NCBI GenBank assembly: GCA_029261575.1
Contig: JAJDBD010000084.1
Location: 1 to 54,657 of the forward strand
Origin: Nitrospinaceae bacterium
GTDB taxonomy: Bacteria > Nitrospinota > Nitrospinia > Nitrospinales > JACRGP01
Length of the DNA stretch: 54,657 nucleotides
Reading direction: 5' to 3'
Numbering within the stretch: position 1 is the stretch's first letter; each line of letters starts with the position of its first letter. The position numbers were made by a program, and so were the translations under genes. Shown one piece after another: positions 1-54,657 of this stretch. Below the pieces are notes generated by a model that saw nothing but the letters and a program-made list of their open reading frames with translations, had not been told where the DNA came from and made no database searches.

Positions 1-515
1 AGAACGTTTTCAAATGGGTTGCGAAACAAATCGATCCCGCAGACGGAGAGCGCTCCCAACGTTTCCCCGTGATACGCTCCCTGCAAATACGCAAACCGTT
101 TTTTGCGCCCCTGGCCGGTCAACGCCCAGTATTGCAGGCTCATTTTCAGGGCCACTTCCACGGACGTCGAACCGTTGTCTGAGAAAAACACTTTAGTCAA
201 ATTGTCGGGGGTCAGGCGGACCAGGGATTCGGCCAGATCAATCGCGGGCCGATGCGTGGCTCCGGCGAACATCACATGAGGCAGGCGTTCCATTTGCTTT
301 TGAATGGCGGCGTTCAGGCGCGGGTGATTGTGTCCGAAAAGATTGACCCACCAAGACGAAATTACGTCCATGTACTTTCGATCATCCTGGTCGAAAAGAT
401 AAATCCCCTCCCCACGCTCTATCAAAAGAGGCGGATCGGTCTCGTGATCTTTCATCTGTGTGCAGGGATGCCACACGTATTCAAAGTCGCGTTGTAATTC
501 CGGAGAGGTCGACAT
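1..515 (-). CDS. bioA: BioA, adenosylmethionine-8-amino-7-oxononanoate aminotransferase (partial, 3' end outside window)
   Basis: PLP-dependent transaminase of biotin synthesis that converts KAPA to DAPA with SAM as amino donor. Only the N-terminal ~171 residues are in the window; the gene runs off the left edge. The start is ATG at 515 (MSTSPELQRDFEYVWHP). Seen in the sequence: the BioA-type opening HPCTQMKDHE, the substrate-site motif SSWWVNLFGHNHP, the SDNGSTSVEVALKM segment and AYHGETLGALSV before the edge. The WHPCTQM and SSWW motifs separate BioA from other class III transaminases. It starts 11 bases after the thiO stop on the same strand, so the two are probably co-transcribed, joining biotin and thiamine cofactor synthesis in one unit. 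Confidence 0.95.
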   Translation of the reverse strand, partial: MSTSPELQRDFEYVWHPCTQMKDHETDPPLLIERGEGIYLFDQDDRKYMDVISSWWVNLFGHNHPRLNAAIQKQMERLPHVMFAGATHRPAIDLAESLVRLTPDNLTKVFFSDNGSTSVEVALKMSLQYWALTGQGRKKRFAYLQGAYHGETLGALSVCGIDLFRNPFENV

Positions 516-526
516 ATTTTTTGAGA

Positions 527-1639
527 TTATAGATCGTAGCGTTTGGGATCAAACTCGGCGATGACGTCGTTTGCGGTTTCGAGAACGAGACCGGCGATAT
601 AATCCGCTTGATTGGGCGTCTGCAAAATTCCGTTGCGGAAATGCCCCGTGGAGTAATAAAGATTTTTATAGCGCGCGCTTTTTCCCATGACGGGCATCCG
701 GTCCCGGGCGGCGGGGCGGAGTCCGGTCCAGCTCTCGATCAACGGCGCGTCTTTTAAACAGGGCAAAATTTCTGCGGCCCGCTCGATCAATCCGCGAATC
801 ACCTCGTCCTCAATCGCCGGGTCGAATCCCCGGTCTTCCATGGTGGACCCGACCACAAAACCCTGCCCCCCGCGCCAGGGGGCGATGTAGGTCAAAAACC
901 CGTGCACTGTATAATCCAGAACGTCGTCCGCCACTTTTAACCTGCACATTTGACCCTTGATCGGTTTGACGGGGAGGTTGACGTCCAAAACTGCGGCCAG
1001 TTGAGCGGACCAGCTTCCCGACGCCAGGATGAATTTTCTCCCCGCAACTTCTCCCGAATCGGTACTTGCCGAGCCAATGGCGGACCCGTCCCTTTGGAAT
1101 CCCAAAGCGTTGTGCGGAATCGTTTCGACGCCCAGCTTCATGGAGGCGACCTGCAAAGAATCGTGCAACTGACGATTGTTGACCTGCCCTCCCCGCACCC
1201 AGACAACGCGTTTGCATTCGGGAGAAATGTGCGGAACCTTTTCGCGGAGCCGTTTTCCCTCCCAAATTTCGTGGGCAATATCATGTTCCCGAAAAAATTC
1301 GAGCCGCTCTTCCCACCGGCCTTCAAACGCAGCGTCGGGCATGATGGAACCCGAGTGGGAAAGAAAAACCGGAACGCCGCTGATCTCGACCAATTCTTCG
1401 ACGAACTGAGGATATTTTTCCAGCGACTCGCGGCAAAAGCGAAAAAACCGGTTGTCCTCTTCGGATTCGCCAAAGGGAGCCAACATGCCGGCGGCGGCGC
1501 GCGACGCCGTCAGCGAATTCATCGCGTCGCCCAAAACGGAGATGGACCACTCCGGTCGACTGCGTTTCAGACGAAAGGCGATGCTGTGACCAATGACTCC
1601 AGAGCCTATGACGACGACGTCAAATATCTTTTCCGTCAT
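527..1639 (-). CDS. thiO: ThiO-like glycine oxidase (FAD-dependent)
   Basis: FAD-dependent amine oxidase of the DAO family. In thiamine synthesis ThiO oxidises glycine to iminoglycine for the thiazole ring. The 370-residue length is normal. Visible: the N-terminal Rossmann dinucleotide motif VVIGSGVIG with the downstream TASRAAAGMLAPF segment typical of ThiO, and near the C-terminus GLRPAARDRMPVMG followed by YYSTGHFRNGILQTP, the flavin-contacting end. The ATG at 1639 is the first good start after the divergent gap. Transcription is leftward into bioA. A thiD-thiN fusion lies elsewhere in the window (46 kb), which fits a thiamine role. Another DAO-family amino acid oxidase cannot be fully excluded. 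Confidence 0.9.
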   Translation of the reverse strand: MTEKIFDVVVIGSGVIGHSIAFRLKRSRPEWSISVLGDAMNSLTASRAAAGMLAPFGESEEDNRFFRFCRESLEKYPQFVEELVEISGVPVFLSHSGSIMPDAAFEGRWEERLEFFREHDIAHEIWEGKRLREKVPHISPECKRVVWVRGGQVNNRQLHDSLQVASMKLGVETIPHNALGFQRDGSAIGSASTDSGEVAGRKFILASGSWSAQLAAVLDVNLPVKPIKGQMCRLKVADDVLDYTVHGFLTYIAPWRGGQGFVVGSTMEDRGFDPAIEDEVIRGLIERAAEILPCLKDAPLIESWTGLRPAARDRMPVMGKSARYKNLYYSTGHFRNGILQTPNQADYIAGLVLETANDVIAEFDPKRYDL

Positions 1640-1809
1640 TTCCTATTCCGACCGCAGGGGAAATTTTTGAGGCTGTGCCTAAAAAGTCCACGAAGGCGCT
1701 TCCCATGACGCCTATGCTTGATCTTGCGGCTCATAATATGATAGTTTGAGTTTAGAATGTTTATCCATTGAATTATTTTTATAACCTTAATTGAATAGGC
1801 AACCGCCAA
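1640..1809. promoter_or_regulatory. Divergent intergenic region thiO / unknown gene
   Basis: This 170-base gap separates the leftward thiO-bioA unit from the rightward gene at 1810. Its right half (about 1730-1790) is AT-rich and the likely promoter area. I see no clear riboswitch, and in particular no TPP-riboswitch consensus, and no convincing operator. Confidence 0.3.
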
Positions 1810-2460
1810 GTGGAAAATAACGCTGAAACTGCAAGTACCGGCGCCGAATCGGAAATCGCCAAGAAAGCCGCCGAAAGAATTGATCCTCTATTGAACCTGC
1901 TGAGCGTTCCGAACGTCGAAGTCGATAAAAATCAAATCCGGGAACTCTTTATTTTAATGTGGGAAAACGAAAAAGGGGAGGACCTCGATCCGGACGATCA
2001 GTTATTAAACACCGTGGGCCTGTTCATTTATTACAGCCATAATATCCTCGCCGACCAGAATATCAAGCCCGATAAGGGAAGGGAGTTTATCGTTGAAGCC
2101 CTGAGAAAATGGCTGGAGCCTCAAACCGAAAAATATGTTCAAGAGGAAAAGGCGACGGACGATCCCTTCAAAGCTTTTGTGGAAAACAATATTCCGAGGG
2201 TGGACGAGCAGTTCTCCTGGAGAAACTTCCTGTTGGACCACAAGAAAACCGATGAAAAGGAATGGACCTTTAAAATGAGGAAGTGCTGGTTTCACGATTT
2301 TTTCATCCGGTTCGGACGCGCGGATTACATTAAAACCGCCTGTGCCTTCGACCAAATTCCGGCGGAAGCGCGTAAGGATTATGTGGATTTAAAATTGCAA
2401 AACCTGTTCGCCAAGCTCGGCTCGACCTGTCAGTTCGCATATAAACCCGCAAATAAATAA
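1810..2460 (+). CDS. Unknown soluble protein, weakly like the L-2-amino-thiazoline-4-carboxylic acid hydrolase family
   Basis: 216 residues, GTG start at 1810, no signal peptide or membrane segment. The N-terminal half is acidic and helical. The C-terminal third (about residues 155-212) has the layout Cys-x5-FF-x-R-x-GR-x-DY, then a Cys-Ala-x-Asp element and a final cluster around GSTCQFAY. From memory this recalls the ATC_hydrolase family (CxxxxFFxxxG ... CxxD ... CdF), which is often found in proteins of unknown role. That link is a motif impression only. A hairpin terminator candidate follows at once, so it may be a single-gene transcript. Confidence 0.6.
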   Translation: MENNAETASTGAESEIAKKAAERIDPLLNLLSVPNVEVDKNQIRELFILMWENEKGEDLDPDDQLLNTVGLFIYYSHNILADQNIKPDKGREFIVEALRKWLEPQTEKYVQEEKATDDPFKAFVENNIPRVDEQFSWRNFLLDHKKTDEKEWTFKMRKCWFHDFFIRFGRADYIKTACAFDQIPAEARKDYVDLKLQNLFAKLGSTCQFAYKPANK

Positions 2461-2480
2461 ACGGACCCTTTCCCTTTGAG

Positions 2481-2520
2481 ATCGACGCGCCCGCGTCGAT
2501 TGACGGTCGGCCTGTTTTTT
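2481..2520 (+). terminator. Probable terminator after the 1810-2460 gene
   Basis: Perfect inverted repeat at 2481-2500 (arms ATCGACGC / GCGTCGAT, four-base loop), followed 14 bases later by a run of six T at 2515-2520. The distance from stem to T-run is longer than ideal. It also lies directly before the glycosyltransferase coding region, so it may shape that gene's leader as well. Confidence 0.45.
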
Positions 2521-2605
2521 CCGGTGGCTTATCAAACAAATCGCCTATTACATCAGCTCGCACGGATACGGCCACGCCGCCCGCTCCATCCCCGTACTGC
2601 AACTA

Positions 2606-3607
2606 TTGGGAGAGAATTATAAAATCCATCTCAAAACCGACGTTCCCCGCGAGTTTTTCCAAAGTTATCTAGCCGCTCCTTTTGATTATCATCGCCAGCC
2701 GGTCGATCCCGGTTGCGCACAAAAGGATTTCATTCAAATCGACGCAGAAAAAACCTTAAACGGCTTTCGCGAGTTTTACCGTTCCCAAAAGGTCCGGCTT
2801 GCCAAAGAATCGCGTTGGCTTGCGGACTTGGGTATCGACCTTGTGGTTTCCGACGTTCCAGGTCTTCCTCTGAAGGCCGCCAGGGATCAGGGAATTGCCT
2901 CGCTATTGATCGGCAATTTTACCTGGTACGATATTTACCGGGGATTGTCGAACGGGCCTTCCTGGAATCCTCTGCTGGATGAATTGGCAGAGGAATACGC
3001 GTGCGCCACGCGCCATCTTCTCTGCCAATGCCATCTTGAAACGCCCCTGGTTGCCGACCGAAAGGAAATCGGTTTCATCGCCAACCGAGGCAAAAACGTG
3101 AGAGACAGGCTGATTGAAGAGTTGGGGCTGGAATTCAAGAACAAGGTTATCGTGTTTATTTATTTTGGCCAGCAGAGCGCTTCCAGAATCGACTGGAACG
3201 CGCTGGGAAAAATTTCCGATTGCGTATTTATCACACGCGACCCGCATCCCCGCCCTCCTTCATGCGATAATTTTTATGTTCTGGACGAGAGGTTTCGCTA
3301 CCCCGACCTGATCGCCAGTTGCGACGTCGTTTGCACCAAGGCAGGATACTCGACTTTGGCTACGGCCTTTGCGCACGGCAAACCGGTCCTGTGTTGCGAC
3401 CGCGAGGATTTTTGCGAAATCGAAGCCATGAAAAAGTTTATTAATGAAAATGAAGTCGGTTTAACGATCCCGTCCGAAGATTTTTATTCGGGAAACTGGG
3501 GCGAGTCCATCAAGCATGCCCTGCAGTTGACCGTTAAAGGGAAGGTAATGCTGGATGGGGAGATCGAAGTTTTAAATCAAATCCGGGAATTGATGGGAGC
3601 GCCCTAG
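2606..3607 (+). CDS. MurG/GT28-like glycosyltransferase with anomalous start
   Basis: Putative NDP-sugar glycosyltransferase of GT-B fold. The C-terminal half has the donor-site segment CDVVCTKAGYSTLATAFAHGKPVLCC typical of MurG-like enzymes. The coordinates use TTG 2606, the only standard start in frame. However, the open frame continues upstream to a stop at 2501-2503, and those codons translate to IKQIAYYISSHGYGHAARS, the usual N-terminal loop (SxHGxGHxxR) of this family. The true protein therefore begins near 2522-2531, either from a non-standard codon (ATC at 2531 behind a GGTGG) or after a one-base frameshift from GTG 2524. It is followed after 7 bases by a GT2 gene and then a PseG-like gene: a small surface-sugar cluster. 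Confidence 0.8.
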   Translation: MGENYKIHLKTDVPREFFQSYLAAPFDYHRQPVDPGCAQKDFIQIDAEKTLNGFREFYRSQKVRLAKESRWLADLGIDLVVSDVPGLPLKAARDQGIASLLIGNFTWYDIYRGLSNGPSWNPLLDELAEEYACATRHLLCQCHLETPLVADRKEIGFIANRGKNVRDRLIEELGLEFKNKVIVFIYFGQQSASRIDWNALGKISDCVFITRDPHPRPPSCDNFYVLDERFRYPDLIASCDVVCTKAGYSTLATAFAHGKPVLCCDREDFCEIEAMKKFINENEVGLTIPSEDFYSGNWGESIKHALQLTVKGKVMLDGEIEVLNQIRELMGAP

Positions 3608-3614
3608 TCAAAAA

Positions 3615-4619
3615 ATGCCTGTCGACGTCACGCTGATCATCACGAATTGGAACGGCCGTGAATTATTGAGGGAATGCCTGCCTTCGGTCCAAAAGGCCGT
3701 CGCTTACGATACCGCACGGTCCTACGAAGTTCTGGTCGTCGACGATTGCAGTTCGGACGATAGCCTTGAAATTCTGGCGAAGGAGTTTCCCTGGGTGCGG
3801 CGCGAAAAAACTCCGAAAAACCTCGGCTTCCAGGAGGCCAATAATTACGCGGTACGTTTGGCAGACTCCCCTTTGGTCATGCCCATGAACAACGACGTCA
3901 AGTTGGAGGAGAAGGCGCTCTACCATCTGGCGCGGCATTTTTGTCCTGCGGCCCAGGAGACCTCGCCGGTATTTGCCGTCAGCGGCAAGTTTTATGCGTT
4001 CGACGGGACCACATTTCTTTACGGCAACCGGGGCGGTTATTTCAAAAACGGCCATTTTTTTCTCTACGAAAAAGACGCGCAGGACGCCAGCCAGACGCTT
4101 TTTGCCTGCGGCGGCGCTTTCATGGTCGACCGCAAGCGCTACCTGGAGTTGGGCGGGTTCGACGGCATGTATCATCCGCTTTATTACGAAGAGATCGACC
4201 TTTCATACCGCGCGCTCAAGCGCGGCTGGCCGGTGATTTACGAACCGGAATCCATCGCCTATCACAAAGTTCAACAAACAATTTCCAGACAGGAAAAACG
4301 CCGGAGTATCGGATTCATTTCCGCGCGCAATAATTATTTATTCGTGTGGAAAAATATCCTCGATCCCGACATGACATTTTCTTTTCTCTTTTTTATTCCT
4401 CTTTTTCTTTTGCGCGATATTCTGAAAGGCAAGACCCGGTTTTGGACCGCATTTTTTATGGCCCTGCAAAGGTTGCCTGCGGCCCTTAAACAACGCAGAA
4501 GAGAAAAAAAAACCGTCCGTTTTACCGATCGGGAAATCCTGTCCCGCATCAACGGGGGATCGTTCAACCTTCCCAAAATGAAAAGCGCCGACCATGCAGA
4601 CAATAGCGATTTATTGTAA
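3615..4619 (+). CDS. GT2 family glycosyltransferase (rhamnosyltransferase-like)
   Basis: 334 residues, ATG 3615. GT-A fold inverting glycosyltransferase. N-terminal TLIITNWNGRELLRECLPSV and VVDDCSSDDSLEIL form the nucleotide-binding part; PMNNDVKLEE carries the metal-binding acidic motif in N-x-D form; GGFDGMYHPLYYEEIDLSYR is the acceptor-side ED motif common in WbbL-type enzymes. A hydrophobic stretch near residues 250-275 (FSFLFFIPLFLLRDIL) suggests membrane contact. Its 3' end overlaps the next gene by 26 bases, implying coupling. Substrate unknown; context points to polysaccharide, lipid or protein glycosylation. Confidence 0.85.
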   Translation: MPVDVTLIITNWNGRELLRECLPSVQKAVAYDTARSYEVLVVDDCSSDDSLEILAKEFPWVRREKTPKNLGFQEANNYAVRLADSPLVMPMNNDVKLEEKALYHLARHFCPAAQETSPVFAVSGKFYAFDGTTFLYGNRGGYFKNGHFFLYEKDAQDASQTLFACGGAFMVDRKRYLELGGFDGMYHPLYYEEIDLSYRALKRGWPVIYEPESIAYHKVQQTISRQEKRRSIGFISARNNYLFVWKNILDPDMTFSFLFFIPLFLLRDILKGKTRFWTAFFMALQRLPAALKQRRREKKTVRFTDREILSRINGGSFNLPKMKSADHADNSDLL

Positions 4620-5574
4620 GGCCTCATTCCAGGAAGGTCTGGGCCATGTTGTTCGGCAACTGAACCTGGCGCGCGCTTTAGACGACACAGGAATCGACGT
4701 TTATTTTTGCATCGAGGATTATCCTCCTGCAATCGCCAAAATCAAAGACCACGGATTCCCCATTTTTACTTTAAATTCCCAAGAACAACTTCCTGGCGGC
4801 GTAGCCGATCTGGCGCTATTGGATCGAGGCGACAACACCCGGGAGGCGATAGACGCCTTGCGCGTTTATGCCAAACGGATTGTTGATTTTGACGACCTGG
4901 GTTCGGGTAGAAACGCGGTCGACCTGTTGATAGACGCCAATCTCGGCGCCGAGGATTGTAAAAATCTTGCCTCAAATGTAAAAACTCTTTTCGGCCTGCC
5001 CTATTCAGTCCTTCACCCGGAATACTCAAAAACCGAAAGCGCCGCCCGGACTTACACTCAACCCATCCAATCAGTTTTAATTTCAATGGGCGGTACGGAC
5101 CCAAATAAACTGAGCCTGCGCCTGACCCAAACTATTTTGAACCTTGGCTCTAACGTTATGGTCGCCGTGGTTACAGGTCCGGGATTTGAGGACCTTGATT
5201 CTTTTCGGTTGTTTGAAGACAATTCCAGGCTTGTGCGACGCGTGAACAATCCCCCGCATTTGGCGGACCTATTGAGAGAACACGACGCGGTATTTTGTTC
5301 CGGAGGCGTGACGCTTCACGAAGCGGCGGCGTGCGGGACGCCGGCTTTTGTGATCGGTCAGGCGGAGCATCAAAAAAAATGCGCCGGTTTTTTTTCGCGG
5401 GAGGGAGTTGCGGTCGACTTGGGAACGGCGGCGGATATAGACGAGGCCCGAATCGCGGACTGTCTTGCCTTGCCGAAGGAAACGCTGAATAAAATGAGCC
5501 ACAGAGGCAAGGAACTGTTGGATGGCAGGGGAATTTTCCGCGTGGCGGAAGAAATTAACGTCCTCTTGAAATGA
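4594..5574 (+). CDS. PseG-like UDP-sugar hydrolase / glycosyltransferase-fold protein
   Basis: 326 residues, GT-B fold resembling PseG, which removes UDP from UDP-2,4-diacetamido-2,4,6-trideoxy-altrose in pseudaminic acid synthesis. The N-terminal motif EGLGHVVRQLNLARAL matches the GxGHxxR element of PseG; His18 would be the catalytic His. VLISMGGTDPNKLSLRL and CSGGVTLHEAAACGTPAFVI are the C-terminal nucleotide-binding elements. It overlaps the preceding GT2 gene by 26 bases. None of the other pseudaminate genes (pseB, C, H, F, I) is within the window, so the exact substrate is open and a true transferase is possible. Confidence 0.75.
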   Translation: MQTIAIYCKASFQEGLGHVVRQLNLARALDDTGIDVYFCIEDYPPAIAKIKDHGFPIFTLNSQEQLPGGVADLALLDRGDNTREAIDALRVYAKRIVDFDDLGSGRNAVDLLIDANLGAEDCKNLASNVKTLFGLPYSVLHPEYSKTESAARTYTQPIQSVLISMGGTDPNKLSLRLTQTILNLGSNVMVAVVTGPGFEDLDSFRLFEDNSRLVRRVNNPPHLADLLREHDAVFCSGGVTLHEAAACGTPAFVIGQAEHQKKCAGFFSREGVAVDLGTAADIDEARIADCLALPKETLNKMSHRGKELLDGRGIFRVAEEINVLLK

Positions 5575-5590
5575 GGATATTCGGAAACGG

Positions 5591-6172
5591 TTACTTATTT
5601 TTATCCAACACCAACACTTTAAAAGCGGCGGTGGCTTTGGCGACGCCCGCTTTCATGGAGTTTACCGACAAGGTGGCGCCGGTGATGGAGTTTATATTCT
5701 GGTAATTCCACAGCGCGTCCTTGCCATAAAACTGGGACATGAAATTTTCAAACCTGACCTCCCAGCCGTGAGGCTCCCGATACACCATGATCTCGACGTC
5801 CCGCACTGTTCCATCCGTGTTTAAAACGACCATGAACGTGATGGGGTAATTTTTCCCGATCCGGTGGTCGATCACCATGTATCCCATCGGCTTGCCGCCC
5901 TTGACTCCCATATAATAGGTAATGCGCCTGTCCTTGAGTTTCTGCAGGCAGATTTTTCCTATAGCCTCCCTCTCCTCGTCGGAAAGCCAGATTTTCATTT
6001 TCTCTATTTTATCCGCCCCTGGAAAAGCCAGATCCAACGCCTGTTTTTTGGTGAGGAAGACCTGGAGCTTTAAAACTTTTTTTTCGACGGCTTGGGATTC
6101 CGCCATATGAGGGAACGCCCAAAGCCCCAGGCAAACGATCAGGCTGATTGAGAAAAATTTTTTGAACGGCAA
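5591..6172 (-). CDS. Exported FMN-binding domain protein
   Basis: 193 residues with a Sec signal peptide (MPFKKFFSISLIVCLGLWAF, cut probably after AESQA). The C-terminal region has SITGATLSV, the S(T)GAT motif by which NqrC/RnfG-type FMN-binding domains attach FMN covalently to Thr. The start is TTG 6172, supported by GAGGA seven bases upstream; there is no in-frame ATG near it. The domain stands alone rather than with Nqr or Rnf subunits, so it probably works as a periplasmic flavin electron carrier. It follows the porin gene on the same strand but a strong terminator separates them. Its partner is unknown. Confidence 0.8.
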   Translation of the reverse strand: MPFKKFFSISLIVCLGLWAFPHMAESQAVEKKVLKLQVFLTKKQALDLAFPGADKIEKMKIWLSDEEREAIGKICLQKLKDRRITYYMGVKGGKPMGYMVIDHRIGKNYPITFMVVLNTDGTVRDVEIMVYREPHGWEVRFENFMSQFYGKDALWNYQNINSITGATLSVNSMKAGVAKATAAFKVLVLDKNK

Positions 6173-6260
6173 TTGATAAAATCCTCAAAGCTGTTTTTTG
6201 ACGTGCGAGTATAAACTAAAAACGCCTCAATCTTAATGGAAAATAAAACGGCGAAAACCA

Positions 6261-6301
6261 AAAAACCCGGCAAACTCGCATGGAGGAGAGCCGAGTTTGC
6301 C
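6261..6301 (-). terminator. Rho-independent terminator of the porin gene
   Basis: Read on the minus strand: arms ending GGCAAACTCG (6292-6301) and CGAGTTTGCC (6269-6278), extended by three further pairs including one G-T, around a 13-base loop, then GGGTTTTTT. It lies just past the porin stop at 6327. Confidence 0.85.
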
Positions 6302-6326
6302 AGGTCTTGAGAGAGCGGAACCGCTC

Positions 6327-7601
6327 TTAATAGAGATAGGCCATAGCCATGTTGAGTTGGTTGCTGTGCGTGTTGTCCCCGAAATTGGTGTTTTGAAAAT
6401 CCATTTTCAAAGCTACTTGGGGAACCGGCCAATAAGAAACGCCAAAGGTGTGAACATGCTGTTCGCGAGCTGAATTCCGGGTGAACCCAGCCGGCACTTC
6501 TTCGTGCAAATCAATATTTTCATACAAATAATGAACAACGACGTCGTGCGAAGTCCTCTTATTGAACAGTTGGAGAACGTGGACGCCGGCCTGGATGTTA
6601 AATCCGAAAATCTGTTCGGGAATGATTCCGCTGGCCTCTCCCACGGAGATCGCAAAGGTGTTTAACGCCGCCGCGTCGTCGATGTCGATATTGACGACGG
6701 TGGCGTTCATTTCAAACCATCTTTTCCGGTATTTGACGTCGCCTTCAAAAAGAGTGGTCCTTCCGCCCTCGGAGATGAGATCGTGGGTGGTATCCGCCGT
6801 ATACCAGGAGAATCCTAACTGCAGGCCGGGAACGATGGGGTTGCTGTATTCCAGGCGCCCGGTAAAAGCGAAGTCCTCCGCCGTGGCGCGGTTGGGTTGC
6901 AAACGACCGCTCCGAATGCCGTTGCTTCCCCGAAAACGACCGGATTGTCCGCCTGCGCCGTTTCCCGACCCGTCGTCAAAGCCGGAAGGACGAACGGATT
7001 GAACCGCGTTAAGGATATAAAACCGGTAATTGAAGCCGGGAATGGGCGTTCCCCAAAACCCCGCGCCCGATCCCTGCCAACTGGTTGGGATGACAGCGTT
7101 TTGCAGTAAAGGACGCTCGACGGTCCAGAACAAGTTCGGTTCGTGAAATTCGTTGAGGAATCCGACCGGCACAAGTACCACGCCCGCCCGGAAGTTCACC
7201 TTGGGATCGAACAAAAAATCCAGATAACCCATTTCAAATTCCAGTTCCTGCCCCCCGTGCTCGTAATCGATTTCGGCGTTTAGCTGAATCCAGTCGGAAA
7301 TGCGCGAAAAAATTCCGATGACGAAGCGATGTTTATCTAGCTGATCAAAATTGCTCCCATCGGTGAAATTATTGTAGTGAAGCTCGCCATATCCAAAAAC
7401 GTTGGTTCGAAACCCCTGGGACGCACCTCCGGTTCCGCCAAGCGACATGGAATCCAACTCGTCCGATAGTATGTCGATCCTGCGCTGCAATTCAAGGACG
7501 TCGACCGTCCCTTCCGCGGTTTGGGCGATTGCCTCGCTCACAAATCCGAAAAGGAAGAGAAAAGCCAAAACCATCCCCCCCAGCATTCTTTTTTTAAACA
7601 T
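6327..7601 (-). CDS. Outer-membrane porin-like beta-barrel protein
   Basis: 424 residues. Signal peptide MFKKRMLGGMVLAFLFLFGF with cleavage after AIAQ. A short coiled region follows (VLELQRRIDILSDELDSM), as in porins that trimerise. The rest alternates polar and hydrophobic residues in beta-strand style with many aromatics, and the chain ends in ...MAMAYLY with a terminal Tyr as expected for BAM-targeted barrels. Segments such as FGYGELHYNNF and FRAGVVLVPVGFLNEFHEP recall phosphate-selective or OprB-like porins. Its upstream gap holds a Fur-box-like palindrome near 7713 and a clear terminator follows it. Iron control and a role in metal or anion entry are inferences. Confidence 0.85.
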   Translation of the reverse strand: MFKKRMLGGMVLAFLFLFGFVSEAIAQTAEGTVDVLELQRRIDILSDELDSMSLGGTGGASQGFRTNVFGYGELHYNNFTDGSNFDQLDKHRFVIGIFSRISDWIQLNAEIDYEHGGQELEFEMGYLDFLFDPKVNFRAGVVLVPVGFLNEFHEPNLFWTVERPLLQNAVIPTSWQGSGAGFWGTPIPGFNYRFYILNAVQSVRPSGFDDGSGNGAGGQSGRFRGSNGIRSGRLQPNRATAEDFAFTGRLEYSNPIVPGLQLGFSWYTADTTHDLISEGGRTTLFEGDVKYRKRWFEMNATVVNIDIDDAAALNTFAISVGEASGIIPEQIFGFNIQAGVHVLQLFNKRTSHDVVVHYLYENIDLHEEVPAGFTRNSAREQHVHTFGVSYWPVPQVALKMDFQNTNFGDNTHSNQLNMAMAYLY

Positions 7602-7712
7602 TCACTTATCTCCCTTTTGACAAATTACCCAGAAGCCATTTAAGAAAAATGAAATATTGGGTTACGATTTAAAGGAACCTTAAATTAAAAACCAAGACAA
7701 AATAAAAAATTC

Positions 7713-7734
7713 AAAATGAAATCCATTTTCATTT
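7713..7734. promoter_or_regulatory. Candidate Fur box between porin and ferredoxin-like gene
   Basis: Inverted repeat with arms AAATGAAA (7714-7721) and TTTCATTT (7727-7734). Compared with the Fur consensus core AATGATAATCATTATC about 12 of 16 positions match. It lies about 110 bases upstream of the porin start and just past the stop of the ferredoxin-like gene. Confidence 0.45.
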
Positions 7735-7752
7735 AATAAAACAAAATTTTTT

Positions 7753-8028
7753 TCAAGCGAACGCCGGAACCGGGACCCGTACCCCAAAGAAATCCAAAGC
7801 TTCCTCAGGCGCCCGAAATTTGATGACTTCTTCATTAGGCCCGATTTTCACGGACGATCCGCCGCCGCACTTGTTAAAGCACGAAACCTGCCTGACGGTA
7901 TAACCTGTGCCAGACGCCAAGGATTCCATGGACTCTAACTCCCTTGAAATTTCATCCGCTCCCCAGGCGCGACAACCAGCGCCGGAACATACAAGAATCT
8001 CTTTACTATTCTGGATGACATGTAACAT
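7753..8028 (-). CDS. Thioredoxin-fold [2Fe-2S] ferredoxin-like protein
   Basis: 91 residues. The layout ILVCSGAGCRAWGADEI ... VSCFNKCGGGSSVKI places four cysteines as C-x4-C and C-x3-C about 35 residues apart, the [2Fe-2S] ligand pattern of NuoE-like or thioredoxin-like ferredoxins. No signal peptide, so cytoplasmic. The ATG is at 8028. A Fur-box-like site lies just upstream at 8049-8065 and the fur gene diverges from it. Likely an electron carrier or sensor expressed under iron control; the partner is unknown. Confidence 0.8.
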   Translation of the reverse strand: MLHVIQNSKEILVCSGAGCRAWGADEISRELESMESLASGTGYTVRQVSCFNKCGGGSSVKIGPNEEVIKFRAPEEALDFFGVRVPVPAFA

Positions 8029-8048
8029 TCTTCAGATCCTCAAAAGAT

Positions 8049-8065
8049 TTTGATAACCATTTTCA
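8049..8065. promoter_or_regulatory. Candidate Fur box upstream of the ferredoxin-like gene
   Basis: TTTGATAACCATTTTC region, matching 13 of 17 positions of the Fur consensus TAATGATAATCATTATC by eye. It is 20 bases from the ferredoxin-like start, in the divergent gap shared with fur. Confidence 0.45.
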
Positions 8066-8205
8066 TTAATAATAAAGCAGTCAGAAGAACTTGTCAATGA
8101 TTTTATGAGTTAAATTTCCAGAATTCAAACTAACTCTAAAACCAATAAACTCTTTTAAAAATAATAGTTTATGAAATAAAATGAACCTAAATCCATTTTT
8201 TAATT

Positions 8206-8224
8206 GAAAATGATTGTCAAATTT
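8206..8224. promoter_or_regulatory. Candidate Fur box upstream of fur (autoregulation)
   Basis: GAAAATGATTGTCAAATTT, matching about 13-14 of 19 positions of the reverse form of the Fur consensus. It ends 14 bases before the fur ATG, where binding would block transcription or initiation; this would give negative autoregulation. Confidence 0.5.
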
Positions 8225-8238
8225 ATTATAAATATCAG

Positions 8239-8670
8239 ATGAAAAATGTCGCCTTGGATATCCTACGTTTTTACTTAAAGCAAAATGGGTTTCGATTGAC
8301 CCCACAGAGAAAAACGATTCTGGAAGTTTTTTTAAGAATAAAGGGTCACAAGAAAATGGAAGAACTTTGCGAGGCCGTGGTCAAAAAGGACGGCGCTATA
8401 GGAATCGCAACTGTTTACCGAACTATAAACCTTCTCAAACAATGCGGCCTGGCCCGCGAAAACAAAATGCCCAACGGAAAAAAATTTTTAGAACCCAGTT
8501 TCCAACATGAAGATCACGACCATCTAATCTGCACCCTCTGCGGAGCGATCGTTGAATTCCACGAACCCCTGATTGGAAAGTTTCAGCAGGATGTCGCCCA
8601 TAAATATCGCTTTTCAATTTACTCCCACCGTCTGGTGATCAGCGGACTTTGCCAGAATTGCGCAGATTAG
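8239..8670 (+). CDS. fur: Fur family metal-responsive transcriptional regulator
   Basis: 143 residues, typical Fur length. N-terminal winged helix with RLTPQRKTILEVF and the recognition-helix region IATVYRTINLLKQCGL. The metal-binding core is His90, His93 and His95 followed by HLICTLCG (Cys98, Cys101); the second CxxC is Cys138/Cys141 at the C-terminus (GLCQNC). This layout fits Fur or close relatives (PerR, Zur). I prefer Fur because neighbouring gaps carry Fur-like boxes and a bacterioferritin gene is nearby. ATG at 8239; divergent from the ferredoxin-like gene. A perfect bidirectional terminator follows at 8681. Confidence 0.9.
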   Translation: MKNVALDILRFYLKQNGFRLTPQRKTILEVFLRIKGHKKMEELCEAVVKKDGAIGIATVYRTINLLKQCGLARENKMPNGKKFLEPSFQHEDHDHLICTLCGAIVEFHEPLIGKFQQDVAHKYRFSIYSHRLVISGLCQNCAD

Positions 8671-8680
8671 CGTACAAACA

Positions 8681-8717
8681 AAAAAACCCTGCTCTCCCAA
8701 ATGGATAGCAGGGTTTT
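8681..8717. terminator. Bidirectional terminator between fur and lipoprotein gene
   Basis: Perfect 11-base arms AAAACCCTGCT (8683-8693) and AGCAGGGTTTT (8707-8717), with A-run on the left and T-run on the right, between two convergent genes. It can serve both strands. Confidence 0.92.
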
Positions 8718-8748
8718 ATTAATCTCTTTAATTAGTTTTTACAACGCA

Positions 8749-9165
8749 TTATTGACCGAATCGAGCCTCTACAACATCAAAGTAGTACAGCCAACGCTGG
8801 CCAAGAGGGCCGCGCGAGCAACCCACCACCTTGCTTTCTCCGGGTTTTAAATTATAAGTGTCTCTCTTTGGGTAAATAGACCCAACCGCCACCGGTCTTT
8901 GGGAGGTCTCGATCTTAACAATCACGGATTTAGAATTATGAGCGTTGATAACCTCGGATTCAGATCCACCGGTAGAACAACTTCCACTCGTAGTCAGCGG
9001 AGTCACACAATCCCAGGCGGATCCGCCATTGGCAGTGCAGGACCCTCCTTTGCCGCCCACAACAGCGCCTCCAACTTCCGCGCCTCCTCCGGTCTGCGTA
9101 GCGCAGGCCGATAGGAACGCGACCCCTAACACCAGAAAAAAAACAGCTTTCAACCGAGTCAGCAT
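8749..9165 (-). CDS. Small lipoprotein, function unknown
   Basis: 138 residues from ATG 9165, chosen because GGGGGA lies seven bases upstream; an in-frame start at 9189 would only add eight residues before it. Lipobox FLSAC after MLTRLKAVFFLVLGVAFLSAC marks a lipid-anchored Cys. The mature N-terminus is Gly-rich (TQTGGGAEVGGAVVGGKGG). The remainder has four cysteines and a compact C-terminal part (KSVIVKIETSQRPV ... QRWLYYFDVVEA) that looks like a small beta domain. No family recognised. A near-perfect Fur box lies about 115 bases upstream, so it is probably induced on iron limitation. Confidence 0.75.
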   Translation of the reverse strand: MLTRLKAVFFLVLGVAFLSACATQTGGGAEVGGAVVGGKGGSCTANGGSAWDCVTPLTTSGSCSTGGSESEVINAHNSKSVIVKIETSQRPVAVGSIYPKRDTYNLKPGESKVVGCSRGPLGQRWLYYFDVVEARFGQ

Positions 9166-9279
9166 TTTGATCCCCCTGTATAATTTCAAAAGGTTGTAGA
9201 AAACTTTTATAAGCCTGAATATTTGTATTTTAAATTAACCCATAGGAAAAAGCTTCCCAAGTTAAAGTACCACAAACTT

Positions 9280-9298
9280 CATAATGATAATCATTTTC
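9280..9298. promoter_or_regulatory. Strong Fur box upstream of the lipoprotein gene
   Basis: CATAATGATAATCATTTTC matches 17 of 19 positions of the Fur consensus, the best site in the window. It lies in the 284-base gap between bacterioferritin (stop at 9450) and the lipoprotein start (9165), both leftward, so it most likely controls the lipoprotein promoter. The rest of the gap (9300-9449) shows nothing I can name. Confidence 0.75.
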
Positions 9299-9449
9299 AT
9301 CATATTCAAGGATTATGGAGAAAATTGAATTTATTGTCAACAAAATATTCAAGCCCTCCCAGGTTTATGTGTTTTCGGGGGTGTTTAATTCCCGACGCCA
9401 TTCCTATGGCTGATACTCTAAGAATGGCCGGGGACGCCAACTCAAAAGG

Positions 9450-9920
9450 TCATTCGTGCATGTGTTCGGCCAGATAGTTTTGGATTCCAACATCCTTGAT
9501 GCGTTGGAACTGGGTCTCCAGCCAATCCACGCTCTCCTCTGTGTCTTCCAGAATATCGTCCAGAATTTCCTTACTTCCAAAATCGCTGTGTTTGATACAA
9601 AGTGCAATATGCTTTTGCAGGCGCTCGACGTGTTTCGTTTCGATGGTGTATTGATTCTTCAAATGCTCCTCGCAGGTATCCCCCACCAGAACCGTGTCGT
9701 ATTTGACCATGTCCGGAACGCCTTCGAGGTATAGAATCCGTTCGATCATTTTATCGGCATGCTTCATTTCGCCCATGGATTCCTCTCTCGCATGATGGGC
9801 AAGTTTTTTAAACCCCCAGTTTTCTTCCATTTTGCAATGGATGTAATAAATATTTATAGCCGTCAACTCCGCCATAAGAACGTCGTTAAGAGCGTCGATC
9901 ACTTCTTTATTTCCTTGCAT
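9450..9920 (-). CDS. bfr: Bacterioferritin-type subunit lacking two ferroxidase ligands
   Basis: 156 residues, strong AGGAGG before ATG 9920. It aligns without gaps to E. coli Bfr as recalled. The heme ligand Met52 is present. Of the di-iron ligands, Glu18, Glu51, His54 and Glu94 are conserved, but positions 127 and 130 (Glu and His in E. coli) are Thr127 and Ser130. A DWLET motif follows as normal. A cage subunit that binds heme but has a broken ferroxidase centre is known from two-subunit bacterioferritins, so a second, active subunit may be encoded elsewhere. Iron storage or iron release by heme electron transfer is the likely role. Confidence 0.88.
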   Translation of the reverse strand: MQGNKEVIDALNDVLMAELTAINIYYIHCKMEENWGFKKLAHHAREESMGEMKHADKMIERILYLEGVPDMVKYDTVLVGDTCEEHLKNQYTIETKHVERLQKHIALCIKHSDFGSKEILDDILEDTEESVDWLETQFQRIKDVGIQNYLAEHMHE

Positions 9921-10254
9921 TTTTTCCTCCTGATTAAAGTTAAACCATTAACAACCCAACTTCATAAAGGAGAAACTAACAAAGCCCCTACCGCTTTACA
10001 AGCTGGGATTTTTAAAAGGTTTAAGACTGATAAACACAATGATTTCTATTATCAATAAAATTTTTCTAACAAAGCCCCAAGGCCAGGAATTTTTGAAAAA
10101 CCCATAGCTGGCTTGAGGAAAAGGAGGTCGAAGAGAAATTCGACTCAGGGGATTGATTCTTCTTATCAATAATAAATCGCAACGCGAGCGCAAATTTTTT
10201 TCGTTTTTATTTGAGTGGAGGGGGACTTTTGATAGAGAGGTTAATATCTTTACT
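9921..10254. repeat. Gene-free 334 bases with an imperfect direct duplication
   Basis: No convincing gene. The 13-mer CTAACAAAGCCCC occurs at 9976-9988 and again at 10066-10078, exactly 90 bases apart. Similarity continues loosely: a GGATTTTTAAAAGG-like stretch follows each, and each copy ends with a TTATCAATAA element (about 10049 and 10164). This looks like a decayed duplication of roughly 90-110 bases. The left part must hold the bfr promoter and the right end is the 3' flank of map. Confidence 0.4.
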
Positions 10255-11016
10255 TTAAAAAGCGGTCCCATTGGTTCGGGTAAGAACTTCGCATCCCGTA
10301 TCCGTCACCCAAAGGGTGTGTTCAAACTGGGCGGAATTGGAGCCGTCCAGGGTAACGGCGGTCCATTTATCGTCGAGTATTTTCAGGTCCGCCTTGCCTT
10401 CGTTGATCATGGGTTCAATGGTGAAGGTCATGCCCTTTTTCAACTCCAGGCCTTCGCCGACCGTTCCAAAATGCAGGACCTGCGGCTCCTCGTGGAAGTT
10501 CAGTCCGATCCCGTGTCCGCAAAATTCGCGCACCACGGAATACCCTCGCGCTTCCACATATTTTTGGATGGCGGCGCCAATGTCGCCCAGGTGCGCTCCG
10601 GGCCGCACGGTCTCGATGGCCCTTTGTTGCGCCTCCAGAGTGGTTTCCACCAGGCGTTGGGCGCGCTTTCGGGGCGTTCCCACAAAAAAGGTCCGGTTGG
10701 TGTCTCCGTGGTATTTATTCAAAATCGTGGTGATATCCAGATTCACAATATCGCCGTTGCGCAACTTTCTTTCCGAAGGAATTCCATGGCAGATTTCATC
10801 GTTGACGGAGGAGCAAATGCTTTTCGGAAATCCGCGATAATTGAGGGGCGCGGGGATGGCGTTGTGGGCGAGGATATACTCGTGGCAAATGTCGTTCAAT
10901 TCGTTGGTGGTGACGCCGGGTTTGACAAAAGGCTCGATCATTGTCAAAACTTCGGCCGCAAGATGGCAACTTTTCCGCATCACCTCGATTTCTGCGTCGC
11001 TCTTAATATGAATCAT
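10255..11016 (-). CDS. map: Methionine aminopeptidase, type I
   Basis: Removes N-terminal Met from new proteins. About 253 residues from ATG 11016 (MIHIKSDAEIEVMR); a TTG four codons earlier is possible but its AAGGA would be too close. The five metal ligands of the pita-bread fold are in place: Asp in NLDITT, Asp in GDTNRTFF, His in GHGIGLNFHEEP, Glu in FTIEPMI and Glu in QFEHTL. The start lies within the 3' end of era (14-base overlap), so the two are translationally coupled. No N-terminal zinc extension, so the simple bacterial type. Confidence 0.95.
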   Translation of the reverse strand: MIHIKSDAEIEVMRKSCHLAAEVLTMIEPFVKPGVTTNELNDICHEYILAHNAIPAPLNYRGFPKSICSSVNDEICHGIPSERKLRNGDIVNLDITTILNKYHGDTNRTFFVGTPRKRAQRLVETTLEAQQRAIETVRPGAHLGDIGAAIQKYVEARGYSVVREFCGHGIGLNFHEEPQVLHFGTVGEGLELKKGMTFTIEPMINEGKADLKILDDKWTAVTLDGSNSAQFEHTLWVTDTGCEVLTRTNGTAF

Positions 11017-11917
11017 GCGAATACCCAAAATCCTTTAAATATCGATCGTCCTGTCTCCAGTTTTTTTTCACCCGAACAAAAAGGTTTAGATACACTTTCG
11101 AGCCAAAAAGTTTTTCAATTTCTTCGCGTGCGTATTGGCCGACCATTTTTAACCGCTCCCCTCCCTTGCCAATCAAAATTTTCTTCTGCGATTCCCTTTC
11201 AATCGAAATCGCGGCGTCCACCACAAGAACCCCTTTTTTCCCTTCCACTATTTTCTCCACCTCCACCGCCGCGGCGTAGGGCAATTCCAGATGGGTGAGC
11301 TTGATGATCTTTTCCCGGATCATCTCCGCCGCAATAAATTTTTCCGGGCAATCCGTAACCATACCCGGCGGAAAATACTCGGGTCCCTCGGGAAGAATTT
11401 CCAATAAAACCTTTTTCAAAATATCCAGGCCGTCGCCGTGCAAGCCGGACAAGGGAATGATATGCAAAAAATTTTCCCGCTGGCGCAATTCATCGATCAA
11501 TCCAAGAATCCTGTTTTTCGGAATCAGATCGATTTTGTTGACTGCGAGAATTTTGGGAGTTTTGGATTTTTTAATCAACTCCAGAACATACTCGTCTTCC
11601 TCCCGAAATCGCCGCTTGGCGTCGATCAAAAACAGAATGACGTCGGCGTCGTCGAAAGTTTTACGCGCGGTTTCAACCATAAACCGGTTCAGCTTGGTCC
11701 GCCCGTCGTGGATACCCGGAGTGTCCATGAGAATAATTTGCCCGCCGGGCAAATGGCAAATTCCCGTGATTTTATTTCGAGTGGTTTGCGGTCGGCGGGA
11801 AATTGCCGCAACCTTCTCGGCAATCAACTGGTTCAACAAAGTCGATTTGCCGACATTGGGTTTGCCGACTATCCCCACAAACCCGGAACGAAAATTTTGT
11901 TTCACTTTCACATTCAA
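11003..11917 (-). CDS. era: GTPase Era
   Basis: Essential GTPase that binds 16S rRNA 3' end and helps 30S maturation. 304 residues. G1 GKPNVGKST, G2 region RRPQTTR, G3 DTPGIHDGRTKL, G4 NKID, then the C-terminal KH domain with KKILIGKGGERLKMVG. ATG at 11917. It overlaps map downstream. All signature residues are intact. Confidence 0.96.
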   Translation of the reverse strand: MNVKVKQNFRSGFVGIVGKPNVGKSTLLNQLIAEKVAAISRRPQTTRNKITGICHLPGGQIILMDTPGIHDGRTKLNRFMVETARKTFDDADVILFLIDAKRRFREEDEYVLELIKKSKTPKILAVNKIDLIPKNRILGLIDELRQRENFLHIIPLSGLHGDGLDILKKVLLEILPEGPEYFPPGMVTDCPEKFIAAEMIREKIIKLTHLELPYAAAVEVEKIVEGKKGVLVVDAAISIERESQKKILIGKGGERLKMVGQYAREEIEKLFGSKVYLNLFVRVKKNWRQDDRYLKDFGYSHDSY

Positions 11918-12039
11918 CCGTTCACCTCAAAGTCCCTGTCAGTCCAAAAAAAATATAGCAAATCCCTTTTGGGAGACGGTATTATAAGACAAAAAGGGTA
12001 AGAAGTTACTAATTTAACCGCGCAACGCCAACATCTTTC

Positions 12040-13176
12040 ATGCCCAAACTCGGAATATACCTTCACATTCCCTACTGCCTGCACAAATGCGGCTACTGCG
12101 ATTTCAATTCCCACAAAATCAATTCCGGGGAAATGTCAGACTATGTCCAGGCTCTGGTTCGGGAAATCCGTCATTACGCGCCGCGATTCGAGGGGCGCAA
12201 AGTTCAGAGCGTATTTTTTGGCGGCGGCACCCCCACCACACTGCCGACGGAGGATTTGTCGGACATTTTGAACACCCTTTGGGAATTTTTCCAAACGGAC
12301 TCCAATTGCGAAATCACCGTGGAGGCAAACCCGGCCACCCTGGAAGCGACTTATCTAAGAAACCTTCGTGCGGCGGGATTCAACCGCATCAGCATCGGCG
12401 TACAATCATTCCAAAAAGCGGAACTCGCTCTTTTGGAGCGGGTGCATTCTTCGGAAGAAGCCGACCGAACCATCGACCAGGCAAAAAAGGCCGGATTCGA
12501 TAATTTATCCATGGACCTCATGTTCGCCCTCCCCGGTCAAACGCTCTCCAACTGGCGAGACACTTTGCAAAAAGCTTTGGGCAAAAACCCGGAACACCTT
12601 TCCGCCTACAACCTGACGATCGAACCCGACACGGCATTCTACAAGCACAGAGAGCGCGGACTGTTGTGCATGCCGCCGGAAGATTTTCAATTGGAGTTGT
12701 ACAAGGAAACGCTGGCAACACTGACCGACGCCGGTTACGAACAATACGAAATATCCAACTTCGCCAAACCCGGAAGGGAGTGCCGCCACAATATCAATTA
12801 CTGGGAAAACGGCGAATACCTCGGGCTGGGCGCGGGCGCTTCCTCTTATATCGCAGGCGAGCGTTTCAAGAATACCGCCCTCCCCTCGCGCTACATCGCC
12901 GAAATTGTCGACTCCGGGCAAGCGGTTGAGTTTTCAGAACGCCTCAATCCTGCGGGGGCGATGGGGGAAACTCTCATGCTGGGCCTGCGCATGTTGCAGG
13001 GGCTGGATATCGCTCGGTTTGAAAAAAGGTTCCAAGTCTCTTTCATTAAAACTTACGAAAAAATTCTCGACGCCCTGCTCATAAAAAACCTGGTCGCTCT
13101 TGAGGACAACCGACTTGCTCTCACTAACAGAGGCCTGTTTCTAGCCGATTCCGTTATTCTCGAGTTTCTCCCTTAA
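12040..13176 (+). CDS. hemW: HemW-like radical SAM heme chaperone
   Basis: 378 residues. Radical SAM cluster motif Cys13-x3-Cys17-x2-Cys20 in PYCLHKCGYCDF, glycine-rich FFGGGTPTTLP, and in the second half HNINYW (HNxxYW), the signature that distinguishes HemW from coproporphyrinogen dehydrogenase HemN. HemW inserts heme into respiratory proteins. First of a compact rightward set hemW-TPR-mazG (21-base gap to the next ATG). The start ATG 12040 gives the usual MPKLGIYLHIPYC opening. Confidence 0.93.
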   Translation: MPKLGIYLHIPYCLHKCGYCDFNSHKINSGEMSDYVQALVREIRHYAPRFEGRKVQSVFFGGGTPTTLPTEDLSDILNTLWEFFQTDSNCEITVEANPATLEATYLRNLRAAGFNRISIGVQSFQKAELALLERVHSSEEADRTIDQAKKAGFDNLSMDLMFALPGQTLSNWRDTLQKALGKNPEHLSAYNLTIEPDTAFYKHRERGLLCMPPEDFQLELYKETLATLTDAGYEQYEISNFAKPGRECRHNINYWENGEYLGLGAGASSYIAGERFKNTALPSRYIAEIVDSGQAVEFSERLNPAGAMGETLMLGLRMLQGLDIARFEKRFQVSFIKTYEKILDALLIKNLVALEDNRLALTNRGLFLADSVILEFLP

Positions 13177-13197
13177 CCTTTTTTGAAAGGAGTTTTC

Positions 13198-13800
13198 ATG
13201 CCTAAGCTTGCAACCTTCGCCCTGATTTCAATCGCCGCCTTCCTGTATACGGCTTCGCCTGTTTTTGCGGAAGACGCCAACACCCTGATGAATAAAGCGA
13301 TCAAACTCAGCATGCAGGGAAACAACGACGAGGCGCTCAGGATTTTCCAGGAGGTCATCGAAAAGAATCCAAAAAACGCTTTCGCGCATAATAACCTGGG
13401 GCAAATTTATGCCATGATGGAGGAATGGGACAAGGCGTTCGACTCCTACAAAAATGCGCTTGCGATCAACCCGAATTTTGCGATGACCCTGAACAACATT
13501 GGGCAAATTTATAAAAACCGCGATCAATTGGACCTTGCCGAAGACAGTTTCAAAAAGGCCATATTAAACTTTCAAACTTTTGCCTTGGCCTACGGCAATC
13601 TCGGAGAAGTCTATCTGCTCAAGAAAAAATACGACGACGCTATCTTCAACCTGGAAAAAGCGTTAGAAATTAATTCCTCCAATGCGGCCTTCCACCACCA
13701 TCTTTCCCAAGCTTACCAGGCCAAAAACCTGCCGGAAAAGGCGGCCAAACATTTAGCGCTTTATAAAAAATTCAAACTACCCTCCCCGACCGGGAAATGA
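13198..13800 (+). CDS. Exported TPR-repeat protein
   Basis: 200 residues from ATG 13198, which has AAGGAG upstream at good spacing; the in-frame TTG at 13183 lies before that site and is rejected. Signal peptide MPKLATFALISIAAFLYTAS with cleavage after VFA. The mature part is built of about five TPR units (for example AFAHNNLGQIYAMMEEWDKA, TLNNIGQIYKNRDQLDLAED, AYGNLGEVYLLKKKYDDA). A periplasmic protein-protein adaptor; the partner is unknown. Its stop overlaps the mazG start (ATGA). Confidence 0.85.
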   Translation: MPKLATFALISIAAFLYTASPVFAEDANTLMNKAIKLSMQGNNDEALRIFQEVIEKNPKNAFAHNNLGQIYAMMEEWDKAFDSYKNALAINPNFAMTLNNIGQIYKNRDQLDLAEDSFKKAILNFQTFALAYGNLGEVYLLKKKYDDAIFNLEKALEINSSNAAFHHHLSQAYQAKNLPEKAAKHLALYKKFKLPSPTGK

Positions 13801-14609
13801 ACGATAAATCCAATATGAAAAATCCCGAACCCGCATTCAAACGGCTGGTCGAAATCGTCGATATTTTGATGAGTGAAAACGGTTGCCCCTGGGATCGAGT
13901 GCAAACGCGAGCTACCTTGAAACCCTATCTGGTGGAAGAGACCTACGAGGTCCTAGAAGCCCTGGACGAAGATCATCCGGAAAAAATAAAAGAGGAACTG
14001 GGCGACCTGCTCTATCAAATAATGTTTCACGCCAAAATCGGGGAGCAGAAAAACGAATTCAGTATCGGCGACGTGATCGACTCCATCAGCGAAAAAATGG
14101 TGCGGCGACATCCTCATGTTTTCGCGGATAGCCTGGTGGACACGCCGGACGGCGTGGTTCAGCAATGGGATGAAATTAAAAAAAGCGAAAAGAACAATCA
14201 GGGGCAAAAATCAATTCTGGACAACATCCCCAAGGGCCTTCCAGGATTGCAACGCGCCCAGCAACTGCAGAAAAAAGCCGCCAAGCAGGGGTTCGACTGG
14301 GACGAAATAGAAGACGTCTTCGCCAAGCTGGACGAGGAAATCGCCGAGTTCAAGGAGGCTTTCTTAACGGGCGACGACCAGGAACTGCAAAGCGAGTTAG
14401 GCGATATCTTGTTCGTTCTGGTCAACCTGTCGCGATTCAAAAAACTGAACGCGGAAGAAGCCTTGCGCCAAACCAACAACAAATTCATCCGCCGGTTTCA
14501 ACACATCGAAAAGGAAGTCGCCAAACGCGGAAAGGAATTGAAGGACGCCACGCTGGAAGAAATGGAACGATACTGGCAGGAAGCCAAAAAGATTAGCCGA
14601 GATGAATAA
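13797..14609 (+). CDS. mazG: MazG nucleoside triphosphate pyrophosphohydrolase
   Basis: Hydrolyses NTPs and dNTPs to monophosphates (house-cleaning). 270 residues with the two MazG halves of the long form: GCPWDRVQTRATLKPYLVEE with the EExxE and ExxD metal motifs VEETYEV ... EELGDLLYQIMFHA, and the C-terminal repeat LDEEIAEFKEAF ... SELGDILFVLVNLSRF. ATG at 13797 overlaps the TPR stop by four bases (ATGA), so it is translated with it. Confidence 0.95.
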   Translation: MNDKSNMKNPEPAFKRLVEIVDILMSENGCPWDRVQTRATLKPYLVEETYEVLEALDEDHPEKIKEELGDLLYQIMFHAKIGEQKNEFSIGDVIDSISEKMVRRHPHVFADSLVDTPDGVVQQWDEIKKSEKNNQGQKSILDNIPKGLPGLQRAQQLQKKAAKQGFDWDEIEDVFAKLDEEIAEFKEAFLTGDDQELQSELGDILFVLVNLSRFKKLNAEEALRQTNNKFIRRFQHIEKEVAKRGKELKDATLEEMERYWQEAKKISRDE

Positions 14610-14639
14610 AAATCTCTCCAAAAAAATTTCCATCTAATT

Positions 14640-14972
14640 TCATACCGCGCCTATAGAAGCATCCAGAGTCTCGCCAGTAGCCCGCCGCGCCCATTGCACG
14701 AACGCCTCTGCATCTTCCAGGACGTCCGGCGGAACCTCATAATAGTTTTTAAGCGTTTGCCGGGGATTGGGACGAAATGGTTTCATACCCTTATCCGTAT
14801 ATAATTTCTTCGAGCCTTCATCTGTTTTAAAGTAAACCCGGCCTTTGGAAATTATCCCGAAAAATATCTCGCCGCGATACAATCCATGCCCGCCAAACAT
14901 AGCGCGGCATTTAACGAAATCCAACCCCTCTAACTGGTCCAACACAAACTCTTTGAACGATTCTTTATTCAC
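14640..14972 (-). CDS. TfoX/Sxy N-terminal domain protein
   Basis: 110 residues, a single TfoX_N domain: RAMFGGHGLYRGEIFFGII and VYFKTDEGSKKLY are the typical stretches (MFGGxGLYxxGxxFG). The DNA-competence-type C-terminal TfoX domain is absent, as in many free-standing homologues whose role is unknown. Its ATG overlaps the stop of the upstream membrane/DUF1858 gene by four bases, so both are made together. Confidence 0.85.
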   Translation of the reverse strand: MNKESFKEFVLDQLEGLDFVKCRAMFGGHGLYRGEIFFGIISKGRVYFKTDEGSKKLYTDKGMKPFRPNPRQTLKNYYEVPPDVLEDAEAFVQWARRATGETLDASIGAV

Positions 14973-15892
14973 GTCCGGTTTTTCAACTGCGATTCCACGA
15001 CGCAGTTAAGCTCCTTGAGCAGGGTTTGTAAATCCACATTATGCATTTGCGCGGTCTGCTCCACCGTCTCAATGGCGTGCCCCGGACAGGAAAAGCAATC
15101 GTCTCCATAATGTTTTTCAAATACCTCGCGGGTATCAGGATAATTTTTCACCACACTGCCCACCATAACGTCGGCGTCGCAAAATTCCCCAACCTTGATT
15201 TTTCGTCCCTCGTTGACGGTCGTCTCCGTGGAAGGTCTTGCGGAAGGGGTTGGCGGAGCGGAACTGGAAAATAAAGCGGCGTTCAATTTTTGCAAAAATT
15301 CTTTTGCGTCCACTCCGTGCTTTTCGCAGGCTTTGTCGATAGTCACGACTTTGGCGAAAGTTTTTCTGGCGACTGGATTGGCCAAAGAACTAAAACCGCT
15401 CTCCAAAAACGCCGGAAGCGCGTTGGGAAATTTATCCAGCGTCTCACCCACTTTCATGTCCCCGGTAATTCGAGCCGGGAGGTCTCCGGAATCCGCCGGC
15501 GCCAGTACGCCGTAAAGGTTAATCACCATGAGCATTATTCCGGCTCCGGCGAGGACGGCGAAAAAAACAAACAGGTAATGCAACGAGCTTTCGGCCCATA
15601 ATCCGCCGGCAAAATGGGTTGAGACCATGCCCAACAGTCCGGCGTTTTGCAAATAAAAATGATACTTAACTCCCTCGGGCCAGGGAAGCGGACGAGCGTT
15701 GAATCGCGGCAAAACATGGTAGGCCACGCTGGCGATCATCATTATCATGAAGCCCAACAGGTTCAGATGAATGTGGACGAACCGAATCCGCTCGCCCCAC
15801 TCCGGACGCACGGAAATCCCTATCCCGAGAAACGCGCCCAGCGCCAGATAGATCAGCGCCGCCTTGGAAAATAATTTTGCGTACTTGTCCAT
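14969..15892 (-). CDS. Membrane protein: heme-copper-oxidase-like helices fused to two DUF1858 domains
   Basis: 307 residues. Residues 1-130 hold about four membrane helices with histidines at 40, 42, 59, 78, 93 and 105; HIHLNLLGFM and YHVLPRF recall the helices of CcoN/NorB-type subunit I or NnrS-like proteins, where such His bind heme. Residues 140-205 form a DUF1858 domain without cysteines (SGFSSLANPVARKTFAKVV). After a Pro/Ser/Thr linker a second DUF1858 domain (about 235-295) carries CFSCPG, a C-x2-C motif found in redox or cluster-associated forms. Possibly a redox or NO-related membrane sensor; function is inference. Confidence 0.75.
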   Translation of the reverse strand: MDKYAKLFSKAALIYLALGAFLGIGISVRPEWGERIRFVHIHLNLLGFMIMMIASVAYHVLPRFNARPLPWPEGVKYHFYLQNAGLLGMVSTHFAGGLWAESSLHYLFVFFAVLAGAGIMLMVINLYGVLAPADSGDLPARITGDMKVGETLDKFPNALPAFLESGFSSLANPVARKTFAKVVTIDKACEKHGVDAKEFLQKLNAALFSSSAPPTPSARPSTETTVNEGRKIKVGEFCDADVMVGSVVKNYPDTREVFEKHYGDDCFSCPGHAIETVEQTAQMHNVDLQTLLKELNCVVESQLKNRT

Positions 15893-15965
15893 TTAACAAA
15901 AAACTCGAAAGGGTTGGAGGGAGAGAGTTAACGGGAAAACTAAAGAAGCCGAATCGACCAAGCGT

Positions 15966-16154
15966 TCAATGCCAAACGATTGACCGGTTCGGATCCTTTA
16001 ATTCCCTCAATCCCTGCTGGACGGTTTTTCGGTTTTGCGCCCGCTTGTAATTTTTCCTGGACTCAACGACCTGACGCCGGTAGCGGGCGGAAGCCAGCGC
16101 GCGCGCCGCCGGATTCTCCTTAACGATTCTTCGTTTTTTAATAACTTTGTGCAT
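15966..16154 (-). CDS. Small, very basic protein of unknown function
   Basis: 62 residues from ATG 16154, selected because AGGAG sits 7-11 bases upstream; longer forms lack a ribosome site. Composition is strongly Arg/Lys-rich (MHKVIKKRRIVKEN..., RYRRQVVESRKNYKRAQNR) and predicted helical, which suggests nucleic acid or ribosome binding. No family recognised. It stands alone between the DUF1858 fusion and a GT2 gene, both on the same strand. Confidence 0.6.
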   Translation of the reverse strand: MHKVIKKRRIVKENPAARALASARYRRQVVESRKNYKRAQNRKTVQQGLRELKDPNRSIVWH

Positions 16155-16205
16155 CGCATTCTCCTTATAAAATTTAGACGTCAAAATATAACGATTGATC
16201 CAATA

Positions 16206-17336
16206 TCAAACGTCGTAACTCCTGCCCCTCCATTGTGATTTTCCTCGCAATAGCACCTGGAACATGGAGTTCAGCATGATGGCGCAAGTCACAAGAGCGC
16301 CCAATGGAAACAGGATAGCGCTCCGGCGCTCCAAATTCAAATGCTGGCACAATCCCGCCTGGGTTATCAATACGAGAACCAGGCTGGCGAAAGAAAGCGC
16401 CAGGGCGAACGCCCCTCCGTCCGCAAGGCTGGCAAACAACACGAACCAGGGACTCACTAAAAATGATATCAAAATAAAAACGTAATAGAAGGTTTTGATT
16501 GCGGATTTTTTGAAGGCGATGAAAATATTTTTGCGCCAGCCCTCCCAGATTTCCCTCAATGAATGATACATCCTGATGGATAAAAGGCTCTTGCCGTCGG
16601 CGACCAGCAGGCGGCAACCTTCCGCCTTAGCAACCTTGGCCAACATGATATCTTCGACGATTTCTCGCTTCACGCGGGCATGCCCGCCGACGCGCAAATA
16701 CGCCTCTTTCCCGACCATGATAAAGGCGCCGATCCCCATGGCGGAGGGGTCGTCGGGATCGTTCACTCTTTTAAAACGGGTCAGCGCGCCGATCAGACTG
16801 AATATTATCGGTTGCACGGCGCGCTCCCAAAACGATCCGAATTTAGCCGCCGGCATGAGCGTGATCATGTCCAGGTTCCGGTTTTGCATGGCGTGCACGG
16901 CGGACTTAATCGCCTGGGGGCTGAATACCGGATCGGCGTCGGTGAACAGTAAAATTTCTCCGCGCGCCATTTCCACAGCCTGACTCAACGCGAACGGCTT
17001 GCCAAACCAATCGGCAGGCAATTCCTTTCCCTCCAGCAAGGAAAGATGGGGATATTTTTTTGTCAATCCACTCACAATGTCCGCCGTGGCGTCTGAAGAA
17101 TGATCGTCCACCACAATCACTTCAAAATCCGGATAATCCTGCGCGGCCAGGGATTCCAGACAGGTCCCGATATCCCTTTCCTCATTGCGCGCCGCAATGC
17201 AAACCGAAACCCTGGGCGCTTCCCGTAAAGGGCCGGACACAGGCTCCACGCGAACCAGATGAATCATGTTCACGGAAAGATAACCGACAATCAAAACGAT
17301 CAACAAAAACTGAATACCCGCCAACCAGATCATCAA
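16206..17336 (-). CDS. Membrane-anchored GT2 glycosyltransferase (CrtQ/HpnB-like)
   Basis: 376 residues. N-terminal membrane helix (IWLAGIQFLLIVLIVGYLSV), then a GT2 catalytic domain: VSVCIAARNEERDIGTCL, VVDDHSSDATADIV, LLFTDADPVFSP with the DxD metal motif, and IVEDIMLAKVAKAEG with the ED acid. Two or three C-terminal helices (about 280-365) precede QWRGRSY, a tail seen in carotenoid or hopanoid-linked GT2 enzymes. Acts on a lipid acceptor in the membrane by inference; substrate unknown. Confidence 0.85.
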   Translation of the reverse strand: MMIWLAGIQFLLIVLIVGYLSVNMIHLVRVEPVSGPLREAPRVSVCIAARNEERDIGTCLESLAAQDYPDFEVIVVDDHSSDATADIVSGLTKKYPHLSLLEGKELPADWFGKPFALSQAVEMARGEILLFTDADPVFSPQAIKSAVHAMQNRNLDMITLMPAAKFGSFWERAVQPIIFSLIGALTRFKRVNDPDDPSAMGIGAFIMVGKEAYLRVGGHARVKREIVEDIMLAKVAKAEGCRLLVADGKSLLSIRMYHSLREIWEGWRKNIFIAFKKSAIKTFYYVFILISFLVSPWFVLFASLADGGAFALALSFASLVLVLITQAGLCQHLNLERRSAILFPLGALVTCAIMLNSMFQVLLRGKSQWRGRSYDV

Positions 17337-17474
17337 ACCTTTTCCTTGTGTCAGGGAATTCTCAATTCCCCGGCGAAATTCTAATCATATTCAAACATTA
17401 CCTACAATTCCCCCTAACAATTTAAAGGTTCAATAGCCTCGTGTGCAACGCCTACTTTCTCAAGGAGAAAAACA

Positions 17475-18422
17475 ATGACTAGATGGATGAGCAGGATGCT
17501 ACTCAGTCTTATGATGGTATTCGTGGCTTTTAATGCAAGCGCAGAGGTTGAATCCCTAAAGGGAACCGTCAAGGTGGACGGTTCCAGCACCGTATTTCCC
17601 ATTACCGAAGCGGTTGCCGAGGAGTTTGGGCATGTCCCTCAATTTCGCAAGGTCCGAGTGACCGTTGCTTTATCGGGTACAGGCGGCGGGTTCAAAAAAT
17701 TCTGCATCGGTGAAACCGATATCAACGACGCCTCCCGCCCCATCAAGACAAAGGAAATCGACAAGGCCCGTAAGAACAATATCCGCTACATGGAACTGCC
17801 GGTGGCCTACGACGGCCTCTCCGTAGTCCTCAATAAAAAGAACGACTGGGTCGACTACCTGACAGTTGCCGAACTGAAGAAAATCTGGGAACCAGGAAGC
17901 AAAGTCAAAACCTGGAAAGACATTCGACCCACTTGGCCGGACAAGAAGATTCTGTTGTATGGTCCGGGAACCGATTCCGGAACGTTCGACTATTTCACGG
18001 AAGTCATCAACGGAAAATCCCAGGCCAGTCGCTCCGACTTCACCAAAAGCGAAGACGACAACGTCCTGGTCAAAGGGGTCGCGGGCGGTCTCTATTCCAT
18101 GGGCTACTTTGGATACGCCTATTATATTGAGAACCAGGACAAGCTCCGCGCCGCTCCCATAAAACAGGGCGACAAGGAACCGGTTTTACCCTCGCTTGAA
18201 ACCATCAATACGGGGACCTACGCGCCATTGTCCCGGCCCATTTTTATCTATGTGAATTTGAAATCGGCAAAGCGACCGGAGGTAAAAGAGTTCATCCGGT
18301 TTTATCTCAAAAATGCGCCTCAATTAGCGAAAGAGGTCGGGTACATTCCTTTGCCGGACGCAATGTATCAGGAATCTCTGGAAAAGTTTAATACCGACGC
18401 GCTCAAGGTTGCCCGGAGATAA
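17475..18422 (+). CDS. pstS: PstS, phosphate-binding periplasmic protein
   Basis: High-affinity phosphate receptor for the Pst ABC importer. 315 residues; AAGGAG ten bases before ATG 17475. Signal peptide [20 protein letters not shown] with cleavage after ASA. Phosphate-site elements: [42 protein letters not shown] and [14 protein letters not shown]. First gene of pstSCAB-phoU. No convincing Pho box was found upstream; I looked for two direct CTGTCAT-like repeats. Confidence 0.96.
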
Positions 18423-18425
18423 ACC

Positions 18426-19316
18426 TTGAACACTCCCCGGGTTTCCAAATTTATCGACCGCGCATTGCACGTAGTCCTGGCGCTCTGTGTGGCTATAACG
18501 GTGATCACCACCCTCGTGGTGGTGATCATTTTAGGAAAAGAGTCCTTCCTTTTTTTCCAGGAGGTTTCGCCTACGGAGTTTCTTTTCGGAACCCGGTGGG
18601 AGCCGCTTCTTGAGCCAAAATCTTTTGGCGTTCTCCCGCTGGTAGTGGGCACGCTGAAAATCGTTTTCGGTTCCATTTTGATCGCCTTGCCTGTTGGGTT
18701 AGTGATCGCAATTTACCTGAGCGAGTTCACGTCTAATAACGTCCGCTCGATCATCAAACCGTTTCTGGAAATCCTCGTCGGTATTCCGACCGTGGTCTAC
18801 GGTTATTTTGCTCTCTCCTTCGTCACCCCCCTACTCCGCAAGCTTTTCCCTGAAATGAATATTTTTAACGCGGCCAGCGCCGCAATTGTCGTTGCAATCA
18901 TGATTTTCCCCATGGTGACCTCCCTGTGCGACGACGCGTTCCGGGCCTTGCCAAATTCGCTCCGGGAAGGGGCCTTTGCGTTGGGCGCCACCCGTTACGA
19001 GGTGGCGATCCAGATCATTATCCCGGCGGCCGCAAGCCGGATTGGCGCGGCGGTTGTTTTAGCCCTGTCGCGCGCCATCGGAGAAACCATGGCCGTCACC
19101 CTGGCGGCGGGCGCGACGCCCGAATTGTCGTTTAGTTTTTTGGAAAGCATTCAGACCATGACCGCGTACATCGTTCAAGTGAGTCTGGGAGACATTGCCG
19201 CTGGCGGAGTGGAGTATATGACCTGCTACGCCGTGGGTCTTCTTCTCTTTATTATGACGTTGATCATGAATATCCTGGGCAACCATTTTCAGTTGAAATC
19301 CCGGGTCGCCCAATGA
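18426..19316 (+). CDS. pstC: PstC, phosphate ABC transporter permease
   Basis: 296 residues, six predicted membrane helices, with the inner-membrane ABC coupling loop LREGAFALGATRYEVAIQIIIPAAASRIG. TTG start at 18426, three bases after the pstS stop, with GGAGAT close by; no ATG fits the N-terminus. It carries a strong hairpin within its first helix codons (18502-18528). Its end overlaps pstA by four bases. Forms the translocation channel together with PstA. Confidence 0.95.
   Translation: MNTPRVSKFIDRALHVVLALCVAITVITTLVVVIILGKESFLFFQEVSPTEFLFGTRWEPLLEPKSFGVLPLVVGTLKIVFGSILIALPVGLVIAIYLSEFTSNNVRSIIKPFLEILVGIPTVVYGYFALSFVTPLLRKLFPEMNIFNAASAAIVVAIMIFPMVTSLCDDAFRALPNSLREGAFALGATRYEVAIQIIIPAAASRIGAAVVLALSRAIGETMAVTLAAGATPELSFSFLESIQTMTAYIVQVSLGDIAAGGVEYMTCYAVGLLLFIMTLIMNILGNHFQLKSRVAQ
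18502..18528 (+). promoter_or_regulatory. Strong hairpin inside the pstC 5' coding region
   Basis: Perfect 11-base inverted repeat TGATCACCACC / GGTGGTGATCA with a five-base loop, about 75 bases into pstC. No T-run follows. It could slow ribosomes or stabilise the upstream pstS message after processing, allowing more PstS than PstC; a chance product of Val/Thr/Ile codons is also possible. Confidence 0.35.
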
Positions 19317-20167
19317 TGAACCGTAAAAGAAGACAATTCAAAAGCCGGATATTCGTCTGGGTTTGCCGAGGGGTAACGGCGGCGATGATTTCGGTCTTGT
19401 TTATCCTCCTGTTCCATGTGGGCCAGGAAGGAATCGGCTGGCTGGACAAACAGTTTCTGGACAATTTCCCCTCGCGGTTTCCGGAAAAAGCCGGGATTAA
19501 ATCGGCTTTATGGGGCAGTGTGTGGCTGATAGGGATGACGGCGATGTTTTCCATTCCTCTGGGAGTCGCCAGCGCGGTTTACCTGGAAGAATACGCGCCC
19601 AGGAAAGCCTGGGTCCGGGCGATTGAAATCAACATCGGCAATCTGGCCGGAATGCCGTCGATTCTATACGGACTGCTGGGATTAGCCATCTTTGTCCGAT
19701 TTATGGGACTGAAGGATAGCTTGTGGTCGGGAAGCCTGACCCTCAGCCTGCTGGCGCTTCCGGTAATTGTAATCGCGTCACAGGGCGCGATCCGGGCGGT
19801 GCCGCGCGAGATTCGCGAAGGAGCTTATGCCTTGGGCGTACGCCGTTGGCAGGTCGTCTTCGGGCATGTTTTGCCGTGCGCCTTGCCGGGAATTATGACT
19901 GGAGTTATCCTGGCGCTGTCTCGATCCATGGGAGAAACCGCCCCTCTTATCATGATTGGGGCATTGAGTTATGTTGCGTTTCTCCCGGAGACCCCTATGG
20001 ACCCGTTTACGGCCCTGCCGGTTCAAATATTCAATTGGGCGGCCCGTCCCCAGGCGGACTTTCACGGATTGGCCGCGGCGGGGATCCTCGTCCTTCTGGC
20101 GCTGCTTCTCACCCTCAATGCCGGGGCCGTGTTCATCCGGGAAAAACTACAACGGTACAAACCATGA
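19313..20167 (+). CDS. pstA: PstA, phosphate ABC transporter permease
   Basis: 284 residues with multiple membrane helices and the coupling motif [34 protein letters not shown] 19313 overlaps the pstC stop by four bases. The central [19 protein letters not shown] is typical of PstA. Partner of PstC in the phosphate channel. Confidence 0.95.
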
Positions 20168-20934
20168 GTACTGGATTGATGGACCACCCTGTCATTTTGG
20201 AAACCAAAGACCTGTCCGTCTCCTATGGGGATCACCGGGTCGTTAAGAAAGTGAACCTGAATATTTTGGCAAATCAGGTGACCGCCGTGATCGGGCCTTC
20301 CGGCTGTGGCAAAAGCACCCTGCTCCGCGTGTTCAACAGGATGAACGATTTCATCAACGAAACTCGCATCGAAGGAAAGGTCTTGTTCGAAAAGAACGAT
20401 CTTTACGATGATAAAATTGATCCCGGATTTATCCGACAACAAATCGGGATGGTGTTCCAAAGGCCCAATCCCTTTCACAAATCAATTTATAACAATGTGG
20501 TCTGGGGTCCTAAAGTCAATGGATACAAAAAAGACCTGCACGCGCTGGCGGAGGAGGCTCTCCGAAAAGCCGCCTTGTGGGACGAGGTGAAAGACCGGCT
20601 TCATGAATCGGCGTTGAAACTATCCGGCGGACAACAACAACGACTTTGTATCGCCCGCGCCATTGCCATGAACCCTAAAATCATTTTGATGGACGAACCC
20701 TGCTCCGCTCTGGACCCTAGCGCAACGGCTCGAATCGAGGATTTAATTCAAGAACTCCGCTCGCGTTACACAATTGTGATCGTTACCCACAATATGCAAC
20801 AAGCCGCGCGGGCGTCTGATAACACCGCTTTTCTATATGAAGGAAATCTGGTGGAATATGGAGCCACCAAAAAAATATTCACTCAGCCCGACCAGAAAAA
20901 AACGGAAGATTACATTACCGGACGTTTTGGTTAA
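20164..20934 (+). CDS. pstB: PstB, phosphate ABC transporter ATPase
   Basis: 256 residues from ATG 20164, which overlaps the pstA stop (ATGA). Walker [11 protein letters not shown]-loop [12 protein letters not shown] signature LSGGQQQR, Walker [13 protein letters not shown], and the switch His in VTHNMQQA. All catalytic residues are present. An upstream in-frame extension exists but is only the shifted reading of pstA. Powers phosphate uptake. Confidence 0.97.
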
Positions 20935-20961
20935 ATTTGGTTAAATAAGGAAACCCGGATC

Positions 20962-21624
20962 ATGACCCAACATTTCCAAAGAGAACTGGATCATTTAAAA
21001 AAGAAATTACTCGCCCTCAGCGCCACGGTGGAGGAAAGCGTACTGGAGGCGACGAAGTCCGTGCGGACACGCGACAAAAAACTTGCGCTGAAGGTGATCG
21101 ATCAGGATACCTCCATCAATGCATCGGAAGTGGAACTGGAAGAGGAATGTCTGAAAATTCTCGCCCTGTACCAACCCGTCGCGGTGGATCTACGTTTTAT
21201 CATCGCCACTCTTAAGATCAATAACGATTTGGAACGCATTGCCGACCTGGCGGTGAACATTGCGGAGCGTTCGATCATTATTGGAGAACTCAAGCCCATC
21301 GACGCCCCGTTCGATTTCACCCGTATGACGGGAAAAACCCGTTCCATGTTGACCCGGGCCATCGACTCATTAATAAAACAGGACAGCGCCCTCGCCCATG
21401 AAACCTGCCTGGCGGACGATGAAGTGGACGCCATAAATCGCGAGATGTATCAAATTGTCTACAAAGGGGTGATGAAAACTCCGGAAAATGCGGAAATACT
21501 CATCAACTATCTTTCCGTCTCCCGGGCTCTCGAACGAATTGCGGACTACGCCACCAATATCGCCGAGGACGTCATTTACCTGGTCGAAGGAAAAATCGTA
21601 CGACACCAGCCCGACGTATCCTGA
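20962..21624 (+). CDS. phoU: PhoU, phosphate signalling / transport regulator
   Basis: 220 residues, two PhoU helical repeats: VIDQDTSINASEVELEEECLKILALYQPVAVDLRFI with the metal-binding ExxxD pattern, NNDLERIADLAVNIAER, and in the second half SVSRALERIADYATNIAED. Last gene of the pst operon; it restrains Pst uptake and PhoR signalling in other bacteria. No phoR-phoB pair is recognisable in the window. Confidence 0.95.
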   Translation: MTQHFQRELDHLKKKLLALSATVEESVLEATKSVRTRDKKLALKVIDQDTSINASEVELEEECLKILALYQPVAVDLRFIIATLKINNDLERIADLAVNIAERSIIIGELKPIDAPFDFTRMTGKTRSMLTRAIDSLIKQDSALAHETCLADDEVDAINREMYQIVYKGVMKTPENAEILINYLSVSRALERIADYATNIAEDVIYLVEGKIVRHQPDVS

Positions 21625-21770
21625 CCGCCCTCTTCCCTCTTTTTTTACCCGCCCCAAAAAATTGTCGTAAAACCCGGAAAATATTTTACCGGACTTTATA
21701 CGCGAGAAAATATATTATAAGATTGCATGGAGGCAGTTTTCCTTTTGACCCATTCAAGGAGCACGATGCA

Positions 21771-22223
21771 ATGCGCTTTTGCTTGATCCTACTATTTTCT
21801 CTCGTCCTGTCGTCCGCTTTCCTTCCGGCTAATACAGCCGACGCTCTTTGCGTAAAAACCAAAAAGGCCAATCTCAGAAAAGGCCCCGGGACCCAATATG
21901 AAAAATTATGGCAAGTGTTTCAATACATGCCTTTCAAACAGTTAAAAAAGCAAGGGAGTTGGTACCGCGTCCAGGACGTGGACGGCGACGTCTATTGGCT
22001 GCACAAAAAACTCGTCTCCACCGACTTTAAATGCGCCGCCGTAAAGAAAAACAAGGCCAACCTCAGATCCGGCCCCGGCACCAAACATCCCACCGTTCCC
22101 TGGTCGCCCGTGGACAAGTATTTTTCCATGAAGGTTCTTAAAATGAAAGGCCAGTGGGTTTACGTGCAGGACAGCGTGGGCGACAAAGCCTGGATTTACA
22201 AATCCCTCGTCTGGATCCAATAA
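21771..22223 (+). CDS. Exported protein with two bacterial SH3 domains
   Basis: 150 residues from ATG 21771, chosen because AAGGAG ends nine bases before it and a signal peptide then begins at once (MRFCLILLFSLVLSSAFLPA). Two SH3_3/SH3_4-type repeats follow: KKANLRKGPGTQYEKLW...GSWYRVQDVDGDVYWLHKKLV and NKANLRSGPGTKHPTVP...GQWVYVQDSVGDKAWIYKSLV. Such YgiM-like domains bind cell-wall or protein ligands in the periplasm. The next gene starts five bases downstream, so they form an operon. Confidence 0.85.
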   Translation: MRFCLILLFSLVLSSAFLPANTADALCVKTKKANLRKGPGTQYEKLWQVFQYMPFKQLKKQGSWYRVQDVDGDVYWLHKKLVSTDFKCAAVKKNKANLRSGPGTKHPTVPWSPVDKYFSMKVLKMKGQWVYVQDSVGDKAWIYKSLVWIQ

Positions 22224-22227
22224 TAAA

Positions 22228-23148
22228 ATGGCGGAATTACTGACCCCAGGATTGTTGTACGGCGATCGATCCAGGATCAACCTGTACCGCGTCCACTGCT
22301 TGTATCAAAAAATCGCCGATCAGGTTTCGCAAAGGATGCGCGCCGAGTTCGGGTTTGATATTCCCATCGTATCGGGAATGTGGGGCGGCTCCTACCTGAT
22401 CGCGCAAAAAGACGGAACCGCTCGCACCAACGTCGTGCGCTTGTATTGCCTGAACAGCATGCCGCAAAGCGGACCTCTGGACGACGAGAAAAACCTTGAA
22501 AAATTCATGGAGGTTTATCAAGCCGCCGTCCAGCAGGCCTTCGCCCCGCATGGCGTTCGCCTGGAGGACCCGCACTGGGGAGAGAAAATCCCGTACACCA
22601 ACCAAATCCGCCCCAACATCGCCCTGCAAATGTGGGACGCCAATCGACGCGCCAAATTCGTCCGCGCATTTTTTGTCTGGAACTCGGCCCCCTGGGAAGA
22701 ATCGATTATTTACGATACCGTCCGGAATGTGAAGCAGATCAAGGAATACCTGAACGTCGATCATCGCCCTCTACACAAAACCGCGGACGATTACAAATTT
22801 GTTCTGCAGGACGTATTGATCATTTACTTTGCGTTGAAACCGGCGTTGACTCCGGATTTCATCGAGCATGCGGAGCCGACCATCCAGGAATTGCTCAACC
22901 ATTTTGTTCCCGGCCTTCACGACCCAAATCTGATTCACGAGCTTTATTTGAAAATTTATAACGAATGCATTGTCTACGGTTTGGAAGAAGCCTTGGACGG
23001 ACCTTATAAAAGCGACGGCCTGGACATTCGCCGCATCGAGGAATGGCCGGTGGAAAAGATCAACTGGGTTCCCGAGGAACTGAAATTGAAACTGGTTCCG
23101 ATGATCCAGGATATTTTTAAAAGTTTTCAAACCCATCTGACAAAATAG
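22228..23148 (+). CDS. Protein of unknown function (306 aa)
   Basis: No signal peptide or membrane segment; soluble. Balanced composition and rich in Trp and Tyr (MWGGSYLIAQKDG, PHWGEKIPYTNQIRPNIALQMWDANRR, FFVWNSAPWEESIIYD). The C-terminal third is helical and rich in aromatic and acidic residues. I recognise no family. It begins five bases after the SH3 protein and ends 27 bases before the aldehyde dehydrogenase, so it is probably translated with both. Codon use looks like its neighbours; no sign of transfer. Confidence 0.8.
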   Translation: MAELLTPGLLYGDRSRINLYRVHCLYQKIADQVSQRMRAEFGFDIPIVSGMWGGSYLIAQKDGTARTNVVRLYCLNSMPQSGPLDDEKNLEKFMEVYQAAVQQAFAPHGVRLEDPHWGEKIPYTNQIRPNIALQMWDANRRAKFVRAFFVWNSAPWEESIIYDTVRNVKQIKEYLNVDHRPLHKTADDYKFVLQDVLIIYFALKPALTPDFIEHAEPTIQELLNHFVPGLHDPNLIHELYLKIYNECIVYGLEEALDGPYKSDGLDIRRIEEWPVEKINWVPEELKLKLVPMIQDIFKSFQTHLTK

Positions 23149-23175
23149 CCGCAAGCAACCTATTGGAGAGCTATC

Positions 23176-24687
23176 ATGACAACCTTAACCGCCCCCCAGC
23201 CCATTCCGGAAGTTCGGGAGTTTTTAAAAAAATCGCATAAATTATTGATCGACGGCCGACGCGTGGACGCCAAAAGCGGCGAAACTTTTGAAGTCTTCGA
23301 TCCTTCCAGCAACTCCGTCGTCGCCCACGCGCCCAAAGGCGGGAAGGAAGACATAGACGCCGCCGTCAAAGCCGCGCGAAAGGCGTTTGAAGACGGTCCA
23401 TGGAGAAAGATCACCGCCTCCGAACGCGGCAAACTGATTTGGAAACTCGCCGACCTGATTGAAAAACACACGGAAGAATTTGCCCAGTTGGAATCGCTGG
23501 ACAACGGCAAACCGGTGGGCGTCGCCCGCGTTGCGGACGTGCCGCTCACCGTCGACCATTTTCGCTACTATGCGGGACTGGCCACGAAGATTCACGGCGA
23601 GACCATTCCCATCAGCGTGCCCTACGCTCCGGAAATGCAGTTTTTGGATTACACCCTGCGCGAACCCATGGGCGTTGTGGGACAAATCATTCCCTGGAAC
23701 TTCCCCTTGCTCATGGCGGCTTGGAAAATGGGAGTGGCCCTGGCGGCGGGAAATTGCGTGGTTTTGAAACCGGCAGAGCAAACTCCCCTGTCTGCCCTTC
23801 GTCTGGCGGATTTATTTCAAGAGGCCGGGTTTCCCGACGGCGTGGTCAACATCGTAACGGGGTATCCCGACGCCGGTGCCGCTCTAGCCGAACACCCGGA
23901 CGTCGACAAGGTCGCCTTCACCGGAAGCACGGAGGTGGGACGAAAAATCGTCCAGGCTTCTTCCGGCAACCTGAAGCGCATCACCCTGGAATTGGGCGGA
24001 AAATCTCCCAGCATCGTCTTCCCGGACGCGGATTTGGAAACCGCCGCGCTGGGCGTTTCCAACGCGATCTTCTTCAATCACGGACAATGCTGTTGCGCCG
24101 GGTCGCGATTGCTGGTGCATAAAAAAGTTTACGGCGAACTGGTGGACCGCGTGGCCGAGCAGGCCAAAAAAATCAGACTGGGACCGGGAATGCATCCTGA
24201 TACAGACATGGGACCGCTGGTGTCTCTCGAACAGCAAAGCCGGGTCATGGATTATATTCAATCAGGGCGTTCGGAGGGGGCTGTGGTGACCGCTGGAGGA
24301 GAAAAGCCCGACGGCGATCTGGATTCTGGATACTATGTCGCTCCCACAGTTTTCGACAAGGTCAATACCGGGATGCGTATCGTCCAGGAGGAAATATTTG
24401 GACCGGTGGTTTGCGCCTCGCCGTTTGAAGATTTGGACGACGTGATCGCCCAGGGCAACGACAATCCCTACGGCCTGGCCGCCAGCGTATGGACGCGGGA
24501 TATCAATAAAGCCCATAAGACTGCGGCGGGCTTAAAGGCGGGAACCGTCTGGGTCAATTGCCACAATATTTTCGACGCGGCGGCGCCGTTTGGCGGCTAC
24601 AAACAAAGCGGGTATGGCAGGGAGATGGGCGTCCACGCCCTGGAAATGTACACCCAGGTGAAAAACGTGATCGTCCAGTTGGATTGA
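23176..24687 (+). CDS. NAD(P)-dependent aldehyde dehydrogenase (ALDH1/2-like)
   Basis: 503 residues. Catalytic machinery intact: WNFPLLMAAWKMGVALAAGN with its Asn, FTGSTEVGRKI for cofactor binding, LELGGKSPSIV with Glu272, and NHGQCCCAGSR with nucleophile Cys306. The C-terminal GGYKQSGYGREMG matches class 1/2 and betaine-aldehyde types. Oxidises aldehydes to acids; the natural substrate is not visible from sequence. Convergent with the histidine kinase gene four bases downstream. Confidence 0.93.
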   Translation: MTTLTAPQPIPEVREFLKKSHKLLIDGRRVDAKSGETFEVFDPSSNSVVAHAPKGGKEDIDAAVKAARKAFEDGPWRKITASERGKLIWKLADLIEKHTEEFAQLESLDNGKPVGVARVADVPLTVDHFRYYAGLATKIHGETIPISVPYAPEMQFLDYTLREPMGVVGQIIPWNFPLLMAAWKMGVALAAGNCVVLKPAEQTPLSALRLADLFQEAGFPDGVVNIVTGYPDAGAALAEHPDVDKVAFTGSTEVGRKIVQASSGNLKRITLELGGKSPSIVFPDADLETAALGVSNAIFFNHGQCCCAGSRLLVHKKVYGELVDRVAEQAKKIRLGPGMHPDTDMGPLVSLEQQSRVMDYIQSGRSEGAVVTAGGEKPDGDLDSGYYVAPTVFDKVNTGMRIVQEEIFGPVVCASPFEDLDDVIAQGNDNPYGLAASVWTRDINKAHKTAAGLKAGTVWVNCHNIFDAAAPFGGYKQSGYGREMGVHALEMYTQVKNVIVQLD

Positions 24688-24691
24688 GCGT

Positions 24692-26134
24692 CTATTGTCC
24701 GGTCGCCGGCGTTGAAACAACGGGCTGAGGATTTTTTGGAAGGTACAATTTAAAACGACTGCCCACTCCCAACTGGCTTTCCACCTCGATCCGGCCTTTG
24801 TGCGCCTCGACAATGTACTTGCAAATACTGAGTCCCAGGCCGCTACCCCGCTCGGTTCGCGTCCGGGCTTTATCCACGCGAAAAAATCGTTCGAAAATCA
24901 TCGGCAGGTCGTTTTCCGGAATGCCAATACCATTATCCTGAACGGTTAACAAAGCCTCGTCGCCCTTTCCCTGGAGAGAAATTTTTAACTCCCCTCCGGT
25001 GGGAGTGTATTTGATCCCATTGTGCAACAAGTTCCAAACCATCTGCCGAAGGCGATGCGGGTCGCCAAAAATTTCTATCGGCTCGAGATAGGCGATGGTG
25101 ATTTTAATTTCCTTTTCCTGCGCCAGAACCTCTGCGTGTTTGCAAATCTCCTCGATCATCGCCGCCAGATTGACCTGGATAAAATCCAGTTTGATTTCTC
25201 CCTCGTCGGATTGAGACAAAAAGAAAAGATCCTCTATAATTTTGGACATGTAGTTGACTTCTTCCAGGTTGCTACACAGGGTTTCCTGATAATCCTCCGG
25301 AGCGCGTTTTTTACTGAGAACCAGTTCGCTTTGTCCCTTCAACACCGTTAACGGGGTGCGCAACTCGTGCGAGGCGTCGCTACTGAACTGCCGCATGAGG
25401 GAAAACGATTTTTCCAACCGATCCATCATTTCATTGAAGGTCTCGGCCAGTCGGCCCACTTCGTCCTGCGCTTTTGGTTGCAAAATGCGCTGGCTCAAAT
25501 CCGCTCCTTTGGCTATTTTCCTGGCGGTCTGGGTGATTTTGTCTACCGGCTTCAAAGCCCGCCCGGCCATGAAACGGCCTATCAAGGTGGTCAAAAACAA
25601 AACTACGGGGACGGCGGCGAGAAGAAAATTACGCAGGTTTTTAAGCGTGTCGCGAACGCCCTCCAGGGACGTCCCCACCTGAACGAGGTTGACCAACTGT
25701 TTATTGCGCAAAAGGGGCATGGTGATAATCCGGATCGGATGATTTTCCGCAACGACAAAAGTTTCGTAAGCCTCTTCGCCGTTCAAGGCTTTGGCATAGG
25801 CCTTCTGGGTCATGGGAAACTGGGAGGCGTCGATATTTCTCGAGCGCGAACCGACATTGCCCGACTCGTCGTATATCCGGTAAAACTTGTTGATGTTGCC
25901 GTAACCCAGGAATTGCTCGAAAAAATATTCGAGGCCCGGTAAGGGGGACGCAGAATATTTGATCAAAACGGTTTTGGCAACGACGCTGGCGGAGACTTTC
26001 AGGGAGTTGTCGATACTCTCGTAGAGCCTTTTGGAAAGGAAATAATAAAGCAGGACGCTGAATAGAATCAGGGCAATGGCCAAAACCAGACCATACCAGG
26101 CCGTCAACCTGGAACGTATGGAGCCGGAAAACAT
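24692..26134 (-). CDS. Sensor histidine kinase (CusS/CopS-like)
   Basis: 480 residues: two membrane helices (about 13-33 and 168-188) flanking a periplasmic sensor of about 135 residues, HAMP linker (GRALKPVDKITQTARKIAKG), H-box FSSDASHELRTPLTVLKG with His256, and ATPase with N-box, DNGIGIPENDLP and RGSGLGLSICKYIVEAHKG. The architecture is that of heavy-metal sensors. Last gene of a leftward set; its cognate regulator lies two bases upstream. The signal is unknown. Confidence 0.92.
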   Translation of the reverse strand: MFSGSIRSRLTAWYGLVLAIALILFSVLLYYFLSKRLYESIDNSLKVSASVVAKTVLIKYSASPLPGLEYFFEQFLGYGNINKFYRIYDESGNVGSRSRNIDASQFPMTQKAYAKALNGEEAYETFVVAENHPIRIITMPLLRNKQLVNLVQVGTSLEGVRDTLKNLRNFLLAAVPVVLFLTTLIGRFMAGRALKPVDKITQTARKIAKGADLSQRILQPKAQDEVGRLAETFNEMMDRLEKSFSLMRQFSSDASHELRTPLTVLKGQSELVLSKKRAPEDYQETLCSNLEEVNYMSKIIEDLFFLSQSDEGEIKLDFIQVNLAAMIEEICKHAEVLAQEKEIKITIAYLEPIEIFGDPHRLRQMVWNLLHNGIKYTPTGGELKISLQGKGDEALLTVQDNGIGIPENDLPMIFERFFRVDKARTRTERGSGLGLSICKYIVEAHKGRIEVESQLGVGSRFKLYLPKNPQPVVSTPATGQ

Positions 26135-26136
26135 AA

Positions 26137-26805
26137 CTACTCCCTCATAACGTAGCCCACGCCCCTCAGGGTATGCAGAAGTTTTTTCTCGTGGTTTTTA
26201 TCGATTTTTTTTCGCAGATGATTTATGTACACGTCGATCACGTTGGTGAAGGTATCGAAATTGTAATCCCAAACATGCTCCGCGATCATCGTCCGGGTCA
26301 ACACCTTGCCCTGGTTACGAATGAAATATTCCAGCAGGCTGTATTCTTTCCCGGTCAACTCGATTTCCTCGCTGTTGCGTTTCACCTTATGGCTGACCAG
26401 GTCCAGAGTGAGGTCGTCGATTTGAAGGACGGTTTTGGCGTCAGCTGTGCCGCGCCGCAAAAGCACGCGAATGCGAGCCAGCAATTCGGAAAAAGCAAAC
26501 GGTTTGGTTAAATAATCGTCCGCCCCCTTGTTCAATCCAGCGACCTTGTCCTCGACGGAATCTTTTGCCGTCAACAACAAGACGGGAACGTCCAGCTTCT
26601 TTTCCCTCAGCCGCCTCAACACTTCCAGTCCGTCCAGTTTGGGAAGCATCAAATCCAGTATGATCAGGTCGTATTGGTTTTCCTCGCCCAGATAGAGGCC
26701 TTCCTCTCCGTCGTAAGCGGCGTCCACGGCGTAGGTTTCCTCCTCCAAACCTTTTTTGATGAAACCGGAAACCTTTTTATCGTCTTCAACAATAAGAATT
26801 CGCAA
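26137..26805 (-). CDS. OmpR/CusR-family response regulator
   Basis: 222 residues. Receiver domain with the acidic pocket VEDD, phospho-acceptor Asp51 in LIILDLMLPKLDGL and Lys in LTKPFAF; C-terminal winged helix with VKRNSEEIELTGKEYSLLEYF and TNVIDVYINHLRKKID. TTG start at 26805 directly abuts the stop of the small gene upstream, with GGAAAG before it, so translation is coupled. Pairs with the kinase downstream. Confidence 0.93.
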   Translation of the reverse strand: MRILIVEDDKKVSGFIKKGLEEETYAVDAAYDGEEGLYLGEENQYDLIILDLMLPKLDGLEVLRRLREKKLDVPVLLLTAKDSVEDKVAGLNKGADDYLTKPFAFSELLARIRVLLRRGTADAKTVLQIDDLTLDLVSHKVKRNSEEIELTGKEYSLLEYFIRNQGKVLTRTMIAEHVWDYNFDTFTNVIDVYINHLRKKIDKNHEKKLLHTLRGVGYVMRE

Positions 26806-27012
26806 TTAACTTTCCCACTTGTGTTGATCTTTATGAAGCTCGATCTCGCCTTCCAGCATTTGGATATGCTTTTCGCAATCCTTCATGATGGCGGAATATA
26901 ACGCCCGGCAACTTTCGTCGTTGGCGTCGATCATGGCCTGCCTGCAAAGGGTCGAGGCTTCCCTGGACGCCTTCAGGGCCTTGATTAGATTTTCGTTAAA
27001 CTTTTTAGGCAT
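26806..27012 (-). CDS. Small helical Cys/His-containing protein next to a metal-type two-component system
   Basis: 68 residues, ATG 27012. Predicted all-helical, with Cys23, Cys35, Cys46, His49, His60 and His64 plus several Met (MIDANDESCRALYSAIMKDCEKHIQMLE). The spacing of Cys along helices could place metal ligands on one face. No signal peptide and no named family recognised. The stop codon touches the start of the response regulator, so it is part of that operon. A cytoplasmic metal-binding or accessory role is a guess from context. Confidence 0.7.
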   Translation of the reverse strand: MPKKFNENLIKALKASREASTLCRQAMIDANDESCRALYSAIMKDCEKHIQMLEGEIELHKDQHKWES

Positions 27013-27100
27013 ATGTCTGGGCCGAAAAATATTTATGAATAAATATCAGTCTGAAAGACTCTTACTGGAATCAGGCGATTGCGAGCAAAACAAAGGGGCG

Positions 27101-27361
27101 CTATTCCTTCTCGCTTTCGAGGCGCTTTTGGAATAACATTTTAACGATCCAAAAACCAAAAACAATACCAAAAAAGGGAAGCAGGTTGACCATCTCGGCC
27201 AGCCACCGACCCGCCAAACCGTATTCATTCCCCAGATTGGAAAGAATTTTGTTTCCGGATTTTTCAACGGCGTAAAAAATCAAACTGACCACCAGTCCAC
27301 AGACAAAGCCGATAAAGCCGCCGAATCCGTAATAAACATATTTCATCGTTTTTTGGTTCAT
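27101..27361 (-). CDS. Small membrane protein with two helices, unknown function
   Basis: 86 residues from ATG 27361 (MNQKTMKYVYYGFGG); an upstream in-frame TTG at 27385 would add eight residues. Helix one is FIGFVCGLVVSLIFYAV, helix two LPFFGIVFGFWIVKMLF, with a short polar loop and a basic/acidic tail (QKRLESEKE). No family recognised. On the same strand and 88 bases upstream of the small Cys/His gene, possibly the head of the same operon. Confidence 0.65.
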   Translation of the reverse strand: MNQKTMKYVYYGFGGFIGFVCGLVVSLIFYAVEKSGNKILSNLGNEYGLAGRWLAEMVNLLPFFGIVFGFWIVKMLFQKRLESEKE

Positions 27362-27443
27362 CGTCCTGAACAACCCATCCGGCAAACAATAACCTCTATT
27401 TTCACGGGATATATCTTAAAGGTCAAATTTAATATAATCTAAT

Positions 27444-27546
27444 GGGCGTCTCTAAAAATTAATCCTGGCCGTGAGCGGCCCTTATGAAATAAGGGCTGGC
27501 GAATTGCCAAAATAAAAATATCCAATTATTAGAGTACCACTAAAAA
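27444..27546 (+). repeat. Interspersed intergenic repeat, copy A
   Basis: One of three related ~100-base elements (others near 36.8 and 52.1 kb). It contains hairpin GGCCGTGAGCGGCC (27467-27480), hairpin CCCTTAT/ATAAGGG (27479-27495), then a GGCGAATTGCC stretch, and is bounded by degenerate terminal inverted repeats (GTCTCTAA at the left, TTAGAGTACC at the right). It ends 27 bases before the SDR gene and reads toward it. Confidence 0.85.
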
Positions 27547-27573
27547 TATCACGACGCCGCTCGGGAAACATCC

Positions 27574-28314
27574 ATGAGACTGAAAAATAAAACTGCCATT
27601 ATCACTGGAGGAGGAACGGGGATCGGCCTGGCGTGCGCCAGACTTTTTTGCCGGGAGGGCGCGCGCGTTGCGTTGTTTGGAAGAAGAAGCGACCGGCTGG
27701 AACAGGCCGTCGACGAGCTGGGCGAATCTGCCCTCGCGGTCGCAGGAGATATTTCCAGGGAAAAGGATATCGACCGCCTGGTCGGCCAAACGCTGGAAAC
27801 CTGGGGCCGCGCCGACGTCCTGGTGAACAACGCCGGAACCTACGGCGGTTCTCCGGTCCATGAAACCCGCGACGAGGATTGGGATCGGATCATGAACGTC
27901 AATATGAACAGCGTCTTTAAATTGACCCGGCGGGTTCTCCCCGTCATGGTGGAGCAAAACTCCGGGAGCATTGTTCATATCAGTTCGATATTGGGCCTGG
28001 TCGCCGCGCCGGAGACCTCCGCCTACAGCGCCTCCAAGGCCGCTCTCATTCAGTTTTCCCGTTGCGTGGCGGCGGAATACGGAGGCCGGGGAATTCGCTC
28101 CAACACCGTTTGCCCCGGACTGATCGAAACGGAGATGACCGCCGACCTGATGGCCGACGAGGCTTTGATGCGGGAATGGAGCAAAAATTATCCCATTGGC
28201 CGGTTCGGGGTTCCCGAGGACGTGGCAGGCTGTTGTTTATTTCTAGCCAGCGACGAAGCCTCGTTCATCACCGGAGCCACGGTTCCCGTTGACGGAGGTT
28301 ATACCGCCTTATAG
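27574..28314 (+). CDS. Short-chain dehydrogenase/reductase (FabG-like SDR)
   Basis: 246 residues. Classical SDR: cofactor motif TGGGTGIG near the N-terminus, NNAGTYGG, catalytic Ser in HISSILG and YSASK with Tyr/Lys, then the VCPGLIETEM segment and a conserved GATVPVDGGYTAL end. NAD(P)-dependent oxidoreductase; substrate unknown. It stands as a single gene with GGGAAA before ATG 27574, directly behind repeat copy A. Probably not the fatty-acid FabG, since no fab genes are near. Confidence 0.9.
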   Translation: MRLKNKTAIITGGGTGIGLACARLFCREGARVALFGRRSDRLEQAVDELGESALAVAGDISREKDIDRLVGQTLETWGRADVLVNNAGTYGGSPVHETRDEDWDRIMNVNMNSVFKLTRRVLPVMVEQNSGSIVHISSILGLVAAPETSAYSASKAALIQFSRCVAAEYGGRGIRSNTVCPGLIETEMTADLMADEALMREWSKNYPIGRFGVPEDVAGCCLFLASDEASFITGATVPVDGGYTAL

Positions 28315-28396
28315 TGGGGCTTGACGGCATACCCCGCAAATAATAAAATAACGTCATACACAGCCTCGCAAATCGACGCAGGTCCGCCGCAAACGC

Positions 28397-28424
28397 ATTA
28401 ACTCATTAACTCGTTAACTCGTTA
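28397..28424 (+). repeat. Tandem 8-base repeat
   Basis: ATTAACTC twice, then GTTAACTC and a truncated GTTAC: 3.5 units between the SDR gene and gatB. The remaining gap (28315-28457) shows only a weak GGGG/CCCC hairpin after the SDR stop. Confidence 0.6.
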
Positions 28425-28457
28425 CCTGCCTGAAAAGTTGACACAAGGAATCCGCTC

Positions 28458-29903
28458 TTGAAATACGAAACGGTTATCGGTCTGGAAGTTCATTGCCAGC
28501 TCAAAACCAAAACTAAAATTTTTTGCTCCTGCTCCACCGAGTTTGGCAAAAATCCCAACGAAAATACCTGCCCCATTTGCCTGGGCATGCCGGGGGTTTT
28601 GCCGGTCCTCAACAGGCAGGTGGTGAATTTCGCCGTTCGGGCCGGGTTGGCGACCCACTGCCGAATCGAACCGATGAACCAGTTTGCAAGAAAAAATTAT
28701 TTTTATCCCGACCTGCCCAAGGGATACCAGGTTTCCCAGTTCGATCATCCGCTGGCCACCGGCGGTTATGTGAATATCCTGATCGACGGCGAAAAGAAAA
28801 AAATCAATTTGACCCGGATTCACATGGAGGAAGACGCCGGGAAACTGGTTCACGGCGAAAACATGGGGAATCCGGAAAGCAGTTACGTGGATTTCAACCG
28901 GACGGGCGTGCCTTTGATTGAAATCGTCAGCGAGCCGGACCTGCGCTCCTCTGAAGAGGCCCGGGCTTATATGGTGGAGTTGAAATCCATTCTGGAATAC
29001 GCCGACGTCAGCGATTGCAATATGGAACAGGGAAGTTTGCGTTGCGACGCCAACGTCTCCCTGAGACCCTTTGGTCAGGAGGAATTTGGAACCCGCACCG
29101 AACTCAAAAATATCAATTCGTTTAAATTTGTGCAAAAAGCCATCGACTACGAAGTGGAACGGCAGACGAGTCTGCTCGAGCAGGGCGACAAGGTGATTCT
29201 GGAGACGCGCTTGTACGACTCCAACCGCGGCGTCACCTATTCCATGCGCAGTAAAGAAGAGGCGCATGATTATCGTTATTTTCCGGAGCCGGACCTGGTT
29301 CCCATAGTTTTGGACGAGGCCTGCGTGGAGGAAATAGCAAAAACCCTTCCCGAACTACCGGAACCCAAAAGAGAACGCTTCACTGCGGAATACGGCATCC
29401 CCGCTTACGACGCACAGGTGCTCACCGCTACCCGGCCCCTTGCGGACTTCTATGAAGAGACCGTGAAACTCCATAATCATCCCAAGGCGGTCAGCAACTG
29501 GATGATGGGAGATTTATTGCGGGAACTGAAAAACGACGACCAGGAAATCCAAGATTGTAAACTGACTCCACAGCGTCTGGCCGGCATGCTGGATTTGATC
29601 GAAGCGGGAACGATCAACGGGAAAATCGCCAAAACCGTTTTTGAAGAAATGTACAACACCGGGGCCGAACCCGAGACCGTCGTTAAAGAAAAAGGCCTCG
29701 GCCAAATTGCAGACGAGGCTTCCATTGAAAAACTGGTCGACCAGATTTTGGAAGACAATCCTCAACAAACCGCGGACTACCGCAACGGCAAGGAAAAATT
29801 GATGGGATATTTCGTGGGGCAATTGATGAAGGCCAGCAAGGGCCAGGCCAATCCCGCCCTGGCAAACAAATTATTGAAACAAAAACTTGGAAGTGGGTCG
29901 TGA
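28458..29903 (+). CDS. gatB: Asp/Glu-tRNA amidotransferase subunit B (GatB)
   Basis: 481 residues. GatB makes Gln-tRNA(Gln) and/or Asn-tRNA(Asn) from misacylated Glu/Asp-tRNA. N-terminal [20 protein letters not shown], the Cys-rich CSCSTEFG ... CPICLGMPG zinc region, and [10 protein letters not shown] are family signatures; the C-terminal YqeY-like tail is present. TTG start at 28458 with AAGGA upstream. gatA and gatC are not in the window. Its stop overlaps the next gene start. Confidence 0.95.
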
Positions 29904-30481
29904 TGAATTTCATTAAACAACACCGAATCTTTAAATTCTCTTTGGGGTGGATCGGAAGAGTTCTGCTTTTTGGGGCGGTTATTTTTAGTCCGGCGTTTGC
30001 CGCCGCAGAAAACCTTGCCTCTACGGAAAAACAGGTTTGGTCGGAGGACAAACGATTCATGGACAACGGAGACGGAACGATCACGGATACCCAAACGGGT
30101 TTGATGTGGATGCGGCAAGACGCTTACCAACATACCGGGCATTGGCTGAACTGGATGGAGGCTTTTAAATATGTGGAGGAATTAAACGCCCAGGGATTCG
30201 CCAATTACCGGGACTGGTACGTTCCCACAAAAAAAGAATTGCAAACGCTTTTCGAGGAAAATAAAAATAACGGTTCCCAGGTCGGGAGCGAAATGAAAAT
30301 CCACATGGACCCCATTTTTGCCACGGACGGATCAGGTTCCCATTGGGCGGTGGAAACCAACGGAGCGCGTAATGCGTTTGGAGTCGTTCTCAACGACGGC
30401 CAATCGTTTTCCGCCTTTAAAAAATCCCGCTCCCGTAAATCCGTTCGCGCGGTTCGACCCGTCGGACCAAAAATCCCCTGA
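29903..30481 (+). CDS. Exported DUF1566 domain protein
   Basis: 192 residues from ATG 29903 (a GTG three bases earlier is also possible). A hydrophobic leader near residues 14-34 (LGWIGRVLLFGAVIFSPAFA) with cleavage after AAA. The rest is a DUF1566/Fib_succ-like domain: MDNGDGTITDTQTGLMWMRQ, NYRDWYVPTKKELQTLFE and VRAVRPVG, characteristic of this family of surface or periplasmic proteins. The start overlaps the gatB stop, so it is translated from the same message. Function unknown. Confidence 0.85.
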   Translation: MNFIKQHRIFKFSLGWIGRVLLFGAVIFSPAFAAAENLASTEKQVWSEDKRFMDNGDGTITDTQTGLMWMRQDAYQHTGHWLNWMEAFKYVEELNAQGFANYRDWYVPTKKELQTLFEENKNNGSQVGSEMKIHMDPIFATDGSGSHWAVETNGARNAFGVVLNDGQSFSAFKKSRSRKSVRAVRPVGPKIP

Positions 30482-30507
30482 ATTTAAACATTTATTATGG
30501 ATGATGT

Positions 30508-32124
30508 ATGAAAAAATTATTTAGCGTATTTGTTTGTGTATTTCTTTTAATCCCGGCGGTTCCCTCCATTTGCCTGGCAACCTTCCCCGGCGAGACCTTG
30601 ATTTTATGGGCCTACGATTTGGAAAAAGAAAAACTCGATCCGCAAATTTTAAAAGTTATGGAACGGGTGAAAGAAAAAAAATACGAAGACGCGCGGACCC
30701 TTCTGGAAGCCGAAATCCAGGCGGGCAGGAACGGGACCACGCCCACAATTTTATTGGGAATCCTGCTCAACGAAATGGGCGAATATAAACAGTCGATTTT
30801 GAAACTTCGGGAAGGCGCGGCGGCGCAGAGAAGACATCCGGCGTTGAATTTCGGATATTGCCAGACCTATCGCAATTTGGGGATGAGCGCCCTTTCATTG
30901 AGAGCCTGCCAGATTGCAATAGAACAACATCAAAATAGTCCGGAAGCGCATTTCGAATACGCCCAAACTCTTGCGGCCATGGGGGACATGGAAACCTCCA
31001 ACCAGGAACTCGCCCGCGCCGAGGAATTGGACAAGGCTAATTCCATTTACCCCTTTGCACAAGGGATGAATTATTTTTATCTGAACCAGTTGGACTCCGC
31101 AGAAAAGGCCTTCCTTCGGGTTTTGAAAGCGAATCCTGACGATCTGAAAGCCGCGTATCAATTGAGTTACCTGTATGCGATCCAAAAGAAGACGGACCAG
31201 GCCAAAACCTACATCGACCAAATTCTGAACTCGGGGAAAAACGATCCCAACGTCGATTCGGCAAAAAACCTTCAGGACTATATCAACAAGGATGCCCTCG
31301 ACCGCCTTCCCGGCAAAACCGTTCCGGATGAATATCATTTGAAACGTTCCCAGGGAATGTACCGGGCCGGAAAATACGGATTGTCGCTGATGGAAATTGA
31401 AACCGCGTCGAAATTAAAACCGGACGATTTGAAAATCGGGGAAATCCTTGTGGGAATGTACAGCATCCTTTTCCGTCTGCCGGAAACCGAAACCGCCGTT
31501 CGCGTTTTGATCGGCAATCCAAAAGCCGGGGCGGCTCTAAAGGCGCGGAGCTACCAGGAGTTGGGAGACCTCATGCTCCTTCAAGGACGGCTCAAGGACG
31601 CTCGCAAGTTCTATGAACAATCCAAGACGCAGGGCGATCCCAACCAACTATCGGAAATCTCTCTGAAGGAGTTTCCAAAAGAAGACTCGGACGCCCTATA
31701 TAAAATCGACCCGAACGACGTTTACATCCAACCCGAGGAATCGCTCAATCACAAAGGAGAAATTTTCGCCTTTTACGGAATGCACGAAAGGGCCATCGCC
31801 GTTTACTCAATGGTTTTGCAGATGAACCCCAAGAGCCTGACGAGTAAGTTGAACATGGCGACTTCCTTTTATCATCAAGCCAAATACAACCAGGCCATCG
31901 GGCTTCTGGAAAAAATCCTGCTTTCCCAATCCAAGCACAAATACATACTGGCTCATCGCTTGCTTCTGGCGCAAGCCTATGTGAAAAAAGGAAAATTCAA
32001 GCCGGGAATAAAACACCTTGCTCAGGCGGTCCAATCAAACCCGAACGTAAAGGCCGCCATCAAAAAGAATCCCGTTTTTGAGGTTCTGAACGACGAACCC
32101 GATTACCAAAAATTATTTCAATAA
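30508..32124 (+). CDS. Exported TPR-repeat protein (538 aa)
   Basis: Signal peptide [20 protein letters not shown] with cleavage near CLA. Long array of TPR-type helix pairs, for example [60 protein letters not shown] and [20 protein letters not shown], interrupted by a non-repetitive stretch near residues 265-290. A periplasmic scaffold or assembly factor by inference. 26 bases after the DUF1566 gene and eight before bcp: likely one operon. Confidence 0.87.
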
Positions 32125-32132
32125 GGATGGTT

Positions 32133-32597
32133 ATGCTGAAGGAAGGAAAAAAAGCGCCGGATTTCACGGCTCTGGATCAAAACGGATCGAAGGTAAAACT
32201 AAGCTCGTTTAAAGGCAAAAAAAACGTCGTCCTGTATTTTTATCCCAAAGACATGACCCCGGGATGCACCACCGAAGCCTGCGATTTTCGCGATCATTTC
32301 CCACGTTTCAAAAATACGGAGATTTTGGGGGTGAGCGTCGACCCCGTCGAGCGCCATCAAAAATTCATAGACAAACACGACCTGCCCTTCACGCTCCTGA
32401 GCGATCCGGACAAAAAACTGGTCGAGAAATACGGCGTCTGGCAGGAAAAAAAATTATACGGAAAAACCTTTATGGGAATCGTGCGATCCACCTTCATCGT
32501 CGATAAAAAAGGCGTTCTCAGAAAAATTTATCCCAAGGTCAAGGTCAAAGGACACGTGGAAGAGGTTTTGGAATTCCTGAAAGAGCTTAAGGATTAA
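32133..32597 (+). CDS. bcp: Bcp-type peroxiredoxin (thioredoxin-dependent)
   Basis: 154 residues from ATG 32133, five bases after AAGGA; an ATG at 32127 overlaps that site and is less likely. Peroxidatic Cys45 in [11 protein letters not shown] with resolving Cys50 (C-x4-C of atypical 2-Cys PrxQ/Bcp). Reduces hydroperoxides with thioredoxin. Convergent with the M24 gene, overlapping by four bases at the 3' end. Confidence 0.95.
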
Positions 32598-34045
32598 AGC
32601 CCGCCGGCCAGGGCGACGGGGTTGGGCGTTTTGTCCCTTTTACCCGAAGCCATCCAGCGCTCAATCTCGGCAACGGTTTTGGGAATGCTTTTCGATAGAT
32701 TCCGGCAGGATTTATCCGTGATCAACAAATTGTCCTCGATGCGAATCCCAATTTCCTGATCGTAAACTTTCCCCTTATATTTCCAACGAAATTCCCCATA
32801 CAATCCCGGTTCGTTACTGATCATCCATCCCGGTTGCATCAACGCGTCGGCGTAATTCCGAAATGGGTCGCCGTCGTGTTCCTGTTCGCCCATCAGGTGG
32901 CTCACCCCGTGCGGCTTATTTTTGTATTTCAATTTGCAGATCCCCCCTGCGGCTTTAAACTCATGTTTCAAACCGTGATTGACGCAGTCCCAGCAAATCT
33001 CGTTTAACTTGTTAATAGTCTCCCCGGCTTTCGCGGCGCTTTCGACCTCCAACTGCGCCTTCAACACAATTTCATACAAAACTTTTTGCATGGGATTGAA
33101 CTTACCGGACGCGGGAACGGTGCGGGTGATATCGGCATGCATCGTCATCCAGCGCACGCCAAAATCCATCAACATCAACTCGTCCCGGCCGATATCGTCG
33201 TCGTCTTTCATATAATGCAAAACCGCCGCGTTGGGACCCGACGCGATGATGCTCGGGTAGCTGAGGCCATAGGGCGAATGCATCAACATATTGCCCTCGA
33301 TAAAACTTTTCGTCTGCGCTTCGTTTTTAAAATGATGGAAATGCCTCAGAGTGGCCTTGAAGGACCGCCCGGTGATCTCGTTGGCCTTGAGCGCGTTGGC
33401 GGCGTCGTATGAATCCAAAGGCAAGCGAAGATCAAAATGCGTTTTCATGATATTGACCAGCGCCCCGCGTGGAGCGTTCCGTTTGCGCAACAATCCCGAC
33501 AAACGTTTTCGAAAACTCCAGTTATGGTCTCCGGTGATCCGCGTTTTCTTTCCATTGCGAATTCCCTCCAACCAGAACGCGCCGACTTTTTTGTTTCTCT
33601 GCCGGGAAAACCTTTCCTGAAAAACCTTATCGAAATCCGCAATATCGCGAACGTCTCGCAAGCCCGTCACTCGTTTGGTTTCCTGAATGCTTTTAGGACT
33701 TCCCGCGCCAAATCGCACGCCGTCCCAAAACTCTTTTACCGGATCCTTTTGAGGGACAAATAAAATTTCGTCTGACTGTCTGGAATGCGGGTCCAGCAAC
33801 AAAAGCGCTTGATTCTGATTCACGCCGGTAAGATACATGACGGCGGGTTCCTGATAGGTGGGAGAATAGGCGTACGACCAAATCGTCTCCCCGCCCGGAC
33901 CGTAGGGGACCCCGGTCAGGACGATCAAATGTCCGACTTCATCCATCAATTTTTTCCGCCGGTCGCGATACCTTTGGCGAGCGTTTTTACCCGCTCCTCC
34001 GTCGCGAAAAATCCCGGAATATTTCTTTTTAACGACCGCTCCCAT
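32594..34045 (-). CDS. M24 family metallopeptidase (Xaa-Pro aminopeptidase-like)
   Basis: 483 residues. N-terminal AMP_N-like part ([20 protein letters not shown]) followed by a creatinase/aminopeptidase fold with dinuclear metal ligands: Asp in MLMDFGVRW, Asp in HADITRTVP, His in [14 protein letters not shown], Glu in [10 protein letters not shown] and Glu in GIRIEDNLL. Cleaves X-Pro N-termini in related enzymes. ATG 34045; divergent from the SRAP gene. The N-terminus is slightly longer and more basic than usual. Confidence 0.9.
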
Positions 34046-34130
34046 AATTCCTCTTTAAAAGCGCGATTGGACCGCTTCTCATATTAGGCTAAAATGAATT
34101 CTGCTATTAATTAAAACCCGGATAACATTT

Positions 34131-34802
34131 ATGTGCGGACGTTACACCCTGACCCAATCGATAAAAAAGGTCGCGGCCCATTTTTCCTGTCAAAAGATTA
34201 ATTTGCAATTTACGCCTCGCTACAACATCGCCCCCGGTCAGGTATTGCCCGTTGTCTTGTCGGTTCAAGGTCAAGTCGAGCTTCAAAGTTCTCGCTGGGG
34301 ACTCGTCCCGCGCTGGGCGGCGGCAAAAAAAACCTTCACGCCGTTGATCAACGCCCGCGCCGAGACCGTTCACGAAAAATCCAGCTTCAAGGATTCATTC
34401 CAAACCAGGCGTTGCCTGATTCCAGCCGACGGTTTCATTGAATGGAAAAAACAGGAAACCGGAAAAACGCCCCATTACATTTCCATGAAAAACCAAGCCC
34501 TGTTTGCCTTCGCCGGTTTGTGGACTCCGACCGAAGACGAACCCCTGTGCTCCTACGCCATCGTCACGACAGAAGCCAATTCCAAATTGCAAACCATCCA
34601 TCACCGCATGCCGGTCATTCTGCCGCAAAAAGCCTGCGAGGATTGGTTGAATCCCTCCGCCTCGTTGGAAGATTTACAAAAATTATTGGTCTCGGTTCCT
34701 TCGGAGCAAATGGAAACCCGCCCTCTTTCTTCCATGATCAATTCGGCAAAAAACGACGCCCCGGAATGTTTGTCTCCAGCGCCGGAATCGCCCGCCGACT
34801 GA
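34131..34802 (+). CDS. SRAP family protein (YedK/HMCES-like)
   Basis: 223 residues. Cys2 follows the initiator Met (MCGRYTL) and becomes the N-terminal nucleophile that crosslinks to abasic sites in single-stranded DNA. Other active-site residues are in place: Asn75/Arg77/Glu79 in INARAET, Glu104 in DGFIEW and His158 in HHRMP. Shields AP sites in ssDNA. Sits alone after the M24 gene promoter; uvrB is 2 kb away. Confidence 0.94.
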   Translation: MCGRYTLTQSIKKVAAHFSCQKINLQFTPRYNIAPGQVLPVVLSVQGQVELQSSRWGLVPRWAAAKKTFTPLINARAETVHEKSSFKDSFQTRRCLIPADGFIEWKKQETGKTPHYISMKNQALFAFAGLWTPTEDEPLCSYAIVTTEANSKLQTIHHRMPVILPQKACEDWLNPSASLEDLQKLLVSVPSEQMETRPLSSMINSAKNDAPECLSPAPESPAD

Positions 34803-34810
34803 TCCTCCGA

Positions 34811-35425
34811 TCATTTCTTTCTCAACCACGCCAACCATTCGCGTCCCCGCCTGCGCTCGGCGGAGTTCTCAGTTTTATTCAAATCCTCAACGACAAATTT
34901 CTCGGAGAAAAATTCCAGAATATTTTCTTCAGTCGTATTCCAGGGCGGGCCGCCCTCTTCCCCGGTTTCATAAAACAAGCCGACCAAAACGCCTCCGGTT
35001 TTTAAAATTCGATGCGCGGTTTGAACATAACGAGTCCGGTCGGACGTATCGATAGCGCAAAAAAAAGTCTGCTCAAACATCCAGTCGTATGAGCCGTCGT
35101 GCGAGGAGTCCAGATCAAAAAAACTTTGCCCGAGCAAACGGGCGGTCAGGTTTTTCTCTTTGAGATTTTTCTCCGCCAACTCCAGCGCGGCGGGAACGTA
35201 ATCCACCGCAACGACGTCAAACCGGCGTTCCGCCAGGAACGTCGCTTCGTGGCCCTGACCACAGCCGGGAATCAAAACCTTTCCGGGCTTCAACTTGCCT
35301 TCATCCCACAAACGAACCAGAGGCGGAGACGCCTCGCCGATATCCCAGGTCAAATCGCTTTCCTTATAATGGCGCGCCCAGTCTTCCAATTTGTAGCCGT
35401 TCCTGATTTTTGTCGAGTCGTCCAT
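34811..35425 (-). CDS. TPMT-family SAM-dependent methyltransferase
   Basis: 204 residues from ATG 35425 (MDDSTKIRNGYKLEDW); the longer open frame upstream overlaps the next gene and is not protein-like. SAM site GKVLIPGCGQGHEATFLAERRFDVVAVDYVPAALELAE, then EQTFFCAID and PPWNTTEENIL typical of thiopurine methyltransferase-like enzymes, which methylate thiols or selenium/tellurium compounds. Substrate unknown. Same strand as the TraB gene upstream. Confidence 0.88.
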   Translation of the reverse strand: MDDSTKIRNGYKLEDWARHYKESDLTWDIGEASPPLVRLWDEGKLKPGKVLIPGCGQGHEATFLAERRFDVVAVDYVPAALELAEKNLKEKNLTARLLGQSFFDLDSSHDGSYDWMFEQTFFCAIDTSDRTRYVQTAHRILKTGGVLVGLFYETGEEGGPPWNTTEENILEFFSEKFVVEDLNKTENSAERRRGREWLAWLRKK

Positions 35426-35463
35426 GGAGTAAAATTTTTTAGAGGAACTATCGAGCCGGTTTT

Positions 35464-36702
35464 TTATCCGACCAGTTGATGAACGATGGAAGCTCCCGCC
35501 AACCAGGTGCCGACCATGGAACCCAGATTCGCAAAGAAGAATACCAGGAACACGCGCACGACGCCGTTCTTCCACCACATTTTCCAATGAGTCAAATCGT
35601 CGCGCAGGGTTTCAAAATCGCCCACGCGGGGCTTTCGCAAATAGGACTCCACCAGACCCACAACGATCCCGGCGCTGATGGTCGGGTTGAGCGATGTGAT
35701 GGGCGCGGCGATGAACGCGGTGAGAATCGATAAGGGATGGGCGAAAGCGATCGCCGCTCCCAGGGCGCTCAACGTCCCGTTTACCAGCACCCAGGTCGCG
35801 AACAGGCTCCAACCCAGTTCGGGCGACTGGCGAAACCCGACATAGAACATGGACAAGATGAACAATCCGATCCCCCAGCCAAAATACAATCCTGCCCTGC
35901 TGGGCCGGGGTTTCTCATCCATTTCCTTCATCGCGTCTTCCTGCGGGGGGGAATCAAAAGCGGCCAGCATACCGTTCAAATGCCCGGCGCCCACAAGGGC
36001 GAGAATATTTTTTGGCGGATTCTCTGAATGGGCGAGTCCCACAAGCTTCCCGGTCATGTATTGGTCCCGCTCATCGATCAAAACTTTTTTCACGTCGGGC
36101 ATCATTTGACTGAATTCTTCGACCACTGAATGGAGCATGTCGCCGGTTTTAAGTTCCTCGATTTTTTCCTCGCTGATTTCCTCGCCGACAAAAATTCCCG
36201 CCACCAGGCCCGTGAACAGGCGCATCTTTTGCCAAAAGGTGATTTTATGCGTCATGCGTTGCAGGGTAACGCTGATGTTGCGGTCCACCACTTCCAGGCG
36301 AATATTTTTCTCGCTCGCCATTTCCACCGCCCGCGCCATTTCCTTCCCGGCCTCGACTCCCACTTTTTCCGCCAACCTTCGCTGGTAGGCAGAGAGAGCC
36401 ATGTTTACCAGGAGCATCCCGGCCTTTCTTTCGCGAAAAACCTGAAATATATCCAGGTTCTTCCAGCCATCCTTGTTGACCATATTTTCATAGCGCGCCT
36501 GGCACAATTCCACGGCGACGCAATCGAAATCGCCGGCGGAAATTTTTTCCTCGACCATCTCGACGCTCTTTTTGGAAACATGAGCGGTTCCAACCAGCGT
36601 TATTTTGGCGCCGTTGCAATGAATGGTACGGACCAGGTTGTCGGTTTCTTTGGTATCCACGGTTCCTCGTCCTTCGTTTGGCGTCGCGATTGAAAATTCC
36701 AA
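35464..36702 (-). CDS. TraB-family membrane protein (pheromone-shutdown-like)
   Basis: 412 residues. N-terminal TraB/GumN-like domain: NGAKITLVGTAHVSKKSVEMVEEKI, CVAVELCQARYENM and LVGAGHLNGML, with conserved Glu/His typical of this putative metalloprotease fold. About four membrane helices in the C-terminal 150 residues (GLYFGWGIGLFILSMFYVGF, ATWVLVNGTLSALGAAIAFA, ITSLNPTISAGIVVGLVE, VVRVFLVFFFANLGSMVG). TTG start at 36702, no clear ribosome site. Repeat copy B lies upstream and reads toward it. Confidence 0.85.
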   Translation of the reverse strand: MEFSIATPNEGRGTVDTKETDNLVRTIHCNGAKITLVGTAHVSKKSVEMVEEKISAGDFDCVAVELCQARYENMVNKDGWKNLDIFQVFRERKAGMLLVNMALSAYQRRLAEKVGVEAGKEMARAVEMASEKNIRLEVVDRNISVTLQRMTHKITFWQKMRLFTGLVAGIFVGEEISEEKIEELKTGDMLHSVVEEFSQMMPDVKKVLIDERDQYMTGKLVGLAHSENPPKNILALVGAGHLNGMLAAFDSPPQEDAMKEMDEKPRPSRAGLYFGWGIGLFILSMFYVGFRQSPELGWSLFATWVLVNGTLSALGAAIAFAHPLSILTAFIAAPITSLNPTISAGIVVGLVESYLRKPRVGDFETLRDDLTHWKMWWKNGVVRVFLVFFFANLGSMVGTWLAGASIVHQLVG

Positions 36703-36797
36703 AACAACTCAATGGACTCGCAAAGCCGCGGGGCGATGAGAACGAAGTTATTTGGGTTGGAGTTTTGGATGGAGGCTGAACGACCAATTTTTTCTTA

Positions 36798-36895
36798 GGG
36801 GTTCTCTAATGACTGAATATTTTCGCTTTTGGCAACTCGCTGGCCCTTATTTAATAAGGGCCGCTCACGGCCATGATCAATCATTAGAGGCGCCC
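36798..36895 (-). repeat. Interspersed intergenic repeat, copy B (best preserved)
   Basis: 98 bases bounded by 18-base imperfect terminal inverted repeats: GGGGTTCTCTAATGACTG at 36798-36815 and CAATCATTAGAGGCGCCC at 36878-36895 (14 of 18 paired). Read on the minus strand it has the same core as copies A and C: GGCCGTGAGCGGCC hairpin, CCCTTAT/ATAAGGG hairpin, then GCGAGTTGCC. It lies between the divergent traB-like gene and uvrB; in its own orientation it reads toward the traB-like start. Confidence 0.9.
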
Positions 36896-36965
36896 TTTAA
36901 AAACCGGCTCAAATAATTTACCATAGATTATAACATTTTTGAGAAGGATAATTCCCCCCGACGCC

Positions 36966-38957
36966 ATGCAAACTTTTAAGTTGATCGCTGATTTCAAACC
37001 CTCCGGAGACCAGCCCCGGGCCATTAGCGAGTTGACGGACGTCCTGCAAAAAAAGGGCGGACGTCAAACTCTGCTGGGAGTCACCGGGTCCGGCAAAACC
37101 TACACCATCGCCAACGTGGTGGAACGGATCCAGAAACCCACCCTGGTGATCGCCCACAATAAAACCCTGGCGGCGCAGTTGTACCAGGAGTTCAAGGCAT
37201 TTTTTCCGGAAAACGCCGTGGGTTACTTCGTTAGTTATTACGATTATTATCAGCCGGAGGCTTACCTCCCCCACACCGACACCTACATCGAAAAGGACTC
37301 TTCCATAAACGACGAGATCGACAAAATGCGGCATGCGGCGACCCACGCGCTCTTTGAACGACGCGACGCGATCATCGTCGCCAGCGTGTCCTGCATTTAC
37401 GGCCTGGGTTCCCCGGAAGCCTATCACGGCATGCTTTTATTTCTGGAGCGGGGAATGACTCTGGATCGGGACCGTGCCTTGAAGAAGCTGGTGGAGATTC
37501 AGTACAAGCGCAACGACGTGGACCTGCAACGCGGAACGTTTCGCGTGCGCGGCGACGTGGTGGAAATTTTGCCGGTGTACGAAAGGTACGAGGCCGTCCG
37601 TTTTGAGTTTTTTGGCGACCAGATCGAAAGCATCACCGCCTTCGATCCGCTGACGCGCGAAACGATTCGGGAGATCGACCGGATCGCTATTTATCCGGCG
37701 AGCCATTACGCTACGCCCAAATCGCAATTGAAAGCCGCAATCAAGGCCATCGAAGCGGAGATGAAGGAGCGCATCGCGGAGTTTCGTTCTCAAAATAAAT
37801 TAATAGAAGCGCAACGCATCGAACAGCGCACGCGGTTTGATATGGAGATGATCCGGGAAATCGGGTATTGCCAGGGGGTTGAAAATTATTCCCGCCATCT
37901 GATGGGGCGCGAACCCGGAACGTCGCCTCCGACGTTGCTGGATTATTTTCCCGACGACTTTCTTATGGTCGTCGACGAAAGCCACGCCACCATTCCTCAA
38001 ATGAACGGAATGTACAAAGGCGATTTTTCCAGAAAACAAAACCTGATCGAACATGGGTTCCGCCTGCCTTCCGCGTTGGACAACCGACCGCTCAAATTTG
38101 CCGAAATGGAAGAAAAAATGAAAACGGTTATTTATGTTTCCGCCACCCCGGCGGAATACGAAATCAACCTGTCCAACGGCGACGTGTCGGAGTTGATCGT
38201 TCGCCCCACCGGCTTGATCGACCCGGAAATCACCGTGAAACCCATCGCCGGGCAGGTGGACGATTTATATCATCAGATACTCGATGGAAAGGAAAGAAAC
38301 GAACGCACCCTGGTGACGACCCTGACCAAGAGGTTTTCCGAAGACCTGACGGAGCATTACCAGGAAATGGGGCTTCGGGTAAAATACCTTCACTCGGACA
38401 TTGAAACTCTGGAGCGCATTCAGATCATACGCGAATTGCGCCTGGGAGAATTCGACGCCTTGATTGGAATCAATTTATTGCGCGAAGGGCTGGACATTCC
38501 GGAAGTGTCGCTGGTGGCCATCCTCGATGCGGACAAGGAAGGTTTCCTGAGATCCACCACTTCGTTGATTCAAACGTCTGGGCGCGCCGCGCGCAACGCG
38601 GCCGGGAAAGTAATCATGTACGCCGACCGGATCACGAAATCCATGCAGGGGGCGATCGACGAGACCGGGCGCCGCCGGAAAATTCAGCTCGCGTACAACA
38701 AAAAACATGGGATCGTCCCCGCCAGTATTCTCAAATCCATTTCGGACGATTCCGCGTTTCCGGACAGGAAGGCGGAGGCTCTTCAGGTGCAGGAGGAAGA
38801 GGATGTTTACGAAACACGCGGCGAATTTAAAAAAGTCATCGCCCGGATGGAATCTCAAATGTACGTCCACGCCCGAAACCTGGAATTCGAGCAGGCGGCA
38901 AAATTGCGGGATAAAATCAAAACGCTCAAGGAAAGGGATCTGGAGCTTATCGCCTGA
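36966..38957 (+). CDS. uvrB: UvrB, excinuclease ABC subunit B
   Basis: 663 residues from ATG 36966, the usual [17 protein letters not shown] opening. Walker A GVTGSGKT, the beta-hairpin region [24 protein letters not shown]-like box [10 protein letters not shown], helicase motifs V-VI ([28 protein letters not shown]) and the C-terminal UVR motif ([15 protein letters not shown]). Nucleotide excision repair damage verification. Full length and intact. uvrA and uvrC are not in the window. Confidence 0.97.
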
Positions 38958-38962
38958 GAAAT

Positions 38963-39604
38963 TTATCGTTTCCTGTTTCGGCGCTCGCCAACTCTCGACT
39001 CGATAAACTGATGCAGTGAATTTCGGTTGGATTCCGATATGCCGAGGATTTTAACGCCGGTGACATACGGTTCGTTGGCGCTCTTGGGGTTGTGTCGCAC
39101 GTTTTGAACCTGGCATTCCAGGCCCTCGACCGTTCCATGGATCAACGTAGCCTGCACCTTGATTTTCTTGAGTTTGGTCAACTGCTTTCCGTGGCTCAAC
39201 AGCAAACCCGAGGAGCTGATATCCCGGATGTTTCCATAGTCTTCTATATTGCCTTGCGGCGTTTCCAGGATGTAAGAAAATCTAAAGTTGGTTTTGAACC
39301 GACTGTATTTTCTCAGTTTATGAATTTCCACGTTCTTTGGAAATTCGATAACCATCAAAAGCACCACGTTGGGATAGATGACGATCACACTGGACTTAAA
39401 TTCTATATATTCGCCGTCGCGCACAAAGCTGACGATGATCCCGGTTTGCGGTATCACGCGGTAAGGTTCGCCGTTGACCTGGGGAGCTTCCAAAATCAGG
39501 TATTGTTTCGATCTCCACCCCAGAATCTGGAGGTTGAACTTTTCCCCCCGGATAGTCACGTTTAATTTTTGCCCCACAGAAATAGGGACGCCGTCGCTTA
39601 GCAT
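38963..39604 (-). CDS. PilZ-domain c-di-GMP binding protein (YcgR-like)
   Basis: 213 residues. N-terminal YcgR-N-like beta domain (GQKLNVTIRGEKFNLQILGW) and C-terminal PilZ domain (about 95-208) with the R-x3-R motif at Arg98-Arg102 (RKYSR) and D-x-S-x2-G at 128-133 (DISSSG), which bind cyclic di-GMP. Expected to couple c-di-GMP to flagellar motion or surface functions. Convergent with uvrB five bases away. An AT-rich promoter-like region lies at 39605-39660. Confidence 0.9.
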   Translation of the reverse strand: MLSDGVPISVGQKLNVTIRGEKFNLQILGWRSKQYLILEAPQVNGEPYRVIPQTGIIVSFVRDGEYIEFKSSVIVIYPNVVLLMVIEFPKNVEIHKLRKYSRFKTNFRFSYILETPQGNIEDYGNIRDISSSGLLLSHGKQLTKLKKIKVQATLIHGTVEGLECQVQNVRHNPKSANEPYVTGVKILGISESNRNSLHQFIESRVGERRNRKR

Positions 39605-39689
39605 AAATTTATATAAATAGAGTTTTAGGTTATTTTAAAATTATAATAAAAATCTTCGTTTAACTTGTCAATTCAATAGCGGGTCACGG

Positions 39690-41567
39690 CTATCCAGTCG
39701 CCCCTTTATCTACCTCTACGGCAGAGTCGTCGCGTGGGTATAATTTAAAATAGGTTTGGATGACTTTTTTTGCTATGGGAGCCGCAACGGCTCCGCCGTG
39801 TCCGCCGTGTTCCACGATAACGGAGACGGCAATCTCGGGTCGTTCATAGGGAGCGAACGCCACAAACCAGGCATGATCCCGGAATTTATAAGGTATCTCG
39901 TCGTCCTTGCCCTGTTCGTCGTCGGTTTTCATTCGGACCACCTGCGCGGTTCCGGTTTTCCCGGAAATTTTTATATTTTTCATGCGCGCCCTCCATCCGG
40001 TGCCGTGTTTGTCATTGACGACGCCCAGCAACGCGCGGCGAATTAACTCAAGCGAATCTTTATTTAAACCCGCCGGCGTTTCCGCCTGGGGGAGGGCTTT
40101 AACGTCGCCCTGCGCTTTAAAAGTGTCCGCGCGCTTGACCAAAACTGGTTGAATTCGCCTACCGCCGTTGGCCACCATGGAAATCATCGTCGCCTGCTGT
40201 ATCGGGGTCACGGTGTTAAACCCCTGCCCAATGGAGGCGGAAATGGTTTCGCCCTTCAGCCAGGGTTGGCGCTTCGTCCGGAGTTTCCATTGAGAGGTGG
40301 GTATCAAACCCCGTTTTTCGCCCAATAACTTGACTCCGGTTTTCTTTCCCAACCCAAACATGGCGGCATAACGCGCGATCGCGTCGACGCCCAATCGGTT
40401 TCCCACATTATAAAAAAAGACGTCGCAGGATTGAACCAAAGCGTCATGAAGATTGACCCGCCCGTGACCGGCCTTTTTCCAGCACCGATAGGTTCCTCGT
40501 CCCAGTTTGAAATATCCTGGACAATTTATGGTCGTCTCCGGCACGATCAGCTTTTCCTCCAGCGCGGCATAGGCCGTCACTATCTTATAAGTCGACGCCG
40601 GCGGATATTGACCGTCGATGGCTCTGTTCTGCAACGGGTGGAACGCGTCGGTTTGCAATTTGCGCCAATTGTTTCGAGAGATTCCCGCGGCAAACAAATT
40701 CGGGTTGAAAGAAGGTTGGCCGGTCATGGCGATGATCTCGCCCGTTTGCGGATTCATGACCACCGCCGCCCCGGCGAAGGGGTCGTCGCCTTCGGCCCGC
40801 ATCAGGTTCTCCAGCGTTTTTTGTATCCGCAAATCCAGCGCCAGCGTCAGGTCTCCGCCGCTTTTGGGAGGCAGTTCCCGCAATACCCGAAGCTCCCGCC
40901 CGGCAACGTCCACCTCTATTTCCTTGTATCCCTTCTCTCCCCGTAAATAAGACTCGAATATCTTTTCCAAACCGCTTTTACCCACCAGGTCTCCCTGGCT
41001 GTATCCCGATCGCGGTTTCGCCTGCAAGGTCGCTTTGGAAATTTCTCCCAGATAGCCCAGGGCGTGCGCGCTTAAATGATCGTGGACGTAATTTCTCAAG
41101 GGTTCCACAAGCAGATGGACTCCGGGCAACATCCGGCTGTTCTCCTCCACAAACGCCACTTGCTCCCGACTGATATCGGCTTTGATCAGGGCGCTGTCAA
41201 AAGATTGGATGCTTTTGATCGAAGCGAAAACCTTGCGGGAATCAATTGCAATTTTTTTGGATAAAAATTTCAGCGTTTCGGAAACATTCCGGGCGTCTTC
41301 GGGTATGAGGTACAGGTTAAACGAAGGGCGGATCCCCACCAGCGCCTCTCCGTTCCTGTCAAAAATTTTTCCGCGATACGGCGGAAGGGGGATTTTCCTG
41401 ATTCGATTATTTTCGGAAAGCGTTTGAAGTTCTTCGACCTTGAGGATTTGCAAATACCAAAGGCGCATCCCCAAAATCAAAAAGCAAAAAATCGCCACGC
41501 GGGAATAAAATTTAATTTTTTTCCGAACGGACTCCGAAACGTCCGTGCGAACGTCGAATATACTCAT
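39690..41567 (-). CDS. mrdA: Penicillin-binding protein 2 (MrdA)
   Basis: 625 residues from ATG 41567 (MSIFDVRTDVSESV), which overlaps the mreD stop by four bases. One N-terminal membrane helix (FYSRVAIFCFLILGMRLWYLQIL), dimerisation domain, then transpeptidase with STYK Ser325, SCD and KTGTAQ motifs. Elongation-specific peptidoglycan transpeptidase that works with MreBCD. The SxN motif reads Ser-Cys-Asp as in many PBP2s. rodA is not in the window. Confidence 0.95.
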   Translation of the reverse strand: MSIFDVRTDVSESVRKKIKFYSRVAIFCFLILGMRLWYLQILKVEELQTLSENNRIRKIPLPPYRGKIFDRNGEALVGIRPSFNLYLIPEDARNVSETLKFLSKKIAIDSRKVFASIKSIQSFDSALIKADISREQVAFVEENSRMLPGVHLLVEPLRNYVHDHLSAHALGYLGEISKATLQAKPRSGYSQGDLVGKSGLEKIFESYLRGEKGYKEIEVDVAGRELRVLRELPPKSGGDLTLALDLRIQKTLENLMRAEGDDPFAGAAVVMNPQTGEIIAMTGQPSFNPNLFAAGISRNNWRKLQTDAFHPLQNRAIDGQYPPASTYKIVTAYAALEEKLIVPETTINCPGYFKLGRGTYRCWKKAGHGRVNLHDALVQSCDVFFYNVGNRLGVDAIARYAAMFGLGKKTGVKLLGEKRGLIPTSQWKLRTKRQPWLKGETISASIGQGFNTVTPIQQATMISMVANGGRRIQPVLVKRADTFKAQGDVKALPQAETPAGLNKDSLELIRRALLGVVNDKHGTGWRARMKNIKISGKTGTAQVVRMKTDDEQGKDDEIPYKFRDHAWFVAFAPYERPEIAVSVIVEHGGHGGAVAAPIAKKVIQTYFKLYPRDDSAVEVDKGATG

Positions 41568-42079
41568 AGAGAACGAAAGGCCGGGCGCTGAAATTTTCTT
41601 TCTATAAAATCGTTGAACCGGTCGAAAACCCAAAAGAAAAGTGGACCCAATACGGCGGTATACAAAGACGCGCCCAGAAAGGAAGGTATCAGGTTGATGG
41701 CCGCGCCTTCTTTTAAAAAGAGCATGGTCCAGACGCCGTAAAATAGCAGGCAATTAAACAGGGAGGCGAGAAATAAAAACACGCAGATCGGGATCCAGCC
41801 TTCGACCATAATTTTATTCCTGAGGGCGGAGAAATACAGGCCAACCAAACCTTTGGACAAGGAGTTGACTCCCAACAACCCGCCGGAAAGGCTGTCCTGG
41901 GCCAGTCCGGAAAGAAACCCCATGCCCACTCCCGCGTTTCCGGAAAAGCGGATACCCGCGTACATGGAAAAAATCAACACAAGATCCGGCTGAACGCCTC
42001 CCAGGGAAAACCGGTAAAGAAAGGAGGTCTGAAAAGCGAGCAATAATAATAAACTTATGAAATTTAGAAAATAAATCAT
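41564..42079 (-). CDS. mreD: MreD, rod shape-determining membrane protein
   Basis: About 171 residues from ATG 42079 (MIYFLNFISLLLLLAF), one base after the mreC stop; a longer frame would run into mreC. Five or so membrane helices and the MreD-type GVQPDLVLIFSMYAGI and FLSGLAQDSLSGGLLGVNSL segments. Part of the elongasome. Four-base overlap with mrdA downstream. Confidence 0.92.
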   Translation of the reverse strand: MIYFLNFISLLLLLAFQTSFLYRFSLGGVQPDLVLIFSMYAGIRFSGNAGVGMGFLSGLAQDSLSGGLLGVNSLSKGLVGLYFSALRNKIMVEGWIPICVFLFLASLFNCLLFYGVWTMLFLKEGAAINLIPSFLGASLYTAVLGPLFFWVFDRFNDFIERKFQRPAFRSL

Positions 42080-42080
42080 T

Positions 42081-42896
42081 TTAAGAGGTGAGAATGAGAA
42101 CCTCCTCCAGGCGGGAAAGATCGACCTCCGGCGCAACGTCGATTTCCTGAAAAAGCCCCTGCTGTTTCTTTTTAACCCGCGTCACCGTTCCCAACAATAA
42201 ACCCTTGGGAAACACTCCTCCCATTCCTGAGGAAAGAACCTTGTCGCCCTCTTTGACCTCGGCGTTTATGGGAACGTATTTCATTTTACACCGGTTGTCT
42301 CCGGTTCCAACCACCACGCCGGGACTGCGCGTATCCCGGATCAAGGCGTCGACGGCGCTGCGGCTGTCCGTAATCAACAAAACTTTGGACGTGTTCCCCG
42401 ACGCCTGAATCACATGGCCCACCACGCCTTCTTTTAAAACCACCGCCAGGTTCTCCCGCACTCCCTGATTCAATCCCTTATCGATAAAAATTGTTTTGGA
42501 CCACTGGGTGGCGTCCCTGCCAATGACAGAAGCCAGCAGATAGCTTTCCTCCCGGCGCTGGCCGTAATCCAACAAACGATCCACCCGGGCGCGCAGGCGA
42601 AGTTTTTCCTGAAGATCGTTGTTTTGATTTTTCAGGTTCTGGACTTCTCCTTTGAGTTTCTTGTTTTCTTCTGCGGTATCGACCAAAAAAAGGTAGGCCT
42701 GAACGGTTCCGGTAATGGAATTGGTCGTTTGAACGATCAGGTTCTGGACGGGAGCTACCAACCAGACAAACAAGGGTTCCAGGATATCCGACCCTTTTTT
42801 GGATTTCAGGTTGATCGTGATCAGACTGAAGGAGACGAGGACGATGGCAAAGAGCGCGACAAGACGGCTTTTATTTTTGGAGCCCCGATTGGCCAC
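42081..42896 (-). CDS. mreC: MreC, rod shape-determining protein
   Basis: 271 residues. One N-terminal membrane helix (LVALFAIVLVSFSLITI), a coiled-coil (about 73-105: DTAEENKKLKGEVQNLKNQN), then the periplasmic beta-barrel pair with SYLLASVIGRDATQWSKTIFIDKG and GVVGHVIQASGNTSKVLLITD. Organises PBP2 and MreD in the periplasm. Three bases after mreB. Confidence 0.94.
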   Translation of the reverse strand: MANRGSKNKSRLVALFAIVLVSFSLITINLKSKKGSDILEPLFVWLVAPVQNLIVQTTNSITGTVQAYLFLVDTAEENKKLKGEVQNLKNQNNDLQEKLRLRARVDRLLDYGQRREESYLLASVIGRDATQWSKTIFIDKGLNQGVRENLAVVLKEGVVGHVIQASGNTSKVLLITDSRSAVDALIRDTRSPGVVVGTGDNRCKMKYVPINAEVKEGDKVLSSGMGGVFPKGLLLGTVTRVKKKQQGLFQEIDVAPEVDLSRLEEVLILTS

Positions 42897-42899
42897 GGT

Positions 42900-44125
<1,226 letters not shown>

Positions 44126-46069
44126 ATGCTCAATCTGGTTAGACAACACGCCGATTCCTGGCTGATCAAGGGAATTTTATGGGGCATCGTTTTTGCCTTT
44201 GTAGGAACCATTTTTTATTCCTGGGGAATGGGCGGTTCCTCTCGTCTCACGGGCGGGGTTGTTGCCACTGTAGAAGGACAAAATATCACCCAAAGCGAAT
44301 ACGATAAAACCTTCGACAAACTGATTGAATTTTATCGCGAACAATTTCAGTCCCGCTTCTCCGAAGATCTCATCCGTCGCCTGGATTTAAAACGCAACGC
44401 CATCGACGCCTTGATCCAGAAAAAGCTACTGATCATGGAGGCGGACAAATTAAATATTAAGGTGAGCGACAAGGAATTGACTGAAAGAATCAAAAGCCTG
44501 CCTTCATTTCAAAAAGACGGCCAATTCAGTTCCGCCTTCTACAAGAACTTCCTTAAATTCCAGAGAATGACTCCGCGGGAGTTTGAAAACAGCCAGCGCG
44601 AATCCTTGCTCCTGGATAAAATTGAACGCCTGGTTAGAGGCAGCGTGGCGGTTTCCGATTCAGAAGTTTCCAACGCTTTTCAAAGAGAAGAGGAAAAAAT
44701 CAAAATCGACTACGTCGTGTTTCTCGAGGATCACTTTAAAGACGGCGCCGAGCCGACGAAAAAGGAACTTGAGGAATATTACGAAAAAAACAAAAAGCAA
44801 TACGAGGTTGCCGAGCAAATTAACGTGCAATACGTAAAGATAAACGCAAAGGATTTTGAGTCGGGAGTGGAACCGCAGGAAGATGAAATCAAGGAATATT
44901 ACAATCTGCGGCAATCGCAATTTGAAATGAAAAAACGGTTCAAGGCGCACCACATCCTTTACCAGATCGATTCTCCGGCGCCGGACCCGGAAGCTACGGA
45001 TAAGGAAAGGGAAGCAAAAGCCAAGGAAGCCGAGGAAGCCGCCAGGTTAAAAGCGCGGGAAGGTTTGAAAAAAATCAAATCCGGAAATATCTCGTTCGAG
45101 GATTTGGCCAAGGAGGCTTCGGACGATACATCCTCGGGCGCCCAGGGCGGCGATCTGGGGCAATTTTCAAAAGGGACCATGGTCCCCGAATTTGAAGCGG
45201 CTTTGGAAAAACTCAAACCCGGCAAGATCGGCGATTTAGTAAAAACTCCGTTTGGAATCCATATCCTGCGTCTGGACGAGGTGAAAGAGGCGCGCCTGAA
45301 ACCCCTGTCAGAGGTCGAGAAAGAAGTCGTCCAGTCCCTCAAGGAAACCAAATCCAAACAGAAAATGCGCCGCATGGCAAAACGCATTTATAAATCCGCC
45401 TCAACAAATCAAAACCTCGAGGGCGCCGCAAAAGAGGAAAACCTGGAAATCAAGACGACTGGATTTTTCTCGGACGATCAAAGAAACATCGAAGATATTG
45501 GAATCGCTCCCAAGTTTTACGACTCAGCTTTTTCGTTGCCAGAAAACAAGGTGAGCGCTCCCATTCACACCGAGAGCGTTTCTTTCGTTCTTAAGTTGAT
45601 CGGTCGAAATAAATCCTACGTCCCCGAACTGTCGGACGTAATTAAAGACGCGACCCAGGGCCTCCGCCAAGACAAAAACAAAGCGTTCACAAAAAATAAA
45701 TTTGCGGAGCTGGAAAAATCGTTTCTGGAGAAAAAGGATTTGGAAAAAATCGGCAAGGACCACGGTCTCGAACTAAAACACACGGTCTATTTCAATAGGG
45801 ACGATTCCATCCCAGGGGTGGGCAACCTGAAAGAGCTAAAGGAAAAGACGTTTCCGTTAGCGAAAGACGGTGTGGGAGGCGTTTTCGTGAGAAACAGATA
45901 TTATTTCTTTCAGTTAAAGGATCGGTTGAGTCCTAAAGAACCGACGGAAACCCAGAAAAAAGAAATTTACTCCCGTTTAAAAAATCAAAAAGGCCAGACC
46001 TTTTTCCTGGACTGGACCAAAAACATTCAGGATCGGGCCAATGTCAAAATAGACAAAACCCTCCTTTGA
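44126..46069 (+). CDS. ppiD: PpiD-like periplasmic foldase (SurA-N/parvulin)
   Basis: 647 residues. N-terminal membrane anchor (SWLIKGILWGIVFAFVGTIFYSW), SurA_N-like helical chaperone region (about 40-190), one parvulin domain with FKAHHILYQI and the GGDLGQFSKGTMVPEFEAAL ... TPFGIHILRLDEV signature, and a long C-terminal chaperone part. Peptidyl-prolyl isomerase and chaperone for outer-membrane protein traffic. A charged insert (DPEATDKEREAKAKEAEEAARL) sits inside the parvulin domain. Overall layout matches PpiD rather than SurA because of the anchor. Confidence 0.9.
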   Translation: MLNLVRQHADSWLIKGILWGIVFAFVGTIFYSWGMGGSSRLTGGVVATVEGQNITQSEYDKTFDKLIEFYREQFQSRFSEDLIRRLDLKRNAIDALIQKKLLIMEADKLNIKVSDKELTERIKSLPSFQKDGQFSSAFYKNFLKFQRMTPREFENSQRESLLLDKIERLVRGSVAVSDSEVSNAFQREEEKIKIDYVVFLEDHFKDGAEPTKKELEEYYEKNKKQYEVAEQINVQYVKINAKDFESGVEPQEDEIKEYYNLRQSQFEMKKRFKAHHILYQIDSPAPDPEATDKEREAKAKEAEEAARLKAREGLKKIKSGNISFEDLAKEASDDTSSGAQGGDLGQFSKGTMVPEFEAALEKLKPGKIGDLVKTPFGIHILRLDEVKEARLKPLSEVEKEVVQSLKETKSKQKMRRMAKRIYKSASTNQNLEGAAKEENLEIKTTGFFSDDQRNIEDIGIAPKFYDSAFSLPENKVSAPIHTESVSFVLKLIGRNKSYVPELSDVIKDATQGLRQDKNKAFTKNKFAELEKSFLEKKDLEKIGKDHGLELKHTVYFNRDDSIPGVGNLKELKEKTFPLAKDGVGGVFVRNRYYFFQLKDRLSPKEPTETQKKEIYSRLKNQKGQTFFLDWTKNIQDRANVKIDKTLL

Positions 46070-46081
46070 CAATTTTCCTTA

Positions 46082-47449
46082 TCAACTTTTCTCATACAGG
46101 CGGTTGATTTCCAAAATCCGATCCGTCAGGGTTTCTATGTCGGAGGCGATCACCCGGACCATCTCTTCCTTTCCCATCCCGCCCAGATCGTAAATAATAT
46201 CGGGCACGTATCCGGCTTTGCGGATGGCGTTAGCCGTGCCCCACTCCAAAGTCGACCCTTCTTTTTCTTTAATTTGTCTCGGCTCCGCCGCCCGATCAAA
46301 CGAGCCGACGCTCAATTTCAGTTTTCGGCATATTTTCAATATTTTTTCGTCGCATTTGATATTCATCACCGCGCGCTTTTCCGGATCAAAGTTCATCGTC
46401 GTTAAAACGATGTCCGCCACGTGCCTGGAGGCGCCGAATCGCGGCGCGTCCAAAGTCACGATATCGCGACCACTTTTGATTATTCTGCCGGGAATTCCAA
46501 GAACGTCGTCCCTGTTTTGGGCGTTCTCAAGTCCCACGGCCAAGTTGGATTGCACTTCGGGGACGAGTCCGCCCACCCTGCCCGCTTTCAATTTCTCCAG
46601 GGCCAGCGATACCCTGTGAAACAAATCCCATCGGTCGGCCTCCCGGTACAGTCCGGCGAGCGGATGAACGCTCGGCGCGCCTTTCCCATCCGCCAGACTG
46701 CACTGGATTGCGTCCTGAATAAATTCCTTCGCCCGGCAAACGGCGTCGGACAATTTGTCTCCCCGCGCCAATCCACCGGCAATGGCGGCGGAAAGAACGC
46801 ACCCGGTGCCATGACGGTCCCCGCCGCCAAGCCGCGCCGACTTTAAAATTTCCGCTTTTTTGCCGTCGAAGAAAAAATCGTCCGGATTTCCTTTGGCATG
46901 CCCGCCCTTGATCAATACGCTCTTAACGCCGGTTTTAAGAATTATTTTCGCGGCTTTCAAATAATCCCCTTGCGCTTGGATGCGAATACCGGACAGCATT
47001 TCCGCCTCGTATAGATTGGGAGTAACCAACACGGCAAGCGGAAGCAGGTCTTCCTTAAGCCTCTCCACCCCACCCCGGCTCAACAATCTTTTCCTCGAGG
47101 AAGAAAAAATCACGGGATCGACAACCAGGTTCTTCACTCTGGCTTTTTTCAATATCCGGGCGGCGCTCTGGACCACCGATTCATTGCCCAGCATTCCGGT
47201 CTTTACGGCGCCGGGTTTTCCGTCGGCAAACACAGCGTTCATCTGGCTCTCGACCACCTCTGTGGGCAAATCAAACGAGTCCTGAACGCCCATGGAGTTT
47301 TGCGAAGTGACCGAAGCGATAACGGATTTGCCCATAACTCTTAAGGCGGAAAATGTTTTTAAATCCGCCTGGATTCCCGCGCCGCCGCCGGAATCGGATC
47401 CGGCAATGGTCAATGCAATCGGGAGGGTTGGTTTGTTTTTAGTTTTCAC
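46082..47449 (-). CDS. thiDN: ThiD-ThiN fusion: HMP(-P) kinase / ThiN-type thiamine-phosphate synthase
   Basis: 455 residues. Residues 1-260 are Thi[70 protein letters not shown] with the anion hole. From about 275 the ThiN domain follows: [47 protein letters not shown] and [23 protein letters not shown]. ThiN replaces ThiE in many archaea and in some bacteria, so this single enzyme could phosphorylate HMP-P and join it to the thiazole. Same strand as, and five bases after, a methyltransferase gene. Confidence 0.93.
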
Positions 47450-47453
47450 TTCT

Positions 47454-48026
47454 TCAACCTTTATAGATATTTTTTAAACAAAAAGCCTGATTCAATCCGA
47501 AAATAAAATTGTGGTTCCCCGTGACGTCAAAGAGTCCGGAAGATACCTCCTTGATTTTTTTCAGATCGAAATAGGTCTCGTGTTCGTCCTCCACTCCTTT
47601 TGAATAAACGTCGATCAGCCATTCGGCGGAGCGTTTTGGAGTGGTTAAAATCAGTTGCCCGCCGGGTTTCAAAACCCTGGCGATTTCCTTCAACAAAACC
47701 CGGCTGTCCTTCAAGTGCTCGATCACCGCCAACAGGGTGACGACGTCGAAAAACGCGTCGGGAAAATCGAGACGGTCGGTGACTTCGTCGCCCAACAATT
47801 TATCCAGACCGTATCTCTCCTCGCAGGGGGAACGGCGCAAAAAATACCCGTCGCCGCATCCGATATCCAGATGCCGCGTCGCGGGTTCCAAGTACTTTTC
47901 GACGTTGACGGCTCGCAACCAGCGAGTCAGTCGCATCGCCACCCTGCCCAAAGTCCCACGCCCGGTGGCGTAGGTCAAAGGCTCAATGAGCGCGCCGCTT
48001 TCTCCTTCCGGGGTAATTTTTAACAT
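47454..48026 (-). CDS. Class I SAM-dependent methyltransferase
   Basis: 190 residues. Methyltransf_11/23 type: [17 protein letters not shown] (motif I), [24 protein letters not shown] (with the DxVxxxxxxEH segment) and [19 protein letters not shown] (post-motif). The substrate is unknown; similar enzymes act on lipids, quinones or sugars. Four bases before thiDN; separate from glmS by an 86-base gap. Confidence 0.88.
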
Positions 48027-48112
48027 CGGAGCATCATAAACAAAAGGAAACGGCAGGCAACGTTTTTTTTAGAGGGAAGGGATTTTTTTCCGTCGGTCAA
48101 AACTCGTCAGCG

Positions 48113-49933
48113 TCATCCTACGGTTACGGATTTTGCCAGAGACCGGGGCTTGTCCACGTCCCGCTTCAGGGACGTCGCGGTAAAATAGGCGAACAACTGG
48201 GCGATCACTAATTGCAGGAGGGGAGCGATCAAGGGGGAAACGGGAGGCAGGATCAACTCTTCGCTGAACAGGTCCTTGTTTTTTCCTCTTTCGTCAAAAT
48301 GAATGCCCAGGACAAATCCCGACCGGGCGCGAATTTCCTCTATGCTGTGGAGGGTGGCCTGATACAGTTCCTTATCTTCCCTGGGCGGGACAAAGACGAT
48401 GGAATAAATATCCTGATCGATCATGGCCAGGGTCCCGTGCTTTAGAAACCCCGCAGGCATTCCCTCGGCGTGAACGTAAGCCACCTCTTTCATTTTCAGG
48501 GCGGATTCCAGAGCCACCGGATAATAAACGCCTCGGCCCAAATACAGCCAATGTTTGACTTTATAATATTGGTGGGCGATGCGATGGATGAAACCGGATC
48601 TTTCGTTTAAAACCGCATGGATGATTTCCGGCAGTTCCTTGAGTTGGTCAATTTGTTTTTGAAACTCCTTTTTGCCGATCAATTTTTTTCGAAGCGCCAG
48701 CTTCAATCCGATCACCGTCAACAAAACTATCTGCGACAAGGCGGCCTTGGTGCTGATGACGCAAATTTCCGGTCCGGACCCCTGAAAAACAACCTTGTCC
48801 ACCAAACGGGAAATGGAAGAACCCATCACGTTAACGATCGCGGCGGTTTTTGCGCCTTTTGATTTGGCGTATTTCAAGGCGGTCAGGGTGTCGTAGGTCT
48901 CGCCGGACTGCGACAGCGCCAGGACCATCGATCCCTTGTCTATCTTGGCCAGAGCGACGAATTCGTCCGCGCTGATCGCCGGAAGAAATTCTTCCGCCAG
49001 GTTGGAAATTATGTACTGGCCGAACTGCGCGACATAATATGTCGTCCCGACGCCCACCAGATACGTTTGATCGCTTTCAACAATTAAATCCACGATATCG
49101 TCGGTCAAACTGGCCGGGATCTCCAGAGCGTGGTTCACCGTTTGCGGCTGTTCGTGGATTTCCTTCAACATGTAATGCGGATATCCGCCTTTTTTCGAGG
49201 ATTCGCTGTCCCATTCTATTTTTTGGATCGGCTTGTCGATTTCCTGGCCGGTGACCAGGCTTTTCACCGTATAACTATCGCGCGAAATAACGGCGTATTC
49301 CCCGTCGTCGATGATAATCGCATTTTTGGTGTGGTCGATGAACGCGTTGAAATCCGAACCCAAATATTTAATTTCGTCGCTGATTCCCAACATCAACGGC
49401 GACTCCCGTTTGGCGCAATATATCTGGTCCGGCTGATGCGAGGTGATGAAAGCCAGGGCAAAAGAGCCTTCCAGCGCTTCCACGGTTTTCGCCAGGGCGG
49501 CTTCCACGTTTTTGCTCTTCTTATAAAAATATTCCAGGAAATGCGGAATCACTTCCGTATCCGTTTCCGATTTAAAATGGAAACCCTCGCGGGCAAGCTT
49601 CTCCCTCAAAAAACGATAATTGGAAATGATGCCGTTGTGCACCACGGCGAACGCCCCGTCGCTGGAGGACAAAGGGTGCGTGTTTTCCCGAGTCACCTTG
49701 CCGTGCGTGGCCCAACGCGTGTGGGCGATTCCGATCCGGCTTTTGTGGCGGAGCACGTTCTCCTTGCGATAAAACTCCTCGACCCCGCCGATATTCTTTT
49801 TAAGAACCAGGCCCTTGCTGTTGACAAGCGCCACTCCGCAGGAGTCGTAACCTCGATACTCCAGGTTCCTGATGCCCTCGTACAGGGCTTGGGAAATGTC
49901 GTTTAAGCCGACGGCGCCGCTGATTCCGCACAT
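48113..49933 (-). CDS. glmS: GlmS, glutamine-fructose-6-phosphate aminotransferase
   Basis: 606 residues. N-terminal class II glutaminase with nucleophile Cys2 (MCGISGAVG), RGYDSCG, HTRWATHGKVTRENTHP and HNGIISNYRFLREKL; two SIS domains with VGVGTTYYVAQFGQY, LALSQSGETYDTLTALKYAK and YLGRGVYYPVALESALKMKE; C-terminal KPRSLAKSVTVG. Makes glucosamine-6-P, the entry to UDP-GlcNAc. Ten bases after the neighbouring NTase-LbH gene, so in one operon with two GlmU-like genes. Confidence 0.97.
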   Translation of the reverse strand: MCGISGAVGLNDISQALYEGIRNLEYRGYDSCGVALVNSKGLVLKKNIGGVEEFYRKENVLRHKSRIGIAHTRWATHGKVTRENTHPLSSSDGAFAVVHNGIISNYRFLREKLAREGFHFKSETDTEVIPHFLEYFYKKSKNVEAALAKTVEALEGSFALAFITSHQPDQIYCAKRESPLMLGISDEIKYLGSDFNAFIDHTKNAIIIDDGEYAVISRDSYTVKSLVTGQEIDKPIQKIEWDSESSKKGGYPHYMLKEIHEQPQTVNHALEIPASLTDDIVDLIVESDQTYLVGVGTTYYVAQFGQYIISNLAEEFLPAISADEFVALAKIDKGSMVLALSQSGETYDTLTALKYAKSKGAKTAAIVNVMGSSISRLVDKVVFQGSGPEICVISTKAALSQIVLLTVIGLKLALRKKLIGKKEFQKQIDQLKELPEIIHAVLNERSGFIHRIAHQYYKVKHWLYLGRGVYYPVALESALKMKEVAYVHAEGMPAGFLKHGTLAMIDQDIYSIVFVPPREDKELYQATLHSIEEIRARSGFVLGIHFDERGKNKDLFSEELILPPVSPLIAPLLQLVIAQLFAYFTATSLKRDVDKPRSLAKSVTVG

Positions 49934-49942
49934 AAGAAAATT

Positions 49943-51154
49943 CTATGAATTATTGCCGGTTATTGAATAACGGGCCGGAATGATTTTCCCGGGAGCGACC
50001 ACCGTCCCCGGCTGAATCGTATTTCCCGCGCCGATCACCACATTATCCCCAATAAACGCTCCAAGCTTGAGCCTGCCGGTATCCAGGGCGCTTTTATTAT
50101 TTTTAACGCGCACCGGCTTCCAGTCCACGTTCCGGTTCACCGTCATCACTCCGGACCCAATGTCCACGCGCTCGCCGAGTACGCTGTCGCCAATAAAAGA
50201 CAGCCTGCCTATATCCGTATGGTCCAGCACCACGCAGTTTTTCATCTCAACTCCGTAACCCACCGAACAATTATTGCCCAAAGAGGTGTAGCTACGGATC
50301 AGGGAGTTGTTGCCGATATAACATCCGCTCCCAATACTGCACGGTCCTTCGAGAACAGCGCCCGCTTTTATCACCACGTCGCTTTCGATTCTCACCGTGC
50401 CGGAAATGGTCACGTTCGATTCCAGAACGGCGGACTTCGAAATGGAGCTTTCCTCCCAGGAATCCATGAGAATACGGTTGGCCGTCAAAATTTCCCAGGG
50501 ATGCACAATGTCCAGCCACTCGTCCTCCCACATCGAGGCCCGCAATCCATCGGTCTCAACGATTTCCTGGATCGCCTTCTCCATGGAAAGTTTGTTCTTT
50601 TCCAGGAGATCGAAAAAAGTGTAGGGCAAAATATAGACGCCCGACAAAACGTAGTTCCCCATTTCGTCGCCCTTGGGTTTCTCTACGATTTTCGTGATGC
50701 TCATTTGCGCGTTTAAAAATACGTTGCCAAACATGGAGTTGGCCGGCGGCAGGCAAATGGACGCCACTCCGCATTTAAAAAAATGGAAGGATTGCTGGAT
50801 TTTACTGAAGATGTTGGAGGCGGCGACGGTGTCCCCGTAAATCAAAAGAAAATATTCGCCGGGAGAAATCTTGCTCTTGACCTGCACGAGGGCGTTGCCG
50901 ATTCCCGAACTTCTTGCCTGCTCGACATACTGCAGGTTGAGTCCGTTGCTCGCGCTTTCGTTGACCCGTTGGATCAGCTTTTCCTTTTGGTGGCCCACCA
51001 CCACAAATACGTCGTTGATTCCGGAGTTTTTAAGCTGGGACAAAATGGAATCGAACAAATATTTTCCGGCCACCCGCATCATCGGAAGCGGACGCGTCAT
51101 GGAAAAAGGAGCCAGGTTGGTTCCTTTCCCGGCGGCAAGAATTACGGCTTTCAT
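49943..51154 (-). CDS. Nucleotidyltransferase-fold/LbH protein (GlmU-like), nucleotidyl site degenerate
   Basis: 403 residues. N-terminal sugar-nucleotidyltransferase fold (about 1-230) then a left-handed beta-helix of hexapeptide repeats (about 235-390: SAVLESNVTISGTVRIESDVVIK, GSGCYIGNNSLIRSYTSLG, IGDSVLGERVDIGSGVM, AFIGDNVVIGAGNTIQPG). The overall design matches archaeal-type bifunctional GlmU/sugar-1-P enzymes. The signature GxGTRLxPxT...PKP is changed: GKGTNLAPFSMTRPLPMM, so the catalytic Arg is Asn and the Lys after Pro is lost. I infer that this domain may not transfer nucleotide and that the LbH part is the working acyltransferase. Confidence 0.85.
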   Translation of the reverse strand: MKAVILAAGKGTNLAPFSMTRPLPMMRVAGKYLFDSILSQLKNSGINDVFVVVGHQKEKLIQRVNESASNGLNLQYVEQARSSGIGNALVQVKSKISPGEYFLLIYGDTVAASNIFSKIQQSFHFFKCGVASICLPPANSMFGNVFLNAQMSITKIVEKPKGDEMGNYVLSGVYILPYTFFDLLEKNKLSMEKAIQEIVETDGLRASMWEDEWLDIVHPWEILTANRILMDSWEESSISKSAVLESNVTISGTVRIESDVVIKAGAVLEGPCSIGSGCYIGNNSLIRSYTSLGNNCSVGYGVEMKNCVVLDHTDIGRLSFIGDSVLGERVDIGSGVMTVNRNVDWKPVRVKNNKSALDTGRLKLGAFIGDNVVIGAGNTIQPGTVVAPGKIIPARYSITGNNS

Positions 51155-51190
51155 CTATTCATTTCCTGGAAAGATTTGCGGAGACACAGA

Positions 51191-51943
51191 TTAGAGCGTA
51201 GAAGCGTTTTTAAGAAAAATCTGTTCGGCGCGTTGCAGGTCGCCTTCGGTATTGACGCCCAATATCTCTTCTGAATCCCTGGTGATGATGGATTGTACCC
51301 TGTTTTGTCTGTCCGCGAGATATCCAATGGTATCGGTGAGGTAATACTCCCTTTGCTCGTTGTCGCAACCGACCTCTCTTAAGGCATTGAAAAGAGATTC
51401 CTTATCAAAACAATAAACGCCGGCGTTGTATTCGTCAACGGTTTTTTCCTCGGGCGAGCAATCCTTGGCCTCGACAATTTTTGATACATTGCCCTCCCCG
51501 TCCTGAAACACCCTGCCGAAGTCCCGGACCTCTGGAGTCTTCAACACCAGAAGCGTGCATTGAGCCTGCGTCTGTTCATGGCGTTCCAACAATTTTCGCA
51601 AAGTCTGTGTTTTTATCAACGGCATGTCGGCGCATAAAATTAGAACGGCCCCGGAAAAATCCCCGAGCGCCTGTTCGGCTTGCATGACAGCGTGACCCGT
51701 TCCCAATTGCTCCGTCTGCTCCGCAAACTCTACCGGCTCCCCGCCAAAACGGGATTTAACCGCCTCGGACTGATAGCCCACCACCACAATGGTCCTTAGG
51801 GGCTTGATAGGATTCACCGCTTTAAGCACATGCGCCAACAACGGCTGTCCGGAAAACGGTTGCAACGCCTTGGCAAGGGAAGATTTCATCCGCGTTCCCT
51901 TGCCGGCGGCTAAAATGATAACTGCGGGAGCTTTGAGGTCCAT
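51191..51943 (-). CDS. GlcNAc-1-phosphate uridylyltransferase, stand-alone GlmU N-domain
   Basis: 250 residues from ATG 51943 (MDLKAPAVIILAAGKGTRM); the upstream in-frame extension is not protein-like. Intact GlmU uridylyl site: LAAGKGTRMKSSLAKALQPF, EQTEQLGTGHAVMQAE, LILCADMPLI and VDEYNAGVYCFDKESLF. The LbH acetyltransferase domain of normal GlmU is absent. It lies 37 bases upstream of the NTase-LbH gene and shares its strand with glmS, so together they probably supply UDP-GlcNAc. Confidence 0.92.
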   Translation of the reverse strand: MDLKAPAVIILAAGKGTRMKSSLAKALQPFSGQPLLAHVLKAVNPIKPLRTIVVVGYQSEAVKSRFGGEPVEFAEQTEQLGTGHAVMQAEQALGDFSGAVLILCADMPLIKTQTLRKLLERHEQTQAQCTLLVLKTPEVRDFGRVFQDGEGNVSKIVEAKDCSPEEKTVDEYNAGVYCFDKESLFNALREVGCDNEQREYYLTDTIGYLADRQNRVQSIITRDSEEILGVNTEGDLQRAEQIFLKNASTL

Positions 51944-52125
51944 GGAAAATCCGGTTCCGAGGTTCACTTGCGCCAGACCGCCGAGTCTCAACTTGATATT
52001 GAAACGTCCGGTCAAGGCAGGCGGACTATAACAAACCAAATATTTCGGGTCAAGAATGCCGGCTCCCGCTCCTGCCGATCTCCGAGAATCAAGTTGATTC
52101 CTCTCCATCCCCTGGCATATTATTA

Positions 52126-52229
52126 GGGCGTGTATAAAAATTCTTCGTGGCCGCGAGCGGCCCTTATGAAATAAGGGTCTGCGAGTTGCCTGGAGTCAAA
52201 TAATCGAATTACCATAGATCCTCTTAAAA
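52126..52229 (+). repeat. Interspersed intergenic repeat, copy C
   Basis: Third ~100-base copy. Core GGCCGCGAGCGGCC hairpin, CCCTTAT/ATAAGGG hairpin and TGCGAGTTGCC; flanks (GGGCGTGTATAAAAATTC and GAATTACCATAGATCCTC) are a weak inverted repeat. It ends just four bases before the mtaB ATG and reads toward it, so part of the mtaB leader is this element. Confidence 0.85.
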
Positions 52230-52232
52230 ATT

Positions 52233-53582
52233 ATGACGACTCAAACCAAATCACTTAAAGTCGCCTTCGCAACGTTGGGTTGCCGGACCAACCAGCACGA
52301 CACCGCCGAAATGCAGACCCTGCTGGAACAAGAGGGTTTCTCAATCGTAAACTCCAAAGACTGCGCGGACGTTTACGTCGTCAACACCTGCACCGTCACC
52401 TCCAGAAGCGATTACAGCTCGCGCCTCGCCGTAAAAAAATCCCTCGCCATCAACGAAAACGCCCTGGTGGTGTTCACCGGATGCTACGCGCAGATGAATC
52501 CGGAAGAAGCGCTGGCATTGCCCGGCACAGACGTCCTTTTGGGAAACGCCAACAAACTCGAAATCGCAACCGTCATCAAAAAGAAACTCGAAGATCCCAA
52601 CGGATGGAACAAATCCGACCCGGCGGAATCCTTCATGTCCGATATTTACGACGAGGAGCGGGAGTTCGCCACGCTTCCCGTTTCCGGTTTCCAGGGAAAA
52701 TCCAAAGCCTTTATAAAAGTACAAACCGGGTGCGATGAAAAATGCTCCTTCTGCACCGTCGTTCTGGCCCGAGGCCGTTCGATCAGCGATACGCGACAAA
52801 ACATTCTCAACAACGTCATGAAATCCATAGCCGACGGTTACAAGGAAATCACCCTCACTGGTATCAACCTGGGAACCTACGGGATGGAAAAAAAAGAGCC
52901 GGAAACCTTTTCCGGACTGGTTGAAGAAATCCTCGGTCTGGAAGGAGATTTCCGCGTCCGTATCAGCTCCATCAATCCCATGGAAATCGACGACCGGCTA
53001 TTGAACCTGATGGCCGAACGCGACAACCTTTGCCCCCACCTGCACATTCCCCTGCAAAGCGGGGACGACGAGGTACTCCACCGGATGCGCCGCAATTACA
53101 ATTCCCGTCAGTACCGGGAAGTGGTTTTACGAGCGTTGGAAAAAATTCCCGATCTCGGACTGGGCGCAGACGTGATTGTCGGTTTCCCCGGAGAGACGGA
53201 CGCCATGTTTGAAAATACCCGAAGAGTGATCGAGGAGCTTCCCTTTTCCTATCTGCACGCTTTTTCATATTCCCCCCGACCAAAAACCGAGTCGGGACAT
53301 TTCAAGGACAACATTCAAAATAATGTAAAAAAAGCTCGCAATAAAATTCTGACCGACCTGGCGAAAAGTAAATCCTCCGCCCTGCGCTCCCGCTTGCTGG
53401 GGCGAACCGTCCGGGTTTTGGTGGAAAGCCAGAGAGACGCGGCGACGGGACTCCTCAAGGGCCACTCGGAACATTTTATTCCCGTTCAGTTGGAGGGGAG
53501 CGACCAATTGATGAACCAGATTGTTCCCGTCGTCATAACGGAAACCTCCGCCGACCGGGCGACCGGATGCGTCCAATCATAA
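52233..53582 (+). CDS. mtaB: MtaB-like tRNA methylthiotransferase
   Basis: 449 residues. Radical SAM methylthiotransferase: UPF0004 cluster Cys17, Cys53 and Cys84 (LGCRTNQHD, NTCTVTS, TGCYAQM), radical SAM Cys167-x3-Cys171-x2-Cys174 (GCDEKCSFC), then HLHIPLQSGDDEVLHRMRRNY and a C-terminal TRAM region. LGCRTNQHD is typical of MtaB, which adds a methylthio group to t6A37 of tRNA; MiaB and RimO differ here. No ribosome site is visible; the start sits behind repeat copy C. Overlaps the next gene by 16 bases. Confidence 0.92.
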   Translation: MTTQTKSLKVAFATLGCRTNQHDTAEMQTLLEQEGFSIVNSKDCADVYVVNTCTVTSRSDYSSRLAVKKSLAINENALVVFTGCYAQMNPEEALALPGTDVLLGNANKLEIATVIKKKLEDPNGWNKSDPAESFMSDIYDEEREFATLPVSGFQGKSKAFIKVQTGCDEKCSFCTVVLARGRSISDTRQNILNNVMKSIADGYKEITLTGINLGTYGMEKKEPETFSGLVEEILGLEGDFRVRISSINPMEIDDRLLNLMAERDNLCPHLHIPLQSGDDEVLHRMRRNYNSRQYREVVLRALEKIPDLGLGADVIVGFPGETDAMFENTRRVIEELPFSYLHAFSYSPRPKTESGHFKDNIQNNVKKARNKILTDLAKSKSSALRSRLLGRTVRVLVESQRDAATGLLKGHSEHFIPVQLEGSDQLMNQIVPVVITETSADRATGCVQS

Positions 53583-54391
53583 CCCTGACGACGGACTTTG
53601 GCCTGGACGATCCGTTTGTCGGGATCATGAAAGGCGTGATTTTGAAGATCGCCCCGGAAGCGCGTCTGATCGATATCACTCACAACATTGAACCGCAAAA
53701 TATCGCGCAGGCGGCCCTGGTATTGGAATCGTCTTATTCCTATTTTCCGCAGGGCACAGTGCACATGCTGGTGGTCGACCCCGGAGTGGGGGGAAACCGC
53801 AGGCCTCTCGCCGTCAACAGCCGGGGGCATTATTTCGTCGCCCCGGACAACGGAATCCTTTCTCCCGTTTTGGACAAAGAGGCGCAATGCTTCGAGTTGA
53901 CGGAGAAAAAGTTTTTTCTGGAATCGATTTCCAACACATTTCACGGGCGCGACGTATTCGCTCCCTCGGCGGCCTGGATCGCGCAAGGGAAAGACCTCTC
54001 CGACCTGGGGGGAAAAATCAGCGATCCACAAACCCTGGACGTCCCGCAACCAATTATTGAAGGGAAAACCATTCGCGGACAAATTATTTATATCGACCGG
54101 TTCGGAAACCTGACGACCAACATCGGAGTCGATTTACTTCAAAAACATTTGGGTCCGAACCAAAAGCCGGTCGTCCATATTGGCGGAAAAAAAATCACCG
54201 GACTTTGCGCCTCCTATTCGGAAAATTCGGAAAATTCGGAAAATTCCGAAGCGCCGGAAGGGCAAGCCTCTGCGCTGGTCAACAGTTGGAACCGGCTGGA
54301 AATATTTATTCGGGAAGACAACGCAGCCGAAAAACTTCGACTCCGGGTGGGCGACGCCGTGAGCGTTGACGCCGATGAAAGCAAACCATGA
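53567..54391 (+). CDS. SAM hydroxide adenosyltransferase (DUF62 family)
   Basis: 274 residues. LTTDFGLDDPFVGIMKGVI, DITHNIEPQNIAQAALVL, VVDPGVGGNRRPLAV, FVAPDNGILSPVL, FHGRDVFAPSAAW and DRFGNLTTNI are the hallmarks of SAM-hydroxide adenosyltransferases, which split SAM to adenosine and methionine. It carries an unusual Ser-Glu-Asn repeat near residues 218-228. The start lies inside the mtaB 3' end and its stop overlaps smpB by four bases: three genes in tight coupling. Confidence 0.93.
   Translation: MRPIITLTTDFGLDDPFVGIMKGVILKIAPEARLIDITHNIEPQNIAQAALVLESSYSYFPQGTVHMLVVDPGVGGNRRPLAVNSRGHYFVAPDNGILSPVLDKEAQCFELTEKKFFLESISNTFHGRDVFAPSAAWIAQGKDLSDLGGKISDPQTLDVPQPIIEGKTIRGQIIYIDRFGNLTTNIGVDLLQKHLGPNQKPVVHIGGKKITGLCASYSENSENSENSEAPEGQASALVNSWNRLEIFIREDNAAEKLRLRVGDAVSVDADESKP
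54218..54244 (+). repeat. In-frame 9-base tandem repeat
   Basis: Three exact copies of TCGGAAAAT plus a degenerate fourth (TCCGAAGCG), coding for a Ser-Glu-Asn tract within the SAM hydroxide adenosyltransferase. The unit is a multiple of three, so copy-number change would keep frame. Confidence 0.85.
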
Positions 54392-54657
54392 GCGAAATCA
54401 AAATCGTCGCGCAAAACAAAAAAGCCCGGCACGAATATTTCATTCTGGAAACGGTTGAAGCCGGCATGGTCCTCAAGGGAACCGAGGTCAAGGCCATGAG
54501 AGAGGGGAAGGCGAATCTGGTAGACAGCTACGTGACCATCGCTAACGGGGAAGCCTGGTTGATGAGTTGCAATATAAATATTTACGAACCGGCCAAACAG
54601 TTCAATCACGCGCCCACGCGAACCAGAAAATTATTGCTCCATAAAAAGGAAATCGCG
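54388..54657 (+). CDS. smpB: SmpB, tmRNA-binding protein (partial, 3' end outside window)
   Basis: 90 residues from ATG 54388, then cut by the window edge. Start of the OB-fold of SmpB: VAQNKKARHEYFILETVEAG, LKGTEVKAMREGKANLVDSY and NINIYEPAKQFNHAPTRTRKLL, the conserved tmRNA contact strip. Works with tmRNA in ribosome rescue. It overlaps the upstream stop (ATGA). ssrA is not in the window. Confidence 0.95.
   Translation, partial: MSEIKIVAQNKKARHEYFILETVEAGMVLKGTEVKAMREGKANLVDSYVTIANGEAWLMSCNINIYEPAKQFNHAPTRTRKLLLHKKEIA

Follow-up and report, generated by a model that had tools for sequence, protein, structure and literature searches.

Judged by sequence, GlmU is split into separate proteins in the Nitrospinota and some neighbouring groups, and a 403-residue relative encoded beside glmS, here called pseudo-GlmU, represents a branch of pseudoenzymes within TIGR03992. 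We give an even chance to the reading in which the split pathway retains pseudo-GlmU as a non-catalytic regulatory subunit of GlmS, and possibly also of GlmU-N, the stand-alone uridylyltransferase. If true, this regulatory reading would describe a new bacterial control of entry into cell-wall sugar synthesis, parallel to the GMPPA/GMPPB pair. The result also matters for annotation: pseudo-GlmU scores high enough to receive the annotation of a bifunctional GlmU-type family, and metabolic models of the Nitrospinota, which are major marine nitrite oxidisers, would then assign both steps to the wrong protein. A search of the accessible literature returned nothing usable on a GlmU pseudoenzyme, on a split GlmU in Nitrospina or on active-site work with ST0452.

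Organization of the locus

The window, a stretch of 54,657 nucleotides from a Nitrospinaceae bacterium (contig JAJDBD010000084.1), carries on its minus strand a run of genes consisting of glmU-N, a gap of 36 nt, pseudo-GlmU, a gap of 9 nt and glmS. A first-pass annotation of this DNA had placed both GlmU-related reading frames at these positions, with glmS downstream of the 403-residue protein, and we find the same arrangement (9-nt gap, glmS at 48113-49933). A longer start of glmU-N is possible, there being an upstream in-frame ATG at 52108. The features that bear on the argument are the following.

51191..51943, minus strand: GlmU-N, predicted GlcNAc-1-P uridylyltransferase, 250 aa; matches TIGR01173 positions 2-239 only, with R18, K25, D105 and N227 intact
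49943..51154, minus strand: pseudo-GlmU, 403 aa, nucleotidyltransferase fold plus LbH domain; TIGR03992, key residues exchanged in both active sites
51116..51118, minus strand: Asn13 codon of pseudo-GlmU, at the catalytic Arg position of GlmU/RmlA (alignment with E. coli GlmU and ST0452)
51086..51088, minus strand: Leu23 codon of pseudo-GlmU, at the GlmU Lys25 position (alignment)
50204..50206, minus strand: Arg317 codon of pseudo-GlmU, at the position of GlmU His363 and ST0452 His308
50195..50197, minus strand: Phe320 codon of pseudo-GlmU, at the position of GlmU Tyr366 and ST0452 Tyr311
48113..49933, minus strand: glmS, 606 aa, sole GlmS over the cut-off in the genome (TIGR01135, 630 bits)
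48446-48448: Phe496 codon region of the window's glmS, GFLKHG against GELKHG of E. coli

Elsewhere in the window, 46082-47449 resembles, as judged by eye, ThiD fused to a ThiN-type thiamine-phosphate synthase domain.

A GlmU N-domain without a full-length GlmU

The match of the 250-residue protein to TIGR01173 is limited to positions 2-239 of 452, the N-domain, and its uridylyltransferase site is complete (R18, K25, Q76, T82, D105, E154, N169 and N227 in E. coli numbering). R18, K25, Q76, T82, D105, E154 and N227 are kept in all 72 of the aligned GlmU-N rows. The profile match and these conserved residues bear out the initial description of 51191-51943 as a GlmU N-domain with an intact active site and no beta-helix. 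Against TIGR01173, GlmU-N scores 255 bits and pseudo-GlmU 82, both below the full-length cut-off of 366.85. A search for a complete glmU elsewhere had been proposed as a check on the split; no full-length GlmU over this cut-off was found in the window's genome, a MAG that is 86.8% complete, or in any of 77 Nitrospinota genomes, single-contig ones among them. A eukaryote-type UAP was rejected as the missing uridylyltransferase, PF01704 being absent from the window's genome and from SAR324, and the model for the alternative GlmU (TIGR03991) gave nothing over its cut-off.

Both active sites of pseudo-GlmU are altered

The 403-residue protein scores 308.6 bits against TIGR03992, whose cut-off is 292.1 and which also matches all 44 of its aligned relatives; TIGR03992 and NF041173 are its closest families and Sulfolobus tokodaii ST0452 its nearest solved relative. 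An AlphaFold model of pseudo-GlmU (pLDDT 91.6) has its best match, over the full length, in ST0452 (5z0a; TM 0.85), with GlmU and GMPPA/GMPPB ranked after it.

Alignment with E. coli GlmU and ST0452 places Asn13 and Leu23 of pseudo-GlmU at the positions of GlmU R18 and K25, which we take to be catalytic in nucleotidyl transfer. Of the 46 pseudo-GlmU sequences of the phylum that cover this site, none has Arg at the R18 position, which is occupied by N in 22, H in 13, K in 9, G in 1 and D in 1; the K25 position is variable, with Lys retained in 10, and the T82 position is Ile throughout; across the retrieved loci the R18 position drifts among N, H, K, G, D, S, T and A. The metal-binding Asp108 and Asp215 and the Lys159 of the EKP motif are conserved. 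The first-pass annotation was correct in reporting a 403-residue protein that lacks the nucleotidyl Arg and Lys, and the domain that it called dead does look inactive by its residues. An error in the MAG or a local oddity was ruled out as the source of the Arg/Lys loss, the change being phylum-wide, and the loss is not due to chance: throughout the phylum the reading frame is intact, highly conserved and subject to purifying selection. One MAG copy of pseudo-GlmU contains a stop.

The same annotation overlooked that the acetyltransferase site is altered as well: His363 of GlmU is replaced by Arg317, and Tyr366 by Phe320. These two residues of GlmU, and their ST0452 counterparts H308 and Y311, are presumably the catalytic residues of acetyl transfer. 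In the phylum set, which was assembled by whole-protein search and is thus without bias towards Arg, the His363 position is Arg in 47 of 47 sequences and the Tyr366 position Phe in 46 of 47. Arg also occupies the His position in 80 of 80 loci from several phyla, a set that overlaps the phylum set and is biased towards Arg because GRLSF was one of the two search patterns. E349, K351, N386 and K392 are unchanged in pseudo-GlmU and GlmU R333 is conserved as R287; in 44 diverse copies R287, E303, G316, R317, L318, S319 and K363 are invariant. The frozen GRLSF motif around Arg317, taken with the drifting nucleotidyl Arg position, suggests that the acetyl site has been repurposed rather than left to decay and that the nucleotidyl site has been relaxed. 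On the evidence of its residues pseudo-GlmU has probably lost both activities; loss of the His alone is not proof of lost acetyl transfer. The frozen His-to-Arg change provides a directly testable, single-residue prediction.

Distribution, linkage to glmS and selection

Orthologues of pseudo-GlmU are found in most Nitrospinota genomes, the exceptions being mainly incomplete MAGs, and a contig scan located the protein in Nitrospinota, Tectomicrobia, Binatota-like genomes, Schekmanbacteria, Coatesbacteria, SAR324 and others. Within the 80-locus set, glmS lies directly 3' of pseudo-GlmU in 74 of the 76 loci with room for it (L176 and L178 have no adjoining glmS) and glmU-N lies directly 5' in 57 of 78. 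One locus labelled Alphaproteobacteria (L133) has a Nitrospinota-like run of glmU-N, pseudo-GlmU and glmS, and probably belongs to a mis-binned or mislabelled MAG. By its sequence, pseudo-GlmU is conserved as strongly as GlmS: between the window and a congener, dN/dS is 0.026 for pseudo-GlmU, 0.065 for GlmS, 0.14 for the acetyltransferase described below and 0.19 for GlmU-N.

The GlmS linked to pseudo-GlmU reads GFLKHG, with Phe496, where E. coli has GELKHG; Phe is present in 74 of 74, and four other GlmS paralogues carry Glu. In most of the genomes checked, the window's included, the linked protein is the only GlmS, while four genomes have a second. The second paralogues, which come from outgroup genomes (L188:4129-5985, L194:4138-5986, L242 and L243), begin with MSG rather than MCG, their glutaminase Cys being replaced by Ser in all four.

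A stand-alone acetyltransferase candidate

Outside the window, the same genome encodes a 269-residue LbH protein (contig C161, 9619-10425) with orthologues across the phylum, and R333, E349, K351, H363, Y366, N377, N386 and K392 are all kept in 30 of 30 of these. From its residues, this protein is a better candidate for the GlcN-1-P acetyltransferase than the 403-residue protein. The first-pass annotation held that the uridylyl and acetyl steps reside on separate proteins. The split of GlmU agrees with this, but its choice of the 403-residue protein as the acetyltransferase is not supported, since that protein has Arg for His in every copy examined and the C161 protein, present where full GlmU is absent, keeps the complete site.

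The gene for the LbH protein adjoins one for a divergent phosphohexomutase of 713 aa (L092:5599-7740, on contig C161), which falls far below the GlmM cut-off; no GlmM over the cut-off was found in the window's genome. Several outgroup loci (L187, L192, L195, L200, L205 and L208) have the operon order glmU-N, pseudo-GlmU, glmS, mutase and acetyltransferase, and L188 and L194 have the same operon with an extra glmS paralogue between glmU-N and pseudo-GlmU. Two Binatota-like genomes encode a complete GlmU (519 and 494 bits); the stand-alone LbH acetyltransferase was not found in either, and both retain pseudo-GlmU adjoining glmS. With pseudo-GlmU kept beside glmS in these two genomes despite a complete GlmU, a requirement for GlmU chemistry does not account for its being retained.

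Proposed role of pseudo-GlmU and alternative explanations

In the pathway that we propose, the C161 LbH protein would acetylate GlcN-1-P and GlmU-N would convert the resulting GlcNAc-1-P to UDP-GlcNAc. Pseudo-GlmU has kept both domains of the fold and many of the residues that bind ligand, with the chemistry residues of both sites replaced. It would bind a metabolite of the pathway (UDP-GlcNAc, GlcNAc-1-P or acetyl-CoA) in either or both of these former active sites and might adjust GlmS, with which the pathway begins, and possibly also GlmU-N. Such regulation would resemble that of GMPPB by GMPPA or of GlmS by GlmR, systems considered below; the ligand binding and the regulatory target are both inferred. 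The idea in the first-pass annotation of a dead domain kept as scaffold or sensor survives in this proposal, with the changes that it applies to the whole protein and that glmS is the steadier neighbour. Somewhat more tentative is the extension to a multi-phylum family (Nitrospinota, Tectomicrobia, Binatota-like, Schekmanbacteria, Coatesbacteria and SAR324), in which both sites would now be sensor sites controlling the matching type of GlmS, a protein-based feedback without GlmR.

The main counter-evidence to a non-catalytic reading comes from SAR324. Searches of five genomes of this type (L197, L199, L203, L204 and L206) found neither GlmU-N nor a stand-alone acetyltransferase, and no enzyme of the UAP type or alternative GlmU either; their pseudo-GlmU retains Arg13 and Lys23, with a loop that reads NRSxR in most. 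Since no other enzyme was found there and these residues are kept, the SAR324 copy may be active; either pseudo-GlmU works as an enzyme in these genomes or an unrecognised enzyme does. In a tree, the SAR324 sequences are nested within the pseudo-GlmU family rather than basal to it, with moderate support. A 200-aa SAR324 nucleotidyltransferase was rejected as a GlmU: its gene adjoins an XdhC-like gene and by eye it reads as a MocA-type protein. The absence of another acetyltransferase candidate in SAR324 also favours the model of the first-pass annotation, in which only the nucleotidyl domain is dead and the 403-residue protein acetylates GlcN-1-P, either through Arg317 in place of His or by substrate-assisted catalysis. 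The conserved E349, K351, N386, K392 and R287 (GlmU R333) fit such an enzyme, and the frozen sequence at and around Arg317 is what a working site would show. However, the His and the Tyr are both gone, a second LbH protein with a complete site occurs phylum-wide and is absent among the tested outgroups exactly where a complete GlmU exists, and the 403-residue protein is retained in genomes with a complete GlmU; we consider this model improbable, if a little less so than the two that follow.

Pseudo-GlmU could instead be an active enzyme for another sugar or step, such as a different amino-sugar-1-phosphate made from the GlmS product by the 713-aa mutase, and the conservation of Asp108, Asp215 and the EKP Lys159, the clustering with a divergent mutase in the outgroups and the second GlmS of four genomes all accord with this. 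We nevertheless judge it unlikely, as the Arg of the nucleotide loop drifts in a manner unlike that of an active nucleotidyltransferase and, with the linked GlmS being the sole GlmS in most tested genomes, the cluster must serve UDP-GlcNAc. To a pure scaffold that joins GlmU-N, GlmS and the acetyltransferase and senses nothing, we assign the same low probability. Such a protein would account for the retention of the trimer-forming LbH domain, which GlmU-N lacks, and for the joining of pathway members by gene order, but the positions that contact ligand rank with the most highly conserved ones, beyond what a pure scaffold needs, and pseudo-GlmU is kept both in genomes with a complete GlmU and in those whose glmU-N is not linked to it.

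Comparison with known systems

With the archaeal-type members of TIGR03992 (ST0452; PDB 2ggo, 5z09 and 5z0a), pseudo-GlmU shares its two-domain architecture, its fold and a score over the cut-off. It differs from ST0452 in the replacement of the catalytic Arg, Lys, His and Tyr, and in being bacterial, linked to glmS and coexistent with separate candidates for the uridylyltransferase and the acetyltransferase. Bacterial GlmU (TIGR01173) belongs to the same pathway, GlmU-N being a true N-domain of that family and the LbH domains being related, yet in the phylum there is no single full-length protein and the uridylyl and acetyl sites lie on separate proteins.

Two regulatory proteins offer parallels to the proposed role. 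GlmR (YvcK) of Bacillus subtilis is a UDP-GlcNAc-binding activator of GlmS (PMC7525490), and a UDP-GlcNAc-responsive control of GlmS is what pseudo-GlmU might likewise exert. GlmR is, in contrast, an unrelated protein of the CofD-like family (TIGR01826), and pseudo-GlmU has another fold; the GlmR model had no match in the window's genome and GlmR was not found in the phylum. GMPPA is a paralogue of GMPPB that is itself non-catalytic and, with GDP-mannose bound, inhibits GMPPB (PMC11228364). Like GMPPA (PDB 7d72), pseudo-GlmU has lost nucleotidyl catalytic residues, has kept the fold and sits beside an active relative, which makes it a candidate for the sensing of an end product. By sequence it is outside the GMPPA family, with about 18% identity to the 7d72 chains; the nucleotide sugar is a different one, and its steadier neighbour is GlmS rather than a nucleotidyltransferase. 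Control of the kind that we propose for pseudo-GlmU thus has precedents in both GMPPA and GlmR.
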